Shown in pieces: positions 1 through 64,000 of a stretch of 64,000 nt of DNA (position 1 is the stretch's first letter; every line of letters starts with the position of its first letter). The notes below the pieces were generated by a model that made no database searches, was not told the origin of the DNA, and worked only from the letters and a program-made list of their open reading frames with translations. Position numbers and translations under genes: made by a program. This DNA comes from Ewingella americana (GTDB lineage: Bacteria; Pseudomonadota; Gammaproteobacteria; Enterobacterales; Enterobacteriaceae): contig NZ_RCZD01000002.1 of assembly GCF_006438725.1 (NCBI RefSeq), forward strand, positions 187,294 through 251,293, given 5' to 3'.

Positions 1-36
1 CACTATATCGATTCGCAGGGTCTGTACCTTGTATAG
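1..36 (+). CDS. nadD: NadD C-terminal end (partial)
   Basis: The first twelve codons read HYIDSQGLYLV and a stop. This resembles the end of E. coli nicotinate-nucleotide adenylyltransferase (a tail ending YINQQGLYR, from memory), and nadD normally sits just upstream of rsfS. Only the tail is in the window, so the call rests on a short match plus gene order. The enzyme makes deamido-NAD from nicotinate mononucleotide and ATP in the cytoplasm. Confidence 0.75.
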   Translation, partial: HYIDSQGLYLV

Positions 37-44
37 CGAACGCG

Positions 45-53
45 TGGTATACT
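45..53 (+). promoter_or_regulatory. Extended -10 promoter before rsfS
   Basis: TGGTATACT has the TGn extension followed by a 5/6 match to TATAAT. No good -35 lies at 17 bases, as is usual for extended -10 promoters. It would give a leader of about 190 bases before rsfS. That leader contains an inverted repeat (CTTCTGC at 172-178, GCAGAAG at 201-207). Transcription through nadD is also possible. Confidence 0.45.
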
Positions 54-251
54 GCGCCGCTTAATTTCGGCTTGCGGCACGACTGTGACGACGACAAATG
101 TAATTCATTGATTACCCGTCATTTTCAGCATTAATCCCGTATTTCGACATACACTCTTTTTTGAAAGCCCTCTTCTGCACGCAGCGTTTGCGCGCTTACA
201 GCAGAAGGTTTTCATCAAGCTAACCCGTTTCAACATCCCCAGGGGGAACCT

Positions 252-569
252 TTGCAAGGTAAAGCGCTCCAAGATTTTGTTATCGATAAAGTCGATGACC
301 TGAAAGCACAAGACATCATTGCCATTGATGTTATCGGTAAATCCAGCATTACTGACTGCATGATTATTTGCACCGGTACGTCCAGCCGCCATGTGATGTC
401 TATCGCCGGGCATCTGGTTGAAGAAGTTAAAGCTTTAGGATTGGATGCCATGGGCGTTAAAGGCCTTAACGAATCTGATTGGGTGGTTGTCGATCTGGGT
501 GAAGTGATTGTTCACGTCATGCAGGAAGAGAGCCGCCAGTTGTATGAGCTTGAGAAACTCTGGGCTTAA
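252..569 (+). CDS. rsfS: Ribosomal silencing factor RsfS
   Basis: This 105-residue protein has the family's usual length and is close to E. coli RsfS (YbeB) throughout, including [18 protein letters not shown] and the end YELEKLWA. RsfS binds L14 of the 50S subunit and blocks subunit joining in stationary phase. The start is TTG at 252, six bases after the strong ribosome site AGGGGG (241-246); there is no in-frame ATG at the right place. rlmH starts three bases after its stop, so the two are translated from one message with the cell-elongation genes. Confidence 0.95.
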
Positions 570-572
570 TAG

Positions 573-1043
573 GTGAAACTGCAACTCGTCGCTGTCGGAA
601 CGAAAATGCCCGACTGGGTTCAGACCGGATTTAACGATTATTTAAACCGTTTTCCGAAAGATATGCCCTTCGAACTGGTCGAAGTTACGGCTGGCAAGCG
701 CGGTAAAAACGCGGATATTAAACGCATTCTTGAAAAAGAGGGCGAGCAGATGTTGGCGGCTGTCGGAAAAGGTAATCGTATTGTGACCCTGGATATTCCG
801 GGGACACCGTGGGAGACCCCACAGCTTGCCCAACAGCTGGAACGCTGGAAGCAGGATGGCCGTAATGTCAGCCTGTTAATTGGTGGGCCTGAAGGGCTGG
901 CCCCGGCGTGTAAAGCCGCAGCAGAGCAGAGCTGGTCGCTCTCTCCGCTGACGTTGCCACATCCTCTCGTCCGGGTGTTAGTAGCGGAAAGTCTTTACCG
1001 CGCATGGAGTATTACCACAAATCATCCATACCACCGGGAATAA
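573..1043 (+). CDS. rlmH: 23S rRNA pseudouridine-1915 N3-methyltransferase RlmH
   Basis: The 156 residues match RlmH over full length. It is a SPOUT-fold enzyme; the AdoMet-binding segment LLIGGPEGL is at residues 101-109 and the conserved tail NHPYHRE at 150-156. It methylates pseudouridine 1915 in helix 69 of 23S rRNA in assembled ribosomes. The GTG start at 573 is three bases after the rsfS stop, with the site AGG overlapping the intergenic bases. The mrdA gene follows after 39 bases. Confidence 0.95.
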
Positions 1044-1082
1044 TCGGCTGGTGAATGTCAGCAACATGAATTAAGTAGTGGG

Positions 1083-2984
1083 ATGAAAATAGATCGTAAC
1101 CCCTTTCGCGACTATACGGCTGAATCAGCCCTCTTTGTGCGCCGTGCACTGGTGGCGTTCATTGGTATTCTGCTACTCAGCGGTATCCTGGCATTCAATC
1201 TGTACAACTTGCAGATTGTCCGCTTTCAGGATTACCAAACCCGCTCCAACGACAACCGCATCAAGCTGGTGCCTATCGCGCCCAGCCGTGGCATCATTTA
1301 TGATCGCAACGGTACCCCGCTGGCGCTAAACCGTACTATTTATCAGCTCGAATTAATGCCGGAAAAGGTCGATAACCTTCAGGCGACCCTTCAGGGGCTG
1401 AAGCCAATTGTCGATTTAACCCCGGAAGATATTGATAATTTTCAGAAAGAGCGTAAACGCTCGCGCCGTTTCACCTCTATTGCCGTCAAAACTGCCCTGA
1501 CTGAAGTTCAGGTCGCCCGTTTTGCCGTCAACCAGTTCAATTTCCCCGGCGTTGAAGTCAAAGGCTATCAGCGTCGTTATTATCCCTATGGTTCCGCCCT
1601 CACCCACGTGATTGGTTATGTGTCGAAAATCAACGACCGCGACGTCGAGCGTCTGGATAAAGACGGCATACTGGCGAACTACGCGGCGACGCACGACATT
1701 GGCAAGCTGGGTATTGAGCGTTATTACGAAGATACCCTGCACGGTAAAACCGGCTACGAAGAAGTCGAGGTCAATAACCGTGGTCGGGTGATCCGCCAGC
1801 TTCACGAGGAAGCCCCGCAGGCAGGTAAAGATATCTATCTGACCATTGATCTACCGCTGCAAACGTATATCGAAGCGTTGTTGGCAGGTAGCCGTTCGGC
1901 GGTGGTGGTGTCTGACCCTCGCGACGGCAGCATCCGCGCACTGGTGTCAAACCCGAGTTATGACCCGAATCTGTTCGTCGATGGGATCTCAAGCAAAGAT
2001 TACGGTGGCCTGCTGGAAGACCCGAACAAACCCCTGATTAACCGCGCAACGCAAGGCGTTTACCCACCCGCTTCGACGGTTAAACCTTACATCGCCGTCT
2101 CCGCCTTAACGGCAGGCGTGATAACCCGAAGCACGTCGTTGTTTGACCCAGGTTGGTGGCAACTCCCCGGCTCTGAAAAACGCTTTCGTGACTGGAAACA
2201 CTGGGGCCATGGCCGCCTGAATGTGACCAAAGCGCTGGAAGAGTCCGCTGACACCTTCTTCTATCAGGTCGCCTACGATATGGGCATTGACCGTCTGTCA
2301 GAATGGATGGAAAAATTTGGCTACGGCCAGTATTCCGGCATCGACTTATCTGAAGAGCGCAGCGGTAACATGCCTAACCGCGACTGGAAATTCAAACGCT
2401 TTAAAAAACCCTGGTATCAGGGTGACACCATTCCGGTGGGTATCGGCCAGGGCTACTGGACCGCCACGCCAATTCAGATCATGAAAGCCATGACGACGCT
2501 GATTAATGACGGCACAGTCAAAACACCGCATCTGCTGCTCAGCACCAAAGTCGATGGCAAACTGGTACCTTACCAGCAGCAGGAAAAAACACAGATTGGC
2601 GACGTGCATTCAGGCTATTGGGAAATTGCCAAAGACGGTATGTACGGTGTGGCTAACCGGCCAAACGGTACGGCCCGCAAAAGTTTCGCTGACGCACCGT
2701 ATAAAGCAGCTGCCAAATCCGGTACTGCACAAGTTTACGGTTTGAAAGCCAATGAAATCTATAATGCGCATAAGATAGCCGAACATTTGCGCGACCATAA
2801 ATTGATGACTGCCTTTGCGCCATTCAATAACCCGACGGTAGCCGTCGCCGTTATTCTTGAAAATGGCGGGGCGGGTCCTGCTGTGGGTACCATTACCCGC
2901 CAGATACTCGACCATATTTTGTTGGGCGATAACACGACACAACTACCGGCAGATGCACCACCGCCGGGAACCGAAGGTGACTAA
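1083..2984 (+). CDS. mrdA: Peptidoglycan transpeptidase PBP2
   Basis: The 633-residue class B penicillin-binding protein has one N-terminal membrane segment (about 20-42), a dimerisation region and a C-terminal transpeptidase domain. The active serine lies in STVK, Ser331, and KSGT lies near residue 540. PBP2 crosslinks lateral-wall peptidoglycan with RodA during elongation and is the mecillinam target. The residue before the active serine is alanine (PPASTVK), where I recall glycine in E. coli. rodA follows after six bases. Confidence 0.96.
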   Translation: MKIDRNPFRDYTAESALFVRRALVAFIGILLLSGILAFNLYNLQIVRFQDYQTRSNDNRIKLVPIAPSRGIIYDRNGTPLALNRTIYQLELMPEKVDNLQATLQGLKPIVDLTPEDIDNFQKERKRSRRFTSIAVKTALTEVQVARFAVNQFNFPGVEVKGYQRRYYPYGSALTHVIGYVSKINDRDVERLDKDGILANYAATHDIGKLGIERYYEDTLHGKTGYEEVEVNNRGRVIRQLHEEAPQAGKDIYLTIDLPLQTYIEALLAGSRSAVVVSDPRDGSIRALVSNPSYDPNLFVDGISSKDYGGLLEDPNKPLINRATQGVYPPASTVKPYIAVSALTAGVITRSTSLFDPGWWQLPGSEKRFRDWKHWGHGRLNVTKALEESADTFFYQVAYDMGIDRLSEWMEKFGYGQYSGIDLSEERSGNMPNRDWKFKRFKKPWYQGDTIPVGIGQGYWTATPIQIMKAMTTLINDGTVKTPHLLLSTKVDGKLVPYQQQEKTQIGDVHSGYWEIAKDGMYGVANRPNGTARKSFADAPYKAAAKSGTAQVYGLKANEIYNAHKIAEHLRDHKLMTAFAPFNNPTVAVAVILENGGAGPAVGTITRQILDHILLGDNTTQLPADAPPPGTEGD

Positions 2985-2990
2985 CCAATC

Positions 2991-4103
2991 ATGACTGAAA
3001 GCCAACAAAAAGGGTCGCTGTGGTCGAGAATGCACATCGACATTACCCTGCTGCTGATTGTGCTGGCACTGCTGGCCTATAGTGCCTTCGTGATGTGGAG
3101 CGCCAGCGGCCAGGATATCGGCATGATGGAGCGCAAAATCGGCCAGATTGTGATGGGCTTGATCATCATGTTGGTGATGGCGCAGATCCCGCCTCGTGTT
3201 TACGAAAGCTGGGCCCCGTACCTCTATTTGTTCTGTGTACTGTTGCTGGTGCTGGTGGATGCCTTCGGTACCATCAGTAAAGGGGCTCAGCGCTGGCTTG
3301 ATCTCGGCGTGGTGCGTTTCCAGCCGTCAGAACTGGCAAAAATCGCCGTTCCGCTGATGGTCGCGCGCTTTATCAACCGCGAGGTCTGCCCGCCTTCGCT
3401 TAAGAACACGGCCATTGCCTTGGCGCTGATCTTTATTCCGACGCTGCTGGTGGCCGCGCAACCCGATCTCGGGACGTCGATTCTGATCGCAGCTTCAGGT
3501 TTGTTCGTGCTGTTCTTGTCAGGGATGAGCTGGAAGTTGATCGCCTGTGCCGCCCTGCTGGTCGCGGCATTTATCCCGATCCTGTGGTTTTTCCTGATGC
3601 ACGATTACCAGCGCGATCGCGTGATGATGCTGCTCGACCCTGAGAGCGACCCCCTTGGGGCCGGATACCATATAATTCAGTCCAAAATCGCCATCGGTTC
3701 AGGCGGACTGTCGGGCAAAGGCTGGCTGCACGGCACGCAGTCTCAGCTCGAATTCCTGCCTGAACGACATACCGACTTTATCTTTGCCGTTCTGGCAGAA
3801 GAGCTGGGGCTGGTGGGCGTTTTGGTTCTGCTCGGATTGTACTTGTGCCTTATCATGCGCGGCTTGGTGATCGCCGCTCATGCACAAACCACCTTTGGCC
3901 GCGTTATGGCAGGAGGTCTGATGTTAATTTTATTCGTTTATGTGTTTGTTAACATCGGCATGGTCAGTGGCATTGTCCCGGTGGTTGGGGTACCTTTGCC
4001 ACTGGTCAGCTATGGGGGCTCAGCGCTCATTGTACTAATGGCAGGGTTTGGTATCGTCATGTCGATACATACTCATCGAAAAATGTTGTCAAAAAATTTA
4101 TAG
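2991..4103 (+). CDS. mrdB: Peptidoglycan glycosyltransferase RodA
   Basis: This 370-residue SEDS-family integral membrane protein has about ten hydrophobic segments. It keeps QPSELAKIA (111-119) and the catalytic aspartate Asp262 in [15 protein letters not shown]. RodA polymerises lipid II into glycan strands in complex with PBP2, MreBCD and RodZ. It follows mrdA closely and precedes rlpA by nine bases, so the three form one elongation operon. Confidence 0.97.
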
Positions 4104-4112
4104 AGGTGAGCA

Positions 4113-5204
4113 ATGCGTAAGGAGTGGCTTGGAGCTGTCATCATTGGGTTGCTGTTAAGTGGATGTGCGTCTGACGACACACAGCCGCAGCAAGCTGCAC
4201 CGCAACAAGCCTATAACGGCCCTGTGGTGGAAATTGGTGGGGCTGACCCGCGTTACGAACCTTATAATCCAGGCACCAGCCAGGATTATTCCGTCAACGG
4301 CAAAACGTACAAAATCATCAAAGATCCGTCCAACTTTACCCAGACCGGTTTAGCGGCATGGTACGGTCAGGAAAATGGCGGTAACACCACGGCGCTAGGT
4401 GAAGAGTTTGATCCTAACGCCCTGACGGCAGCCCACCCTACACTGCCTATCCCAAGCTATGTGCGTGTCACCAACGTGGCGACAGGCCGTATGCTGGTGG
4501 TCCGCGTGAACGACCGTGGTCCGTACATCCCAGGGAAAATTATCGACCTCTCTCAGGCTGCGGCAGATCGTCTGAATCTGACCAACAGCACCAAAGTTAA
4601 AATCGATTTTATCAATGTTGCACCTGACGGCACACTGTCTGGCCCCGGCACCATTGGTACGACCGTCGCCAAACAGTCTTACGCCTTGCCTGGCCGCCCT
4701 GAATTAGGGGCAAGCGGCATAGGAACGCCGGTACAAAATACCCCACCGGATACCAGCGCTAACGTTCATCCGATTGACAACAGCACGCTGAGCAATGGTG
4801 ATGACACGACGCCAACCGCCAGTACGGGTTCTACAGGCGGAGGCTTTCTGAAATCACCGAGCGCCGTTCCTCAGGGGATTCTGGAAAAAGATGAACCTGC
4901 CGCACCGATGATGGCTGCCGTTGCCGCGCCGGTGGCGGTTGCTGCCCCCGTGGCCCACGCCGCCTCGTCATCGACAACCGGTGGAAGCTATATGGTGCAG
5001 GTTGGCGCGCTAAGTAATCAGCAAAACGCCGCGTTATGGCAGAAAAGCCTGAGCCAGAAATTCTCGGTGCCGGGTAAAGTTCAGCCCAGCGGTGGGATGT
5101 ATCGCGTGCAGTTAGGGCCATTGACGCGTCAACAAGCCGATCAGTTGAAACAGCGCCTGGCCAGTGAAGCACAACAGCAGTCTTTTGTTGTGTCAGCGAT
5201 GTGA
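4113..5204 (+). CDS. rlpA: Septal-ring lipoprotein RlpA
   Basis: The 363-residue lipoprotein precursor has the lipobox LLSGC with the lipidated cysteine at 18. It has a double-psi beta-barrel region at about 80-170 (GLAAWYGQE, VRVNDRGPY), a Pro/Ala/Thr-rich linker, and a C-terminal SPOR domain (about 290-363) that binds denuded glycan at division sites. RlpA of Pseudomonas is a lytic transglycosylase; E. coli RlpA is reported to lack clear activity, so the enzymatic role here is uncertain. GAGGTG lies four bases before the ATG. A strong terminator follows at 5226. Confidence 0.95.
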   Translation: MRKEWLGAVIIGLLLSGCASDDTQPQQAAPQQAYNGPVVEIGGADPRYEPYNPGTSQDYSVNGKTYKIIKDPSNFTQTGLAAWYGQENGGNTTALGEEFDPNALTAAHPTLPIPSYVRVTNVATGRMLVVRVNDRGPYIPGKIIDLSQAAADRLNLTNSTKVKIDFINVAPDGTLSGPGTIGTTVAKQSYALPGRPELGASGIGTPVQNTPPDTSANVHPIDNSTLSNGDDTTPTASTGSTGGGFLKSPSAVPQGILEKDEPAAPMMAAVAAPVAVAAPVAHAASSSTTGGSYMVQVGALSNQQNAALWQKSLSQKFSVPGKVQPSGGMYRVQLGPLTRQQADQLKQRLASEAQQQSFVVSAM

Positions 5205-5225
5205 TTGCAAAAACCGTTTCCTGAG

Positions 5226-5246
5226 CGGGGCTACGGCCCCGTTTTT
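5226..5246 (+). terminator. Terminator after rlpA
   Basis: CGGGGC (5226-5231), loop TACG, GCCCCG (5236-5241), then five T. The UUCG-class tetraloop and GC-only stem make it a typical intrinsic terminator closing the rsfS-rlpA operon. Confidence 0.9.
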
Positions 5247-5377
5247 GTACGTCGCTTTTTAAGCGTAAATAAGGGTAAACACTTTCAAGCCACTGTTATG
5301 GCAGATGTCTGAATATGTCGATTCTGCTATAGTGTGGCACGTTTTTAACTTACTTCTACGGATGTTGCTGTCCCCTC

Positions 5378-6586
5378 ATGAAACTTGTAACTACCCCACT
5401 TTTAGTCAAAAGCCTGGCTTTTGGCACAGCGTTGACCCTCTGCGCAGCGTCCGCCTATGCCGACGATGTTAACTTAAAGACGATGATCCCCGGTGTTCCG
5501 CAAATTGATGCTGAAGCCTACGTTCTGATCGACTATAACTCAGGTAAAGTGCTGGCAGAAATGAATGCCGATGCACGCCGTGACCCTGCCAGCCTGACCA
5601 AAATGATGACCAGCTATGTCATTGGTCAGTCCATCAAAGCCGGCAAAATCACCCCTAACGACATGGTTACCGTAGGTCAGGATGCCTGGGCAACCGGCAA
5701 TCCGGTGTTCAAAGGCTCTTCGCTAATGTTCCTCAAACCGGGCGATCGCGTACCGGTGTCTGAACTGAACCGCGGCATTATTTTGCAATCTGGTAACGAT
5801 GCCTGCGTGGCAATGGCCGATTACGTTGCCGGCAGCCAGGATGCTTTCGTTGGCCTGATGAACAACTACGTTAACGCACTGGGCCTGAAGAATACCCATT
5901 TCGGTACCGTACACGGTCTGGACGCAGAGGGGCAGTTCAGCTCTGCCCGCGATATGGCACTGATTGGTCAGGCACTGATCCGCGACGTACCTGAAGAGTA
6001 TGCGACCTACAAAGAGAAAGAGTTTACCTTCAACAACATCCGTCAGATGAACCGCAACGGCCTGTTGTGGGACTCCAGCCTGAACGTGGATGGCATCAAA
6101 ACCGGCCACACGGAGTCAGCAGGTTACAACCTGGTGGCCTCCGCAACCGAAGGCCAGATGCGCCTGATCTCTGCGGTGATGGGCGGTCATACCTATAAAG
6201 GCCGTGAAGTTGAAAGTAAAAAACTGCTGACCTGGGGCTTCCGCTTCTTCGAAACCGTCTCTCCGCTGAAAGCAGGTAAAGAGTTCGCCTCAGAGCCCGT
6301 CTGGTTCGGTGATACCGACCGTGTGGCGCTCGGCGTCGATAAAGACGCTTATCTGACTATTCCTCGTGGCCGGATGAAAGATCTGAAAGCCAGCTATGTG
6401 CTAAACAGCCCAGAGCTGCATGCACCATTGCAGAAAAATCAGGTAGTTGGTTCAATCAACTTCCAACTGGATGGCAAAACCATTGACGAGCGCCCATTGG
6501 TGGTGCTGAATGAAGTCAAAGAAGGCGGTTTCTTTGGCCGTATCGTCGACTACATCAAGCTGATGTTCCATCATTGGTTCGGTTAA
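5378..6586 (+). CDS. dacA: D-alanyl-D-alanine carboxypeptidase PBP5
   Basis: The 402-residue precursor has a signal peptide ending AYA before DDVN (residue 29). All three penicillin-binding motifs are present: SLTK with Ser72, SGN at 138-140 and KTG at 241-243. The C-terminus ([16 protein letters not shown]) is the amphipathic helix that anchors PBP5 to the outer face of the inner membrane. It trims the terminal D-Ala from pentapeptides and sets crosslinking and cell shape. It stands alone after the rlpA terminator, with a 173-base upstream region for its own promoter. Confidence 0.97.
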
Positions 6587-6648
6587 GCCGGGCTTGAAAT
6601 AGCCAGTTACGCCCCCATTTGATAGTAATCATTTTGCCATCAAATTTT

Positions 6649-6679
6649 ATAACTCCCGCTTCAGATTGGCGGGAGTTAT
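6649..6679 (+). terminator. Hairpin after dacA
   Basis: A perfect 11-base inverted repeat (6649-6659 with 6669-6679) with a nine-base loop is followed by an AT-rich but not pure-T tract (AATTTTA). It is a probable terminator between dacA and ybeD. Confidence 0.65.
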
Positions 6680-6717
6680 AATTTTATCAATACGCTGTTA
6701 ATCACGCTGGAGTGCAC

Positions 6718-6981
6718 ATGAAAACCAAACTTAACGAACTGCTCGAATTCCCATGTTCCTTTACTTATAAAGTAATGGGCCTGGCACAACCCGAGTTAGT
6801 TGATCAGGTTGTGGAAGTCGTGCAACGCCATGCACCTGGCGACTACAATCCTCAGGTAAAACCGAGCAGTAAAGGGAATTACCACTCCGTCTCAATTACG
6901 ATCAATGCCACCCATATCGACCAGGTCGAAACCCTGTATGACGAATTGGGTAATATCGAAATTGTCCGCATGGTGCTGTAA
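6718..6981 (+). CDS. ybeD: YbeD, DUF493 family protein
   Basis: This 87-residue protein is nearly identical to E. coli YbeD, an ACT-like fold of unknown biochemical role. The ATG at 6718 is preferred because GGAG (6709-6712) lies five bases upstream and the sequence [11 protein letters not shown] matches the family start; an earlier GTG at 6712 overlaps that site. It is found beside lipB across enterobacteria, which suggests but does not prove a link with lipoate metabolism. Confidence 0.95.
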
Positions 6982-7063
6982 ACCTTCGCTCGATCACTGA
7001 ATAGCGCAGTGTCGAATTTGACACTGCGTTACTATTTCTGCCCCACCCACTTCCTAACTAGCG

Positions 7064-7741
7064 ATGGCTGCTGTGCAACAAGACAAACTGCAACAACGCA
7101 TTGTGTTACGTCAGCTGGGCCTCCAGCCTTACGAACCGGTATCCCGCGCGATGCATCTGTTCACCGATACCCGCACCGCTGATACGCAGGATGAACTCTG
7201 GTTGGTTGAACACCAGAAAGTCTTCACGCAGGGTCAGGCGGGTAAAGCGGAACACGTTCTGCTTCCCGGCGACATCCCGGTGGTTCAAAGCGATCGCGGC
7301 GGTCAGGTGACCTATCATGGTCCCGGCCAGCAGGTGATGTACGTGATGGTCGATTTGAAGCGCAAAAAGATGGGCGTTCGCCAGTTAGTCACCATGATTG
7401 AACAAACCGTTGTCGATACGCTGGCCCATTTTTCCATCGAGGCCTATCCGCGTGCCGATGCTCCCGGTGTCTACGTTGATCACAAAAAAATCTGCTCGCT
7501 GGGGCTGCGTATCCGCAAAGGCTGTTCGTTACATGGCCTGGCGCTCAACATCAATATGGATCTCGAACCCTTCCTGCGCATCAACCCGTGCGGTTATGCC
7601 GGCTTGCAAATGACCCAGGTCAGCGCTGAAAAGCCAGGGGTTACCGTCGATGACGTCATGCCGGTGCTGGTCAAATCTTTTAATCATCTTATGCAATATC
7701 AACAGGTTGATTATCTTCCCTGGCGGGAAGAAGAGTATTGA
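7064..7741 (+). CDS. lipB: Lipoyl(octanoyl) transferase LipB
   Basis: The 225-residue enzyme moves octanoate from acyl carrier protein to the lipoyl domains of 2-oxoacid dehydrogenases and GcvH. It shows HGPGQ (85-89), the catalytic lysine at about 142 in [12 protein letters not shown], and the acyl-cysteine Cys176 in NPCGYAG. It acts before LipA, encoded 173 bases downstream in the same direction. Confidence 0.96.
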
Positions 7742-7914
7742 TGTTAAAAAATTGTACACTTTGTTGCTTGTGAGCACTTCAGGGGGCTGAATAGTGACCG
7801 CCATCAGTGTTATAATTTTTGTAATATTTCTCATTTTTTTTAATGAATCAGCCCGTTCATTGAATGTCCTGAAAAACTCGAATTACGAGAGACGAACCTG
7901 GAACCTGCAAGCTT

Positions 7915-8880
7915 ATGAGTAAACCGATTCAGATGGAACGCGGCGTTAAGTACCGCGATGCAGATAAGATGGCATTAATCCCGGTGAAAACCGTGGTCAC
8001 TGACCGGCAGGAAATGTTACGTAAGCCGGCATGGATGAAAATCAAGCTTCCGGCCGATTCGACCCGCATTCAGGGCATCAAAGCCGCGCTGCGCAAGAAT
8101 GGTTTGCATTCTGTGTGTGAAGAGGCGGCCTGCCCTAACCTTTCCGAATGTTTCAACCACGGTACCGCGACCTTTATGATCCTCGGCGCGATTTGTACCC
8201 GCCGTTGCCCATTCTGCGACGTCGCCCACGGTCGCCCGACGGCACCGGACGCTAACGAACCGGAAAAACTGGCACAGACCATCGCCGATATGGGTCTGCG
8301 CTACGTGGTGATCACCTCCGTGGACCGTGATGACCTGCGTGATGGCGGTGCTCAGCACTTTGCCGACTGTATCGCCGCTATCCGCGAAAAGAACCCGACC
8401 ATTAAAATCGAGACACTGGTACCTGATTTCCGTGGCCGTATGGATCGCGCACTGGAAATTCTTACCGCCACGCCGCCTGATGTCTTTAACCATAATCTGG
8501 AAAACGTGCCGCGTGTGTACCGCCAGGTTCGCCCTGGGGCAAACTACGACTGGTCACTGACGCTGCTGCAACGTTTCAAAGAAGCCCACCCTGAAATCCC
8601 GACTAAATCCGGTTTAATGGTTGGCCTCGGCGAAACTAACGCGGAAATCGTGGAAGTGATGCGCGACCTGCGCCGCCACGGCGTCACCATGCTGACCCTC
8701 GGTCAGTATTTACAACCAAGCCGTCACCATCTGCCGGTTCAGCGCTATGTCAGCCCGGAAGAGTTTGATGAAATGAAAGCTGAAGCCATGGCAATGGGCT
8801 TTACCCATGCCGCCTGCGGACCTTTCGTGCGTTCGTCTTACCACGCAGACCTGCAAGCCAAAGGGTTGGAAGTCAAATAA
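7915..8880 (+). CDS. lipA: Lipoyl synthase LipA
   Basis: The 321-residue radical-SAM enzyme inserts two sulfurs into protein-bound octanoate. The auxiliary cluster that is sacrificed as sulfur donor is bound by Cys68, Cys73 and Cys79 ([12 protein letters not shown]). The SAM cluster is bound by Cys94, Cys98 and Cys101 (CTRRCPFC). The conserved RSSYHAD near the end supplies the serine ligand. Length and numbering match E. coli LipA. Confidence 0.97.
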
Positions 8881-8978
8881 ACACCCCGGCGCGCCGGTTG
8901 AATGACCGGCGTGCTCTGCCTGCCAGACAAACGAAAATAAGGGTTACACCTTGTTACTTTTTGGATAGCGGGAACGAC

Positions 8979-9010
8979 AAAAACGGTTGCTCATAAGAGC
9001 AGCCGTTTTT
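8979..9010. terminator. Bidirectional terminator between lipA and tatE
   Basis: A 14-base stem (8979-8992 with 8997-9010) contains one U-G pair and an ATAA loop. It is flanked by A on the left and T on the right, so it serves lipA on the plus strand and tatE on the minus strand. A second GC-rich hairpin lies just upstream at about 8888-8913 without a T run. Confidence 0.88.
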
Positions 9011-9059
9011 ATTTTAAACCCAGCAAAGAAGCAGAATACGGGCCGTGGCCCGCTGGCAA

Positions 9060-9260
9060 TCAGTCTTTGTGTTCTACGCGTGGTTCGACAGGCGCGGCAT
9101 CAGTCTTTGCCGCTGGGGTAGGCTCATCGCTCATGGCTTTCTTGAAGCCACGCAGCGCAGCGCCCAGATCACCGCCCAAAGAGCGCAGTTTACTGGTACC
9201 GAACAGCAGAATGATCAAAACGCCCACAACCAACAATTTAGTAATGCTTAGACCTTCCAT
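9060..9260 (-). CDS. tatE: Sec-independent translocase subunit TatE
   Basis: This 66-residue TatA/E protein starts MEGLSITKLLVV, has one membrane helix (about 6-20), the FGTSKLRSLGGDLG hinge and amphipathic helix, and a charged tail. TatE joins TatA in the pore that exports folded proteins. The ATG at 9260 is chosen over the in-frame GTG six bases upstream because AAGG precedes it and the family starts here. It sits beside lipA as in E. coli. Confidence 0.94.
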   Translation of the reverse strand: MEGLSITKLLVVGVLIILLFGTSKLRSLGGDLGAALRGFKKAMSDEPTPAAKTDAAPVEPRVEHKD

Positions 9261-9555
9261 ACACACCTTCTTTTCACGGATTGCGAGACTGTCACCGGTA
9301 AGGTTACCGGTACTTTTTACACAAAATAATAACCGAAAACATTGTGGTTATTTACGAATAATAATGGCGGAAACACAACCCCAATATGTAACAGAATTGA
9401 TCGAGTCACGATCTAATCTGTGCGCATTATAACCAGACTGAGCTATTATGAGCCTCTATGACAGAGTCATAAAGCATTTACTGGATAAATCAATTTTGCG
9501 CCAGCTTTCGGCCCAACCAGACAGCAGTCTGCGTGCCAAAAAATAATGAGATCCG
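9261..9555. other. Intergenic region, tatE and dgc promoters
   Basis: The 295-base gap separates divergent genes. A perfect palindrome lies at 9294-9311 (ACCGGTA, four bases, TACCGGT) in the tatE leader. A second inverted repeat is at about 9402-9416 (GATCG, five bases, CGATC), near a possible -10 TATAAC (9427-9432) reading toward the cyclase. No gene is seen. Confidence 0.4.
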
Positions 9556-10620
9556 ATGGCAAAAACGCTTCAAACCACTCTGGTCAGTGATGCACATCAC
9601 TCCGGCCTGAGATTTGCGAGACGTACCTATTTCCCCCGTATTATCGGGCTGGCTATGGGCAGCATCTGCGTGGCATCCGTCATCATTACCCACCCGACGC
9701 ATTTTTCCGTCTGGTTATTGTTGTTTCTCAACGGATTTATCTGGCCCCACGTGGCCTATTTGCTGGCTATCCGCGCCAGCAACCCGTTTAAAGCCGAAAT
9801 CCGCAACCTGCAAATTGACGTTATCTTTGGCGGTGCCTGGCTGGCGATGATGGGCTTTAATGCGCTGCCGTCAGTCGTTATTATCTCCATGATGGGCATG
9901 AATAATATTGCCGCAGGCGGTAAAACCCTGTTCTTCAAATGCATTGTTGCCCAGGCAACCGTGGCACTGTCGGTTTTTCTGCTGGCTGATATTCCTTTCC
10001 AACCAGAAACCCGCCCCTTCCAGCTCTATCTTTGTCTGCCGATGATTCTGATTTACCCGATTTTTCTGGGTAACGTCACCTTCCGCACCTCGAGAAAACT
10101 GTCCGAGCATAAGGAAGCCATTATGCAGATCAGCGTTCGCGATGGTCTGACCGGTTTATATAACCGACGCCACTGGGAATCGTTGCTGGATAATGAAATC
10201 GAGAGTCATCGCCGTTACCACTACAAAACCACGCTGGTGCTTATCGATATCGATCACTTCAAGGACATTAACGACAACTACGGCCACAACGTCGGCGATC
10301 AGGCGATTATACTCCTGGCTCAGGAGCTACAGCAGACCATGCGGACTGCCGACATCATTGGCCGTTACGGCGGAGACGAATTTGCCGCGATTTTGCCCCA
10401 CAGCACGGCAGAACAGGCGCAGAAGGCGATGGAGCGTTTACAGAGCCGTTTGGATAACAGTCTCTTCCCCCATTACCCTGAACTTCGAGTCCATATCAGT
10501 GCGGGTATTGCCGAGTGCAGGGAAGATCAGGAAAGTGCCGCGCAGTGGCTGAATGCAGCCGATACCGCACTGTATAAAGCCAAAAACGGCGGACGAAACC
10601 GGATCGAAGCGCGGGTATAA
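9556..10620 (+). CDS. MASE2-GGDEF diguanylate cyclase (DgcC/AdrA-like)
   Basis: The 354-residue protein has an N-terminal MASE2 membrane sensor (SGLRFARR near 16-23, then about five or six membrane helices to residue 175). A GGDEF domain follows, with the active GGDEF at 272-276 and an intact product-inhibition site RTAD at 263-266. Architecture and many residues match E. coli DgcC (AdrA), which makes cyclic di-GMP to activate cellulose synthase. Its place between tatE and ybeM is not the E. coli location, so orthology is uncertain. It stands alone; no phosphodiesterase gene is nearby. Confidence 0.9.
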   Translation: MAKTLQTTLVSDAHHSGLRFARRTYFPRIIGLAMGSICVASVIITHPTHFSVWLLLFLNGFIWPHVAYLLAIRASNPFKAEIRNLQIDVIFGGAWLAMMGFNALPSVVIISMMGMNNIAAGGKTLFFKCIVAQATVALSVFLLADIPFQPETRPFQLYLCLPMILIYPIFLGNVTFRTSRKLSEHKEAIMQISVRDGLTGLYNRRHWESLLDNEIESHRRYHYKTTLVLIDIDHFKDINDNYGHNVGDQAIILLAQELQQTMRTADIIGRYGGDEFAAILPHSTAEQAQKAMERLQSRLDNSLFPHYPELRVHISAGIAECREDQESAAQWLNAADTALYKAKNGGRNRIEARV

Positions 10621-10649
10621 ACGCCCTCTTTCCAGCCCGCCCGCCGATT

Positions 10650-11435
10650 TCAGATGAAACGGCTGAGAAAAGCCTGCGTTCTCGGGTGCTGTGGATTTAC
10701 CAACACCTCATCCGCCGCGCCCTGCTCCACCACATATCCCCGGTCCATAAATACCACCCGATCGGCAGCTTCTTTAGCAAACCCGATCTCATGGGTGACC
10801 ACGATCATCGTCAACCCTTGCTGTGCCAGTGAGCGCATGGTCGCCAACACTTCACCCACCAATTCCGGGTCCAGTGCTGACGTCGGTTCATCAAACAGCA
10901 TCAGTTTGGGTTTGACCGCCAGCGCACGCGCAATCGCCACACGCTGCTGCTGGCCACCAGAGAGATGACGCGGATAGGCGTCGGCCTTGTCGCTCAGCCC
11001 GACCCTTTCCAATAACTCGCGGGCATATTTCTCGGCCTGATGGCGGCTCTCTTTGTGCACGCCAATCGGCGCTTCAACGATATTCTGCATCACGGTCATG
11101 TGCGGGTAGAGATTAAACTGCTGAAACACCATGCCAATATCACGGCGCTGGCGGGCTATCGCCCTTTCCGACAGCTTATGCAACCGGCTGCCGCGCAGCT
11201 CGTAGCCAATCTGCTCGCCGCCCACCATGATCGAACCGCGATCGATATCCTCCAGATGGTTAATACAGCGCAGAAAGGTCGATTTCCCGGATCCGGACGG
11301 CCCGAGGATCACCACCACTTCGCTCGGTTTAACGTCCAAATCGATGCCTTTGAGTACTTCATTGTCGCCATAACTTTTATGCACATTACGCGCCACGACC
11401 AAAGAGGCCGGTGCGCCGGTCTCTTGCTGACTCAT
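10650..11435 (-). CDS. Polar amino-acid ABC transporter ATPase
   Basis: The 261-residue ATPase has Walker A GPSGSGKS (about 45-52), Q-loop [11 protein letters not shown], signature LSGGQQQR, Walker B LMLFDEP and the switch histidine in VVTHEIGFA. It belongs to the GlnQ/HisP group (polar amino-acid uptake). Its ATG overlaps the permease stop by four bases, so the three genes at 13305-10650 are translationally coupled. The substrate cannot be read from sequence. Confidence 0.93.
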
Positions 11436-12415
11436 AGATCCTCCTTATGTACGATGCCCGGCTGGCTGACAATCGGGATGGTTTTCTCTTCACCAGATGC
11501 CTGACGGCGCTTAGTGGCAGAACCTGAACGGCGCGTACCGCGGGAGTAATAACGCTCGATTGCCGACTGACCGACGTTCAGCACCGAGGTGATCAGCAAA
11601 TACCAAATCACTGCCACCATCAGCATCGGCACCACTTCGAAAGTACGGTTATAAATGGTTTGCACTGAGTAAAGCAGATCACCCATGGCGATCACACTGA
11701 CCAACGAGGTGGCTTTGATCATGCTGATCAACTGATTTCCGGTCGGTGGAATGATCGCTCTCATCGCCTGTGGAATAATGATCCGGCGCAGTGCGCGGCC
11801 ACGGCTCATGCCGAATGCCTGCGCAGTTTCTGCCTGACCGTTATCAACCGACAGCAGCCCGGCGCGGATAATTTCCGCCATATACGCCGCTTCATTCAGC
11901 GCCAGACCGGCGATCGCCGCCGTCAGCGGCGTGATCAGATCATTGGTATTCCAGCTCATATATTCCGGGCCGAACGGAATACCCAGCACGACACGCGGGA
12001 ATAACGTCGACATGTTGTACCAGAACAGCAGTTGCACCAGCAGCGGCGTCCCGCGGAAAAACCAGATAAACATACCCGACAGGCGGCGCAGCAGCATACT
12101 TTGTGACAGCCGGGCAATCGCCAACATGAGCCCCAGAAACACGCCCAACAGCATCGAAATCACGGTAAGGCCGAGCGTGACGCCCAGCCCTTTGATCACC
12201 GTGGCTTCAGTAAACCATTGCGCCACCACATGCCATTCAAAATTAGGATTGCGGGCAACATTCCAGATCACATCGACGGCAATCAGCACCACGACAATCC
12301 AGGCTAACCAACGTCCGTAACTGCGAGGCGCGTGGGAAAACTCCACATTACGGCGTGGGTCCGACGTATAGTCATCCTTGGCGGCAGGCGGGGAACTATA
12401 CGTTTTATCCGTCAT
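11432..12415 (-). CDS. Polar amino-acid ABC transporter permease
   Basis: The 327-residue HisM/GlnP-family permease has an unusually long hydrophilic N-terminus (about 40 residues) before the first membrane helix, and about six membrane segments. The coupling motif [20 protein letters not shown] contacts the ATPase. It is the only permease gene in the operon, so it presumably forms a homodimer. Both ends overlap neighbours by four bases (ATGA). Confidence 0.92.
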
Positions 12416-13305
12416 TTAGGCTGCGCCTTGGCCAGGTTAATACCAGGCGCGGCGATCATATTGTCTTGCAGACCCCATTTTTTCATGATGATGGCGTAAG
12501 TCCCATTATCAAACAGCTTCTGATAGCCCGCCAGAATCGCATCACGTACGGCAGAATCTTTCGGTACCACCGTACCCTGGAAGATATCGCCGAAGCCGTT
12601 GGCTTTGCCGGTGCCCGTTAACTCCAGCTGGCCGTTGGCTTTCTCAACAAAATAGGTCAGCGGTGCCTGAGAGGAGAAGAACGCATCGGAGCGGTTAGAG
12701 CGCACCGCCAGAATTGAGGTCGGCTGGTCGGTGTAAGACTGGACGGTTACCGCCGGTTTGCCATCTTTCACACACACGTCGGACTGCCTGCGGATCACTT
12801 GCTCCGCCGAGCCACCGGCCATCACCGCAATGCGTTTACCACAGGTGTCGTCCAGCGAATTAATCTTTTGCGGGTTGCCTTTATGCACGGCAAACACCAC
12901 GAACTCTTTCACGAAATCAACGAAGTCATTCTTCGCCTGACGGTCCGGGTAATCACCAATCGGGCCGATCCCCATTTGGTAGCGCCCCGCGGCCATACCA
13001 CTCAAAATACCGGACAACCCGCTGACAGAAGCATGTTCAATTTTCACACCCAGCACGCCCGCCAGTGCCGTGGCCAGATCGGCGCTGGCACCATCGAGAG
13101 AGTTATTGCCGGTGACAATTTCATACGGAGGAAACGAACCGTTATTCACTGACGTCATCACCCCTGACTTTTGAATCTCAGGCGGCAATTTCGCATGCAG
13201 TGCCGGGTCCATGGTTTGGGTCGGAATAGCCACACTTTCAGCCGCAAAGGCGCTTGTGGAAAGTATTGAAAGTATCGCAGCCGTCAGTAATTGTTTTGCC
13301 ATCAT
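12412..13305 (-). CDS. Periplasmic amino-acid-binding protein
   Basis: The 297-residue precursor has a signal peptide ending SAFA before AESVA (about residue 22) and a family 3 solute-binding fold with the typical SVNNGSFPPYEI and DGASADLATALAG segments. It delivers ligand to the permease and ATPase encoded downstream. GAGG lies eight bases before the first of two ATG codons. Related proteins bind polar amino acids or opine-like compounds; the ligand is unknown. Confidence 0.9.
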   Translation of the reverse strand: MMAKQLLTAAILSILSTSAFAAESVAIPTQTMDPALHAKLPPEIQKSGVMTSVNNGSFPPYEIVTGNNSLDGASADLATALAGVLGVKIEHASVSGLSGILSGMAAGRYQMGIGPIGDYPDRQAKNDFVDFVKEFVVFAVHKGNPQKINSLDDTCGKRIAVMAGGSAEQVIRRQSDVCVKDGKPAVTVQSYTDQPTSILAVRSNRSDAFFSSQAPLTYFVEKANGQLELTGTGKANGFGDIFQGTVVPKDSAVRDAILAGYQKLFDNGTYAIIMKKWGLQDNMIAAPGINLAKAQPK

Positions 13306-13525
13306 CTCTATTTCCTCTGTGTAAAAGTGGGTCTGGATGTTGTGAAAAAATCATGGGAATCATTTTGTTTTTGTTAACACCTTCCCTGGTGTTGATAACG
13401 CCTTATAAACTTGACACCGTCGGTTCCGGCGCTGTTCCGGGGTGTTTACTGCCGCGCTCCCTGGTGTTGTTCGCGCTTTTTTCTACTGCATCGCTCGCCG
13501 TTGAGGACCGGCTGGGCGGGGGTGA

Positions 13526-14326
13526 TCAGAGTTTGTCAGTGCGCAACTGCGGAATATCAAAACAGCGGTTTTCCAGCACCGGCAACACCTTTCGGGCGTG
13601 AATCAGACGATCTTTATCCAATTGAGCAAACACCAGCGCCGGGGCTTCTGCAGCCCGGGCAATCGCCACACCCAGCGGGTCAACCACCATACTGTTGCCA
13701 ATATTGCGTTCGCCACATTCGCCGACGGCCACCATATAGGTGGTATTTTCCAGCGCACGGGCGGTGACCAAAACGTCCCAATGCATCTCTTTGAGCGGAC
13801 CTTTCACCCAGGCGGCTGGCAGCACTAATACATCGGCACCGTCGAGCACCAGACGGCGCGCCAGTTCCGGGAAACGCACGTCATAGCAGGTCATCAGACC
13901 AACCTTGAACCCTGCGACCTCGACCAGCGGCGGAACCTCTTTGCCCGGCGTGACGTTTTTGGATTCCTGCGCCGAAAACGCATCATACAAATGCAGCTTG
14001 CGGTACTGGGAAATGATCTCGCCATTGCGGATAGAGATCAGCACATTCCATGCACGGCCATCGGGTGCGGGTGTATGTACGCTCATCATGGTGGTCATCT
14101 GGCTGCCGAGACTGGCCGCCAGTAACTGGCTAACAAACGGGCCATCGAGGGGCTGAGCCGCTTTTAACACCAAATCAGGATCCGCGATATCACGCGCCAG
14201 AATACCTTCCGGCAACACCAGTAGATCGACCTCCGCTTTCTGTGATGCCGCCATCAGCGACAGACAGGTTTCGGCATTGGCCTGCCACTGTTTGGCAACG
14301 GCAAACTGCCCTAATGCAACTTTCAT
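13526..14326 (-). CDS. ybeM: Carbon-nitrogen hydrolase, YbeM-like
   Basis: The 266-residue nitrilase-superfamily protein has the Glu-Lys-Cys triad: Glu40 in LPEGI, Lys near 110 in YRKLHLYDAF and Cys near 144 in MTCYDVRFPE. It is close to E. coli YbeM, the ortholog of Nit1, which hydrolyses deaminated glutathione as a repair amidase. The ATG at 14326 has GAGG seven bases upstream; the ATG six bases earlier is too close to it. It starts 15 bases after the stop of the binding-fold gene, so the two are probably one operon. Confidence 0.87.
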   Translation of the reverse strand: MKVALGQFAVAKQWQANAETCLSLMAASQKAEVDLLVLPEGILARDIADPDLVLKAAQPLDGPFVSQLLAASLGSQMTTMMSVHTPAPDGRAWNVLISIRNGEIISQYRKLHLYDAFSAQESKNVTPGKEVPPLVEVAGFKVGLMTCYDVRFPELARRLVLDGADVLVLPAAWVKGPLKEMHWDVLVTARALENTTYMVAVGECGERNIGNSMVVDPLGVAIARAAEAPALVFAQLDKDRLIHARKVLPVLENRCFDIPQLRTDKL

Positions 14327-14341
14327 GTTCATTCCTCAGGT

Positions 14342-15313
14342 TCAGTGACTCGCAGATTCAGCGGCAAATTGCGGGAAGAGTTCCGCCGCACTCAGGCGCT
14401 GAGCGGTCAGGTTCTGCCGGTGTAACTCTTCGGCAAAATCTTCAATCATTTTCTTATTGGCAACGTAGCCGTTTGCATTCCAGTCCGCAGGTAAATCAAT
14501 GACCGTGCGACGCAGATCATCCAGCAGCCATGGCGTGGTATCAGCATATTTGGCGCGTTTATCCATCCAGACCTGATAAGAACGTTCAATCACATCGCTC
14601 AGTGCCTGCGGTAACCACGGGTGCGCTTCGGCCAGTGCCGGTTTGATTGCCAGCAGATGAATACCCGGTACGTAACCTACCTTATTAAAGTAGGCCAGTT
14701 CAGCCTGACGGAAATCGGGCTGGAACTGACGGAAGCCGGAGTCCGGCCTGAAAAAACCTTCCGGCATGAAAGGCGTGAAGACGGCGTCGAGCCAGCCTTC
14801 CTGCAGCAACGCCATCATCGGGCGCTCTTCGGGCACCGCCTCAATACGCCCTACCCGGCCAAAACCGGCCAGACGATCAACAATAGGATGATCGGCAGTC
14901 AGACGGCCCACGTACCAGTTAGCGTCTTCAATACCCACGCCTTCCAGCGCCAGCAACGTGCGGGTCCAGGTGTTGCCGGAATCCTGCCAGCCCGTCAACC
15001 CGATGCGCTTACCGGCCAACTGAGACAGTTCGGTCAGCGGGCTGTCATCGCGAGTGATGATGCAGCGCTGACGAAAGCCACGCATCAGAAAATGAGGGAT
15101 CGCCAGCAGGTCATTTTCCCCTTTGGCCCGCCCCTGGGCATAACGGCTGAAGGAGACTTCGCCTGCGTCGTAGCGATCGCTGGTGGCTAAATCGCCAACC
15201 AGAGTGCCGACGCGATCAATCTCAAGAGTAAAACCTTCTGGTTTCACATCGCCCAACGCCAGTGGCGTAAAGTAATCCCAGTCACGAACAGCCAGTCTGA
15301 TGGTGATTGCCAC
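14342..15313 (-). CDS. Cytoplasmic substrate-binding-fold protein, dihydroxyphthalate decarboxylase-like
   Basis: The 323-residue protein has no signal peptide. Its segments (DYFTPLALGDVKPEGF, RYDAGEVSFSRYAQ, PHFLMRGFRQRCI, GWQDSGNTWTR) fit the family annotated either as 4,5-dihydroxyphthalate decarboxylase or nitrate/sulfonate-binding protein. Lack of a signal peptide favours an enzyme or cytoplasmic binding role. The GTG start at 15313 has AAGGGG six bases upstream. The MocR regulator gene is divergent, and the YbeM amidase follows. The true substrate is unknown. Confidence 0.75.
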   Translation of the reverse strand: MAITIRLAVRDWDYFTPLALGDVKPEGFTLEIDRVGTLVGDLATSDRYDAGEVSFSRYAQGRAKGENDLLAIPHFLMRGFRQRCIITRDDSPLTELSQLAGKRIGLTGWQDSGNTWTRTLLALEGVGIEDANWYVGRLTADHPIVDRLAGFGRVGRIEAVPEERPMMALLQEGWLDAVFTPFMPEGFFRPDSGFRQFQPDFRQAELAYFNKVGYVPGIHLLAIKPALAEAHPWLPQALSDVIERSYQVWMDKRAKYADTTPWLLDDLRRTVIDLPADWNANGYVANKKMIEDFAEELHRQNLTAQRLSAAELFPQFAAESASH

Positions 15314-15490
15314 AGCTTTCCCCTTATGAATCTGCAAATGAAAACATCATAAAAATTACATTTCATTGACTATTGGCGATCACACTCATGCCAATATGAT
15401 TATTTTATCGCCTCAATTGATTAAGTTTGATACTAATGGCATAAATTAATATGTACAATAGAATCTTTGTTACTGAACAAAAGGCAAAAA

Positions 15491-16834
15491 ATGAGTGAAA
15501 GTCTGCGGGTAAAAACACTGGATGCTGAGTGGTTCGCGGGGCATTTGCAGGACCGTTCAATGCGCGGCATTGCGCTCGAAACAGCGTCAATGATCCGTTC
15601 AGGCATTATTGAGATTGGCACCCATTTACCGGCGGTACGTGAACTGGCACAGGCACTGGGCGTCAGCCCGGCCACGGTGTCAGCCGCGTGGGGCCAGCTT
15701 CGCCGTCAAAAAGTGATTGCCGGACGCGGGCGCAATGGCGTCTGGGTGTGCGGCGATACGCTCTCCCCCCGCCCGGCGAGGTTTGAGAAAATCGGTAACT
15801 TCGGCGATCACATCATTGCCGATCTGGCGCTGTCATCACCGGATCCGGCCCTGCTGCCCGATCTTCGTGCCGCACTGCAGGCAGGCGTTAGCGCCGAGAA
15901 TCTCAATAGCTATCAGCGTGAGGCCATCGCTCCGGCGTTGCTCGCGGCGGTAAAACCCAGCTGGCCTTATGAAGCCGGGGCTTTTATGGCGGCCGACGGC
16001 GGCTTTGATGGTATGAACCTGACGTTGCAAACCCTGCTGATGCAAGGCTCGGTGGTCGCGATTGAAGACCCGACCGCCACCCGCCTGCTCGACATGCTGG
16101 ACAATCTGGGCGCGCAGGTTCTGCCGGTAAAATGTGATGAGTTCGGGCCGATACCTGAGTCATTGCAGATGGCGCTGGCGAAAAAGCCTTCGGCCTTTAT
16201 CTACCAGCCGCGGACCCACTCTCACTGCGGTCATGCGCTGAATGCCGAACGTTACGCGGTACTGGCGGAGATCCTCAGTACCAGCAATACGCTGATTATT
16301 GAAGATGATGGCATCGGGCAGTTGTCACGAGAAAAACCCATCAGCATGGGCAGCGTACTGCCACTACGCACGATTCACGTTCGCTCGTATTCCAAAGCCT
16401 ACGGGCCGGATCTGCGGCTGGCGGTGATCTCCAGCTCTGAAGATTTGATCAAACAGATCAAATCTTTTCGCAATTTTGGCGCAGGCTGGTCGAGTCGCAT
16501 ATTGCAGCAGGCGCTGGCGTACCTGATTAATGATGAAAAAACCCAGCAAGGCATTGAACACGCCCGCCAGGTCTATGCACAACGGCGTAAAGCGATGTCG
16601 GATGCGCTGAAAATTCGCGGCGTCACCATTCCCCACCGGGACGGTCTGTCCATGCTGATCCCGGTGCCTTCCGAGCAATTTGCCCTGGTTACCCTCGCGG
16701 CAAGAGGCATTGCGGTACTGCCCGGTGAACGCAGCCGCGTCGGGCCAGGACAGTTTATTCGCATCAGTACGTCACAGCTCAAAACCGAACAGATTGATGT
16801 TATCGCCGATGCGATTGTGCTGGCCCTTGGCTGA
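15491..16834 (+). CDS. MocR-type regulator (GntR HTH plus aminotransferase domain)
   Basis: The 447-residue protein has an N-terminal winged helix (about 10-85, with LPAVRELAQALGVSPATVSAAW). The rest is a fold-type I aminotransferase domain whose PLP lysine lies near 302 in SYSKAYGPDL. Such proteins sense amines or amino acids through PLP. The ATG at 15491 is preceded by AAGG; earlier in-frame codons lack a site. It diverges from the gene at 15313 across 177 bases and is the likely regulator of that operon. Confidence 0.9.
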   Translation: MSESLRVKTLDAEWFAGHLQDRSMRGIALETASMIRSGIIEIGTHLPAVRELAQALGVSPATVSAAWGQLRRQKVIAGRGRNGVWVCGDTLSPRPARFEKIGNFGDHIIADLALSSPDPALLPDLRAALQAGVSAENLNSYQREAIAPALLAAVKPSWPYEAGAFMAADGGFDGMNLTLQTLLMQGSVVAIEDPTATRLLDMLDNLGAQVLPVKCDEFGPIPESLQMALAKKPSAFIYQPRTHSHCGHALNAERYAVLAEILSTSNTLIIEDDGIGQLSREKPISMGSVLPLRTIHVRSYSKAYGPDLRLAVISSSEDLIKQIKSFRNFGAGWSSRILQQALAYLINDEKTQQGIEHARQVYAQRRKAMSDALKIRGVTIPHRDGLSMLIPVPSEQFALVTLAARGIAVLPGERSRVGPGQFIRISTSQLKTEQIDVIADAIVLALG

Positions 16835-16871
16835 GAAGCTACAAATTACTGTCGCAGCCGTGTAAAATCGC

Positions 16872-16931
16872 CCGACACGATGGAGATGGCATTCCTCCGA
16901 AACCGCCCTTACCGGCTAATGATGTCTACGC
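16872..16931 (+). ncRNA. Fluoride riboswitch (crcB motif)
   Basis: The leader of crcB contains the hallmark pieces in order: GGAGATGGCATTCCTCC, then AAACCGCC, then GGCTAATGATGTCTACG. These match the conserved core of the fluoride-sensing aptamer. The downstream gene encodes a fluoride exporter, which confirms the reading. A following stem (16942-16949 with 16964-16971, including one G-U pair) may be part of the expression platform; no clear T run follows, so control of translation or a weak terminator are both possible. Confidence 0.93.
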
Positions 16932-17004
16932 AATCTCATTGAGAGGTTCGTAGCATCACGCCGGAACCTTTCTGAATCCTCACTCAATCTTACGAAAGGC
17001 TTTT

Positions 17005-17388
17005 ATGTTTAGCACACTACTTGCAGTATTTATTGGCGGCGGTCTGGGCAGCGTTGCCCGTTGGTATGTCAGCATGAAGATGAACGGTATGACACCCGTA
17101 TTGCCTTTGGGGACGTTGACGGTCAATCTGGTGGGTGCCTTTATTATCGGTCTTGGCATTGCGATTTTCACTCGCCTCACTCACCTGGACCCGGTATGGA
17201 AATTGCTGCTGACTACCGGTTTTTGCGGCGGCCTGACCACCTTTTCCACCTTTTCGCTGGAGGTGGTGTACATGTTACAAGATGGCCGTTTTGCCGGTGC
17301 GTTGCTGAACATGTTCCTCAATCTGGCAGGATCTCTGGCCATGACGCTGTTGGCCTTCATGCTGGTCAGTTGGTATACCGCGCACTGA
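17005..17388 (+). CDS. crcB: Fluoride exporter CrcB/FluC
   Basis: The 127-residue protein has four membrane helices and the Fluc signatures [24 protein letters not shown] and [17 protein letters not shown]. It forms an antiparallel dimeric channel that lets fluoride leave the cell. GAAAGG lies five bases before the ATG. The fluoride riboswitch upstream regulates it. In E. coli crcB also lies near cspE and ybeM. Confidence 0.96.
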
Positions 17389-17399
17389 GTTAAAAAATA

Positions 17400-17427
17400 A
17401 CGATGCTTTTGGTAACAAAAGCATCGT
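17400..17427 (-). terminator. Hairpin reading as a minus-strand terminator
   Basis: A perfect 12-base stem (17400-17411 with 17416-17427) with a four-base loop. On the plus strand no T run follows, but on the minus strand it is followed by TATTTTTTAA. It may end crcB transcription weakly or end an unrecognised minus-strand RNA. Confidence 0.6.
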
Positions 17428-17481
17428 AGCTGGCTCATTGTGTGAGGTAAATCCGCTTACACCCACCATTTCCCCTATTGT

Positions 17482-17498
17482 CTTAATGTTTCCTTCAT
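17482..17498 (+). promoter_or_regulatory. Candidate PmrA box
   Basis: CTTAAT, five bases GTTTC, CTTCAT. The published PmrA site is two (C/T)TTAA(T/G) half-sites separated by five bases, often starting GTT; the first half is exact and the second is off by one. A -10-like CATACT sits at 17509-17514, so the box covers the -35 region, as expected of an OmpR-family activator. Confidence 0.55.
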
Positions 17499-17548
17499 TT
17501 TAGAACTTCATACTGGCGCCATAGATTTTGCACTTTCTGGAACCTGTT

Positions 17549-17644
17549 ATGTTCTCAATGCCTAAAACGTTTTCTGAATGCTTGATTGTTACGCTGTGTG
17601 TTCTCAGCGCCGCCATTTTCCTGCACACCTGGTTCTCTGCCTGA
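17549..17644 (+). CDS. 31-residue membrane peptide, PmrR-like
   Basis: MFSMPKTFSECLIVTL leads into one hydrophobic helix (about 12-26) and ends in HTWFSA. The spacing of VL, FL and the terminal WF(A) resembles my memory of Salmonella PmrR, a 29-residue inner-membrane peptide that binds and inhibits LpxT. A PmrA-box-like site and -10 lie 50 and 35 bases upstream, and a hairpin with six T follows. The ribosome site (TGGAA) is weak. The call rests on short similarity plus matching regulation, so it is a hypothesis. Confidence 0.5.
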   Translation: MFSMPKTFSECLIVTLCVLSAAIFLHTWFSA

Positions 17645-17670
17645 GGCATTTCCTCCCCCATTCCATAACG

Positions 17671-17704
17671 ACAGCGTGCGCTTTCTGAGCCTGCGCTGTT
17701 TTTT
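17671..17704 (+). terminator. Terminator after the PmrR-like gene
   Basis: ACAGCG (17671-17676) pairs with CGCTGT (17694-17699), with two further wobble pairs, followed by six T. The loop is long (about 13 bases), so strength is moderate. Confidence 0.55.
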
Positions 17705-17708
17705 GACA

Positions 17709-17755
17709 TTTACCTCCCGCGCCTGACCTCCTATACTTGAGAACGAACGTTCACA
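17709..17755 (+). promoter_or_regulatory. tetR promoter with overlapping palindromic operator
   Basis: TTTACC (17709-17714), 17 bases, TATACT (17732-17737) form a good sigma-70 promoter. Directly after the -10, 17738-17755 is a palindrome of form TGWGAACGWWCGTTCWCA. It covers the transcription start, the classic position for autorepression by the TetR protein encoded next. Confidence 0.7.
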
Positions 17756-17794
17756 CCTAATGTGTGGCGCATAACGTCAGGCAATCAAAACCCG

Positions 17795-18433
17795 ATGCTT
17801 CATCCTCAGGAGAGTAAAGAACTGCGCATTGGCGCCAGGCGCGATCAGATTATCGCCGCATCACGGGTTTGCTTTCGCAAACACGGATTTCATGGTGCAG
17901 GCATGGCGGAAATCGCCAAAATGTCGCGGCTCAGCGTCGGTCAGATTTACCGTTATTTCGCCAATAAAGACGCAATTATCGAAGAGATCGTGCGGCGCAT
18001 CGTGTTTAAAAAAATTCGTCTAATCACCGGTGATGCCCACAATCTGCGGCAGATGGCCGAGAATCTTGCCAACCGGCAGATTGGCGCACTGCACATTGAA
18101 CCTAAACAGAACAGCTGCCCGGAGCTGAGCAAGGAACAGATCGAAATCGACCATGCATTGATGCTGGAGGTCGCGGCAGAAGCCACGCGCAATCCGGTGG
18201 TGGAACAAATCTGGCGCGACGCAGAACGCCAACTGTTCAATGAAGCCAAAGCCATGCTGGCAAAAACCTATTCTCACCTGTCGGATGATGAATTAACCGC
18301 CCGGGTCGAAATACTGGCAGTCATTTGCGAAGGCACGGCGTTTCGCCGCCTGACCACCCTGCACGCAAACCCCGTTAATCTTGACGTACTTTATGACCGG
18401 CTTTTTAGCCAACTGTTTGACCCTGCAACGTGA
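17795..18433 (+). CDS. TetR-family repressor
   Basis: The protein has about 212 residues. Residues 10-60 hold the helix-turn-helix (RDQIIAASRVCFRKHGF, then MSRLSVGQIYRYFANKDAI); the rest is a helical ligand domain. The ATG at 17795 gives a normal TetR N-terminus but lacks a clear ribosome site; GTG at 17762 is the alternative. It precedes a Bcr/CflA efflux gene by 58 bases on the same strand, so it probably represses both genes through the operator at 17738-17755. Its inducer is unknown. Confidence 0.85.
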   Translation: MLHPQESKELRIGARRDQIIAASRVCFRKHGFHGAGMAEIAKMSRLSVGQIYRYFANKDAIIEEIVRRIVFKKIRLITGDAHNLRQMAENLANRQIGALHIEPKQNSCPELSKEQIEIDHALMLEVAAEATRNPVVEQIWRDAERQLFNEAKAMLAKTYSHLSDDELTARVEILAVICEGTAFRRLTTLHANPVNLDVLYDRLFSQLFDPAT

Positions 18434-18491
18434 CCACCACAGACGTAACCATCGCTTTCATCCCAAAAATCTACCGGAAACGGACATAATA

Positions 18492-19688
18492 ATGAGCAAT
18501 CACCTGACAGAAAAACGCCTGGGTTATGCCCTGGTTTTGGGTTCACTCGCGGCGCTTGGGCCGCTGTGTACGGACCTCTATTTACCGGCACTGCCCGAAA
18601 TGGCGCTCGAGCTTGATACAACCACCGCCGCCAGCCAGTTGAGTCTGACCGCCGGTCTGCTGGGCCTGGGCTTAGGACAGCTGATCTTTGGCCCTCTGAG
18701 CGACACATATGGCCGCATGCGCCCGTTGTTGTGGTCACTGGCACTGCTGCTGGTGGCTTCCGTGGGCTGCGCGGTCGCACAAAATATTGATCAGTTAATT
18801 GCAGCCCGACTGTTACAGGGACTGGCAGGCGCTGGCGGCGCGGTGCTGTCACGCGCCGTGGCCCGTGACTTATACAATGGTCACGAGCTGACCCGGTTCT
18901 TTGCATTGCTGATGTTGGTCAACGGGCTGGCGCCTATTGTCGCGCCAGTGCTGGGCGGGGGCTTGATGAACTTCATGAGCTGGAGGGGGATTTTTGGCGC
19001 ATTAGCGGTGATTTCCGTGCTGCTGTTCAGCTTCTCCGCGCTGAAACTGCACGAAACGCTGCCCGCTGAGCGGCGCTCGCAGGGTGGCGTCATGGTGATG
19101 GTGCGCTCGATTGGCGGCCTGATGAAAGACCGTCAATTTATGGGGCTGTGCCTGACGCAGGGCTTTACGATGGCGGGGATGTTCGCCTATATCGGCGCAT
19201 CTCCCTTTGTATTGCAGCAGATCTACCACCTCAGCCCGCAGATGTTCAGCCTTTGTTTCGCCGCGAATGGCGTCGGCCTGGTGATTGCCGCACAGGTCTC
19301 CACGCGTCTGAGCCACAAGTGGGGTGAACTGACACTGGTCAAAATCGGCCTGTGTATCGCGGCGGCGGGTTCCGTTTCGCTGGTTATCGCCGCCAGCCTG
19401 CATGCTCCGCTATTTACGCTGCTGGTGCCGCTGTTCTTTTCGGTTATCACCATCGGTATTGTCGGTCCGAACGCAGGTTCACTGGCGATGCAAAGTCAGG
19501 GGAAAAATGCAGGCAGTGCATCAGCACTGATTGGAGTGTGTATGTTCGCGCTGGGAGCGATGAGTGTGCCTATCAGCGGACTGGGTGGCACGTCGGCATT
19601 GTCAATGGGACTGACAATTCTCGGCTGTTACGCGATTGCCATTACGCTGTTTATCTCGTTAGTCCGTAAATCCGCTGTCGCGGTGTAA
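18492..19688 (+). CDS. Bcr/CflA-type MFS drug efflux transporter
   Basis: The 398-residue protein has twelve membrane helices. It carries the Bcr/CflA N-terminal signature CTDLYLPALPEMA and the loop motif GPLSDTYGRMRPL between helices 2 and 3. It is a proton-driven exporter of small toxic compounds. The ATG at 18492 gives the family's normal length and start. It lies behind the TetR gene and ahead of a shared terminator with cspE. Confidence 0.88.
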   Translation: MSNHLTEKRLGYALVLGSLAALGPLCTDLYLPALPEMALELDTTTAASQLSLTAGLLGLGLGQLIFGPLSDTYGRMRPLLWSLALLLVASVGCAVAQNIDQLIAARLLQGLAGAGGAVLSRAVARDLYNGHELTRFFALLMLVNGLAPIVAPVLGGGLMNFMSWRGIFGALAVISVLLFSFSALKLHETLPAERRSQGGVMVMVRSIGGLMKDRQFMGLCLTQGFTMAGMFAYIGASPFVLQQIYHLSPQMFSLCFAANGVGLVIAAQVSTRLSHKWGELTLVKIGLCIAAAGSVSLVIAASLHAPLFTLLVPLFFSVITIGIVGPNAGSLAMQSQGKNAGSASALIGVCMFALGAMSVPISGLGGTSALSMGLTILGCYAIAITLFISLVRKSAVAV

Positions 19689-19714
19689 ACCAGAGACCGT
19701 CAAAAAAATCCAAT

Positions 19715-19740
19715 AAAAAACCCGCATCAGCGGGTTTTTT
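19715..19740. terminator. Bidirectional terminator between MFS gene and cspE
   Basis: Six A, ACCCGC-type stem (CCCGC with GCGGG), ATCA loop, six T. It is symmetrical and serves the plus-strand efflux gene and the minus-strand cspE. Confidence 0.92.
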
Positions 19741-19756
19741 CAAAATTTGGCCAGCG

Positions 19757-19966
19757 TTAAATAGGTTTAACGTCAGCAGCCGATGGACCTTTAGCGCCCT
19801 GTGTGATTTCGAACTCAACACGTTGGCCTTCAGCGAGGGTTTTAAAACCGTTGCTGGCGATAGCAGAGAAATGAACGAAAACATCCTTGCTGCCATCTTC
19901 AGGGGTAATGAAACCAAAACCTTTAGATTCATTGAACCACTTAACGCTACCTGTAATCTTAGACAT
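19757..19966 (-). CDS. cspE: Cold-shock-family protein CspE
   Basis: The 69-residue OB-fold protein is nearly identical to E. coli CspE. It has the RNA-binding motifs KGFGFI (RNP1) and VFVHF (RNP2). It acts as an RNA chaperone and transcription antiterminator and is expressed at normal temperature. The start [12 protein letters not shown] is taken from family alignment. In E. coli cspE also lies next to crcB. Confidence 0.95.
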
Positions 19967-20132
19967 CAAACTTACCTTTACGTGAATGAACGACACAGAA
20001 CGTGTCAATCACAGTACAGCAACAGATTTGGCTTTTGTCCAGAATTCAGATTGCAATAAGCGATAAAGCTCTCACTCTTACAATTTGTACGATAATTCCT
20101 ACTGTCAAAATGCCTTCACAGACCATAAAACA

Positions 20133-20900
20133 TCAGAAAAATGAATCGTCATCGTTGCTGTAATCATCGGTATCGTTGTTGTCAGCGCCAAAACTCAGGT
20201 CTGAATTATCGCTGTTGTCACGCAGTGAGGCATCCTGCCAGGATGGCTGACCGCTGTCGAAATTTTGCTGCTGGAAATCATTATTGCCGAGGAAACTGGT
20301 GTCGTTGGGATCCAAATTCTGCACCGGTGGCTCTTCAATAATATTCACAATTTCCTGTGGCTGGGTCTGATGGAACATCCCCGTCAGCATCTCCGCCAGC
20401 ACAACACCACCGGCCACACCGGCTGCGGTACGCAGTGCACTGCCCAGGAAACCCGGCTGTTGAGGCGCAGCCTGCTGCGGTGCGGCCTGTTGCTGATATT
20501 GTTGTTGTGGCTGGGCATTACGATTATCCCATCCATTGGTACCCGGAATAGGCTGGCTACCGGAATTATTCTGTGGTGCTGCATGTTGCTGATTTTGCGC
20601 TGATGCACCGCCGCCAAACAGCCCGGCCAGGAAACCGGTGCTTGAAGGGCGGGCGTTTTTTGCCTGCTCTTGCAACTGCTCAATCTGCTGCTGCTGTGCC
20701 TGAACCTGCTGATTCAGCTTGGTCAGCGCGGCTTCCTGAATGATCATCGCCTGCGCCATATAGTAAGGGGCTGACGGCTGCTTACTGACACAAGCCTGAA
20801 TCACACGTTCTGCCTCGGCGTCACGCGGCGCCGTTACAGACTCCGCCTGTTGCAGACGGCTAAAAAGACCTTCGATCAAACGCTGTTCTTCGGATTGCAT
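20133..20900 (-). CDS. DUF2076 family protein with low-complexity tail
   Basis: The 255-residue protein starts with the conserved helical block of DUF2076 (MQSEEQRLIEGLFSRLQQAE). A coiled coil (about 55-85, QVQAQQQQIEQLQEQ) follows, then a Gln/Pro/Ala-rich stretch (about 100-155), a short glycine-rich hydrophobic segment (RTAAGVAGGVVLAEMLTGMF) and a very acidic Asp/Asn tail. There is no signal peptide. The role is unknown. It is monocistronic. Confidence 0.8.
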   Translation of the reverse strand: MQSEEQRLIEGLFSRLQQAESVTAPRDAEAERVIQACVSKQPSAPYYMAQAMIIQEAALTKLNQQVQAQQQQIEQLQEQAKNARPSSTGFLAGLFGGGASAQNQQHAAPQNNSGSQPIPGTNGWDNRNAQPQQQYQQQAAPQQAAPQQPGFLGSALRTAAGVAGGVVLAEMLTGMFHQTQPQEIVNIIEEPPVQNLDPNDTSFLGNNDFQQQNFDSGQPSWQDASLRDNSDNSDLSFGADNNDTDDYSNDDDSFF

Positions 20901-21134
20901 AAATTCACCTTGTCGATGTGTGTCGCTGCGCTATCACGGCCTTTGCCAGCAAAAAAGCATCACAAAAGCGCACGGACAGCGCGAATCTGTCAATTACACT
21001 AAACCAATTAGTCACAGGGATGAATTAACCGAGTGTCAACAAATGTGATCGCGTTAAATAACGCGTGCTGATGGGCAGACAAGCAGAGGAAAAGCCGTCT
21101 GCCGGGAAGCAGAGGGCGGGTAAAGGCAGTGGCG

Positions 21135-22265
21135 TTATTTCGCTTCAGACCAGCCGAAAATAAAACCGTTGTCCGGCAGATTGGTGTAGTTGCGCACCAG
21201 ATCGTGGTAGGTTTTGGCCGGATCCAGATCTTTAAACTGCTGCGGATAGATAAATTTCGCCAAATATTCCATGCCGACAATATTGTACGGATGGTTATAG
21301 AACTGGTGATAGACGCCATAGGCGTGCTTATGCGTCACGGCAGAGATCTGAGCAATGCCATTACGCGCCAGCAGCGCCTGACCTTCGCGATCGATGCTGG
21401 CCTGACTGGCGCCATAACCCAACGGCAGAATGTGCGACACGCTGCCATTCGCGGGCCGCGCCGAGCCAGTCATGATGTAGGCATCAGGTTTCATGCTGAT
21501 GACTTTTTCCAACGACACATCACCGGATGCTCCCGGCAGCAGGTCGGTGCCGATATTGTCGGCACCGACGGCTTTCACCAGCTTGCCCCAGCCGGAATCA
21601 CCGTGAGTGAAGCAGCAGGAGTCAGAGCGCCCGGCGATGGCTTCAATAAAGACCTTGGGTTTCGGATTCACCGACGCCACCACTTGCTGTATATGCTGAT
21701 AGTGTTCGTTGTAGAATTTACTGTAAGCCTCGGCATTTTTTTCCTGATTCAGCACTTTGCCCAGCAGCTCAATGCTTGGCGCGGTATTTTTCGCCGGGTC
21801 ACGTTCGTAATCTACAAACAGCACCGGGATCTTCAGCGCGCTGAGTTTATCCAGTACTCCCGCCTCTTTCAGCGAATCTTTCGCCCGTAGCTGCGCTACC
21901 ATCAGGTCAGGTTTTTGCGCAATCACCGTTTCGAGATCAACCTGCCCTTTATCGCTAAAGCCCATATCCAGAATGTTGGCAGACTCAGGCCATTGGCTTT
22001 TCAGCATGTCCCAGGTACCGCTGTCGGTTTTCTTCAGCAGGTTATTCCACGCCACCACGTGCTGGAACGGATTGGCTTTATCGAGTACTGCCAGCGAAAG
22101 AATATCGCGACCATCCTGCAAAATAATGCGCTGCGGCGCTTGGGTGAACGTCAGTTTCTGGCCATCAAGGTCAGTCACATTCAGCGGATAGGTGGTAGCA
22201 AAAGTGGAAAAAGAGGTGACCATCAGGCCTGCAACAGAAAATACGCGAGCAGTATTCTTTAACAT
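21135..22265 (-). CDS. Fur-regulated iron-siderophore-type binding protein
   Basis: The 376-residue precursor has a signal peptide ending STFA before TTYPL (about residue 23) and a FecB/BtuF-like fold (PQRIILQDGRDILSLAVLD; LLPGASGDVSLEKVI). The ATG at 22265 is favoured because AGG lies seven bases upstream; two earlier starts are in frame. A Fur box lies 35 bases upstream. No permease or ATPase gene is next to it, so it must work with a transporter encoded elsewhere or have another role. Confidence 0.85.
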   Translation of the reverse strand: MLKNTARVFSVAGLMVTSFSTFATTYPLNVTDLDGQKLTFTQAPQRIILQDGRDILSLAVLDKANPFQHVVAWNNLLKKTDSGTWDMLKSQWPESANILDMGFSDKGQVDLETVIAQKPDLMVAQLRAKDSLKEAGVLDKLSALKIPVLFVDYERDPAKNTAPSIELLGKVLNQEKNAEAYSKFYNEHYQHIQQVVASVNPKPKVFIEAIAGRSDSCCFTHGDSGWGKLVKAVGADNIGTDLLPGASGDVSLEKVISMKPDAYIMTGSARPANGSVSHILPLGYGASQASIDREGQALLARNGIAQISAVTHKHAYGVYHQFYNHPYNIVGMEYLAKFIYPQQFKDLDPAKTYHDLVRNYTNLPDNGFIFGWSEAK

Positions 22266-22299
22266 ATTCATACCTGGCAAATGAGAATTAAAAATAAAT

Positions 22300-22318
22300 G
22301 ATTTTGAGAACCATTATC
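22300..22318 (-). promoter_or_regulatory. Fur box
   Basis: GATTTTGAGAACCATTATC matches 15 of 19 bases of the Fur consensus GATAATGATAATCATTATC. It lies just upstream of the iron-type binding-protein gene, so this gene is probably repressed by Fur with iron. Confidence 0.8.
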
Positions 22319-22428
22319 AAATAATCTCAGAATCATAAACAATCATCGATCCACAGGGCAATGTTTTTAGAGCATAAAATGTTGATAAAACATGTCGAAA
22401 TATAAACAGCCGCGTTTATCACCGCAGA

Positions 22429-22458
22429 AAAAAAACGTCCGGCCATGATGACCGGACG
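22429..22458 (-). terminator. Terminator after the S9 peptidase gene
   Basis: On the minus strand CGTCCGG pairs with CCGGACG across nine bases and is followed by eight T. It closes the transcript running from 25642. Confidence 0.9.
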
Positions 22459-22485
22459 CTTGGTGTCAGAACTTGTCGATCACAT

Positions 22486-24579
22486 TCAGTGAACATCCCG
22501 CCCGATAAAGTGCAGCAGGAATTCACTGACCATCGCACGTTTGAACGCCGACTGTGCCTTGTCGGCCGCCGCGCTGTGGCCGCCTTCGGTATTCTCGTAG
22601 AACCAGACATCAGGAATGCCCAGCGCCTGCATTTTGGCCGCCATTTTACGCGCATGGTCTGGCCCGACGCGGTCATCGCTGGTCGCCGTAGAGAACAGCA
22701 CCGGCGGGTATTTTTTTGCCGGACTGATGTTGTGATACGGTGAGAATTCGCGGATAAACGCCCACTCTTCTGGGATCTGCGGGTCACCGTACTCGGCAAT
22801 CCACGAGGCACCGGCGGAAATTTGTGTGTAGCGCTGCATGTCCAGCAGCGGCACTTCGCAGACGATCGCCCCGAACAGTTCCGGGTAGCGCGTCAGCATA
22901 TTGCCCACCAGCAGGCCGCCGTTGCTGCCGCCCTGCGCGGCCAGATGTGCCGCCGACGTGATTTTGCTGGCAATCAGCGCTTTGGCGACGGAGGCGAAAT
23001 CTTCATAGGCGCGCAGACGTTTTTCCTTCAGCGCCGCTTTGTGCCATTCCGGCCCATACTCGCCGCCACCGCGGATATTCGCCACCACAAAGACACCGCC
23101 GCGATCCAGCCACGCCACGCCGCTGACCCCCAGATAATAAGGGTCGAGCGACACTTCAAAACCACCGTAGCCGTACAGCAGCGTCGGATTCTTGCCGTCG
23201 TACACCACGTCTTTGCGGCAGATAACGAAATACGGCACGCGGGTCCCGTCGTCGGACGGCGCAAAATGCTGGCTGACCTGATAACGGGATGCATCGAAAT
23301 GCGACGGATCCTGCTTCAGTAACTCCGCTTCTTTGTCCGCGCCGTCATCCAGATTGCCGAGCGACAGGCTGGCCGGTTGCAGGAATCCGCTGACGCTCAT
23401 GAAATACTCATTCGAATCGTCAGCCACACCCCAGGCATTAATTTTGCTCAATTCCGGCACATGGCCGAACGGCTCACGCTGCCATTCGCCCTCTTTTGGC
23501 GTCAGGACTTCGAGGCGGTTCACCACGTCACGGGTGATGCTGAGGATGATGTGATCGCAGGTGCAGGAATAACCGTTGAGCTGATCGCGGGTGGCGGTGA
23601 CGCCGCTCAGTGCAGTGTGTTCGCCCGGTACAAACAGCGGTTTCAGCGCACGGTCACCGGCCATAAAGGCGCCAAAATTCATGGTCAGCAGCGAACCGGA
23701 CGGCCAGCTTTCGCCATTGACCAGCCATTCGCTGGAAGGCTGGATCAGGATCCATTCGCGCCATGTGCTGAATTTGGCGTCAGTCGGCACATCTATTTTG
23801 ACTAAGTGCTTTTTGTCATCCAGCAGGAACACATCGCGGTGATAAAAGTCGATCACCCGCACGACATAATTGTGTTCGAAGCCTTTGAAACTGTCGTGAT
23901 AGCCAACGGCCATCATGTCTTTTTTACCGGCGCTGAAGATAGTTTCGGCCTCACTGAGCGGTGTACCGCGCGACCAGATTTTCACGATGCGCGGGTAACC
24001 GGAATCGGTCAGTGAGTCTTCACCAAAGTCGGTGGCGACAAACAAATGGTCGTGATCGATCCAGCCGGTGCGGCTTTTGGCGACCGGCAGGAAGAAACCG
24101 TCGGCGACAAACTTCAACGTCTGCAAATCAAACTCGCGCACTTCTGAGGCATCACCGCCGTCGGGTGACAGGAAGATCAGCGCACGTTGGAAATCAGGTT
24201 TAAGAGGGTGCACGCCGTGATACACCCAGTCCTTGCCTTCAGCCTTGCCCAGCGCATCGATATCCAGCACGGTTTCCCACTGCGGTTCGGCTTTGCGGTA
24301 TTCGGCAAGCGTCGTGCGGCGCAGCAGTCCGCGCGGATTCTTCGCATCCTGCCAGAAGTTGTACCATTTTTCGCCGAATCTCCCGATGCCGGGGATCTGA
24401 TCAGGAGAGTTCAGCCCGTCGAGCACCTTTTCGCGGATCGGATCGAAATTTTTACCCTGCGTGAAGGCCGCCAGCGTGATCGAATTTTGCTGATGCGCCC
24501 ATTCCAGCGCCTGTTCATTACGTATGCCTTCCAGCCAGATAAAGTCATCCTGCGGTGGAAGAGTTGAGTCGATAGTCAT
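22486..24579 (-). CDS. Prolyl oligopeptidase family (S9) serine peptidase
   Basis: The 697-residue cytoplasmic enzyme has an N-terminal beta-propeller region (to about 420) and a C-terminal alpha/beta-hydrolase domain. The nucleophile serine is in GGSNGG (about 550), the aspartate in SDDRVGPDH (about 636) and the histidine in EGGHSAA (about 668). There is no signal peptide. AAGGAG lies nine bases before the ATG at 24579. It probably cleaves short peptides after proline or a related residue. It follows the Ppx-like gene by 34 bases. Confidence 0.9.
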   Translation of the reverse strand: MTIDSTLPPQDDFIWLEGIRNEQALEWAHQQNSITLAAFTQGKNFDPIREKVLDGLNSPDQIPGIGRFGEKWYNFWQDAKNPRGLLRRTTLAEYRKAEPQWETVLDIDALGKAEGKDWVYHGVHPLKPDFQRALIFLSPDGGDASEVREFDLQTLKFVADGFFLPVAKSRTGWIDHDHLFVATDFGEDSLTDSGYPRIVKIWSRGTPLSEAETIFSAGKKDMMAVGYHDSFKGFEHNYVVRVIDFYHRDVFLLDDKKHLVKIDVPTDAKFSTWREWILIQPSSEWLVNGESWPSGSLLTMNFGAFMAGDRALKPLFVPGEHTALSGVTATRDQLNGYSCTCDHIILSITRDVVNRLEVLTPKEGEWQREPFGHVPELSKINAWGVADDSNEYFMSVSGFLQPASLSLGNLDDGADKEAELLKQDPSHFDASRYQVSQHFAPSDDGTRVPYFVICRKDVVYDGKNPTLLYGYGGFEVSLDPYYLGVSGVAWLDRGGVFVVANIRGGGEYGPEWHKAALKEKRLRAYEDFASVAKALIASKITSAAHLAAQGGSNGGLLVGNMLTRYPELFGAIVCEVPLLDMQRYTQISAGASWIAEYGDPQIPEEWAFIREFSPYHNISPAKKYPPVLFSTATSDDRVGPDHARKMAAKMQALGIPDVWFYENTEGGHSAAADKAQSAFKRAMVSEFLLHFIGRDVH

Positions 24580-24613
24580 GCGGTTCTGCTCCTTCAGTGA
24601 TGCGTTCAACGGC

Positions 24614-25642
24614 TTATTGCAACAATATGCCCTGAATCAGGCTGGCTTTCACCACCGTCACCTGAGGTATTTTCAGCGCCTGCATATAGCCTTCTACCAA
24701 CAGTAAGTTGCTGACGTCGGTAGCGCGGTACTCGCCTTTCAGCTCGGTATCCCCTTTCCAGACATTGTTTTTCGACACCCGTTGCACATCTGCCAATGTA
24801 TAGGTGTGGTTAACCGGATGAACCTGGTCACTGATCGAATAGCCGTGTACGCCGCCGATGCCAATCACCCGTTTATGTTGTACCTCCTGCTTCATCTGGG
24901 CGCTGACATGGGTACGCGCATAGAAATTCACATAGCGCAGCACGGTATTACGCAGTGAACCAATCGGGTTCGGCGTGCTATCAGCCTGCTGATCTTTATT
25001 CTGTAATACCCCGGTGAAGAAATCTTTCAGCGTCACCGAGGCCAGCTTGCCCTGATAAATATCCACGGTTTTCACGCCCTGCTGCTGGCGGTAGGTGGTC
25101 ATCTGCATGGAGCCACCGCCGATATCCCACACCAGCAAATCTTCGTCGTTGAGATTATTATCATGCAGCGCCGCCCTGGCGGAGAGAAAACCGAGTTCCG
25201 CTTCCTGCTGCTGAGAAATGATCTTCAGGCTGACGTGCGCCTGCTGGTTAAAACGGTCAATCACCTGCTGGCCGTTGGAAGCCGTGCGGAACACGGCGGT
25301 CGCCACGCCGGTAATGCGCTGTGGCTTGAACGCGTTGGCTTTATTGACCATCTCAGTCAGCGCACTGAGGCCTTTTTGCTGGGCGGCTTCGCTGAGCTGA
25401 TTATTACCGGACTTCGCCAGATCGGCATTGAACCCCACCGGGCGCTGATCTTCATACAGCACTTTGCCCAGGGTTTTCTGGCAGATATTCACTTCGGTAA
25501 CCTGAATTTTGGTACTGCCGGATCCCATATCAATTCCGGCGCGGTTCTCAATACAGCGGTTCGCCTGAGCCTGAGTGGGTAAAAAGGCCAGCGTGGCACA
25601 CACCACGGTCAGAGAGATCACGCTGTGTAATATTTTGTTCAT
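24614..25642 (-). CDS. Exported Ppx/GppA-like phosphatase
   Basis: The 342-residue protein begins with a signal peptide (hydrophobic to about 22, ending TQAQA before NRC). An ASKHA-fold Ppx/GppA domain follows: phosphate-1 GIDMGSGSTKIQV, phosphate-2 WDIGGGSMQMTTY and a glycine segment GIGGVHGYS. Classical Ppx and GppA are cytoplasmic and degrade polyphosphate or pppGpp; this one should reach the periplasm. Two cysteines near the start (RCIEN and NICQK) could form a disulfide. It precedes the S9 peptidase on one transcript. Confidence 0.82.
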   Translation of the reverse strand: MNKILHSVISLTVVCATLAFLPTQAQANRCIENRAGIDMGSGSTKIQVTEVNICQKTLGKVLYEDQRPVGFNADLAKSGNNQLSEAAQQKGLSALTEMVNKANAFKPQRITGVATAVFRTASNGQQVIDRFNQQAHVSLKIISQQQEAELGFLSARAALHDNNLNDEDLLVWDIGGGSMQMTTYRQQQGVKTVDIYQGKLASVTLKDFFTGVLQNKDQQADSTPNPIGSLRNTVLRYVNFYARTHVSAQMKQEVQHKRVIGIGGVHGYSISDQVHPVNHTYTLADVQRVSKNNVWKGDTELKGEYRATDVSNLLLVEGYMQALKIPQVTVVKASLIQGILLQ

Positions 25643-25759
25643 TCGTCCCTACCCTGAAAAGAAAATAATCATTAAAAATAAATGAAATCGCTTTATAAAA
25701 TCGCTCTGTTTTTAGCCTGCTATCCCACTGTTTTCTGCAATCCTGTACCTTATATAACG

Positions 25760-25784
25760 AAAAAGGGTGGCCATCGCCACCCTC
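25760..25784 (-). terminator. Terminator after the bgl operon
   Basis: Minus strand: GGGTGGC, GATG loop, GCCACCC, then TTTTTCG. It closes the EIIC-EIIA-glucosidase operon. Confidence 0.88.
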
Positions 25785-25806
25785 TATTTTTAGTCTCACT
25801 GGAATA

Positions 25807-27249
25807 TTAGTATTCAATATGGCCATTGAGATCTTCGCCATTACTGGCAATCACCCGCTGATACCAGAAGAAACTTTTCTTGCGGTATCGCGCCATATCT
25901 TTCAAGTCATGCTCATCGCGGTTCACGTAAATAAACCCGTAACGTTTACTGATGCCCTGATGAGTACTGACTAAATCGATGGCCGACCACGGGCAATAAC
26001 CAAAGAGTTCGACGCCGTCGGATATTGCCAGTTTTAACTGCTCAATATGAATACGCAGATAATTAATGCGGTTATCGTCGTACACTTTTTTGTCGGCCGT
26101 CAGCTTATCAAATGCCCCCAGACCGTTTTCGGTAATGATCAGCGGCATGGCATAGCGTTCATATATTTCACGGCAGGTGACACGAAAACCGACCGGGTCG
26201 ATATACCAGCCAAACTCGTTATGCTCGAGATGCGGATTATCCACACCGAGATAAACATTTTTATAGACGCCAGCCAGCTGCTGGTCTTCCACGGCGCGCG
26301 GATCTTTTTTCTCTCCGGCATGAGTATTCGGCGCGTCAGCTGCCACGGTGGTCGAGGCATAATAGTTGAATGCGATGAAGTCCGGTTTCCCCTGGCGCAG
26401 CACCTCCATGTCACCCGATAATATCTCCGGCAGCAGGGACTTCTCTTCGAGGAAACGCCACACCAGGGCGTTATAACGCCCATGGCAGGCTAAGTCGAGA
26501 TATAGCCAGTTGCGGATAGACGAGTAATTTTGCGCAGCAATATTGTCTTCCGGTTTGGAGCTGGCGGCATAAATACAGGAGATATTCGGTGCCGGTCCAA
26601 TTTTCGCCTGCGGTAATAAAGTGTGGCAGAGAATCATGGCTTTGGCCTGCGCCAGCATCATGTGGTGATTCTGCTGATATAAGGCTTTCTGCGGATTTTC
26701 GGTGTTGGGATCCAGCGTGCCTATCACATCGCCTTTAAGGATCATCATGTTTTGTTCATTGATGGTCAGCCAGTATTTGACCCGGTCACCGTACAATTCG
26801 AAAGTGGTTCGCGCGTAGCGTTCAAACGCATCAATGGTCTGCCGGTTAGACCAGCCGCCCTGCTGTTGCAGCGCATAGGGCAAGTCAAAATGGTACAGCG
26901 TGACCAGCGGCTCAATGCCTGCGTTACAAATCTCGTCGATTAACTGGTTATAAAACGCCACGCCCTGCGGGTTGATTTCGCCGTCTCCGGCAGGAAACAG
27001 GCGGCTCCAGGAAATGGAGAAACGGTAGGTTTTCAGTCCCAGTTCTTTGAACAGAGCCACGTCTGTTTTGAAGTGATGATAGTGGTCGCTGGTGACTTTA
27101 AAGTCGCTGATATTATCGGGAAACGTCGCCATATCAATGACCGAAGGGCCTTTCCCCTCCTGATCCCATGCGCCTTCAACCTGGTAGGCCGACGTGGATG
27201 CTCCCCATAAAAAATCAGCGGGGAACGGTTTGGTTTGCTTGTAAATCAT
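25807..27249 (-). CDS. 6-phospho-beta-glucosidase (GH1)
   Basis: The 480-residue enzyme has the GH1 N-terminal signature (FLWGASTSAYQVEGAWDQEGKG cluster near 13-34), acid/base Glu165 in TINEQN and nucleophile Glu374 in ITENGLG. The tail motif SKRYGFIYV provides Ser/Lys/Tyr that bind the 6-phosphate. It hydrolyses phosphorylated beta-glucosides delivered by the PTS encoded upstream. The residue after the acid/base Glu is Gln where most GH1 enzymes have Pro or Ile. GAGG lies eight bases before the ATG at 27249. Confidence 0.92.
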   Translation of the reverse strand: MIYKQTKPFPADFLWGASTSAYQVEGAWDQEGKGPSVIDMATFPDNISDFKVTSDHYHHFKTDVALFKELGLKTYRFSISWSRLFPAGDGEINPQGVAFYNQLIDEICNAGIEPLVTLYHFDLPYALQQQGGWSNRQTIDAFERYARTTFELYGDRVKYWLTINEQNMMILKGDVIGTLDPNTENPQKALYQQNHHMMLAQAKAMILCHTLLPQAKIGPAPNISCIYAASSKPEDNIAAQNYSSIRNWLYLDLACHGRYNALVWRFLEEKSLLPEILSGDMEVLRQGKPDFIAFNYYASTTVAADAPNTHAGEKKDPRAVEDQQLAGVYKNVYLGVDNPHLEHNEFGWYIDPVGFRVTCREIYERYAMPLIITENGLGAFDKLTADKKVYDDNRINYLRIHIEQLKLAISDGVELFGYCPWSAIDLVSTHQGISKRYGFIYVNRDEHDLKDMARYRKKSFFWYQRVIASNGEDLNGHIEY

Positions 27250-27305
27250 CCTTATCACCTCTTGTCATTTTAGCTTTGGAGAGTATCCGGTGGTGGCTAC
27301 CGGCC

Positions 27306-27641
27306 TCAGCGTGACTGCCTGAGACTGTCGATTTCCTTATGCAGATAGATTATTTCTTCGGCCATTTCCCGACATAACAGGGAGTTCATTAAGTGATCCT
27401 GCGCGTGGACCATGATCAGATTGACCGGGATTTTTCCGCAGCCTTCATCGGCACCAATCAGCTCGGTCTGGATCTGATGGGCGCGTTTACCGGCCTGCGT
27501 GGACTGCACCAGCAGCGCCTCAGCCTGCTGCCACTCTTTTTTGCGGGCCGCCTGTAAGGCTTCCATCGCACATGAGCGGGATTCCCCGGAGTAGATGATA
27601 AGTTCCATCACCGTGGTTTCCATATCCATCTGTGTGTCCAT
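27306..27641 (-). CDS. PTS lactose/cellobiose-type EIIA
   Basis: The 111-residue protein is related to ChbA. Three helices form a trimeric EIIA; the phosphorylated histidine is in MVHAQDHLMN (about residue 84). It takes phosphate from HPr and passes it to an EIIB. AAGGGGAG lies seven bases before the ATG. It lies between the EIIC and glucosidase genes. No EIIB gene was found in the window. Confidence 0.9.
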   Translation of the reverse strand: MDTQMDMETTVMELIIYSGESRSCAMEALQAARKKEWQQAEALLVQSTQAGKRAHQIQTELIGADEGCGKIPVNLIMVHAQDHLMNSLLCREMAEEIIYLHKEIDSLRQSR

Positions 27642-27662
27642 CGTATTGCTCCCCTTGGCGGC

Positions 27663-28988
27663 TCAGGCCTGTGGCTGAGTCAGCGTCTGTTTCTCTTCCT
27701 GCTCTGGCGGATTTTCCTGTTCGAGCAGCTGTTTTTCATAGGCTTTAAAGAACGGATAGTAAATCACTGACGAAATGGCGATGAGGATCAGCACCAGTGC
27801 AGCGGCGCGCAGATCCCAGCCCGTTGACCACGCGGCACCAATCGGTGCGGGTGCCGTCCAGGGCACCACCGAGATCACTTTACCTACCCAGTCGGTGCGG
27901 GTGGCAATGTAGGCAATCACAGCGTTGACCAGCGGTGCGGTAATAAACGGAATGAATAAGGTCGGGTTCATGACGATCGGCGAGCCGAAAATCACCGGTT
28001 CATTAATATTAAAAATGCCGGGGATCAGGCTGAGTTTACCGATAGAGCGCAAATGCGCCGAGCGGCTGCGCAGATAGAGCAACACCAGCCCCATGGTCGA
28101 ACCGGAGCCGCCAATCACAATAAAGAATTGCCAGAAGGGCTCGATGAAAATATGCACCGGCGGCTGGCCAGAGGTGAGCAACTCCTGATTAATACCCAGG
28201 TTAGTTAACCAGAATGCCTGCAACATGCCGCTGATGATCACCGCGCCGTGAATACCGGCAAACCACAGTAGATGGCAAATCAATACGGCAATCAGAATGG
28301 CCGGTAAGGTATCGGCGGCGGAGATAATCGGACCAAACAGCGCCATAATGGCCTGTGGTAATAGCATATCGAATTGATATTGAATAAACAGGCTCAGCGG
28401 ATACAACGTCAGTACCACCGCCATAATTGGAATGAGTAAATCGAAGGACTGTTTTATTTTCGGCGGAACTTGATCCGGCAGTTTAAAACCGATATTTCTG
28501 ACTTTTAAAAACCGCGCTAATTCTGTGGTATAAATCGCCACCAGCACGGCGGTAAATATCCCAACTCCGCCCAGACCCAGCGTCGGCAGCATTTTATTCA
28601 CCTGCGGCGATGCCACCAGCATAAAGGACATCAGCGATAACATGGCGGTCATAAAGGGATTAAGTTTGTAGCTGGCCGCGAGATTATAGGCGATAGCGGC
28701 GGTGATATATATCGACATGATCCCCATGGTCATATTGTAGGGAGTTAATATCACTTCCTGATATTTCACTGACATCGCCAGCCACCAACGGGCGAATGCC
28801 CAGCCGCTGTCGGGGGAAAAAGGGGGGTACGCAAAAACCAGCAGGAACGAGCCGACAATCATAAATGGCATGGCCGAAATAAACCCATCCCTGATTGCCA
28901 TAATATGCCGCTGACTGGATATTTTGCCCGCCATCGGACTAATTTTATTTTCGATAATACCGAACAAGACATCACTGGCATGAGACAT
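27663..28988 (-). CDS. PTS cellobiose-type EIIC permease
   Basis: The 441-residue membrane protein has about ten helices and the substrate-site segment FNINEPVIFGSPIVMNP typical of the ChbC/LicC family. It carries beta-glucosides such as cellobiose into the cell with phosphorylation. AGGGGAA lies just before the ATG. It is first in a three-gene operon. The C-terminus is a hydrophilic Gln/Glu-rich tail with no EIIB domain fused, so an EIIB from elsewhere is needed. Confidence 0.92.
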   Translation of the reverse strand: MSHASDVLFGIIENKISPMAGKISSQRHIMAIRDGFISAMPFMIVGSFLLVFAYPPFSPDSGWAFARWWLAMSVKYQEVILTPYNMTMGIMSIYITAAIAYNLAASYKLNPFMTAMLSLMSFMLVASPQVNKMLPTLGLGGVGIFTAVLVAIYTTELARFLKVRNIGFKLPDQVPPKIKQSFDLLIPIMAVVLTLYPLSLFIQYQFDMLLPQAIMALFGPIISAADTLPAILIAVLICHLLWFAGIHGAVIISGMLQAFWLTNLGINQELLTSGQPPVHIFIEPFWQFFIVIGGSGSTMGLVLLYLRSRSAHLRSIGKLSLIPGIFNINEPVIFGSPIVMNPTLFIPFITAPLVNAVIAYIATRTDWVGKVISVVPWTAPAPIGAAWSTGWDLRAAALVLILIAISSVIYYPFFKAYEKQLLEQENPPEQEEKQTLTQPQA

Positions 28989-29046
28989 AAATTTCCCCTA
29001 TGGCACAAGCATGGTAAGAGCATCGGGTAAATATTGACCGTCGGGG

Positions 29047-29100
29047 ATAATACTGCAACCGGTTTCAGAAACCGGTTGCGGTTTTGTGATTGGCTTCATA
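29047..29100 (-). promoter_or_regulatory. bgl operon control region: palindromic operator and CRP-like site
   Basis: 29055-29079 is a perfect palindrome with 12-base arms around one base (GCAACCGGTTTC, A, GAAACCGGTTGC). It contains two AACCGGTT cores typical of LacI-family operators. On the minus strand a -10-like TATTAT (29047-29052) follows at once. A CRP-like site TGTGA-N6-TCATA lies at 29085-29100. No LacI-family gene is in the window, so the regulator is encoded elsewhere. Confidence 0.65.
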
Positions 29101-29236
29101 AATAAATGTATTACGCAGGAAAGTCTGGGATTTATAGGGGAATTGGGGCTAAAGGAAATGATGAAAGGGAAATGACACAGCCTACCGATGCAGACTCACT
29201 GCACAGCAGGCCATGGTCGTGCTCAGCTAATTAGAT

Positions 29237-29416
29237 TCAGCCTTTAGTCACGGAGACAATGTCTTTGATCTGGCTAAAGTTGGAGTTGCCGTGATCGGTT
29301 TTGACTGTTGGGTAAACGCGTTCCCCTTTTTTCACAAAGCCAGTTACCACGTGGGTAGAACCGCTCTTAACAGTCAGAACATCACCAATACTGATTGAAC
29401 TTTCGACTTCGCTCAT
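29237..29416 (-). CDS. Small YodC-like protein
   Basis: The 59-residue protein is predicted to be a small beta-barrel: ISIGDVLTVKSGSTHVVTGF resembles the DUF2158/YodC pattern (GD, VxxKSG, MxVxG). AAGGA lies five bases before the ATG at 29416. Its function is unknown. It stands alone between the bgl operon and the arabinoside locus; the resemblance is from memory and weak. Confidence 0.6.
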   Translation of the reverse strand: MSEVESSISIGDVLTVKSGSTHVVTGFVKKGERVYPTVKTDHGNSNFSQIKDIVSVTKG

Positions 29417-29595
29417 AACAATCCTTAACACTTACAATCGCTTAACTTCAGGGTGTCCAGTTAATACCTATAAAGAGTAGGCCTTTATCCCACACATAAC
29501 CAGCGGCATCGCCCTGAGCGCCGCAATAGCTCACCCGATAGTCACTCGCCTAGGAAAATTCCTGAAGACTTCCCCCTAAGTCAAATTATGGAAAG
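29417..29595. other. Intergenic region, promoter of the YodC-like gene
   Basis: This stretch holds the upstream region of the minus-strand small gene. I see no reading frame or stable hairpin worth calling here. The plus-strand candidate small RNA begins downstream, with its promoter at 29602-29629. Confidence 0.4.
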
Positions 29596-29601
29596 TTGTA
29601 C

Positions 29602-29629
29602 TTGAACGTGTAATACCGACAGTTATTAT
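29602..29629 (+). promoter_or_regulatory. Promoter of candidate small RNA
   Basis: TTGAAC (29602-29607), 16 bases, TATTAT (29624-29629, 5/6 match). It faces the plus strand, opposite to the genes on both sides. The predicted start is near 29636. Confidence 0.5.
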
Positions 29630-29635
29630 AAGTGT

Positions 29636-29731
29636 GCAAGCACTTATCCCCCTATAGGTCATTGCATCTCATTGGACTATCCCCTCGTAAGGTATTACGA
29701 CATCCCGCCATCCTTGAGCGGGATTTTTTTT
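29636..29731 (+). ncRNA. Candidate orphan small RNA
   Basis: Between two minus-strand genes lies a plus-strand unit of about 96 bases. It has a sigma-70-like promoter and ends in a seven-base hairpin (ATCCCGC 29702-29708, GCGGGAT 29718-29724) with eight T. The middle holds two C-rich unpaired stretches (TATCCCCCTATAGG, ACTATCCCCTCG) that could pair with ribosome-binding sites. No open frame of useful length is present. I do not recognise the RNA. The 3' end overlaps nothing but lies 19 bases from the GH127 stop. Confidence 0.5.
29702..29731 (+). terminator. Plus-strand terminator
   Basis: ATCCCGC, nine-base loop, GCGGGAT overlapping a run of eight T. It cannot serve the GH127 gene, which is on the minus strand, and there is no annotated plus-strand gene upstream. 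Confidence 0.85.
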
Positions 29732-29749
29732 GCCTGCCATTTGGCGGTC

Positions 29750-31725
29750 TCAACCTTCGTTAATCCACACGCGCATCTCCCCTTCCCCACGATTCGCCCA
29801 GCTGAAATAGGGAACAAAGGTCAGGGTTTGCGGCTGCAACTCAGTCGCAGTCGGATTGAAACTGTAGAGCGGCTGTTGGGCGGCCTGCGTGGAATTAACC
29901 CTCACCCCGCGGGTCTGCAACAGGATTTTTCCTTTGAACAGACCGCTGCCGGCAATCAACCTGAAGGATGCGTGTTCCGGCAGTTGCACATTGTGCAGTT
30001 CGCTACCGTTATCGGCCTGTTCGAGGCAATAGACCAGCGGTCCACGCTGAATCGCCACTTTTCCGGCCACATGACGCAGCAACGGATTGCCCTTGACCCG
30101 CGTTACCGGCATGGGCAGCGCCAGTTGCAAAACATCGCCGTTCTGCCAGTGACGCGTCAGACGCACGTAACCACGCTGTACATGACCGCGTAGCTCCTGC
30201 GGCTCACCGTTAACCAGCAGCTGTGGGCTGGCGCACCAATCTGGCAAACGTAGCGCCAGCGTGGCCTCCAGCGGCGCCGTGGTTTCCAGTTCAATATTCA
30301 CCGTGTCATGCCATGGGTAACCGCCACTCTGTTTGAGACGCAGGGTTTCGCCATCGACATCGACTTCCACGTCACTGCCGATATAGAGATTAATATCCAC
30401 CCCGTCATTGCGGCGGGTATAAATATAACTGCCGAGTGAGGCCAGCAGACGGCGATATTGGGCGGGCAGCAGGCGCAGCCGAACCAACGCTGGCGTACCG
30501 GTTTAACGTGGTCATAGATATGGTTGAACTGAATACTTTTCGGATGCACTTCCAGCGGATTGACGTAGAAGAAGTGCTTACCGTCAAGCGCCATACCGGC
30601 CAGCACGGTGTTATAGAGTGCACGCTCCATGACATCGCTGTAACGACTGTCGGCCTCCAGCTGCAACATGCGGTTGGCGAACATCATCAGGCCAATGGAT
30701 GCACAGGTTTCGGTGTAGGCGGTATCGTTCGGCAAGTCGTAATCACAGCTGAATGCCTCGCCGCTGCTTTGCGAACCGATGGAGCCGGTGATGTACATCT
30801 GGCGCTGGGTCATGTTTTCCCACAGCCTCTGACACACCTCTCGCTTTTCCTGATCCTGGCTGAGGCGCGCCAAATGTGCCACACCCGCGTAAAGGTAGAC
30901 GAAACGTACCGCATGGCCGATGGCGGTCTTCTGTAACGCAACCGGCAAATGCGCCTGGCTGTACGCCTTGTCTTTCACCATCCATGCCGGGCCGTGAATA
31001 TTCCAGTGTGAAGTGCGCCCGCGTTTTTCAAACTCAAGATCGTAAAAATGAGGCTGCGTACCGCGCTGTTCGACGAAATAACGGGTCAGTTCAAGATAAC
31101 GCGGCTCGCCAGTGGCCTCGTACAGCCGCATCAGCGCCAGCTCAATTTCCGGGTGACCGGGATAACCCTGAATCTGGCCCTTTTCCGGCCCGAATACCTG
31201 CGAGATGTGGTCAGCCAGTTTGCATACCACCTCCAGCAGACGGTTTTTCCCGGTGGCCTGCGCATAGGCTACCCCCGCCTCAATCAGGTGCCCGGCACAG
31301 TACAGTTCGTGGCATTCCGCCAAATTGCTCCAGCGCAACGCGGGCGCTTTGACGGTGAAATAAGTATTCAGGTAACCGTCAGGCTGCTGCACGGCAGCCA
31401 CCAGTTCAATCACCCGGTCCGCCGTCTCTTCCAGTGCGGCATCCGGGTTTTTCACCAACAGATAAGCGACGGCTTCCAGCCATTTCGCCACATCACTGTC
31501 CTGAAAAACCATACCGTAAAACTCACCATCACTCTGTCCGGCAGCGATACGGAAGTTTTCAATCGCATGGCTCGGTTCAGCCTCCGCCACCTGGTCATTG
31601 AGCGCCAGCCACTGATACGGCACCACCACCTCTTTAACCAGACGCTGATACTCGAGCCAAAACGCATCGGTTATCTGGACTTTATCCAGTGGGACCTCAA
31701 GGCAATCTATAGGATGAAAAGACAT
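29750..31725 (-). pseudogene. GH127 beta-L-arabinofuranosidase, frameshifted
   Basis: Two frames together encode a 658-residue GH127 enzyme. The upstream frame (31725 to about 30451) runs from MSFHPIDCLEV to GCACCPPNIA, the cysteine-rich zinc and nucleophile segment. The downstream frame continues RLLASLGSYIYTRR to the stop at 29750. Restoring one C (plus-strand G) at 30450/30451 joins them exactly. AGGAGG lies four bases before the ATG. The family removes beta-L-arabinofuranosyl residues. A true mutation or a read error in a G run are both possible. Confidence 0.9.
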
Positions 31726-31765
31726 GCAACCTCCTGAAATGGTGTCGTTAAACAATGTCGTAAAA

Positions 31766-33157
31766 TCAAATTTTGCTGGCCAGCTCGCCGGACATGCGGT
31801 TGAGCAGGCGGTTATCGAGCTTGCAGAAAGTAATGGTGATCGCCAGCAGCAGATGCAGTGCGGCAGGCAGCAGCGTTTCAAACAGCCGGATACCGGTCAG
31901 CGACGCTGACGTTTGATGGTCAACCCCGGCCTGATAGGAAACCAGAATAAACACCAGCGCGATGATCCCGGCGCTCGAGGCCCATGCCAGTTTGATGAAA
32001 AACAGATTGAAGGCGAAGTTCATGCCGGAAGAGCGGATGCCGTTTTTCCAGTGCCCGTAGTCGTCGGCGAACGCCATGATGGAAAAGTGCAGCGGCAGCG
32101 TGAATCCCAGGATCACGCAGTGCACAAAAATGATGCCCAGCCACAGCGATTGCCACTGCTCACCCACGGGCATAAACCACAGCAGCAGCGAGAACACCGC
32201 CAGTATCAGGTTAGTGAGCATATACAAACGTACCGTGTCGATAACTTTGGTCAGTTGATTGACAATCACCGCGCCAAGTATCGACGCCAGCGTCACCATG
32301 CCAAAAAACAGCGAGGCATAACCTGCGCCACCTTTGAGCACATAGGTGATGAAATACATGTAGCCGCCGCCACGTAGATTGAAGACGTTGATCAACAGGA
32401 AAGACATCAGCAGCACCAACAACAGCTGATCATTTTTCAGCATGCCGCGAATATGCTCGCGCACGCTGAACTGGCCGAGCATCGACAAAGGCAGACGTTC
32501 ACGTACGGTGAAAAAGCACCACAGGAACATCACAACGGCGACCGTGCATAACAGACCGACACCTTGCTGATAGCCGAGTGCCGCATCGCCGTGACCAAAA
32601 TATTCCACCAACCACGGCAGCCCCACCGAGACTAAAAAACCGGCTACGCCGCACAGCACAAAGCGCCACGCCTGGCAGGAGATCACTTCGCGGTGATCGG
32701 TGGTCATGGTGTTGATCAACGCGCAGTAAGGCACGTTGATCGCTGTGTAAGAGACAGAGAGCAAAAAGTAAGTGAAGAACGCGTAGGCAATTTTGGCGTC
32801 TCCGCTAAGACCCGGCACGGTGAAGGTCAGCAACCCGACCACGCCAATCGGCACGGCAATCCACAACTGCCAGGGACGAAAACGCCCCCAGCGGCTTTGC
32901 GTACGGTCCGCCAGAATTCCCATCAGCGGATCGGAGATCGCGTCGATAATGCGCAGGGAAATGAACAGCGTGCCGACAATCGCCGGGGTCAAACCGAAAA
33001 TATCGGTATAGAAAAAGGTCAGGAAATTGGCAATCAGGCAGGTAATAATGGTGCCGCCGGCATCACCGAGTCCGTAACCTATTTTCTCGCTGACCGTTAT
33101 TCGGCTACTTTTTTCTTTAATCCGCGCAGGGGACGTATCAATTGAAATTGTTGGCAT
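31766..33157 (-). CDS. GPH-family sugar:cation symporter
   Basis: The 463-residue protein has twelve membrane helices and the GPH signatures [12 protein letters not shown] near the start and [23 protein letters not shown] after helix 2 (a long motif split here by description only). It is related to MelB, GusB and YicJ transporters and uses Na+ or H+. It lies 40 bases upstream of the GH127 gene and presumably imports the arabinoside that enzyme splits. Two ATG codons (33160, 33157) follow GAGG; the second has better spacing. Confidence 0.9.
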
Positions 33158-33229
33158 CATTTCCTCGCTTATATTTATATTTTTTATTCGTAGCAATAAG
33201 AAACAGGCAGCCATAACGTAATTTTTTAT

Positions 33230-33364
33230 GGCATCAGGACGTTTTTAAATACAATAAATAAGGTACGTCCTTAATCTGGCATGGACGTAAAGCACAACAA
33301 GTGGCGGATCAAGTAGTAAAAAGGGACGATTCCGACCTGTCTCGGGTTTTGTGAAGCGGATCAA
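33230..33364. promoter_or_regulatory. Divergent control region with repeated elements
   Basis: GGACGT occurs at 33237-33242 and 33283-33288, each a few bases after GGCAT, and inverted in GGTACGTCC at 33262-33270. A second element, GCGGATCAA, occurs at 33304-33312 and 33356-33364 in the same orientation, 52 bases (five helical turns) apart. Such direct repeats fit AraC-family binding and looping. The region lies between the symporter gene and the AraC-family gene. Confidence 0.5.
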
Positions 33365-33455
33365 ATCCTGCACGACCCAGCCGACTAACCGAACGCCACT
33401 CTGCTAGCCTAAAACCTTCCAACAGCCCTCTCTCATGACTTAACCGGAGAATGAA

Positions 33456-34271
33456 ATGCTTTCTATTCCCGTAAGTTACCCGCTGCGTGTGCAAAACGGT
33501 GGCCTGTTTATCTCACGCGGTGTCGGCACACATCCGACTCGCACGCTCACCTCATTTGAGTTGATTTACGTGGTGCGTGGATCACTGTCACTCCAGGAGG
33601 AACAGACCCGTTTTGATTTGCACGCCGGTGAAAGCTTGATTTTATTTCCCGGCAGAAAACATCAGGGCATGGGCATATTCGACGCGCAATTAAAATTTTA
33701 TTGGCTTCACTTCGATATTTTACAACATCAGCAAAATAATCCCTCTTTGCAGCTGGATATTCCACAGCACTGTAAAGTTCGCGATGCCGAAAGAATATTG
33801 GCGCTGTTCAGACTTTTTTTAAATGAACAGCAGCGCGGCGCGCAAAGCCCGTCGCTGGAATTATTTCTGCTGTTATTATTACAGGAAGTCGGGCAGGCTC
33901 CGGCCGGTGTGCCTGACCCCGATGGCCCCGGTGTGGCGCTGGCGTATAAAGCCCGCCAGTTGATTGCCACCCGCTATCATCAGCCGCTGGGTACCGCTGA
34001 ACTGGCGGCGCTGCTGCACTGTAACGCGGACTACCTTGGGCGAGTTTTCCGTTCTACCTTTCATCAGACCCTGACCGATGCCCTGCACCAGCAGCGCGTC
34101 TCGGCGGCAGAAAGCCTGCTGCTGACCGATAGCGGCAGTCTGGCGGAAGTGGCGCGGCGCACGGGTTTTAATGATGCCGCTTATTTCAGGCGAGTATTCA
34201 GCAAACTGTTAGGGATAACCCCGGCGGCGTATAAAAAAAGATACTGCCGTGAACATATCAACTCGGATTAA
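33456..34271 (+). CDS. AraC-family regulator of the arabinoside locus
   Basis: The 271-residue protein has an N-terminal cupin sensor domain (about 10-130; RTLTSFELIYVVRGSLSL, AGESLILFPGRKHQG) and a C-terminal double helix-turn-helix (about 170-268; LGTAELAALLHCNADYLGRVF, VARRTGFNDAAYFRRVFSK). GGAG lies six bases before the ATG. It is divergent from the symporter and GH127 genes and most likely activates them when it binds the sugar. Confidence 0.9.
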   Translation: MLSIPVSYPLRVQNGGLFISRGVGTHPTRTLTSFELIYVVRGSLSLQEEQTRFDLHAGESLILFPGRKHQGMGIFDAQLKFYWLHFDILQHQQNNPSLQLDIPQHCKVRDAERILALFRLFLNEQQRGAQSPSLELFLLLLLQEVGQAPAGVPDPDGPGVALAYKARQLIATRYHQPLGTAELAALLHCNADYLGRVFRSTFHQTLTDALHQQRVSAAESLLLTDSGSLAEVARRTGFNDAAYFRRVFSKLLGITPAAYKKRYCREHINSD

Positions 34272-34376
34272 TCTCTCATCGGACCTGTTATAAACAACGG
34301 GGTAACAATCTCAAAATCCTGAGAAAAGTCATGATACTATTGCGCTATTCCCGCTGCTGAAAATGTCAATTTACCT

Positions 34377-35063
34377 ATGACTGAATCCTACGAATTTCTC
34401 AATAACATGCCGGTAAATCAGCAGATCTACCGGACCCTGCGTCAGGACATCGTCACCTGTGTGATCCCGCCGGGAACGCTGTTGTCAGAGAAAGAAATTT
34501 CGTCGCGCTTTAATGTCTCACGCCAACCGGTGCGTGAAGCCTTTATCAAACTGGCGGAAGCCGGTCTGGTGCAGGTACTGCCCCAGCGCGGGACGTTCGT
34601 GATGAAGATCTCCGCCAAACGCGTGGCCGATGGCCGTTTCATTCGTGAAGCGGTGGAAACGGCGGTAGTGCGCCGCGCCGCCGTGGTCGCAACCCCTTAT
34701 GATCTGGCGCTGTTAGAACACAATCTACAACGCCAGCGGCTGGCGGCGAAAAGCCAGCAAACACAGGAGTTTTTGCTGCTGGACGACGAGTTTCACCGCA
34801 CCATCGCGCAGATCATCGACTGCCGCCTGGCGTGGGAAACCGTCGAGCATATTAAAGCCACCATGGACCGCGTGCGTTTCTTAACCCTGAGCAAAGTCTC
34901 CCCGCCTGAGAGTCTGATCGAGCAGCATGACAACATTTTTGCCGCGCTGAAAGCCCATGATCCTGATGCCGCCGAGCGCGCCATCCGCATTCATCTGCAA
35001 GAGATGATCTCCACCATCACGCCCATTGCCGAGCAAAACAGCGACTGGTTCGAGACCGAGTAA
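34377..35063 (+). CDS. rspR: GntR/FCD regulator RspR
   Basis: The 228-residue protein has an N-terminal winged helix (about 15-82; LSEKEISSRFNVSRQPVREAF) and an FCD ligand-binding domain with the metal-binding histidines (DDEFHRTIAQ; EQHDNIF; RIHLQEM). It is close to E. coli YdfH/RspR across its length, including VNQQIYR near the start and NSDWFE at the end. RspR represses rspAB; those genes are 21 kb downstream here rather than adjacent. It appears monocistronic. Confidence 0.85.
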   Translation: MTESYEFLNNMPVNQQIYRTLRQDIVTCVIPPGTLLSEKEISSRFNVSRQPVREAFIKLAEAGLVQVLPQRGTFVMKISAKRVADGRFIREAVETAVVRRAAVVATPYDLALLEHNLQRQRLAAKSQQTQEFLLLDDEFHRTIAQIIDCRLAWETVEHIKATMDRVRFLTLSKVSPPESLIEQHDNIFAALKAHDPDAAERAIRIHLQEMISTITPIAEQNSDWFETE

Positions 35064-35190
35064 CCGCCGGGCGTCCTGCATTTTCGCAACGCCAGCGACC
35101 ACAGGCAGCGAGCCGCACGATAAAGACGCCCACTCCAGCAGCCTTGAGGATTTACAAAAAAATGCCGTTTATGTTAGCCATGACATAAAT

Positions 35191-35201
35191 TTGTATAACA
35201 A
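35191..35201. promoter_or_regulatory. Small palindrome TTGTATAACAA
   Basis: TTGT, ATA, ACAA lies 46 bases before the next gene. The TTGTA-type inverted repeat is the form used by FCD-type GntR proteins, so RspR could bind here, but this is only a candidate. Confidence 0.3.
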
Positions 35202-35246
35202 CTTACGCTAAGCTGTAAACCATGTGCTTTCCATGGAATTTTTGTT

Positions 35247-36110
35247 ATGCCGTCTGCTGCGCCGTTGAAATCCGATATATTGAAAAAATGCTATTACAGC
35301 GCCGAAGAGACGCTCTCGCTGGGTCTGCTGGATGTGGAGAAAATCGAACAGATCGCCCGCGATCTGGATATCGCCGAGAGTGAAAAAGAGCACTATGTCA
35401 CCGGCTGGATGGGTCAGAACAGCGTGGTGCTGGTGCGAAATTATCAGGATAAGCGTGGTACCTCCAACGGGCTGGTGATGTCGCGCGGCCAGCGCTACAA
35501 GCTGAGCGTGCAAGCCATTAAATTCCGCATTCCTAAATTCCTGTTATGGATAACTCTGCGCCGCCGCCCGCGCACCATGTCCGTGGTGGGGTATACCCGC
35601 CTGGGTGAACAGGCCAGCGGCTTGCAGCAGTTTCACAATATTCTCGAGCCAGAGCTTAAACAGCAGTTGGAAACCGACTGGCGCGAGCTGAACGACTATC
35701 TCGGCATGGCATGCTGGCAGATGGAGAACAACCAGCCCTTGTGGCGGGAATTACAGCGCGAAATCACGCCTCAGGCATTATGGTTTCTGGCTGACAGCAA
35801 TTGGTTCAGCGGTAAAAAACTGCAAAAAGACGGTGACTGCGAGGGGCTGTGGGCACATAACCGCTTCCTGGCCCGCCGCACGGGTGAGCACGCTGCACTG
35901 CTGATCTCATGGCGTGATGAAGAGAATGATGACATCGCCAGCTATCTGTTTGAGCGCGTCTCTTCGACGCAGATTCGTCTCTCCCTGCGCCCGCGCAAAG
36001 AGGAAAAATTCTACCCGCTGAACCCGTTTGATGCCGTGCATCTTATGCAGGCGCTGACGCTGTTTCAGCAGGCAGAATCTGAGATTTGTCACGATAAGAT
36101 CCGCGCCTGA
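35247..36110 (+). CDS. Uncharacterised conserved protein
   Basis: I do not recognise this 287-residue protein. It has no signal peptide or membrane helix. The first third is helical and acidic (SLGLLDVEKIEQIARDLDIA). A basic segment (IPKFLLWITLRRRPRTM, about 93-109) could contact membrane or nucleic acid. The remainder is rich in Trp, Glu and Arg. Codon use looks like its neighbours. It is single, between rspR and the convergent thiD. Confidence 0.7.
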   Translation: MPSAAPLKSDILKKCYYSAEETLSLGLLDVEKIEQIARDLDIAESEKEHYVTGWMGQNSVVLVRNYQDKRGTSNGLVMSRGQRYKLSVQAIKFRIPKFLLWITLRRRPRTMSVVGYTRLGEQASGLQQFHNILEPELKQQLETDWRELNDYLGMACWQMENNQPLWRELQREITPQALWFLADSNWFSGKKLQKDGDCEGLWAHNRFLARRTGEHAALLISWRDEENDDIASYLFERVSSTQIRLSLRPRKEEKFYPLNPFDAVHLMQALTLFQQAESEICHDKIRA

Positions 36111-36129
36111 CCTGGCGAATTAACGCCCG

Positions 36130-36948
36130 CTACCACCATTGATGGAAATGATGTACCGGCCCGCAGCCGTGGCCGACCTCCAGCGAATCAGCTTGCATCA
36201 GCGCCTGTTGCAGGTAGGCTTTGGCGGCCTGCACGGTGTCCGGCCAGTTTTCATGGCGCGGGCGCAGTGCCGCCAGCGCCGCCGACAGCGTACAGCCGGT
36301 GCCATGAGTGTGCCGCGTATTGACCCGCGGGGCGGTAAATCGCTGGCGGCCATCGCGCATAAACAGCCAGTCCGGGCTTTCCCCCCCTTCACTGTTTTCA
36401 CTCGCCTGCAAATGCCCGCCTTTCATCAATACCGCCCCACACCCCATCGCCAACAGCGCTTCGCCCTGCTCACACATCTCCTGTTCGTTCTGCGCAATGC
36501 CGCACGCCAGCAAGGCAGCGGCTTCCGGCAGATTCGGCGTAATGATCGACATCTGCGGCAGCAGTAACCGGCGTAACGCCTCGACCGCATCCGGCTGCAA
36601 TAACGGATCACCGCTTTTCGCCAGCATCACCGTATCGAGCACCACAAACGGCAGCCCGTAGTGCTTCACTCTTTCCGCCACCGCTTCCACAATGTCAGAG
36701 TTCGCCAGCATGCCGATTTTCGCGCTGTCGATACGCACATCGCTCAAAACCGAATCCAGCTGCGCCGCCACAAACGCCGGTTCGATGTTGTACACCGACT
36801 GCACACCACGGGTATTTTGCGCCACCAGCGCGGTGATCACGCTGGTGCCATAGGCTGCGAGGGCGGAGAAAGTTTTGAGGTCGGCCTGAATGCCGGCGCC
36901 ACCGCTCGGGTCAGTACCGGCAATCGTTAATGCGTTGATGCGCCTCAT
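36130..36948 (-). CDS. thiD: Hydroxymethylpyrimidine/phosphomethylpyrimidine kinase ThiD
   Basis: The 272-residue ribokinase-fold enzyme has [17 protein letters not shown] at 12-28, [12 protein letters not shown] (about 106-117) and the catalytic [12 protein letters not shown] near 213. It phosphorylates HMP twice in thiamine synthesis and salvage. Its start overlaps the thiM stop by four bases, and both are under the TPP riboswitch at 37785-37870. Confidence 0.95.
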
Positions 36949-37739
36949 TGCAGCGCCTCCCCGTCCAGCAGATAAAGATTATCCAGGAACGCAGGAATGA
37001 AACTGCCCGGCCCACGTACCTGCTGGCAGGCCAGTTCACCGGCACAGGACATCACCCGGCACGCAGCCGCGACATTCTCCAGCCGCTCACCCGGCAGCGC
37101 AACAAAGGCCGCTACCACCGCCGACAGCGAGCAGCCGGTGCCTACCACGCGGGTCATTAGCACATGCCCGCCGTGCACAGCCAGACAACGTTCGCCATCG
37201 GTCACGTAATCAACCTCGCCGGTGACGGCGACAATCGCCCCGGTTTGCTGCGCCAGTCTTTTTGCCGCAGGCAGTGCCGAGAGGGAATCATCGCCGCTGT
37301 CGACGCCGCGCCCGGTAGAGGTCATCCCACTGAGTGCGCGGATTTCAGAAGCATTGCCACGGATAGCAGCAGGGGTGAGTTTAATGAGTTCAAGACAGAA
37401 GTCAGTTCGCAGCGTCAGTCCGCCCACGGCCACCGGGTCGAGCACCCAGGGCTTTCCGGCCAGATTGGCGGCCTGAACCGCCGCGCGAATAGCGTCGATC
37501 TGAGGGTGGGTCAGCGTACCGACATTCACCAGCAGCGCATCGGCTATAGAAGCAAACTGCGCCGCTTCAATTGGGTCCACCACCATCGCCGGTGACGCAC
37601 CCAGTGCCAGCAGCACATTTGCGGTAAAAGATTGCACCACGTCGTTAGTCAGACAATGCACCAGAGGCGCGGCATTACGCAGGGTTTGCAAAGCACCGGC
37701 AGCACGTGCGCCGGAAAAATCGACAGGTCGGATAGTCAT
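36945..37739 (-). CDS. thiM: Hydroxyethylthiazole kinase ThiM
   Basis: The 264-residue enzyme has [22 protein letters not shown] near residue 27-48 (anion and substrate site) and the catalytic [14 protein letters not shown] near 200. It salvages the thiazole half of thiamine. The start MTIRPVDF at 37739 has the ribosome site GGGGAGA five bases upstream, which is close to a short hairpin of the riboswitch platform. It is the first gene of the thiM-thiD operon. Confidence 0.95.
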
Positions 37740-37784
37740 ATGTCTCCCCACCGGCGCTCAAGAAGGCGGTATCGGGAGAGATAC

Positions 37785-37870
37785 CTGACTTCCCTACGCT
37801 GGCATAATCCAGATCAGGTAATACGGGTAAGATCTCAGCCCTTTCTTTTGCAAGAGGGGCACCCCGAGTC
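37785..37870 (-). ncRNA. TPP riboswitch (thi box)
   Basis: The minus strand carries the thi-box core in order: CTCGGGGTGCC, GGCTGAGAT, ACCCGTATTACCTGATC, then TGGATTATGCCAGCGTAGGG. It precedes thiM, so thiamine pyrophosphate turns the operon off. A short hairpin GGTATC/GATACC (37768-37785) lies between aptamer and start codon without a T run, which suggests control of translation start. Confidence 0.97.
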
Positions 37871-37950
37871 AACGAAAGCCATTATTGGTGGGCGCAGCAG
37901 GAAGATCAACCTACAATCATCCGAAGACAGTAACAACGGAGAACAATCCC

Positions 37951-38376
37951 TTGCAGATACGCCCTTACGAGGAAGCCGACCGGCCTTTTTTACGCACGCT
38001 CTATCTGGCGTCGCGCAAAGATACCTGGACGTGGATGGAAACAGAGGATTTACAGCTGGAGGATTTTGACCGGGCAACCCTCGGCGAAACGGTGATCGTC
38101 GCCGTTCGCGACGGCAAATTAGTCGGCTTCGCGTCGATATTCACCCAGGAGAATTTTCTGCATAACCTGTTCGTCGACCCCGCCGTTAAAGGCACCGGCG
38201 CAGGCACTGCGCTGCTCCACGCCGCCGAAGCCATGCTCACCGGCACAGGCGCATTGAAATGCCTGATCAAAAGTGAAAAATCCGTGGGGTTTTATCTGGC
38301 CAAAGGGTGGGAAATTGTCGCCGAGGGCGAAAGCCCAAAAGGGGACTACTACCTGTTTCATTTTTTAAAGAAATAG
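37951..38376 (+). CDS. GNAT-family N-acetyltransferase
   Basis: The 141-residue protein covers one GNAT domain. The acetyl-CoA loop is VKGTGAGTALLHAAEAM (about 79-95), with FVDPA before it and SVGFYLAKGWEI after it. The start is TTG at 37951, nine bases after ACGGAG; this gives a normal GNAT N-terminus (LQIRPYEEADRPFL). The substrate is not known. It is divergent from the TPP-riboswitch operon. Confidence 0.85.
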   Translation: MQIRPYEEADRPFLRTLYLASRKDTWTWMETEDLQLEDFDRATLGETVIVAVRDGKLVGFASIFTQENFLHNLFVDPAVKGTGAGTALLHAAEAMLTGTGALKCLIKSEKSVGFYLAKGWEIVAEGESPKGDYYLFHFLKK

Positions 38377-38564
38377 ACCCCGACAGGCTACCTGTTACCA
38401 CACCGGTTAAAAATCTCCGCTTCTTTCGCTCAGCACATCGTTGAATCTGAATGGCCAGGTTTCAGGTGCGGGGGCGTGGCCATGCCCGTAACCGAGAAGT
38501 TGAAGTTGAATTTGCATGCAAAAGCGCATACAGTCCTGCCCCTTCTTTGGCATGGGGAACAGTA

Positions 38565-39914
38565 ATGTTTATTGGATTTGACTACGGCACCGCAAATTGT
38601 TCAGTCGCCGTGATGCGCGATAACGACGCCCATCTTTTGGCGTTAGAAAACAACGATCCTTATTTACCCTCCATGCTGTGTGCGCCTACGCGCGAAGCGG
38701 TCAGCGAATGGCTGAGCCGTCACGGGCAGGTTCCGGCTGGCAGTGATGAAAACATTGCACTGTTACGTCGCAGTATTAACTTTAACCGCGAGGAAGATAT
38801 CCCGGTTAATGCCAACAGCGTGCATTTTGGCCTGCAGGCTCTTTCTACTTATATGGAAGACCCGGAGGAAGTCTATTTCGTGCGCTCACCGAAATCCTTC
38901 CTCGGTGCGAACGGCCTGAAGCCGCAGCAGATTGCGCTGTTTGAAGACCTGGTGTGCGCCATGATGTTCCACATCAAGCGCCAGGCAGAAGCCTCCCTGC
39001 AAGACACCATCGAACAGGCGGTGATTGGTCGCCCGATTAACTTTCAGGGCATGGGCGGTGAAGAAGCCAACGCGCAGGCGCAGGGGATTTTGCAACGCGC
39101 CGCTGAGCGGGCCGGTTTTCGCGATATCGCTTTCCAGTTTGAACCGGTGGCCGCAGGTCTTGATTTCGAAGCTACGCTGACTGAAGAGAAAACCGTGCTG
39201 GTGGTCGACATCGGCGGCGGAACCACCGACTGCTCGGTACTGCTGATGGGCCCACAGTGGCGTGACAAGGCTGAACGCCAGCAGAGTTTGCTCGGCCACA
39301 GCGGGTGTCGCGTGGGCGGCAACGATCTGGACATCATGACCGCGTTTAAACAGCTGACGCCGCAATTCGGCATGGGCAGTGAAACGGCGAAGGGCATTGC
39401 CATTCCGTCCCTGCCTTACTGGAATGCGGTGGCCACTAACGATGTACCTGCGCAACTGGATTTCTACAGCGTGGCCAATGGCCGCATGCTGCGGGATTTG
39501 ATCCGCGATGCTGCCCAGCCAGCGCAGATAAAACGCCTGCTGAAAGTGCATCAGCAACGTCTGAGCTATCGTCTGGTGCGTACCGCCGAAGAGAGCAAGA
39601 TCGCGCTGTCCGAACGTGAAAACGTCACCGCCGCACTGGACTTTATCGAAGCCGGTCTGGCGGAAAATATCAGCCAGCAGCAGTTGAGTGAGGCGATTGC
39701 GCAACCGCTGGAACGCATTCAGGAGCAGGTAAATCTGGCGCTCTCCACCAGCAATATTACGCCGGACGTGATTTACCTGACCGGTGGCAGCGCACGCTCA
39801 CCGCTACTGCGCGCCGCATTACAGGCCCAGTTACCGGGTATTCCGCTGGTGGGTGGCAATGATTTTGGCTCGGTCACCGCCGGACTGGCACGCTGGGCAC
39901 AAACCTTGTTCCGC
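38565..39914 (+). CDS. yegD: Hsp70-like protein YegD
   Basis: The 449-residue ASKHA ATPase is close to E. coli YegD end to end. It has phosphate loops GFDYGTANCSVAV (4-16) and VVDIGGGTTDCSVLLMG (about 211-227) and YLTGGSARSPLL near the end. It corresponds to the nucleotide-binding half of Hsp70 without the peptide-binding half. The role is unknown. The ATG at 38565 matches the family start. It lies upstream of mdtABCD as in E. coli, but here with one extra gene between. Confidence 0.93.
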
Positions 39915-39937
39915 TAAATCCCTGCCATTTGAATGTG

Positions 39938-39980
39938 AAAAAACCGCCTGCGTGAAGTGAACACCGCAGGCGGTTTTTTT
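39938..39980. terminator. Bidirectional terminator between yegD and the AKR gene
   Basis: AACCGCCTGCG and CGCAGGCGGTT pair across twelve bases, flanked by A and a run of seven T. It serves the convergent genes on each side. Confidence 0.92.
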
Positions 39981-39997
39981 ACATTGATAAGAGTGAG

Positions 39998-40951
39998 TTA
40001 CCAGCTACTGGCTTCATTTAGCAGACGGATATCGGCATCATCCAGCGTCAGGTCTGCGGCTTTTGCCAGCTCATCCAGCTGTTGCAGTGAAGTCGCGCTG
40101 ACGATTGGCGACGTTACACTCGGACGGGCAATCTGCCACGCCAGCGCGATTTGCCCCGGCTTGGCATTATGTTTCTCCGCCACCTGATCGAGTGCTGCCA
40201 GAATTTTCAGGCCACGCTCATTGAGATAGGTATCCACCACTTTTGAGCCGCGCTGACTTTTACTGGCATCGGCTTTGGACCGGTATTTCCCGGTGAGGAA
40301 CCCGCTGGCCAGCGCGTAAAAGTTGATCACCCCCAGACCATGGTCAGACACCACTTTCTCCAGATCCTCTTCATACACTTTGCGGTCGCACAAATTATAC
40401 AGCGGCTGAAGGGTTTCATAGCGCGCCAGATTGTTGTCTTTACTGACTTTCAGTGCTTCAATCAGGCGTGGTGCGCTGTAGTTGGAAGCCCCGACGGCGC
40501 GCACTTTGCCCTCTTTAATCAGCGCATCAAACGCGGCCATGGTGTCGGCCAGCGGGGTATCCGCATCGTCGTCGTGGGACTGATACAGGTCGATATAATC
40601 CGTTTGCAGGCGCGTGAGTGATGCCTCAACCGCTTGTTTGATATAACGTGGCGAGAGGCCAATTTTGCCTTCGCCCATCGGTTTGCCCACTTTGGTGGCC
40701 AGGATAATCTGGTCGCGCTTACCGGTTTTTTTCAACCAGTTACCGATGATAGTTTCCGACTCACCGCCCTGATGGCCTTCCACCCATGTGGAATAGACGT
40801 CGGCGGTATCAATAAAGTTAAGTTTGTGTTCAAGCAAGGCGTCGAGAAGGCTAAAAGATGTCGATTGATCCACGGTCCAGCCAAAGACGTTACCGCCAAA
40901 AGTTAACGTCGGTACCCGAATGCCTGAACGCCCCAGTTCTCTTGTACTCAT
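39998..40951 (-). CDS. Aldo/keto reductase
   Basis: The 317-residue TIM-barrel oxidoreductase has the catalytic tetrad: Asp in NFIDTADVYS with Tyr four residues later, Lys in ILATKVG and His in LYQSHDDD. NADPH-binding residues follow in SATSLQQLDEL. It resembles the YajO/voltage-gated channel beta-like group of AKRs. The substrate is unknown. It interrupts the yegD-mdtA adjacency seen in E. coli. Confidence 0.9.
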   Translation of the reverse strand: MSTRELGRSGIRVPTLTFGGNVFGWTVDQSTSFSLLDALLEHKLNFIDTADVYSTWVEGHQGGESETIIGNWLKKTGKRDQIILATKVGKPMGEGKIGLSPRYIKQAVEASLTRLQTDYIDLYQSHDDDADTPLADTMAAFDALIKEGKVRAVGASNYSAPRLIEALKVSKDNNLARYETLQPLYNLCDRKVYEEDLEKVVSDHGLGVINFYALASGFLTGKYRSKADASKSQRGSKVVDTYLNERGLKILAALDQVAEKHNAKPGQIALAWQIARPSVTSPIVSATSLQQLDELAKAADLTLDDADIRLLNEASSW

Positions 40952-41091
40952 GACATGCTCCCTTTTTAAGGTCAGATTAAAAATTGCTTTGTTTGTGAAC
41001 CATTAGCTTCAGAAGAATAACAGTAGCACTTCACACAATATTGTCAGGCGTGGGAAGGCGTTAAATTGTTAATGGATGAAAGTGACTCCTT

Positions 41092-41109
41092 ATTTCCTCC
41101 ATTTTTCAT
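41092..41109 (+). promoter_or_regulatory. Candidate BaeR box before mdtA
   Basis: The stretch around CTCCAT (41097-41102) matches about 12 of 18 bases of the BaeR site TTTTTCTCCATDATTGGC, with the central CTCCAT exact. It lies about 80 bases before mdtA in an operon that also encodes BaeR, so autoregulation is expected. The match is imperfect. Confidence 0.4.
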
Positions 41110-41189
41110 CTGCCGACAATAGCTACACTGTGGCCAGACCAATAGGTTCAAATTGTGATCAATTTACCATTAATAAAAAGAGTGAAATT

Positions 41190-42434
41190 GTGCGAAAAAG
41201 CCCCCTGCGATTTTTAATTATCCTGCTGGTGTTGATTATTACCGCCCTGGGCATCGGTTATTTCTATGTGAGTCACCCGAATTCGCACAGCATAAAAGCT
41301 GACACGCCCAATGCGACAAATGCCGCAAGGCCTGGCGGCGGACGCCGCAATATGCCGCTGCCGCCGGTTCAGGCAGCGATGGCGACCGAAAAATCCGTTC
41401 CTCAATATCTCAGCGGGCTGGGCACGGTCACGGCATCCAATACCGTGACCTTGCGCAGCCGGGTTGACGGCCAACTGATGGCGCTGCACTTTACCGAAGG
41501 CCAGCAGGTCAAAACCGGCGATTTACTGGCGGAAATTGACCCACGCCCGTATCAGGTTGTGTTGACCCAGGCGCTGGGGCAGCTCAATAAAGATCAGGCG
41601 ACGCTCGATAACGCCCGCCGGGATCTGACGCGCTACCAGCAACTGGTCAAAACGAATTTGATTTCACGCCAGGAGCTGGATACCCAGCAGTCGCTGGTAC
41701 GCCAGAGCGAAGGCGCCGTGGCGGTGGATCAGGGCGCCGTTGACAGTGCCAAACTGCAACTGACCTACAGCAAGATCACCTCACCGATCGATGGCCGCGT
41801 TGGCCTGAAACAGGTGGATATCGGCAATATTATCTCCAGCAGCGACACCACCGGCATTGTCGTGCTGACGCAAACACAGCCCATTGACGTGATTTTCACC
41901 CTGCCCGAGGCCAGTATCAGCACCATCGTCCAGTCACAGCAAACCGGCCAGCCGCTTAGCGTAGAGGCCTGGGATCGCACCAATCAGCATCAACTGACAC
42001 AGGGCACGCTGCTGACACTGGATAACCAAATCGATGTAACCACCGGGACCATCAAACTCAAAGCGCGCTTTGATAATCAGGACAATGCGCTGTTTCCCAA
42101 TCAGTTCGTCAATGCCCGGCTAAAAATAGGCACGCTGCAAAATGCCGTGGTGGTGCCGACGGCAGCGGTGCAAATGGGTAACGACGGCCACTTCGTCTGG
42201 ATAGTCGACAGCGACAAAAAAGTGAGTAAACACATCATCACCACGGGCATGCAGGACAGCCAGCAGACCGTGGTCATCGCCGGGTTGAGTGCCGGGGAGA
42301 ACGTCGTAACCGATGGCATTGACCGCCTGACCGAAGGCGCTACCGTCGAGGTTATCCAGCCCGAAACCGCCGCACAGGCTGCCGCTGCTGCCGATAAAGC
42401 GGCTGAAAAACATCATCACCAAAGGAAGTCCTGA
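41190..42434 (+). CDS. mdtA: MdtA, periplasmic adaptor of MdtABC efflux
   Basis: The 414-residue membrane fusion protein has an N-terminal signal anchor ([19 protein letters not shown]), a barrel-lipoyl-hairpin core with [14 protein letters not shown]-like sequence, and a membrane-proximal domain. It links MdtBC to an outer-membrane channel such as TolC. The GTG start at 41190, with AGAG seven bases upstream, is chosen by comparison with E. coli; a longer ORF exists upstream. The stop overlaps the mdtB ATG by one base. The tail is His/Lys-rich. Confidence 0.93.
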
Positions 42435-45400
42435 TGCAGGTGATGCCTGACAAACCTCAGGGCGGGCCATCACGGCTGTTTATTCTGCGCCCGGTGGCCA
42501 CCACACTACTGATGGTCGCCATTCTGCTGGCCGGGATTATCGGCTACCGCGCCCTGCCGGTAGCGGCCCTGCCGGAGGTCGATTACCCGACCATCCAGGT
42601 GGTGACGCTCTACCCGGGAGCCAGCCCGGATGTCACCACCTCGGCCATTACTGCGCCGCTGGAACGCCAGTTCGGGCAGATGTCTGGCCTGAAGCAGATG
42701 CAGTCGCAAAGCGCCGGGGGGGCATCGGTCATCACCCTGCAATTCGGGCTGGAACTGCCGCTGGATGTCGCCGAGCAGGAAGTGCAGGCCGCGATCAACT
42801 CCGCCACCAATTTACTGCCCACCGATCTGCCTAACCCACCGGTTTACAGCAAAGTTAACCCGGCCGATCCGCCGATCATGACGCTGGCGGTGACCTCCAG
42901 CGCTCTGTCGATGACGGCGGTGGAAGATCTGGTGGAAACCCGTGTGATGCAGAAACTGGCCCAGGTCAGCGGCGTCGGGCGGGTGAGTATTTCTGGCGGG
43001 CAGCGCCCGGCAGTGCAGGTGAAACTGAATGCACCGGCCATGTCAGCCCTCGGGCTGACCAGCGAACAGGTGCGCACGGCCATCGCCGCAGCTAACGTCA
43101 ATTCCGCCAAGGGCAGTTTTGACGGCCCGGAGCGCTCGGTGATTTTATCCGCCAATGACCAGATGAAAACCGCCGCCGATTACCGCGCGCTGGTGGTGAG
43201 TTATAAAAACGGCGCACCGGTGCTGCTTAGCGATATTGCCAGTGTCGAACAGGGGGCCGAAAACAGTAAACTGGCCGCATGGGCTGATACACATCCGGCC
43301 ATCGTGCTGAGTATTCAGCGCCAGCCGGGCGCTAATGTGATCACCACCGCCGACAGCATCCGGGCGATTTTGCCCACGCTGCAACAGAACCTGCCGAAAT
43401 CAGTCCATATCGAACTGGTGACTGACCGCACCGTCACCATCAGGCACTCGGTCAGCGACGTGCAGTTCGAGTTATTGCTCTCCGTGGCGCTGGTCGTCAT
43501 GGTGATGTATCTGTTTTTACGCAATATCGCCGCAACGCTGATCCCCAGTGTGGCCGTCCCGCTGTCGCTGATTGGCACCTTTACTGCCATGTATTTTCTG
43601 GGTTTTTCGGTCAATAACCTGACGCTGATGGCACTGACCATCGCCACCGGTTTTGTGGTCGATGACGCTATCGTGGTGATCGAAAATATTTCGCGTTATA
43701 TTGAGAAAGGCGAAACGCCGCTCAATGCCGCCCTGAAAGGCGCGGGCGAAATTGGCTTCACCATTATTTCCCTGACCTTTTCGCTCATTGCCGTGCTGAT
43801 CCCGCTGCTGTTTATGGGCGATATCGTCGGGCGCTTATTCCGCGAATTTGCCGTAACGCTGGCGGTAGCGATTCTGATCTCCGCCATCGTCTCGCTGACC
43901 CTGACCCCCATGATGTGCGCCCGCATGCTCAGCCATGAGTCGCTGCGTAAGCAGAACCGTTTTTCCCGCGCGTCGGAGCGGATGTTCGAGCGCATTATTG
44001 CCACCTATGGCCGCGGCCTGACGGTGGTGCTGCGTCATCAGTGGCTGACGCTCGGCGTGGCGCTCGGCACGCTGGCGCTGACTGCCCTGCTGTATATTTT
44101 GATCCCCAAAGGCTTTTTCCCGGTGCAGGACAACGGGCTGATTCAGGGCACTCTGGTCGCGCCGCAGTCGGTGTCATTCAGCAATATGGCCAGCCGTCAG
44201 CAGCAGGCAGCGGCAATTATTTTGCAGGACCCGGACGTTGAGAGCCTGACGTCGTTTATCGGCGTGGATGGCACCAACCCGACGCTCAATACTGGCCGGT
44301 TACAGATTGCCCTCAAGCCACTCAGCGATCGCCATGACCGGGTAGACACCCTCATTCCGCGCTTACAGCAAGCCATTGCCAAAGTGCCTGGCATCACGCT
44401 GTACCTGCAACCGGTGCAGGATCTGACCATCGACACTCAGGTGGCCCGCACGCAGTATCAGTTCACCTTGCAGACCCTGACCACCGATTCGCTCGGGCGC
44501 TGGGTGCCACAATTACTGGATACTCTGCGCGCCCTGCCGCAATTGCAGGATGTGAGCAGCGACTGGCAGGATCAGGGGCTGGAAGCCTATATCAAGGTGG
44601 ATCGTGACAGTGCCAGCCGCCTGGGCATCAGCATGACCGATGTCGATAACGCGCTGTACAACGCCTTCGCCCAGCGGCTGATCTCCACCATTTATACCCA
44701 GGCCAACCAGTACCGCGTGGTGCTGGAACACGAGACCGCACAGACGCCGGGCCTGAGCGCCTTGCAGGATATCCGCCTGATGGGCAGCAATGGCACCAGC
44801 ATCCCACTCAGCGCCATCGCGCAAATTGAGCAGCGTAAAACGGCGCTCTCGGTCAATCATCTGGATCAGTTCCTGTCGGCCAGCGTGTCGTTTAATGTCG
44901 CCCCCGGTTATTCCCTCGGTGAAGCGGTGGACGCCATCAAGCAAGCTCAACAGCAACTGGCACTGCCCGCCGATATCAGCGTCCATTTTCAGGGCGCAAC
45001 GCTGGCGTTTGAGGCTGCATTGGGCAGCACACTGTGGCTGATTCTGGCCGCCGTGGTGGCGATGTACATCGTGCTCGGCGTGCTCTATGAAAGCTTTATT
45101 CATCCGGTCACTATTTTGTCGACGCTGCCGACGGCGGGCGTGGGCGCACTGCTGGCACTGATGTTGGCAGGCAGTGAGCTGGACGTGATTGCCATCATCG
45201 GCATTATTTTACTGATCGGCATCGTGAAGAAAAACGCCATCATGATGATCGACTTCGCGCTGGCCGCCGAGCGCGATCACGGCATGACGCCGTATGACGC
45301 CATTTATCAGGCCTGTTTGCTGCGCTTTCGGCCCATTCTGATGACCACACTGGCGGCGTTACTTGGCGCATTGCCGCTGATGCTCAGTACTGGCGTTGGT

Positions 45401-45583
45401 GCAGAACTGCGGCGACCGTTGGGGATCTGTATGGTCGGCGGACTGCTGGTCAGTCAGGTGCTGACGCTGTTCACCACGCCGGTAATTTATCTGCTGTTTG
45501 ACCGGCTGGCGCGCCGTATACGCCCGCACGCCTATCCTCACACCGGGCAACCGCAGCCAGATGTAGAGCGGCCGCCGCGATGA
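42434..45583 (+). CDS. mdtB: MdtB, RND efflux pump subunit
   Basis: The 1049-residue RND protein has two repeats of six membrane helices with two large periplasmic loops each. Its start ([20 protein letters not shown]) and the TM4 aspartates of [19 protein letters not shown] are as in E. coli MdtB. MdtB and MdtC form a mixed trimer (two B, one C) that exports bile salts, novobiocin and some detergents with proton flow. The ATG of mdtC overlaps its stop (ATGA). Confidence 0.96.
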
Positions 45584-48500
45584 AATTCTTCGCGCTGTTC
45601 ATCCACCGGCCGGTCGCCACCACCTTGCTGACGCTGGCGATTGTGCTGGCAGGCATACTGGGTTTCCGGCTGCTGCCGGTAGCGCCACTGCCGCAGGTGG
45701 ATTACCCGGTGATCTCAGTCACCGCAACGCTGCCGGGCGCTGACCCGGAGACCATGGCCGCATCGGTCGCCACGCCGCTGGAAAGCACGCTGGGCCGCAT
45801 TGCCGGTATCAATGAGATGACCTCCGTCAGTACGCTCGGCAGCACGCGTATTACGCTGGAATTTGATTTTGACCGAGATATCAACGGTGCCGCACGCGAC
45901 GTGCAGGCGGCGATCAACGCCGCGCAAAGCCTGTTACCGACCGGCATGCCAAACCGTCCGACCTACCGCAAAGCCAACCCTTCCGATGCCCCGATCATGA
46001 TCTTAACCCTCACATCGGATACCTACAGCCAGGGGCAGCTGTACGATTTCGCCTCAACACAATTAGCGCAAACCCTTTCACAACTGGACGGCGTGGGTGA
46101 TGTGACCGTCGGCGGCAGTTCGCTGCCTGCGGTGCGGGTCGATCTCAACCCGCAAGCGCTGTTCAATCAGGGCGTATCGCTCGATGCCGTGCGTCAGGCG
46201 ATTGCCGCCGCCAACGTGCGCAAGCCGCAGGGCGCGATGGAAGATGAAAACCAGCGCTGGCAGGTCCGCACCAACGATGCGCTGAAAACCGCTGAAGAGT
46301 ACGCACCGCTGGTGGTGCACGTCAGTAATGGCAATACCGTGCATCTGCGCGATGTCGCCACCGTCAGCGACGGCGTGCAGGACCAGCGCAACGCCGGGCA
46401 AACCAGCCTTGAAAAGGGCGGCGTCAGACCGGCGATTTTGCTGCTGATTCGCCGCAGCGCTGACGCCAATATTATCGCCACCGTGGACGGTATCCGGGCG
46501 GAGTTACCCCAGCTGCGCGAGGCGATTCCGGCGGCGATCAGTTTGCAGGTGGCCCAGGACCGCTCCCCCACCATTCGCGCCTCACTCGACGAAGTAGAAG
46601 CCTCACTGAGTATCGCGGTAGCGCTGGTGATTCTGGTGGTGTTCCTGTTCCTGCGCTCCGGGCGCGCGACGCTGATCCCCGCTGTCGCCGTACCTGTGTC
46701 ATTGATCGGCACCTTTGCGGCAATGTATTTGTGCGGCTTCAGCCTGAATAATTTGTCACTGATGGCGCTGACCATCGCCACCGGTTTTGTGGTCGATGAC
46801 GCCATCGTGGTGCTGGAGAATATTTCGCGACATATCGAAGCGGGTATGAAGCCGATGGCTGCCGCATTGCAGGGGGTCAGAGAAGTTGGGTTTACCGTGC
46901 TGTCGATGAGCCTGTCGCTGGTGGCGGTGTTTATTCCACTGTTGCTGATGAGCGGTTTGCCGGGGCGGCTGTTTCGCGAATTTGCCGTCACGCTGTCTGT
47001 CGCGATAGGCATTTCACTGCTGGTTTCGCTGACCTTAACACCGATGATGTGCGCCTGGCTGTTGCGTCCTTCCGCCCTGCCCCCGCCGCCGAAAAAACGC
47101 GGTGTCAGTTCGCTGCTGCTGCGTATGCAACAGGGCTATGGCCGTTCACTGAACTGGGTGCTTAACCATGCCCGCTGGGTCGGTATAGTGCTTGTGGCGA
47201 CTATCGCGCTCAACGTCTGGCTGTATATCGCCATCCCAAAAACCTTCTTTCCTGAGCAGGATACCGGCCGGCTGATGGGCTATATTCAGGCCGACCAGAG
47301 CATTTCGTTTCAGGCGATGCGCGGCAAGATGTCGGACTTTATCCGCCTGGTGAGCCAGGACAACGATGTCGCCAACGTCACCGGCTATACCGGGGGTTCG
47401 CGCACTAACAGCGGCATGATGTTTATTTCGCTCAAGCCGCTGTCGGTGCGCAAGAGTAATGCGCAGGAAGTGATTGCGCGTATCCGTACTGCTGCGTCTC
47501 AGGAAGCCGGGGCCGGACTTTATCTCTCGGCGGTGCAGGACGTGCGCGTCGGCGGGCGGCAGGGGAATGCCAGTTACCAGTACACCCTGCTGTCAGACAA
47601 TTTGCAGGATTTACGCCAGTGGGAACCCAAAATCACCACCGCGCTCGGCGCGTTATCAGAGCTGGCCGATGTCAGTTCCGATCAGCAGGATCAGGGCGCG
47701 GAAATGCAACTGACCTACGATCGCGCCACCATGGCCCGGCTGGGTATTTCGATTTCCGCTGCCAACGCGCTGCTCAATAACGCCTTTGGCCAGCGCCAAA
47801 TATCCACCATTTATCAGCCACTGAACCAGTACAAAGTCGTGATGGAAGTCGCACCGCAATATACGCAGGATGTCAGTTCGCTCGGTAAAATGTTTATCAT
47901 CAACAGTGCAGGGGCGTCAGTGCCACTCTCCGCTTTCGCCAAATGGCAGCCCGCCAACGCGCCGTTGCAAGTGAATCACCAGGGAATGTCAGCAGCGGCG
48001 ACCGTGTCATTTAATTTGCCGGAGGGCGGCAGTCTGTCGGAGGCTTCTGCAGCGATTGACCGCACCATGACTCAGCTCGGTGTGCCTGCAACCCTCCACG
48101 GGCAGTTCGCCGGTACCGCGCAGGTGTTTCAGGACACGCTGAAATCTCAGTTGCTGCTGATCATCGCCGCCATCGCCACGGTCTATATTGTGCTCGGCAT
48201 ACTGTATGAAAGTTATATTCATCCCCTGACCATTCTGTCGACCCTGCCCTCGGCAGGCATGGGTGCGCTGTTGGCGCTGGAGTTGTTCAGTGCCCCCTTC
48301 AGCCTGATCGCCCTGATTGGTATTATGCTGTTGATAGGTATCGTGAAAAAAAATGCCATCATGATGGTAGATTTCGCCCTCGACGCGCAGAGACGTGGGA
48401 AGCTCACCGCCCGCGAAGCCATTTTTCAGGCCTGCCTGTTGCGTTTTCGGCCCATCATGATGACTACGCTGGCCGCGCTGTTTGGTGCTCTGCCGCTGGT

Positions 48501-48684
48501 GCTGACGTCCGGCGACGGTGCGGAACTGCGCCAGCCGCTGGGCATTACCATCGTCGGCGGTCTGGTCGTCAGCCAGTTGCTGACGCTGTACACCACGCCG
48601 GTGGTTTACCTGTTCTTTGACCGGCTGCGTAGCCGGTTCAGCCGACAATCGCGGCATATATCACTTGCTGAGACAGACCCATGA
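45580..48684 (+). CDS. mdtC: MdtC, RND efflux pump subunit
   Basis: The 1034-residue RND protein is parallel in layout to MdtB. It starts [20 protein letters not shown] and keeps [19 protein letters not shown] in TM4 and [19 protein letters not shown] in TM10-11. Within the mixed trimer it is the subunit thought to bind substrate, whereas MdtB drives proton flow (known for E. coli). It overlaps both neighbours by four bases. Confidence 0.96.
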
Positions 48685-50156
48685 CATCACCTTCAGAGAT
48701 AACAGACTCTGCGCCGCCCGCCCCGCTGCCACCCTCGGTGCGCTGGCAGCTGTGGATTGTGGCCTTTGGCTTTTTTATGCAGGCGCTGGATACCACCATC
48801 GTCAATACGGCGCTGCCGTCAATGGCGGCCAGTCTCGGCGAAAACCCACTGCACATGCACAGTGTGGTCGTCGCCTATGTACTGACCGTGGCGGTGATGC
48901 TGCCCGCCAGCGGCTGGCTGGCGGATCGGGTTGGCGTCAAATGGGTGTTCTTCTCGGCCATTGTGCTGTTTACCCTGGGTTCGTTGCTGTGCGCGCAATC
49001 GTCCAGTTTGCAGGAGCTGGTGATGTCCCGCGTGGTTCAGGGAATAGGCGGTGCCATGATGGTGCCGGTCGGACGGCTGACGGTGCTGAAAATCGTCCCA
49101 CGCAGCGAATATATGGCAGCAATGACCATGGTGACGCTGCCCGGTCAGGTCGGCCCACTGCTTGGCCCGGCGCTCGGCGGTTTTCTGGTGGAGTACGCCA
49201 GCTGGCACTGGATCTTTCTCATCAATCTGCCGGTCGGTCTGGCCGGAGGCATCGCCACGTTAATGATTATGCCCAATTACCAGATGCAGACCCGGCGCTT
49301 TGATATCAGCGGTTTCGTGATGCTGGCCGTCGGCATGGCGACCCTGACGCTGGCGCTCGACGGTAGCCGGGGTCTCGGCCTGTCACCGTGGCAGCTGGTG
49401 CTGCTGGTGGCGGTCGGTCTGGCATCGCTCGGGATTTACTGGCTGCACGCACGCGGTAATCTGTCGGCGCTATTTTCACTACGCCTGTTCCATACCCCGA
49501 CGTTTAAAATTGGTTTGATCGGCAGTTTCCTCGGGCGCATCGGCAGCGGCATGTTGCCGTTTATGACACCGGTTTTTCTGCAACTCGGCATGGGGTTTAC
49601 GCCGTTTCACGCAGGTCTGATGATGGTGCCGATGGTGCTCGGCAGCATGGGGATGAAACGAGTCGTAGTGCGGCTGGTGAACAAACTCGGTTATCGCCGG
49701 GCGCTGGTTACCGCCACCTTATTACTGGCGCTGATCACCCTGATCTTCCCGTTTGTGGCGATTTATGGCGCATTCTGGATGATCCCAGTGGTGCTGTTCT
49801 TCCAGGGTATGGTCAACTCACTACGCTTCTCGTCGATGAATACGCTGACACTGAAAGACTTGCCATCGCGTCTGGCGAGCAGTGGCAACAGCCTGCTGTC
49901 GATGATCATGCAGCTGTCGATGAGCCTCGGGGTCAGCGTGGCGGGGATTTTGCTCGGCCTGTTCGCCCACCAGCAAGTGGTCGCAGGCAGTGCCACGATG
50001 CACAGCGCCTTCCTTTACTGTTATTTATGCATGTCACTGGTTATCGCCCTGCCCGCCTGGGTATTTTCACGCGTCCCCAATGACGGCCTGAAAAATGCCC
50101 TGATTGACCGCCGCCGCGCACAGGCCGGTTCACCCGACCCAATGAGAAAATCATGA
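48681..50156 (+). CDS. mdtD: MdtD, 14-helix MFS transporter
   Basis: The 491-residue DHA2-type major facilitator has motif [14 protein letters not shown] in helix 1 and the loop [13 protein letters not shown]. In E. coli MdtD is not needed for MdtABC drug efflux and has been linked to iron-citrate export (IceT). It overlaps mdtC and baeS by four bases each, so it belongs to the BaeR regulon here too. Confidence 0.94.
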
Positions 50157-51538
50157 GACCTGGAATCACTGCCAAGCTATTTATGGCCATTTTCTTCACC
50201 TGCGGCCTGGTGTTAATCACCATGAACTGGGGCGTAAGAATGAGTTTTGAACACGGATTTATCGACTATATCCGCCAAAGTAACGAGCAGCGGGTGGAGC
50301 TACTGGCCGATACCCTGCAGGAGCAGTACAAGCTGCACGGCAGCTGGGAGTTTCTGCAAAAAAACGACAAGCTGATCTACCAGATCATGCGCTCGTTTGA
50401 ACAAAACAACGGCAGCAGCCTGCCGCCGCAGGGCTGGCGAACCAAATTCTGGATCCTCGACAGCCATGATCAACGCATCGGCGGTTCAGACCTGCCCATT
50501 CCGCCGGATATGAAAGGCACCCGGCGCGTGATGAACGTCAACGGCGTGAATATCGGCACCGTGCTCTCCACGCCCGCCGAGCGGTTGACGCGCAATGCGG
50601 ACATCAACTTCGACCGCCAGCAGAACCGCACCAGCTGGATCATTGTCGGCTTTACCGCCCTGCTGGCGGCGGCTGTCACCTGGCTGCTGTCGCGCGGTAT
50701 GCTGGCCCCGGTCAAACGACTGGTTCAGGGGACACATCAACTGGCGGCCGGGAACTTCAGCAGCCGCGTCAAGGTGGACAGTCAGGACGAACTCGGCAAG
50801 CTGGCCCAGGACTTTAACCAGTTGGCGATGACGCTGGAGAAAAATGAGCAGATGCGACGTGCCTTCATGGCCGATATTTCCCACGAGCTGCGCACGCCGC
50901 TGGCGGTGCTGCGCGGTGAACTGGAAGCCATGCAGGACGGCGTGCGTAAAATGTCTCTCGACTCACTGATTTCGCTACAGTCGGAAGTCTCTATCCTGAC
51001 CAAGCTGGTGGATGATCTGCATCAACTTTCGCTCTCGGATGCCGGTGCGTTGGCGTATCGTAAAGAAGAGATCGACGCGGTGCATTTGATTCAACTGGCG
51101 GAAGCCGGTTACCGCGATCGTTTTCACCACAAGCAGCTGACACTCGCCACCCAACTACCGGAAAAAATCATGCTGTTTGGGGATCCACAGCGTCTGTCGC
51201 AACTGTTCAATAATCTGCTGGAAAACAGCCTGCGCTATACTGACAGCGGGGGTGGCCTGGACATCATCGCCAGCAAACGAGATAAATCGCTGCGCATCCT
51301 TTTTCAGGACAGTGCACCAGGTATTAACGATGAGCAGTTGCAGCATATTTTCGAACGTTTTTACCGTGCTGAAGGGTCGCGAAATCGCGCCAGTGGCGGT
51401 TCCGGTTTAGGTCTGGCGATTTGCCAAAATATTGTTGAAGCCCACGGCGGGCGGATCAGCGCCAGCCATTCGCCTTCCGGCGGCGTCTGTATCACTCTCA
51501 GTCTGCCGCTTTCTATTCCCCTTGGACCGAGAAACTGA
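50153..51538 (+). CDS. baeS: Sensor histidine kinase BaeS
   Basis: The 461-residue kinase has two membrane helices (about 9-26 and 161-180) around a periplasmic sensor loop. HAMP (about 180-232), HisKA with phospho-accepting His244 in [10 protein letters not shown], and an ATPase domain with [11 protein letters not shown] and [11 protein letters not shown] follow. It senses envelope damage from indole, flavonoids, zinc or misfolded proteins. An odd point is the D-to-S change in the G1 box (FQDSAPG, where DxxPG is usual: FxDSxPG keeps the Asp). The end is followed at once by baeR. Confidence 0.94.
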
Positions 51539-52258
51539 ATGAATTCTTCTGTGTTGTCCGGCCCTGCGCCGCTACAAATTTTAATTGTTGAAGATGAGCC
51601 AAAGCTCGGTCAGTTATTGGTTGATTACCTTGAAGCCGCCGGTTATGCCACGCAGTGGTTGTCCAACGGCAATGACGTGGTGCCACTGGTAAAAGCGCAT
51701 CCTCCCGCCATGATCCTGCTGGATTTAATGCTGCCGGGCAGCAGCGGCCTGAGCATCTGTCGCGATATTCGTCAGTTTTCCGATATTCCGATCATGATGG
51801 TCACCGCCAAAACCGAAGAGATCGACCGCCTGCTGGGGCTGGAAATCGGCGCGGATGACTATATCTGCAAGCCTTACAGCCCACGCGAAGTGGTCGCCAG
51901 AGTCAAAGTGATCCTGCGCCGCTGCGTACGTCCAAGTGATAGCCCGGCGGAGGATTTCGGCCTGCATATCAATGAAGCCTGCTTCCAGGCCAGCTATCAG
52001 GGCCATGAACTGGACCTAACTCCGGCGGAATTCCGTCTGCTGAAAACGCTGTCGGTGAAACCGGGTTACGTCTTCACCCGCGAAGTGTTGCTCAATAATC
52101 TCTATGACGATTACCGCGTGGTGACAGACCGCACTATCGACAGCCATATTAAGAATTTACGCCGTAAGTTGGAGTCTATCGACGGCGATAAGGCCTTCAT
52201 TCGTGCTGTTTATGGCGTCGGCTACCGCTGGGAAGCGGAGCCATGCAGGATGGTCTAA
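51539..52258 (+). CDS. baeR: Response regulator BaeR
   Basis: The 239-residue OmpR-family regulator has a receiver domain with acidic pocket Glu18-Asp19, phosphorylated Asp62 in LLDLMLPG and Lys near 111 (ICKPYSPRE). A winged helix follows (about 140-235; [31 protein letters not shown]). It activates mdtABCD and other envelope genes. Its ATG abuts the baeS stop with no gap. Confidence 0.95.
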
Positions 52259-52416
52259 AAAAGACGGCTATGCATAGAAATGTAAATCTGGTGCAAGTCT
52301 GTCTGGCAGATCACATTTTTGCAGATAAAAACGGCGGCCAACGGATCGCCCGCCAACGAAAAGCCTGTCGTTAACTACACTTATCTCTGGATGAAATCAC
52401 TCACTGGAGAAATCGT

Positions 52417-52755
52417 ATGGCGACAGGTCACTATGAACTTAAAAAAGCGAAGAACGGACAGTTTCACTTTAACCTGAAGGCCGGTAATGGAGAGATTATT
52501 CTCACCAGTGAAATGTATGCCAGCAAAGCGTCAGCAGAGAATGGCATCGCGTCCGTGCAGAGCAATTCCACCGATGAGAAGCAATTTGAAGTCAAACCCG
52601 GCAAAGACGGACAGTACTATTTCGTCCTTAAAGCCAAAAACTATCAGGTGATCGGCGTCAGCGAGATGTACACCACCGACGCGGCGGCGCGTAAAGGCAT
52701 GGCCTCGGTGATAAAAAATGGCCCGTCTACTGATGTCCGCGATCTGGCGCATTGA
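52417..52755 (+). CDS. yegP: YegP, DUF1508 family protein
   Basis: The 112-residue protein consists of two tandem DUF1508 repeats: GHYELKKAKNGQFHFNLKAG-type at 4-52 and KQFEVKPGKDGQYYFVLKA-type at 55-102. Each ends in a Glu-Met-Tyr and a GIASV/GMASV motif. It is small, soluble and likely dimeric, with an unknown role. TGGAGAAATCGT places a good ribosome site before the ATG. A hairpin without T run follows at 52784-52812. Confidence 0.93.
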   Translation: MATGHYELKKAKNGQFHFNLKAGNGEIILTSEMYASKASAENGIASVQSNSTDEKQFEVKPGKDGQYYFVLKAKNYQVIGVSEMYTTDAAARKGMASVIKNGPSTDVRDLAH

Positions 52756-52927
52756 TTGAGATCCCGCTCTCCACTTCAACTATTCAGGGGCTAAATTGAT
52801 CTAAGCCCCTGATCGCTTAAATACCCACACTAACAAGCTGCTTTTTACCTTTTCAGACGTTACAATTCGGGCCTTTCGTCGCCCCACCTCGGGACGGCCC
52901 TGACTTGCTATCAGACTGAGAATGACT

Positions 52928-54310
52928 ATGTTTACTCCGGAATTACTCTCTCCGGCCGGTTCGCTTAAGAACATGCGCTACGCTTTTGCTTACGGAGCAG
53001 ACGCGGTGTATGCCGGCCAGCCCCGTTACAGCCTGCGTGTCCGCAATAACGAATTCAACCACCAGAATCTGGCCATCGGCATTAATGAAGCCCATGAACT
53101 GGGTAAGAAATTCTACGTGGTGGTCAACATTGCGCCACATAACGCCAAGCTGAAAACCTTTCTGCGTGACCTCAAACCGGTGATCGATATGGGGCCAGAC
53201 GCCCTGATCATGTCCGATCCTGGGCTGATTATGATGGTGCGTGAGGCTTTCCCGCAGATAGATATTCACCTGTCGGTGCAGGCTAATGCGGTGAACTGGG
53301 CAACGGTGAAATTCTGGCAGCAAATGGGTCTGACGCGGGTGATTTTATCGCGCGAACTGTCACTGGATGAAATTGCGGAAATCCGCGCGCAGGTGCCGGA
53401 TATGGAGATCGAGATCTTCGTGCATGGCGCATTGTGCATGGCTTATTCGGGCCGCTGTCTGCTCTCCGGTTATATTAATAAGCGCGATCCGAATCAGGGC
53501 ACCTGTACCAACGCCTGCCGCTGGGAGTACAAAGTGCAGCCAGGCAAAGAGGACGATCTTGGGAATATCGTGCATCAGTACGAGCCGATCCCGGTGCAAC
53601 AGGTGCCCGCAGCCGAGGCCGCTGAACCCACGCTCGGCATCGGTCAGCCGACTGACAAAGTGTTTATGCTGGAAGAAGCGCTGCGCCCTGGCGAATACAT
53701 GAGTGCGTTTGAAGATGAACACGGCACCTACATTATGAACTCCAAGGATCTGCGCGCCATTCAGCACGTAGAAACCCTGACCCAAATGGGCGTTCATTCG
53801 CTGAAAATTGAAGGCCGCACCAAATCTTTCTATTACTGCGCCCGCACCGCACAGGTGTATCGCCGTGCAATAGATGACGCCGCCGCAGGAAAACCCTTCG
53901 ACCCGACGTTACTGACCACGCTGGAAGGTTTGGCACATCGTGGCTATACCGAAGGTTTCCTGCGCCGCCATACGCATGATGCCCAGCAGAATTACGACTA
54001 CGGCTTCTCCGTCAGCGACCGCCAGCAGTTCGTGGGTGAATTTACCGGTAATCGCGTTGACGGCTGGGCGGAAATCGACGTCAAAAACAAATTCAGCGTT
54101 GGCGACAGCGTGGAAATGATGACGCCGAAAGGTAATGTGCAATTCATACTGGACGCGCTGCGTAACAAAAAAGGTCAGCCAGTGGAAGTGGCACCGGGTA
54201 ATGGTCACATTGTTTATGTTTCGCTGCCGGAAGAGATCAGTCTGGAGTTCGCCATTTTGTTGCGCAATCTGGAACAGACTGACACCCGCAATCCTCATGC
54301 TAAAGCCTGA
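52928..54310 (+). CDS. trhP: tRNA hydroxylation protein P (TrhP/YegQ)
   Basis: The 460-residue peptidase-U32-family protein has the conserved start MFTPELLSPAGSLKNMRYAF and the cysteine motif HGALCMAYSGRC, with further cysteines at GTCTNACRW that probably bind an Fe-S cluster. TrhP makes 5-hydroxyuridine at position 34 of tRNAs using prephenate, which leads to cmo5U. The second ATG (52928) is preferred: it has GAGA seven bases upstream and matches the family start. A terminator follows. Confidence 0.94.
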   Translation: MFTPELLSPAGSLKNMRYAFAYGADAVYAGQPRYSLRVRNNEFNHQNLAIGINEAHELGKKFYVVVNIAPHNAKLKTFLRDLKPVIDMGPDALIMSDPGLIMMVREAFPQIDIHLSVQANAVNWATVKFWQQMGLTRVILSRELSLDEIAEIRAQVPDMEIEIFVHGALCMAYSGRCLLSGYINKRDPNQGTCTNACRWEYKVQPGKEDDLGNIVHQYEPIPVQQVPAAEAAEPTLGIGQPTDKVFMLEEALRPGEYMSAFEDEHGTYIMNSKDLRAIQHVETLTQMGVHSLKIEGRTKSFYYCARTAQVYRRAIDDAAAGKPFDPTLLTTLEGLAHRGYTEGFLRRHTHDAQQNYDYGFSVSDRQQFVGEFTGNRVDGWAEIDVKNKFSVGDSVEMMTPKGNVQFILDALRNKKGQPVEVAPGNGHIVYVSLPEEISLEFAILLRNLEQTDTRNPHAKA

Positions 54311-54341
54311 CGTTAATAATTCCATAAATTAATATCAACAA

Positions 54342-54367
54342 TGACGCCACATTACGTGGCGTTTTTT
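54342..54367 (+). terminator. Terminator after trhP
   Basis: ACGCCAC, ATTA loop and C, GTGGCGT pair, then six T. A typical intrinsic terminator that separates trhP from cyaR. Confidence 0.9.
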
Positions 54368-54398
54368 CTGCCTCTTTGAAAAAAAATAAAATCAAAAA

Positions 54399-54441
54399 TA
54401 AGAAACCGGTCACATTCACTCCATCCTGTATTCGTTATTAT
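54399..54441 (+). promoter_or_regulatory. CRP site and promoter of cyaR
   Basis: TAAGA-N6-TCACA (54399-54414) has one perfect and one degenerate CRP half-site, centred at 54406.5. TATTAT (54436-54441) is a 5/6 -10. A start at G54448 puts the CRP centre at exactly -41.5, the class II position, as known for CyaR of E. coli. Confidence 0.75.
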
Positions 54442-54447
54442 TCGTTC

Positions 54448-54537
54448 GCAATTTAGAAGAATGATAAATAAATTATCGGACTACACTAAGAACCACCTCC
54501 TTGGCCGGCTCAATCTCCCTTGAGCTGGCTTTTCTTT
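54448..54537 (+). ncRNA. cyaR: Small RNA CyaR (RyeE)
   Basis: The conserved unpaired segment AGAACCACCTCCTT (54489-54502) and the following terminator hairpin with loop TCTCCC match E. coli CyaR, and it sits just downstream of yegQ as in E. coli. The 10-base stem (one G-U) is followed by TTTTCTTTT. The CCTCC segment pairs with ribosome sites of targets such as ompX, nadE and luxS, using Hfq. The 5' half differs from E. coli, as expected for its variable region. Confidence 0.9.
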
Positions 54538-54540
54538 TAT

Positions 54541-54811
54541 ATTTCTCTTTTCACACCCCCTGGTTTTCTCCTTATTTAATTCACTTACTGAACCCCGTAA
54601 AATAAAACCCTCCAGCCTGAATTTCATTTAAATATCCTCTATTCTTTTGTCTCAATACCAGCCCAATAAATATGGAAATGTATTTCAAATAATCAGGGAA
54701 TAATGTTGTCATTGTTCTGAACATTAACTGATTATTCCGATAGCCGATCCCCTGGTTTGTCATCTATGTTTACTGCTAGAGTCTGAACCTTGTTACAGAC
54801 AGGAGACATTC
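54541..54811 (+). other. yegS upstream region with long imperfect hairpin
   Basis: No gene is seen in these 270 AT-rich bases. AATAATCAG (54688-54696) pairs with CTGATTATT (54728-54736), and inside it TAATGTT (54701-54707) pairs with AACATTA (54720-54726). Together they make a 16-pair hairpin with a small bulge and a 12-base loop, about 75 bases before yegS. No T run follows. Confidence 0.45.
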
Positions 54812-55723
54812 ATGAAGGAAAGCATGAAAGAAACGCCCGGTGCGCTGCTGATTTTAAACGGAAAAGGGGCAGGCAATGAGGCACTGCGTGAGGCGATTTA
54901 TACTCTACGCGCAGAAGGCACCCGCCTCGAGGTCCGTGTCACCTGGGAACACGGCGATGCGGCACGCTATCTGGCTGAAGCGGTTGCATTAGGCTGTCAA
55001 ACAGTGATCGCCGGCGGCGGCGATGGCACGATCAATGAAGTCGCGAGTGCACTGGTGAATTTGCCTGACGGCCCGCGCCCGGTGCTGGGTATATTACCGC
55101 TCGGCACCGCGAACGACTTTGCCACCAGTTGTGATATTCCCGTGGTGCTGGATCAGGCATTACAACTGGCAATCAAAGGCCGCGCAGTGGATATCGACCT
55201 CGCCCGCGTCAATGACAAACACTATTTCATTAATATGGCGACCGGTGGTTTTGGCACCCGGATCACTACCGAAACGCCTGAAAAGCTCAAGTCTGCACTG
55301 GGCGGCGTCTCCTATTTCATCCACGGTTTGCTGCGCATGGACACCCTGAAAGCGGACCGCTGCGATATCACCGGGCCGGGCTTTTCATGGGCGGGCGAAG
55401 CGCTGGTCATCGGCATCGGCAACGGGCGACAGGCCGGTGGCGGCCAGCAAATTTGCCCTGACGCGCTGATTAACGACGGTCTGCTTCAGCTACGCTTGCT
55501 GACTTCCGAAGAGTTATTGCCGTCTTTTATCCGCAGTCTGGTCAATAACGAAGAGAACAAAAATGTGATCTCCGCATCGCTGCCGTGGCTGGAAATCAAC
55601 GCGCCGCATGACATGACCTTTAATCTCGACGGCGAGCCGCTGACCGGCACCCGATTTCGCATCGACGTGGTGCCAAAAGCCATTCAGTGCCGCCTGCCTC
55701 CCCAGTGCCCCCTATTAGGCTAA
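54812..55723 (+). CDS. yegS: Lipid kinase YegS
   Basis: The 303-residue protein belongs to the diacylglycerol/sphingosine kinase family. It has the nucleotide loop [15 protein letters not shown] (about 70-84) and [11 protein letters not shown] (about 93-103), and NLDGEPL near the end. E. coli YegS phosphorylates phosphatidylglycerol in vitro; the natural substrate is unsettled. AGGAGAC lies seven bases before the ATG. Its place after trhP and cyaR keeps E. coli order without the P2 remnant found there. Confidence 0.93.
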
Positions 55724-55911
55724 CTTCACGTCTTGCTTCTCCCTCACCTTTTCAGGGGGAGAAGTAAACCCCACCAACTTTCTGTAACCTTTACGCTACA
55801 AACTGTGATCCTCTCCTGCAAATTCCGATATGTATACTTGTATGGTAGTTAGCATTAAGCGTATTTTTCATTCAATGAACTGAGCCAACATCTCTACAAA
55901 AGGTTTGATTG

Positions 55912-57126
55912 ATGAAAATTGTTAACGCTGAAGTGTTTGTTACCTGTCCGGGACGTAACTTCGTCACGCTGAAAATTACCACCGACAGCGGCCTTACCGG
56001 CCTCGGTGATGCCACCCTGAATGGCCGCGAGCTGCCGGTGGCATCCTATCTGAAAGATCACGTCTGCCCGCAGCTGATTGGCCGCGACGCCCACCAGATC
56101 GAAGATATCTGGCAGTTCTTCTACAAAGGCGCGTACTGGCGTCGCGGCCCGGTGACCATGTCGGCCATTTCGGCGGTGGATATGGCGCTGTGGGACATCA
56201 AAGCCAAAGCCGCCAATATGCCGCTGTACCAACTGTTGGGTGGCGCTTCGCGCACCGGCGTGATGGTTTATTGCCACACCACTGGCCACTCTATTGATGA
56301 AGTGCTGGACGATTACGCCAAACACAAAGAGCTGGGCTTTAAAGCGATTCGCGCTCAGTGCGGCGTACCCGGCATGAAAACCACCTACGGCATGGCGAAA
56401 GGCAAAGGTCTGGCTTACGAACCGGCCACCAAAGGCGTCTGGCCTGAAGAGCAACTGTGGTCCACCGAAAAATACCTCGATTTCACGCCAAAACTGTTCG
56501 AAGCCGTGCGCAATAAGTTTGGTTTTGACGAGCATTTGCTGCACGACATGCACCACCGCCTGACGCCTATCGAAGCGGCACGCTTTGGTAAAAGCATCGA
56601 ACAATATCGCCTGTTCTGGATGGAAGATCCGACACCGGCTGAAAACCAGGCGTGCTTCCGTCTGATCCGCCAGCATACCGTCACACCAATTGCGGTCGGT
56701 GAAGTGTTTAACAGTATCTGGGATTGCAAACAGCTGATCGAAGAGCAGTTGATCGACTATATCCGTACCACGCTGACCCACGCGGGCGGCATCACCGGCA
56801 TGCGCCGGATTGCGGATTTTGCGTCGTTGTATCAAGTGCGCACCGGCTCGCATGGCCCGTCGGATCTTTCGCCGGTTTGCATGGCTGCCGCGCTGCATTT
56901 TGACCTGTGGGTGCCGAACTTCGGCGTGCAGGAGTACATGGGCTATTCCGAGCAGATGCTGGAAGTCTTCCCGCATAACTGGACCTTCAATGATGGCTAT
57001 ATGCATCCGGGAGATAAGCCGGGGCTCGGCATCGAATTTGACGAAAAACTGGCGGCGAAATATCCGTATGAGCCGGCGCATCTGCCGGTGGCCCGTCTGG
57101 AAGACGGCACGTTGTGGAACTGGTAA
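55912..57126 (+). CDS. rspA: RspA, mannonate dehydratase-family enolase
   Basis: The 404-residue enolase-superfamily protein is nearly identical to E. coli RspA. Metal ligands lie in [19 protein letters not shown] and VGEVFNS; catalytic Tyr and His lie in the GKGLAYEP and [10 protein letters not shown] regions. Family members dehydrate D-mannonate or D-gluconate with widely varying rates. ATG at 55912, eight bases after AAAGG, is chosen over TTG at 55909. It is first in an operon with rspB. Confidence 0.93.
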
Positions 57127-57137
57127 GGGAGTCGAAA

Positions 57138-58163
57138 ATGAAAAGCGTCGTGATACAACAGCCAGGAAAGCTGGTGATCGAAGAGCGGTCGTTACCGCAA
57201 CCCTCCGCCGGGGAAGTGCGGGTAAAAGTCAGTTACGCCGGAATTTGCGGTTCAGATGTGCATATTCACCACGGCCACAATCCGTTTGCCAAATATCCGC
57301 GGGTAATTGGCCACGAGTTTTTCGGCCACATCGACAGCGTGGGTGAAGGCGTGGATGCGATACGAATTGGCGAGCGCGTAGTCGTCGATCCTGTCGTCAG
57401 CTGCGGTCATTGCTACCCCTGTTCCATCGGCAGGCCTAACGTGTGCACTGAATTGCAGGTGATCGGTGTGCACCGCGACGGTGGCTTCAGTGACTACGCC
57501 TGTGTGCCTGCGGCCAATGCGTATCGTGTTCCGGTCGCCATTTCCGACGAACTGGCCAGTATGGTGGAACCCTTTACCATCGCCGCGAACATTACGGCTT
57601 TCCTGAAACCCCAACCGCAGGACACTGCACTGATTTACGGTGCAGGACCGATGGGCCTGACGGTGATTCAGGTACTGAAAGGGGTTTACGGCGTGCAGAA
57701 AGTGATTGTCGCCGACCGCATTGACGAACGTCTGGCGATGGCGAAACAGAGCGGCGCAGACTGGATCATCAATAATCAGTATCAATCCGTGGCCGACGCG
57801 CTGGCTGCGGAAGGGATTCGCCCAACAATAGTGATTGACGCTGCCTGTCATCCGGCGATTTTACAGGAAGCCATTTTACTGGCCTCACCTGCTGCACGAA
57901 TCGGCATGATGGGTTTCTCCGGTGAAACCAGTAGCGTGACCCAGCAAAGTATTACCAGTAAAGAGATTTCACTGTTTTCATCGCGCCTTAACAGCCACCG
58001 CTTCCCACAGGTGATTGAATGGATGGAGCAGGGAAAAATTGATCCCAAAAAACTGGTGACACACTGGATGCCAGCCACGGACGTTGAAGCGGCTATGCAT
58101 TTGTTTGAAAAAGACCAGCGCGCCTGCTGCAAAGTGCTGTTGAAATTCCCGATGCATGGCTGA
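57138..58163 (+). CDS. rspB: RspB, zinc-dependent alcohol/polyol dehydrogenase
   Basis: The 341-residue MDR dehydrogenase has catalytic zinc ligands in AGICGSDVH and GHEFFG, the structural zinc cluster CGHCYPCSIGRPNVC and the NAD-binding GAGPMGLTVIQ (about 168-178). It probably oxidises a sugar acid such as L-gulonate or D-mannonate to feed RspA. AGGGAG lies before the ATG at 57138, just 11 bases after the rspA stop. Confidence 0.92.
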   Translation: MKSVVIQQPGKLVIEERSLPQPSAGEVRVKVSYAGICGSDVHIHHGHNPFAKYPRVIGHEFFGHIDSVGEGVDAIRIGERVVVDPVVSCGHCYPCSIGRPNVCTELQVIGVHRDGGFSDYACVPAANAYRVPVAISDELASMVEPFTIAANITAFLKPQPQDTALIYGAGPMGLTVIQVLKGVYGVQKVIVADRIDERLAMAKQSGADWIINNQYQSVADALAAEGIRPTIVIDAACHPAILQEAILLASPAARIGMMGFSGETSSVTQQSITSKEISLFSSRLNSHRFPQVIEWMEQGKIDPKKLVTHWMPATDVEAAMHLFEKDQRACCKVLLKFPMHG

Positions 58164-58196
58164 TTTACGACACATTGATTAGCCAGGTCATCACTC

Positions 58197-58222
58197 AGGA
58201 AGGGTGAATATTCATCCTTCCT
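58197..58222. terminator. 26-base palindrome between rspB and the MFS gene
   Basis: The two 13-base arms meet without a loop (AGGAAGGGTGAAT then ATTCATCCTTCCT) and differ at one pair (G-T). As RNA it folds as a hairpin that could weaken read-through; as DNA it could be an operator. No T run follows. Confidence 0.5.
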
Positions 58223-58314
58223 ATTTCAGTGCCTGTAATACCCGAATGTTATTCAATTTATACAACACCCTACAGTACGCATCACTATTATAAATAACAC
58301 CAAGTGGAGCCTCT

Positions 58315-59604
58315 ATGTTTAAGAACCTACGCTGGGTCATCGTATTCCTGTTATTTATGGTTTACATGATTAATTACCTCGACCGCGTTGCGCTGTCGAT
58401 CACCGTACCGATGATAGAAAAAGAGCTGACCATTAACCCAGAACAATTTGGTTTAATATTTGGTAGTTTCTTCTTCGGCTACGCTATATTTAACTTCCTC
58501 GGCGGTTTAGCCGTGGATAAATTCGGCCCGACCATTGTCATGGGTTTAGCTGTCGGCATGTGGTCACTATTTTGCGGAATGACGGCCATTGCTACTGGCT
58601 TTTATTCCATGCTTATTTTGCGGGTATTATTTGGTATGGCCGAAGGCCCTATCTGCGCTTCAGCCAATAAGATGATCAATGGCTGGTTTCCGAAGAGACA
58701 GGCAGCCACCGCCATGGGGCTACTCAGCGCCGGTTCGCCGTTAGGCGGCGCGGTGGCCGGGCCTATTGTCGGCTATCTGGCGATCTCTTTTGGCTGGCGC
58801 CCGGCTTTTATGGTGATTGCTTCCATTGGTATTGTCTGGATGGTTATCTGGTTCTTCACGGTGGCGGATAACCCGTTAAAAAGTAAGCACGTCTCGCAAA
58901 ACGAATTACGTTTAATTGACCAGATGAAAAATGAGCATCTGAGCAAAGATGAGGATTTAGCCCAGGCCGCCCATGGCTTAGGTTATTACCTGCGTCAGCC
59001 CATTATTCTGGTCACCGCCTTTGCCTTCTTCTGCTACAACTATATTTTATTCTTCTTCCTCAGCTGGTTCCCGGCTTATCTGGTACAGGCTCACGGCCTG
59101 AATATTAAAGAGATGAGCCTGACGACGGTGATCCCATGGATTGTCGGGTTTGTCGGGCTGGCACTGGGCGGGATTATTTCCGATAAGATCTTCAATATTA
59201 CCGGCCGCCTGTTGCTATCGCGAAAAATAATATTGGTCGTCAGTCTGTCAGCCGCAGCAATTTGTGTCGCACTGGCTGGCGTGGTGACCAGCGTCGTGCC
59301 TGCGGTAGTGCTAATGTCGATTTCTATCTTCTTCCTGTATACCACTGGGGCAATTTACTGGGCGATTATTCAAGACGTGGTGCACAAATCACGCGTGGGC
59401 GGCACCAGCGGCTTTATTCATCTGATCGGCAGTGTGTCGGGAATTATTGGCCCGGTGGTGACTGGTTTTATCGTGCAGAACACCGGTCGCTTCGACAGCG
59501 CCTTTATCCTGGCCGGTGGCGTCGCCGCACTCGGTGCGGTTCTGGTGTTCTTCGTGATCAAACCGCCTAAGCATCTGCCGGTGAGTCGCGTTACCCAATC
59601 CTAA
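58315..59604 (+). CDS. MFS transporter of the anion:cation symporter group
   Basis: The 429-residue protein has twelve membrane helices. The signature NYLDRVALSITVPMIEKEL in helix 1 and GGLAVDKFGPTIVMG in loop 2-3 place it with glucarate, galactonate and hexuronate importers (ACS family). GTGGAGCC lies eight bases before the ATG. Its position after rspAB suggests that it imports the sugar acid they use, as an inference from context. Confidence 0.88.
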   Translation: MFKNLRWVIVFLLFMVYMINYLDRVALSITVPMIEKELTINPEQFGLIFGSFFFGYAIFNFLGGLAVDKFGPTIVMGLAVGMWSLFCGMTAIATGFYSMLILRVLFGMAEGPICASANKMINGWFPKRQAATAMGLLSAGSPLGGAVAGPIVGYLAISFGWRPAFMVIASIGIVWMVIWFFTVADNPLKSKHVSQNELRLIDQMKNEHLSKDEDLAQAAHGLGYYLRQPIILVTAFAFFCYNYILFFFLSWFPAYLVQAHGLNIKEMSLTTVIPWIVGFVGLALGGIISDKIFNITGRLLLSRKIILVVSLSAAAICVALAGVVTSVVPAVVLMSISIFFLYTTGAIYWAIIQDVVHKSRVGGTSGFIHLIGSVSGIIGPVVTGFIVQNTGRFDSAFILAGGVAALGAVLVFFVIKPPKHLPVSRVTQS

Positions 59605-59610
59605 CCTCCT

Positions 59611-59633
59611 ATTCCCCGTGCCTCACGGGGAAT
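59611..59633 (+). terminator. Hairpin after the MFS gene
   Basis: ATTCCCCGTG, loop CCT, CACGGGGAAT: a perfect 10-base stem a few bases after the stop, without a strong T run. Confidence 0.6.
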
Positions 59634-59658
59634 ATCACTTCTGGTGACGGATAAAATT

Positions 59659-59686
59659 AAACGCCTTCTGTTATCAGAAGGCGTTT
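59659..59686. terminator. Bidirectional terminator
   Basis: AAACGCCTTCTG, TTAT loop, CAGAAGGCGTTT: a 12-base perfect stem between convergent genes. Confidence 0.85.
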
Positions 59687-59699
59687 ATCTGTTTGCGAT

Positions 59700-60521
59700 T
59701 CAGTCCTTTTTACTGCTTACCTCTTCCTGCTTACCTTTTTCAACGTAGCTCATATCACCAACCTGACCCACGGTGAATTTACCATTCTGATAGGTAATTT
59801 TAGTCACGCTGGCATTCTTAAGAGGTTCACGTAATTGATCGGCCGGTACCCATCCCTTCAGCATGGTGAGGATCGCCATACCGTGAGACACCACCAGCAC
59901 GTTGCCGCCGCCGTCCGCACTGACTTTTTCAGCGATAGCACGCAACTCATTCTGCATGCGGGTACGCACCTGCTTTGCGTTTTCAGTTTTACCGCTTGGG
60001 TCTAAACTCGCCAGCGTATCCATCATTTGATCCAGCGTGATTTCACTTTTACCCAACCCCTGGCCCATAGATTCAAAGTCTTTATAACCGAGTTTTTTCG
60101 CCACAGGCTCCCAGGTTACCGATTCCAGTGTTCCTTCAAAGGAACCGAAGCAGGTTTCACGCAAAGAAGACTCTTCAATAATCGGGGTGGCTTGCCCGGC
60201 AGCAGCCAGCACTAATTTAGCCGTTTCGCGCGCCCGACCTGCATCACTGGAATAGGCCGCGCTAAAATGCACATCCTGGAGACCTTTCCCCAATTGCGTC
60301 GCGACTTCCACGCCTGCGCCCGTCAGTGGTGTGTCCGCCCAGCCCTGCATACGGTGCGCCGTATTAAACATGGTTTTACCGTGGCGGGTCAGATAGAGGG
60401 TCACTTCACCCGGCACCTTCGCCACCGGACTCTGGCTGTCCGGTTGAGCCTGTGCGGCCTGCACTGGCGAGAACAATAATGGTGTGATTAATGCCAATGC
60501 GGCAATCATGTGCTTTTTCAT
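59700..60521 (-). CDS. Exported histidine phosphatase
   Basis: The 273-residue precursor has a signal peptide ending VQAAQA (about residue 25). The branch 1 histidine phosphatase domain has catalytic His47 in LTRHGKT, Arg in RARETA, and a second His in VVSHGMAIL (about 206). It probably removes phosphate from small molecules in the periplasm. It is 26 bases downstream of the porin gene on the same strand, so the two may share a transcript. Substrate is unknown. Confidence 0.87.
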   Translation of the reverse strand: MKKHMIAALALITPLLFSPVQAAQAQPDSQSPVAKVPGEVTLYLTRHGKTMFNTAHRMQGWADTPLTGAGVEVATQLGKGLQDVHFSAAYSSDAGRARETAKLVLAAAGQATPIIEESSLRETCFGSFEGTLESVTWEPVAKKLGYKDFESMGQGLGKSEITLDQMMDTLASLDPSGKTENAKQVRTRMQNELRAIAEKVSADGGGNVLVVSHGMAILTMLKGWVPADQLREPLKNASVTKITYQNGKFTVGQVGDMSYVEKGKQEEVSSKKD

Positions 60522-60547
60522 TGTATATTCCTTATTAATGAAACAGA

Positions 60548-61843
60548 TCAGAAAATATTGAATTTATAATCAATACGGAATTCATACGCGATACTGTCAA
60601 CTTTTTTAATTATGCCGTTGCTGTCGACGGTTGGCGTGGTGCCGTTATGTTCGAAAGTACGGCCCGGTCCCGCCAGCGTAAATATCGTTAGGTTTTTAAG
60701 TGCAGGCGAAGAGGGCTTCCAGAGTGTGTAGACATTAAACTCACCTTCTTTAACCGTCTGACCCTTGTAATCAAAGAAGCCATAATGGGTGTTTATCCCC
60801 ATTAAAAAATCTGGCGTCAGGTTATATCCCAAATCAAATGAGATCACCTTCTCTTCATCGCGCATATAATCCAGACCGGCATAAGCCATTGAATTAAAGG
60901 TGCCGCGTGAGTTTTTACTGATATGGCGCGGGAATTGCCCTATGCCGTCGGTCTTGTGCGCCTGAGTATATTCAAATCCGGGTTTCACTACCCATTTCCC
61001 GGGCTTCCATGTCATATCTACTGCATAATGTGTCGCGCTGGTGTCAAAATCTTTTTTACTCGAACGCATGCTGTCATATTTATCCAGCGTATCGGTGGTG
61101 TAAATCTGTACACCGTAGGCTAAGGCTTTATTCTGCTTCAGGGCCAGTTCAAGCCCGCTACGACGCAAATAATCTTCACTCTCGCCATACATATACAGCG
61201 CAGTGATATTGTCAGATTTATATTGCAGATCGCCAGTATAGATTGAATTAATATCCTTGCCATCGCTGGTCAGGAAATGAACCTTATCCGGTGAATCACG
61301 GTTGGAGGATTTATTAACATACGCCATTCGCAGCCGGTAAGCGTCCCAGGTAACATCACCGCTTAACCCCTGATAAGTATTGGGTGCAGCACGCATCGAC
61401 GTCGTCAGCACACCCAGTTTTAACAGTTTCCAACCGCCGTAGAGATTGCCGTCAATGCCAAATTCTGAGAATTTTGCTTTACCGTAAAGCTGGCCAATTT
61501 TGTTAAACCCGCTGGCCTCGCCGTTGTCGTTATACAGTATTCCTCTTGAAGCAAAATTATCCGCTGCCGCCAGTTTAATCACTCCGTAGTAAGAACCATC
61601 GACGCCAATAAAGTTATTGATATAGCCAGACTTATAATCTAGTGAAATGCCCTGTCCCCAGGCATTATGCACATTACGTTTCCCTGTCTCACCTTCATCG
61701 AGATATTTAAGGATGTTATGGGTCCCTAACTCCAGGGAACTATTTTTAATGAAGTCACTGGCGCGAATATCAGATATTTCCGCAAGAGATATCGCAGGTG
61801 TACACAGCAGAGCAATAATTAAACTAATTCTTAACTTTTCCAT
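60548..61843 (-). CDS. OprD-family outer-membrane porin
   Basis: The 431-residue precursor has a signal peptide ending SLA before EISDI (about residue 22). The rest has alternating hydrophobic and aromatic strands of an 18-strand barrel, and the last residue is Phe (YKFNIF), needed for outer-membrane insertion. It resembles ChiP/OprD substrate-specific porins in layout (GQLYGKAKF, TYQGLSGDVTWDAYRL). No binding specificity can be read. A long structured leader lies upstream. Confidence 0.87.
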   Translation of the reverse strand: MEKLRISLIIALLCTPAISLAEISDIRASDFIKNSSLELGTHNILKYLDEGETGKRNVHNAWGQGISLDYKSGYINNFIGVDGSYYGVIKLAAADNFASRGILYNDNGEASGFNKIGQLYGKAKFSEFGIDGNLYGGWKLLKLGVLTTSMRAAPNTYQGLSGDVTWDAYRLRMAYVNKSSNRDSPDKVHFLTSDGKDINSIYTGDLQYKSDNITALYMYGESEDYLRRSGLELALKQNKALAYGVQIYTTDTLDKYDSMRSSKKDFDTSATHYAVDMTWKPGKWVVKPGFEYTQAHKTDGIGQFPRHISKNSRGTFNSMAYAGLDYMRDEEKVISFDLGYNLTPDFLMGINTHYGFFDYKGQTVKEGEFNVYTLWKPSSPALKNLTIFTLAGPGRTFEHNGTTPTVDSNGIIKKVDSIAYEFRIDYKFNIF

Positions 61844-61916
61844 AGCATGGCCTGTCCATTTTGTTCTTTGTTATTAAACCAGCATGTGCACTGGCGAGGT
61901 TGAAAAAATCCAATAA

Positions 61917-61971
61917 AAAACCCGAAATAAAATCATCCTGAATGAAAAAAGATAATTTTACTTCGGGTTTT
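61917..61971 (-). terminator. Terminator-like hairpin in the porin leader
   Basis: Arms of 21 bases (61951-61971 and 61917-61937) pair with two wobble pairs and a 13-base loop. On the minus strand they are followed by TTTTTTATTGGATTTTTT. It lies 74 bases upstream of the porin start, so it may act as an attenuator or end an upstream transcript such as the smvR-like message. Confidence 0.75.
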
Positions 61972-62262
61972 GCCCGACTTAACGGTAACAATCCACTGCG
62001 GCGAATATACCTAACCTAAATTTTTATAAATACTCTTTTGCACTGATTTTTTCGGGTATATCTCAGGAATGAGATATAAATCTCATTTTTTGCAAAGAGA
62101 AGAAAAAACCGTTCAGTGAACACTAAAAATATAAATGCAGACCAAATCAGCCAGATATTTTCGATGCTGATATCGGAATAAATAACCGTCTTCGATAATA
62201 GCGAGGGACGGCCAGAGTACGGGCGGACAGGTGACTGACTTTATCCCCTGCTCCGCAGTTGT
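61972..62262. other. Intergenic region between porin leader and smvR-like gene
   Basis: No gene is seen. It holds the array of TGAGAT/ATCTCA arms at 62057-62086, a small palindrome GTTCA-G-TGAAC near 62111-62121, and AT-rich promoter-like DNA. The porin promoter and the end of the smvR-like transcript must lie here. Confidence 0.5.
62057..62086. promoter_or_regulatory. Array of three inverted arms, porin upstream region
   Basis: TATATCTCA (62057-62065), GGAA, TGAGATATA (62070-62078) is a perfect 9-base inverted repeat. A third arm ATCTCAT (62080-62086) makes a second palindrome with the middle arm, again with a four-base centre. Three alternating arms in 30 bases suggest a cooperative repressor or activator site. 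Confidence 0.5.
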
Positions 62263-62814
62263 TCACTCTTTTATGTTGTTCAAAATTACACTCTCGATAT
62301 CCCCGAACATCTCATTCCACTCCTGCTCGTTGATGTCCATCAGACCGAAAAAACGCAGCATAAAAGCCCCTTCCGTCGCCAGAAAAGCCAGGCGGGCCTT
62401 TTTGCCCTGTTCGCTGGTCAAATCCAGACCTTCAATCCGGCTGCGATACCATTCGCGCGAGCTTTCCAGATGCTCTGGCGTTTGTATCAGCGTCGCCATC
62501 AGCGCAGCAGCTTTACCGCTGGAGATCTGATCGGAGTCCCGGGTAGCCTGCATATGTGCCTGAACGCGGGTCAACGGAGAGGGTGAATCACCGGCAATCT
62601 GCTCAAACACGTTGTCATACGCTTTACCCCAGCGTTCAAACATGGCGTCAATCAACGCATTTTTATTTCCAAAACAATACTGCACCCCGCCCTTGGAGAT
62701 ACCCATTGCTTTCGCCACCGAATCAATGGTTAACCCGGCAGCACCCTGCGTGGCAACAATCTCCTCGGCGGCATCCAGAACCTTATCTCGGTCGATGCTG
62801 CGTTGACGTCCCAT
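62263..62814 (-). CDS. TetR-family repressor, SmvR-like
   Basis: The 183-residue protein has an N-terminal helix-turn-helix (about 8-55; VLDAAEEIVATQGAAGLTI, KAMGISKGGVQYCF) and a helical C-terminal domain. It is divergent from an SmvA-like efflux gene, the same arrangement as smvR and smvA in Salmonella and Klebsiella, where SmvR represses smvA and senses cationic antiseptics. Assignment rests on position and fold. Confidence 0.82.
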   Translation of the reverse strand: MGRQRSIDRDKVLDAAEEIVATQGAAGLTIDSVAKAMGISKGGVQYCFGNKNALIDAMFERWGKAYDNVFEQIAGDSPSPLTRVQAHMQATRDSDQISSGKAAALMATLIQTPEHLESSREWYRSRIEGLDLTSEQGKKARLAFLATEGAFMLRFFGLMDINEQEWNEMFGDIESVILNNIKE

Positions 62815-62832
62815 AAAAAAAGACCTTTTAAA

Positions 62833-62848
62833 TACATACGTATGGATT
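62833..62848. promoter_or_regulatory. Palindromic operator between smvR- and smvA-like genes
   Basis: ATACATACGTATGGAT has a perfect core CATACGTATG (62835-62844) and 14 of 16 symmetric bases. It lies 18 bases upstream of the TetR-type gene, and a -10-like TATATT (62850-62855) toward the efflux gene follows it. It is the likely site of autorepression and smvA control. Confidence 0.6.
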
Positions 62849-62934
62849 TATATTATTGATCGCTCACCATGAAAATCGTCCGATGGTGGCAGCATGGCGA
62901 CTCACCCGAGCCGCCCTTTTTCAGAGACTCTATT

Positions 62935-64000
62935 ATGCACGCCAATAACCGCTGGCTGATACTGGCAATCATCACCAGCACCCTGTTTTTAATCATTGTC
63001 GATATGACGGTTTTATACACCGCGTTGCCGCGTCTTACGCAAGCCCTGGATGCAACGGCATCCGAAAAGCTGTGGATCGTCAACGCTTACCCGCTGGTGG
63101 TGGCAGGTTTGCTGCCCGGTGCAGGTATGCTCAGCGACCGTCTTGGCCACAAACGTTTGTTTATGGCGGGCCTGCCGGTCTTTGCACTGGCTTCGCTGTG
63201 TGCCGCTTTCTCGTCGTCGGCCGAGCTGTTAATTGCTTCCCGCGCTTTCCTGGCGGTCGGCGCGGCCATGATGATGCCAGCCACGCTGTCGATTGTACGT
63301 CACGTCTTCACGGATGAGCGCGAGCGGGCGCTGGCTATTGGCATCTGGGCAGCAGTGTCCTCCAGCGCCGCCGCACTCGGCCCGGTCGTAGGTGGCGTCT
63401 TGCTGGAGTATTTCTGGTGGGGGTCGGTCTTCCTGATCAATGTACCCGTCGTTTTGATCGTGATCCCTTTCGCCTGGAAATTCATTCCCAATCGAGGCGG
63501 TAACCCTGATCGTCCGTATGATCTGATCGGTTCGGGACAAATCATGATCGGGCTGGTCGGCGTGATTTACGCACTCAAAGAGTTGAGTAAACCCACGTCA
63601 TCGATGCTGGCGCTGAGTATGTCGGCCGTCATCGGTGTGCTGTTCCTCACCCTGTTTGCCCGCCGGCAAAAAAGGGCTGCCTATCCGATGATTGATTTTT
63701 CCCTGTTCCGCAACCCGGCCTTTTCCTGTGGCGTTGCCATCGCGATCATCTCAATGATTGCACTGATTGGCGTTGAACTTGTGCTGACCCAGCGCCTGCA
63801 ACTGGTTCTGGGTTTGACTCCGCTGATGGCCGCATTTTTCATTTTGCCGATCCCAGTCGCTTCCGCGCTGGCCGGTCCCTGGGCGGGAATGATGCTACCC
63901 CGCTATGGCGAACGCCGGATCATGGTGGGCGGATTTATCCTCACGGCGCTGGGTACCGGCAGTCTGACGTTACTGTTTGAAAGCAATATCATTGCTCAGT
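62935..64000 (+). CDS. smvA: SmvA-like MFS efflux pump (3' end outside window)
   Basis: The frame opens at ATG 62935 (MHANNRWLILAIITSTLFL) and stays open for 355 codons to the window end. It is a 14-helix DHA2 transporter: DMTVLYTALPRLTQAL in helix 1, GMLSDRLGHKRLFMAG, and LGPVVGGVLLEYFWWGSVFL, which matches Salmonella SmvA closely. SmvA exports methyl viologen, chlorhexidine and other cations. The ribosome site is weak (AGAGA). It is truncated only by the window. Confidence 0.88.
   Translation, partial: MHANNRWLILAIITSTLFLIIVDMTVLYTALPRLTQALDATASEKLWIVNAYPLVVAGLLPGAGMLSDRLGHKRLFMAGLPVFALASLCAAFSSSAELLIASRAFLAVGAAMMMPATLSIVRHVFTDERERALAIGIWAAVSSSAAALGPVVGGVLLEYFWWGSVFLINVPVVLIVIPFAWKFIPNRGGNPDRPYDLIGSGQIMIGLVGVIYALKELSKPTSSMLALSMSAVIGVLFLTLFARRQKRAAYPMIDFSLFRNPAFSCGVAIAIISMIALIGVELVLTQRLQLVLGLTPLMAAFFILPIPVASALAGPWAGMMLPRYGERRIMVGGFILTALGTGSLTLLFESNIIAQ

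Follow-up and report, generated by a model that had tools for sequence, protein, structure and literature searches.

We consider it probable that a short intergenic stretch of the 5.35-Mb genome G000 is a stand-alone small RNA (sRNA) gene of the Ewingella genus, controlled by the Rcs system and probably acting by Hfq-dependent base pairing through an invariant core. The gene lies within what we call the window, that is, the whole 64-kb stretch of DNA that was analysed, and its features are collected in Table 1. The sequence, its conservation, the match to the operator and the lack of a closed coding frame are observed directly in the genomes. From these we infer the following course of events. 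Sigma-70 RNA polymerase would start near position 29636 from TTGAAC-N16-TATTAT. With the centre of an Rcs-type operator some 78 nt ahead of this start, the sRNA would answer to RcsB, joined by RcsA or a different partner in genomes that have one, and the level of the RNA should therefore shift under envelope stress. Activation is the expected direction of Rcs control, given a box positioned upstream of the -35 element. The transcript would end at a U-rich intrinsic terminator, and the sRNA would probably work with Hfq, pairing by its core CUCAUUGGACUAUCCCCU to mRNA leaders.

When an RNA arm of the Rcs envelope-stress system is named, it is usually the sRNA RprA; if the reading given here is correct, the genus has a second Rcs-controlled sRNA beside RprA. 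A second, unrelated and lineage-specific sRNA with an operator of the rcsA/flhDC type would show how enteric genera can add RNAs to the Rcs regulon, and the locus supplies a concrete and testable operator, seed and candidate target.

Table 1. Features of the putative sRNA locus in the window (4/4 denotes the four genomes that carry the sRNA)
Feature	Positions	Strand	Basis or remarks
59-aa divergent gene, small orphan protein	29237-29416	-	no Pfam or NCBIfam family
Rcs-type operator (RcsAB box-like), TAGGAAAATTCCTGA	29551-29565	+	exact match to TAGGAWWWWTCCTRA
Second conserved promoter motif CCTAAGTCAAATT, core TAAGNNAAATT	29575-29587	+	4/4 genomes
Whole promoter, 16-base spacer	29602-29629	+
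-35 element TTGAAC	29602-29607	+	TTGGCC in G002, TTGAAG in G001 and G005, at the same place
-10 element TATTAT	29624-29629	+	relatives carry TATTAT or TACTAT
Putative small RNA, ~96 nt	29636-29731	+	start (expected 29635-29637) inferred from the -10; conservation, fold z, no closed reading frame
First C-rich stretch, TATCCCCC	29645-29652	+
Invariant core CTCATTGGACTATCCCCT, proposed seed	29668-29685	+	identical in 4/4 genomes
Second C-rich stretch, TATCCCCTC	29678-29686	+
Intrinsic terminator, 7-bp stem, eight T	29702-29731	+	shuffle test; stem invariant in 4/4 genomes; arms ATCCCGC (29702-29708) and GCGGGAT (29718-29724), 9-base loop, T run 29724-29731

Distribution of the small RNA

Searches at the DNA level and with a covariance model place the sRNA in four of the six genomes of the genus set (G000, the genome containing the window, and G001, G002 and G005). 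The remaining two are uninformative and are not counted as absences, because contig ends fall close to the locus: the pair of G003 contigs expected to flank it break off within the PTS gene and within the GntR gene, and in G004 the contig carrying the GntR gene starts at about the AraC gene. A covariance-model search, of the kind that the first-pass annotation had recommended, covered 392 genomes of the family and, under strict filters, returned the same four genomes alone, with none of the 386 outside the genus (ten candidates were scored per genome in the entries shown). A laxer search of 40 relatives, accepting E up to 10, gave some match in 28 of them, the best outside the four genomes reaching 26.5 bits as compared with 113–124 bits within the four. 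We take that match as chance, its alignment leaning largely on the terminator, and terminator-only matches in three other genomes were dropped on the same reading. Likewise, an exact scan with 18 specified letters of a species-genome collection, which may omit the window's own genome, found two stretches, both within the genus, and no match was seen in E. coli genomes, plasmids or viral contigs. Across the genomes searched, the candidate is a new and uncatalogued sRNA family, particular to the Ewingella genus.

An Rcs-type operator upstream of the promoter

The interval first proposed for this locus holds as that of the sRNA, and it stopped short of an Rcs-type operator just upstream. The pattern TAGGAWWWWTCCTRA has one exact match in the window, and six matches at up to two mismatches as against 1.12 expected. 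Each of the four genomes has a box upstream of the sRNA, which fits the pattern fully in three of them and with one mismatch in G005, and its centre keeps a near-fixed distance of 65–67 nt ahead of the -10 element. The form common to the four loci, TAGGA(A/T)4TC(C/T)TGA, may be compared with the RcsAB consensus TAAGAAT-ATTCTTA, a 7-7 inverted repeat in the excerpt of PMC4381331 on which we draw; the Rcs target classes listed in the same excerpt include flagellar motility and Rcs autoregulation.

It is informative to ask where else such boxes lie. Throughout G000 the exact pattern occurs at three places: the sRNA, rcsA (identified by the NCBIfam RcsA model at 258 bits, cut-off 162) and a gene for a PAS-GGDEF protein, and flhDC of G000 carries an upstream box with one mismatch. 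The boxes of flhDC and of the PAS-GGDEF gene recur in all four genomes; part of PMC5829831 describes the E. coli flhDC box as bound by RcsB. The PAS-GGDEF box of G000 (locus L093, C34:271987) is exact and lies about 110 nt upstream of the gene, and exact boxes also stand in front of the like genes of G001, G002 and G005. Genome-wide, with palindromic sites scored on both strands, box matches exceed those of a backward control in each genome (18 versus 9 in G000, 15 versus 5 in G001, 16 versus 4 in G002 and 21 versus 6 in G005). We examined 16 box loci, of which two are this sRNA, four PAS-GGDEF genes, three flhDC, one rcsA and six others, the last being fliE/fliF (two), a ferritin-like/DksA-type pair (two), a lipid A acyltransferase and an efflux-like protein, with fliE and the efflux-like protein named by look. 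We know of none of these six as an Rcs target. The two fliE/fliF loci (L097 in G000 and L099 in G001) have a one-mismatch box between the fliF gene and the fliE-like gene.

Besides these six loci, two observations on RcsA count against the Rcs reading. At E of 1e-40 or better, RcsA-like genes number two each in G000, G002 and G003 and one in G004 (44% identical); at that threshold, which a more diverged RcsA would miss, none was found in G001 or G005, though both keep the box. The two RcsA-like proteins of G000 (L163 at C1:379039 and L168 at C35:248946) are 42% identical, and NCBIfam named the first alone. An exact box precedes rcsA in G000 only, the rcsA-like genes of G002 and G003 having no box closer than three mismatches within 400 nt. 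A PDB search with RcsA returned nothing.

Between the box and the -35 element lies a second motif with the core TAAGNNAAATT, again in all four genomes. Its longer form, CCTAAGTCAAATT, resembles the left half of TAAGACAAATCTTA, found ahead of rprA; a similar stretch precedes rcsA, exact in G000, with one mismatch in G002 and not in G003. These resemblances hint weakly that the motif might be a functional promoter element.

The box and the conserved DNA around it could also serve the divergent gene for a 59-aa protein, leaving the sRNA transcript unregulated or unrelated. That gene lies about 120–135 nt from the box and was found in three of the four genomes with the sRNA (G000, G001 and G002), its matches among 60 relatives numbering three, all of the genus. 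However, it was not found in G005, where the box, with its one mismatch, nonetheless keeps the same distance from the -10 element, and we regard this explanation as quite unlikely. With an Rcs-type operator upstream of the sRNA in four of four genomes, Rcs control of the sRNA itself is likely.

Neighbouring genes

From 25.8 to 33.2 kb of the window the main genes run on the minus strand, so that, as had been claimed, no other plus-strand gene is seen there for the terminator to serve. Of the neighbours originally named, the GH127 gene on the right is confirmed and converges on the sRNA in G000, and the YodC-like gene on the left finds no Pfam or NCBIfam support. The downstream neighbour differs among the genomes: G000 and G002 have the GH127 gene there, G001 and G005 a GntR gene that runs in the direction of the sRNA.

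This arrangement raises the question of whether the element is a terminated leader, or attenuator, of the GntR-family gene, the two having once been adjacent in the genus in an arrangement still seen in E. americana. In G001 and G005 the element and that gene are indeed co-oriented, with the element directly upstream. In G000 and G002, however, the genes that follow face the other way and some 4.6 kb separate the element from the GntR gene, yet the RNA is still identical at 84–88 of 95 positions, and we consider a leader very unlikely. Because the neighbours change and no reading frame closes within the transcript, a stand-alone non-coding gene is favoured over both a leader and a small mRNA; the conservation of the sRNA is independent of the genes beside it.

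Two further features of the neighbourhood deserve mention. The GH127 gene of G000 (29750-31881, minus strand) is split into two overlapping frames, which is a frameshift or an assembly error; in G002 the corresponding stretch is a single frame that includes the catalytic, middle and C-terminal domains. A long inverted repeat of 14 pairs with a loop of three, perhaps the operator of a regulator, lies at 29052-29082, ahead of the PTS EIIC gene.

Promoter, terminator and conservation of the transcript

The first-pass annotation described a TTGAAC-N16-TATTAT promoter and a 7-base-stem terminator with eight T enclosing about 96 bases, and all of these elements were found where it placed them. The locus is an intergenic unit with its own promoter and its own intrinsic terminator. 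The two ends of the unit carry different weight. Promoter hexamers occur at the chance rate (10 sites versus 7.3 expected in 8 kb), and we judged the promoter of the sRNA by its place and its partial conservation, not by its score. Terminators of this grade (a perfect 7-bp stem with at least four G/C, a loop of 3–10 and at least seven T) number two on both strands of the 64-kb window, as against none in 100 dinucleotide shuffles. The other is at 22436-22458 on the minus strand. A separate hairpin scan admitted loops of 3–8 only, and the sRNA terminator, with its 9-base loop, is absent from that listing.

Comparison of the four genomes, two at a time, shows how unevenly the region has been retained. 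Over the six pairs the transcript is identical at 84–95 of 95 positions (all 95 between G001 and G005), and that of G000 matches the other three at 87–88. The Rcs-type box with its edges is identical at 14–18 of 18 positions, the spacer between box and -35 at 13–25 of 34, the stretch from -35 to -10 at 10–18 of 21–23 and that from -10 to the start at 7–12 of 12, and the DNA downstream retains 23–62 identities in 73–85 aligned columns. The DNA around the locus, most of it genes, is 78–84% identical to the window in G001, G002 and G005 (a 311-nt GntR piece of G003 reaches 89%). Given the 87–88 of 95 positions of the G000 transcript set against these surroundings, the candidate RNA is better conserved than the DNA in which it lies.

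The initial proposal was of an orphan plus-strand sRNA and was staked on conservation of promoter and hairpin in relatives. That comparison bears it out: both neighbours change around a retained -10, transcript and terminator, and it is the -35 that is kept loosely (TTGAAC, TTGGCC, TTGAAG and TTGAAG in G000, G002, G001 and G005, respectively). A chance pairing of promoter and hairpin without any gene would fit the chance-level frequency of promoter matches, but such a terminator was not produced in 100 shuffles, and the transcript and box are conserved where their flanks are not; conservation already contradicts this explanation, and we consider it extremely improbable.

Fold and coding potential

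The 96-nt RNA folds more stably than its shuffles (z of -3.56; -2.81 for a longer slice). A five-helix fold, one helix of which has three pairs, is compatible with all of the sequences (100% of 80 cells). Because none of its 27 pairs shows a two-sided change among the three distinct sequences, covariation speaks neither for nor against this fold.

The remaining alternative, that the RNA encodes a very small protein or has a dual function, would draw on a TTG-started frame (LDYPLV..) that stays open through the RNA in each of the four genomes, but in those genomes the transcript contains no closed frame of at least eight codons, a Shine-Dalgarno match precedes none of the frames and the frames diverge past the terminator, which makes a coding role hardly credible.

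A candidate seed and its possible targets

Both C-rich loops of the RNA had been put forward as seeds. The proposal is half supported: the second is invariant over TATCCCCT in all four genomes, and the first is variable. The best seed candidate is the invariant core CUCAUUGGACUAUCCCCU, the first part of which is mostly unpaired in two of three predicted folds. The U tail is typical of Hfq-bound sRNAs, and the U-rich 3′ end predicted here fits an RNA that is probably a Hfq-dependent base-pairing sRNA.

Target prediction from the C-rich loops had also been advised at the outset. The long complement of the seed, at up to three mismatches, gave at least 25 forward and 29 reverse matches in G000, 32 and 17 in G001, 28 and 22 in G002 and 24 and 21 in G005; the backward controls gave at least 33 and 29, 32 and 33, 38 and 25, and 24 and 29, respectively, and there is thus no enrichment. 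A shorter pattern joining the seed complement to a start codon, AGGGGATA-N-ATG, occurred 22 times versus 4 for the reversed control in G000, 12 versus 3 in G001, 20 versus 6 in G002 and 6 versus 4 in G005, counts to be read with three cautions: the control differs in composition, AGGGG itself looks like a ribosome site, and the complement within the sRNA gene is among the matches. Among fifty of these short-seed loci, the ribosome sites of a GFO/IDH/MocA oxidoreductase and of a BCCT transporter match in both G000 and G002, with 8-nt pairing.

The best single target candidate found is flhDC. Its leader in G000 and G001 holds GTCCAATGAG, the exact complement of CUCAUUGGAC, an invariant part of the core; the first nine letters are kept in G002 and the first eight in G005, inside a conserved block. 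Among 677 sampled leaders flhDC ranks 16 with the core and 51 with the longer RNA; the other leaders tried rank 482 (rcsA), 647 (PAS-GGDEF) and 96 (the 59-aa gene) with the core. Of 2000 shuffled cores, 2.4% reach the flhDC pairing, and in 2000 dinucleotide-shuffled RNAs a four-way 8-mer occurred in 106 and a 10-mer in 49. Because the chance level is about 2–5% before allowing for the four leaders tried, we treat the pairing as suggestive and as a lead only. Duplex energies for flhDC were set aside, as the calculation allows unrealistic loops.

It is tempting to go further and to picture a genus-specific sRNA, unrelated to RprA and carrying an operator of the rcsA/flhDC type, that pairs with the flhDC leader and so completes a feed-forward loop born in one genus. 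If this were true, Rcs would govern flhDC at two levels, through transcription and through the RNA. We hold this extension of the model to be unlikely.

Comparison with known RNAs

The first reading could match the RNA to no known sRNA, and Rfam agrees: at the locus no family reaches its cut-off, at gathering or relaxed thresholds. The best sub-threshold alignment is to PrrF (RF00444), mainly over the promoter-like start and the terminator; at 27.2 bits it is far under the 90-bit cut-off, and we take it as chance. Titles and the opening lines of abstracts on Ewingella small RNAs or Ewingella americana RNA-seq describe no sRNA of the genus.

RprA is the obvious point of comparison. Like the putative sRNA, it is an intergenic RNA of about 100 nt with an Rcs-type box upstream and a terminator with a U tail. 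However, it is a separate gene in the same genome, G000's own RprA lying at C34:217527 (72.3 bits, cut-off 70), and the box of the sRNA is of the rcsA/flhDC type; the RprA model (RF00034) gives no match at the locus up to E of 10. RprA was chosen as an Rcs reporter in E. coli because a cps fusion is also RcsA-dependent, as stated in part of PMC2731931.

A second comparison is with the sRNAs that target flhDC. McaS and OxyS share with the Ewingella sRNA the leader that we propose as its target; they differ in that no Rfam family matches here and the target is a predicted one. ArcZ and OmrA/B are further sRNAs that target flhDC. According to an excerpt of PMC3634460, several sRNAs bind the E. 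coli flhDC leader, which makes it a hub; flhDC is repressed by RcsB there, and RprA is activated by Rcs.

Elsewhere in the window, Rfam has four matches, to a fluoride riboswitch (16873-16935), the cspA thermoregulator (19711-20072), a TPP riboswitch (37774-37876) and the CyaR sRNA (54449-54535).
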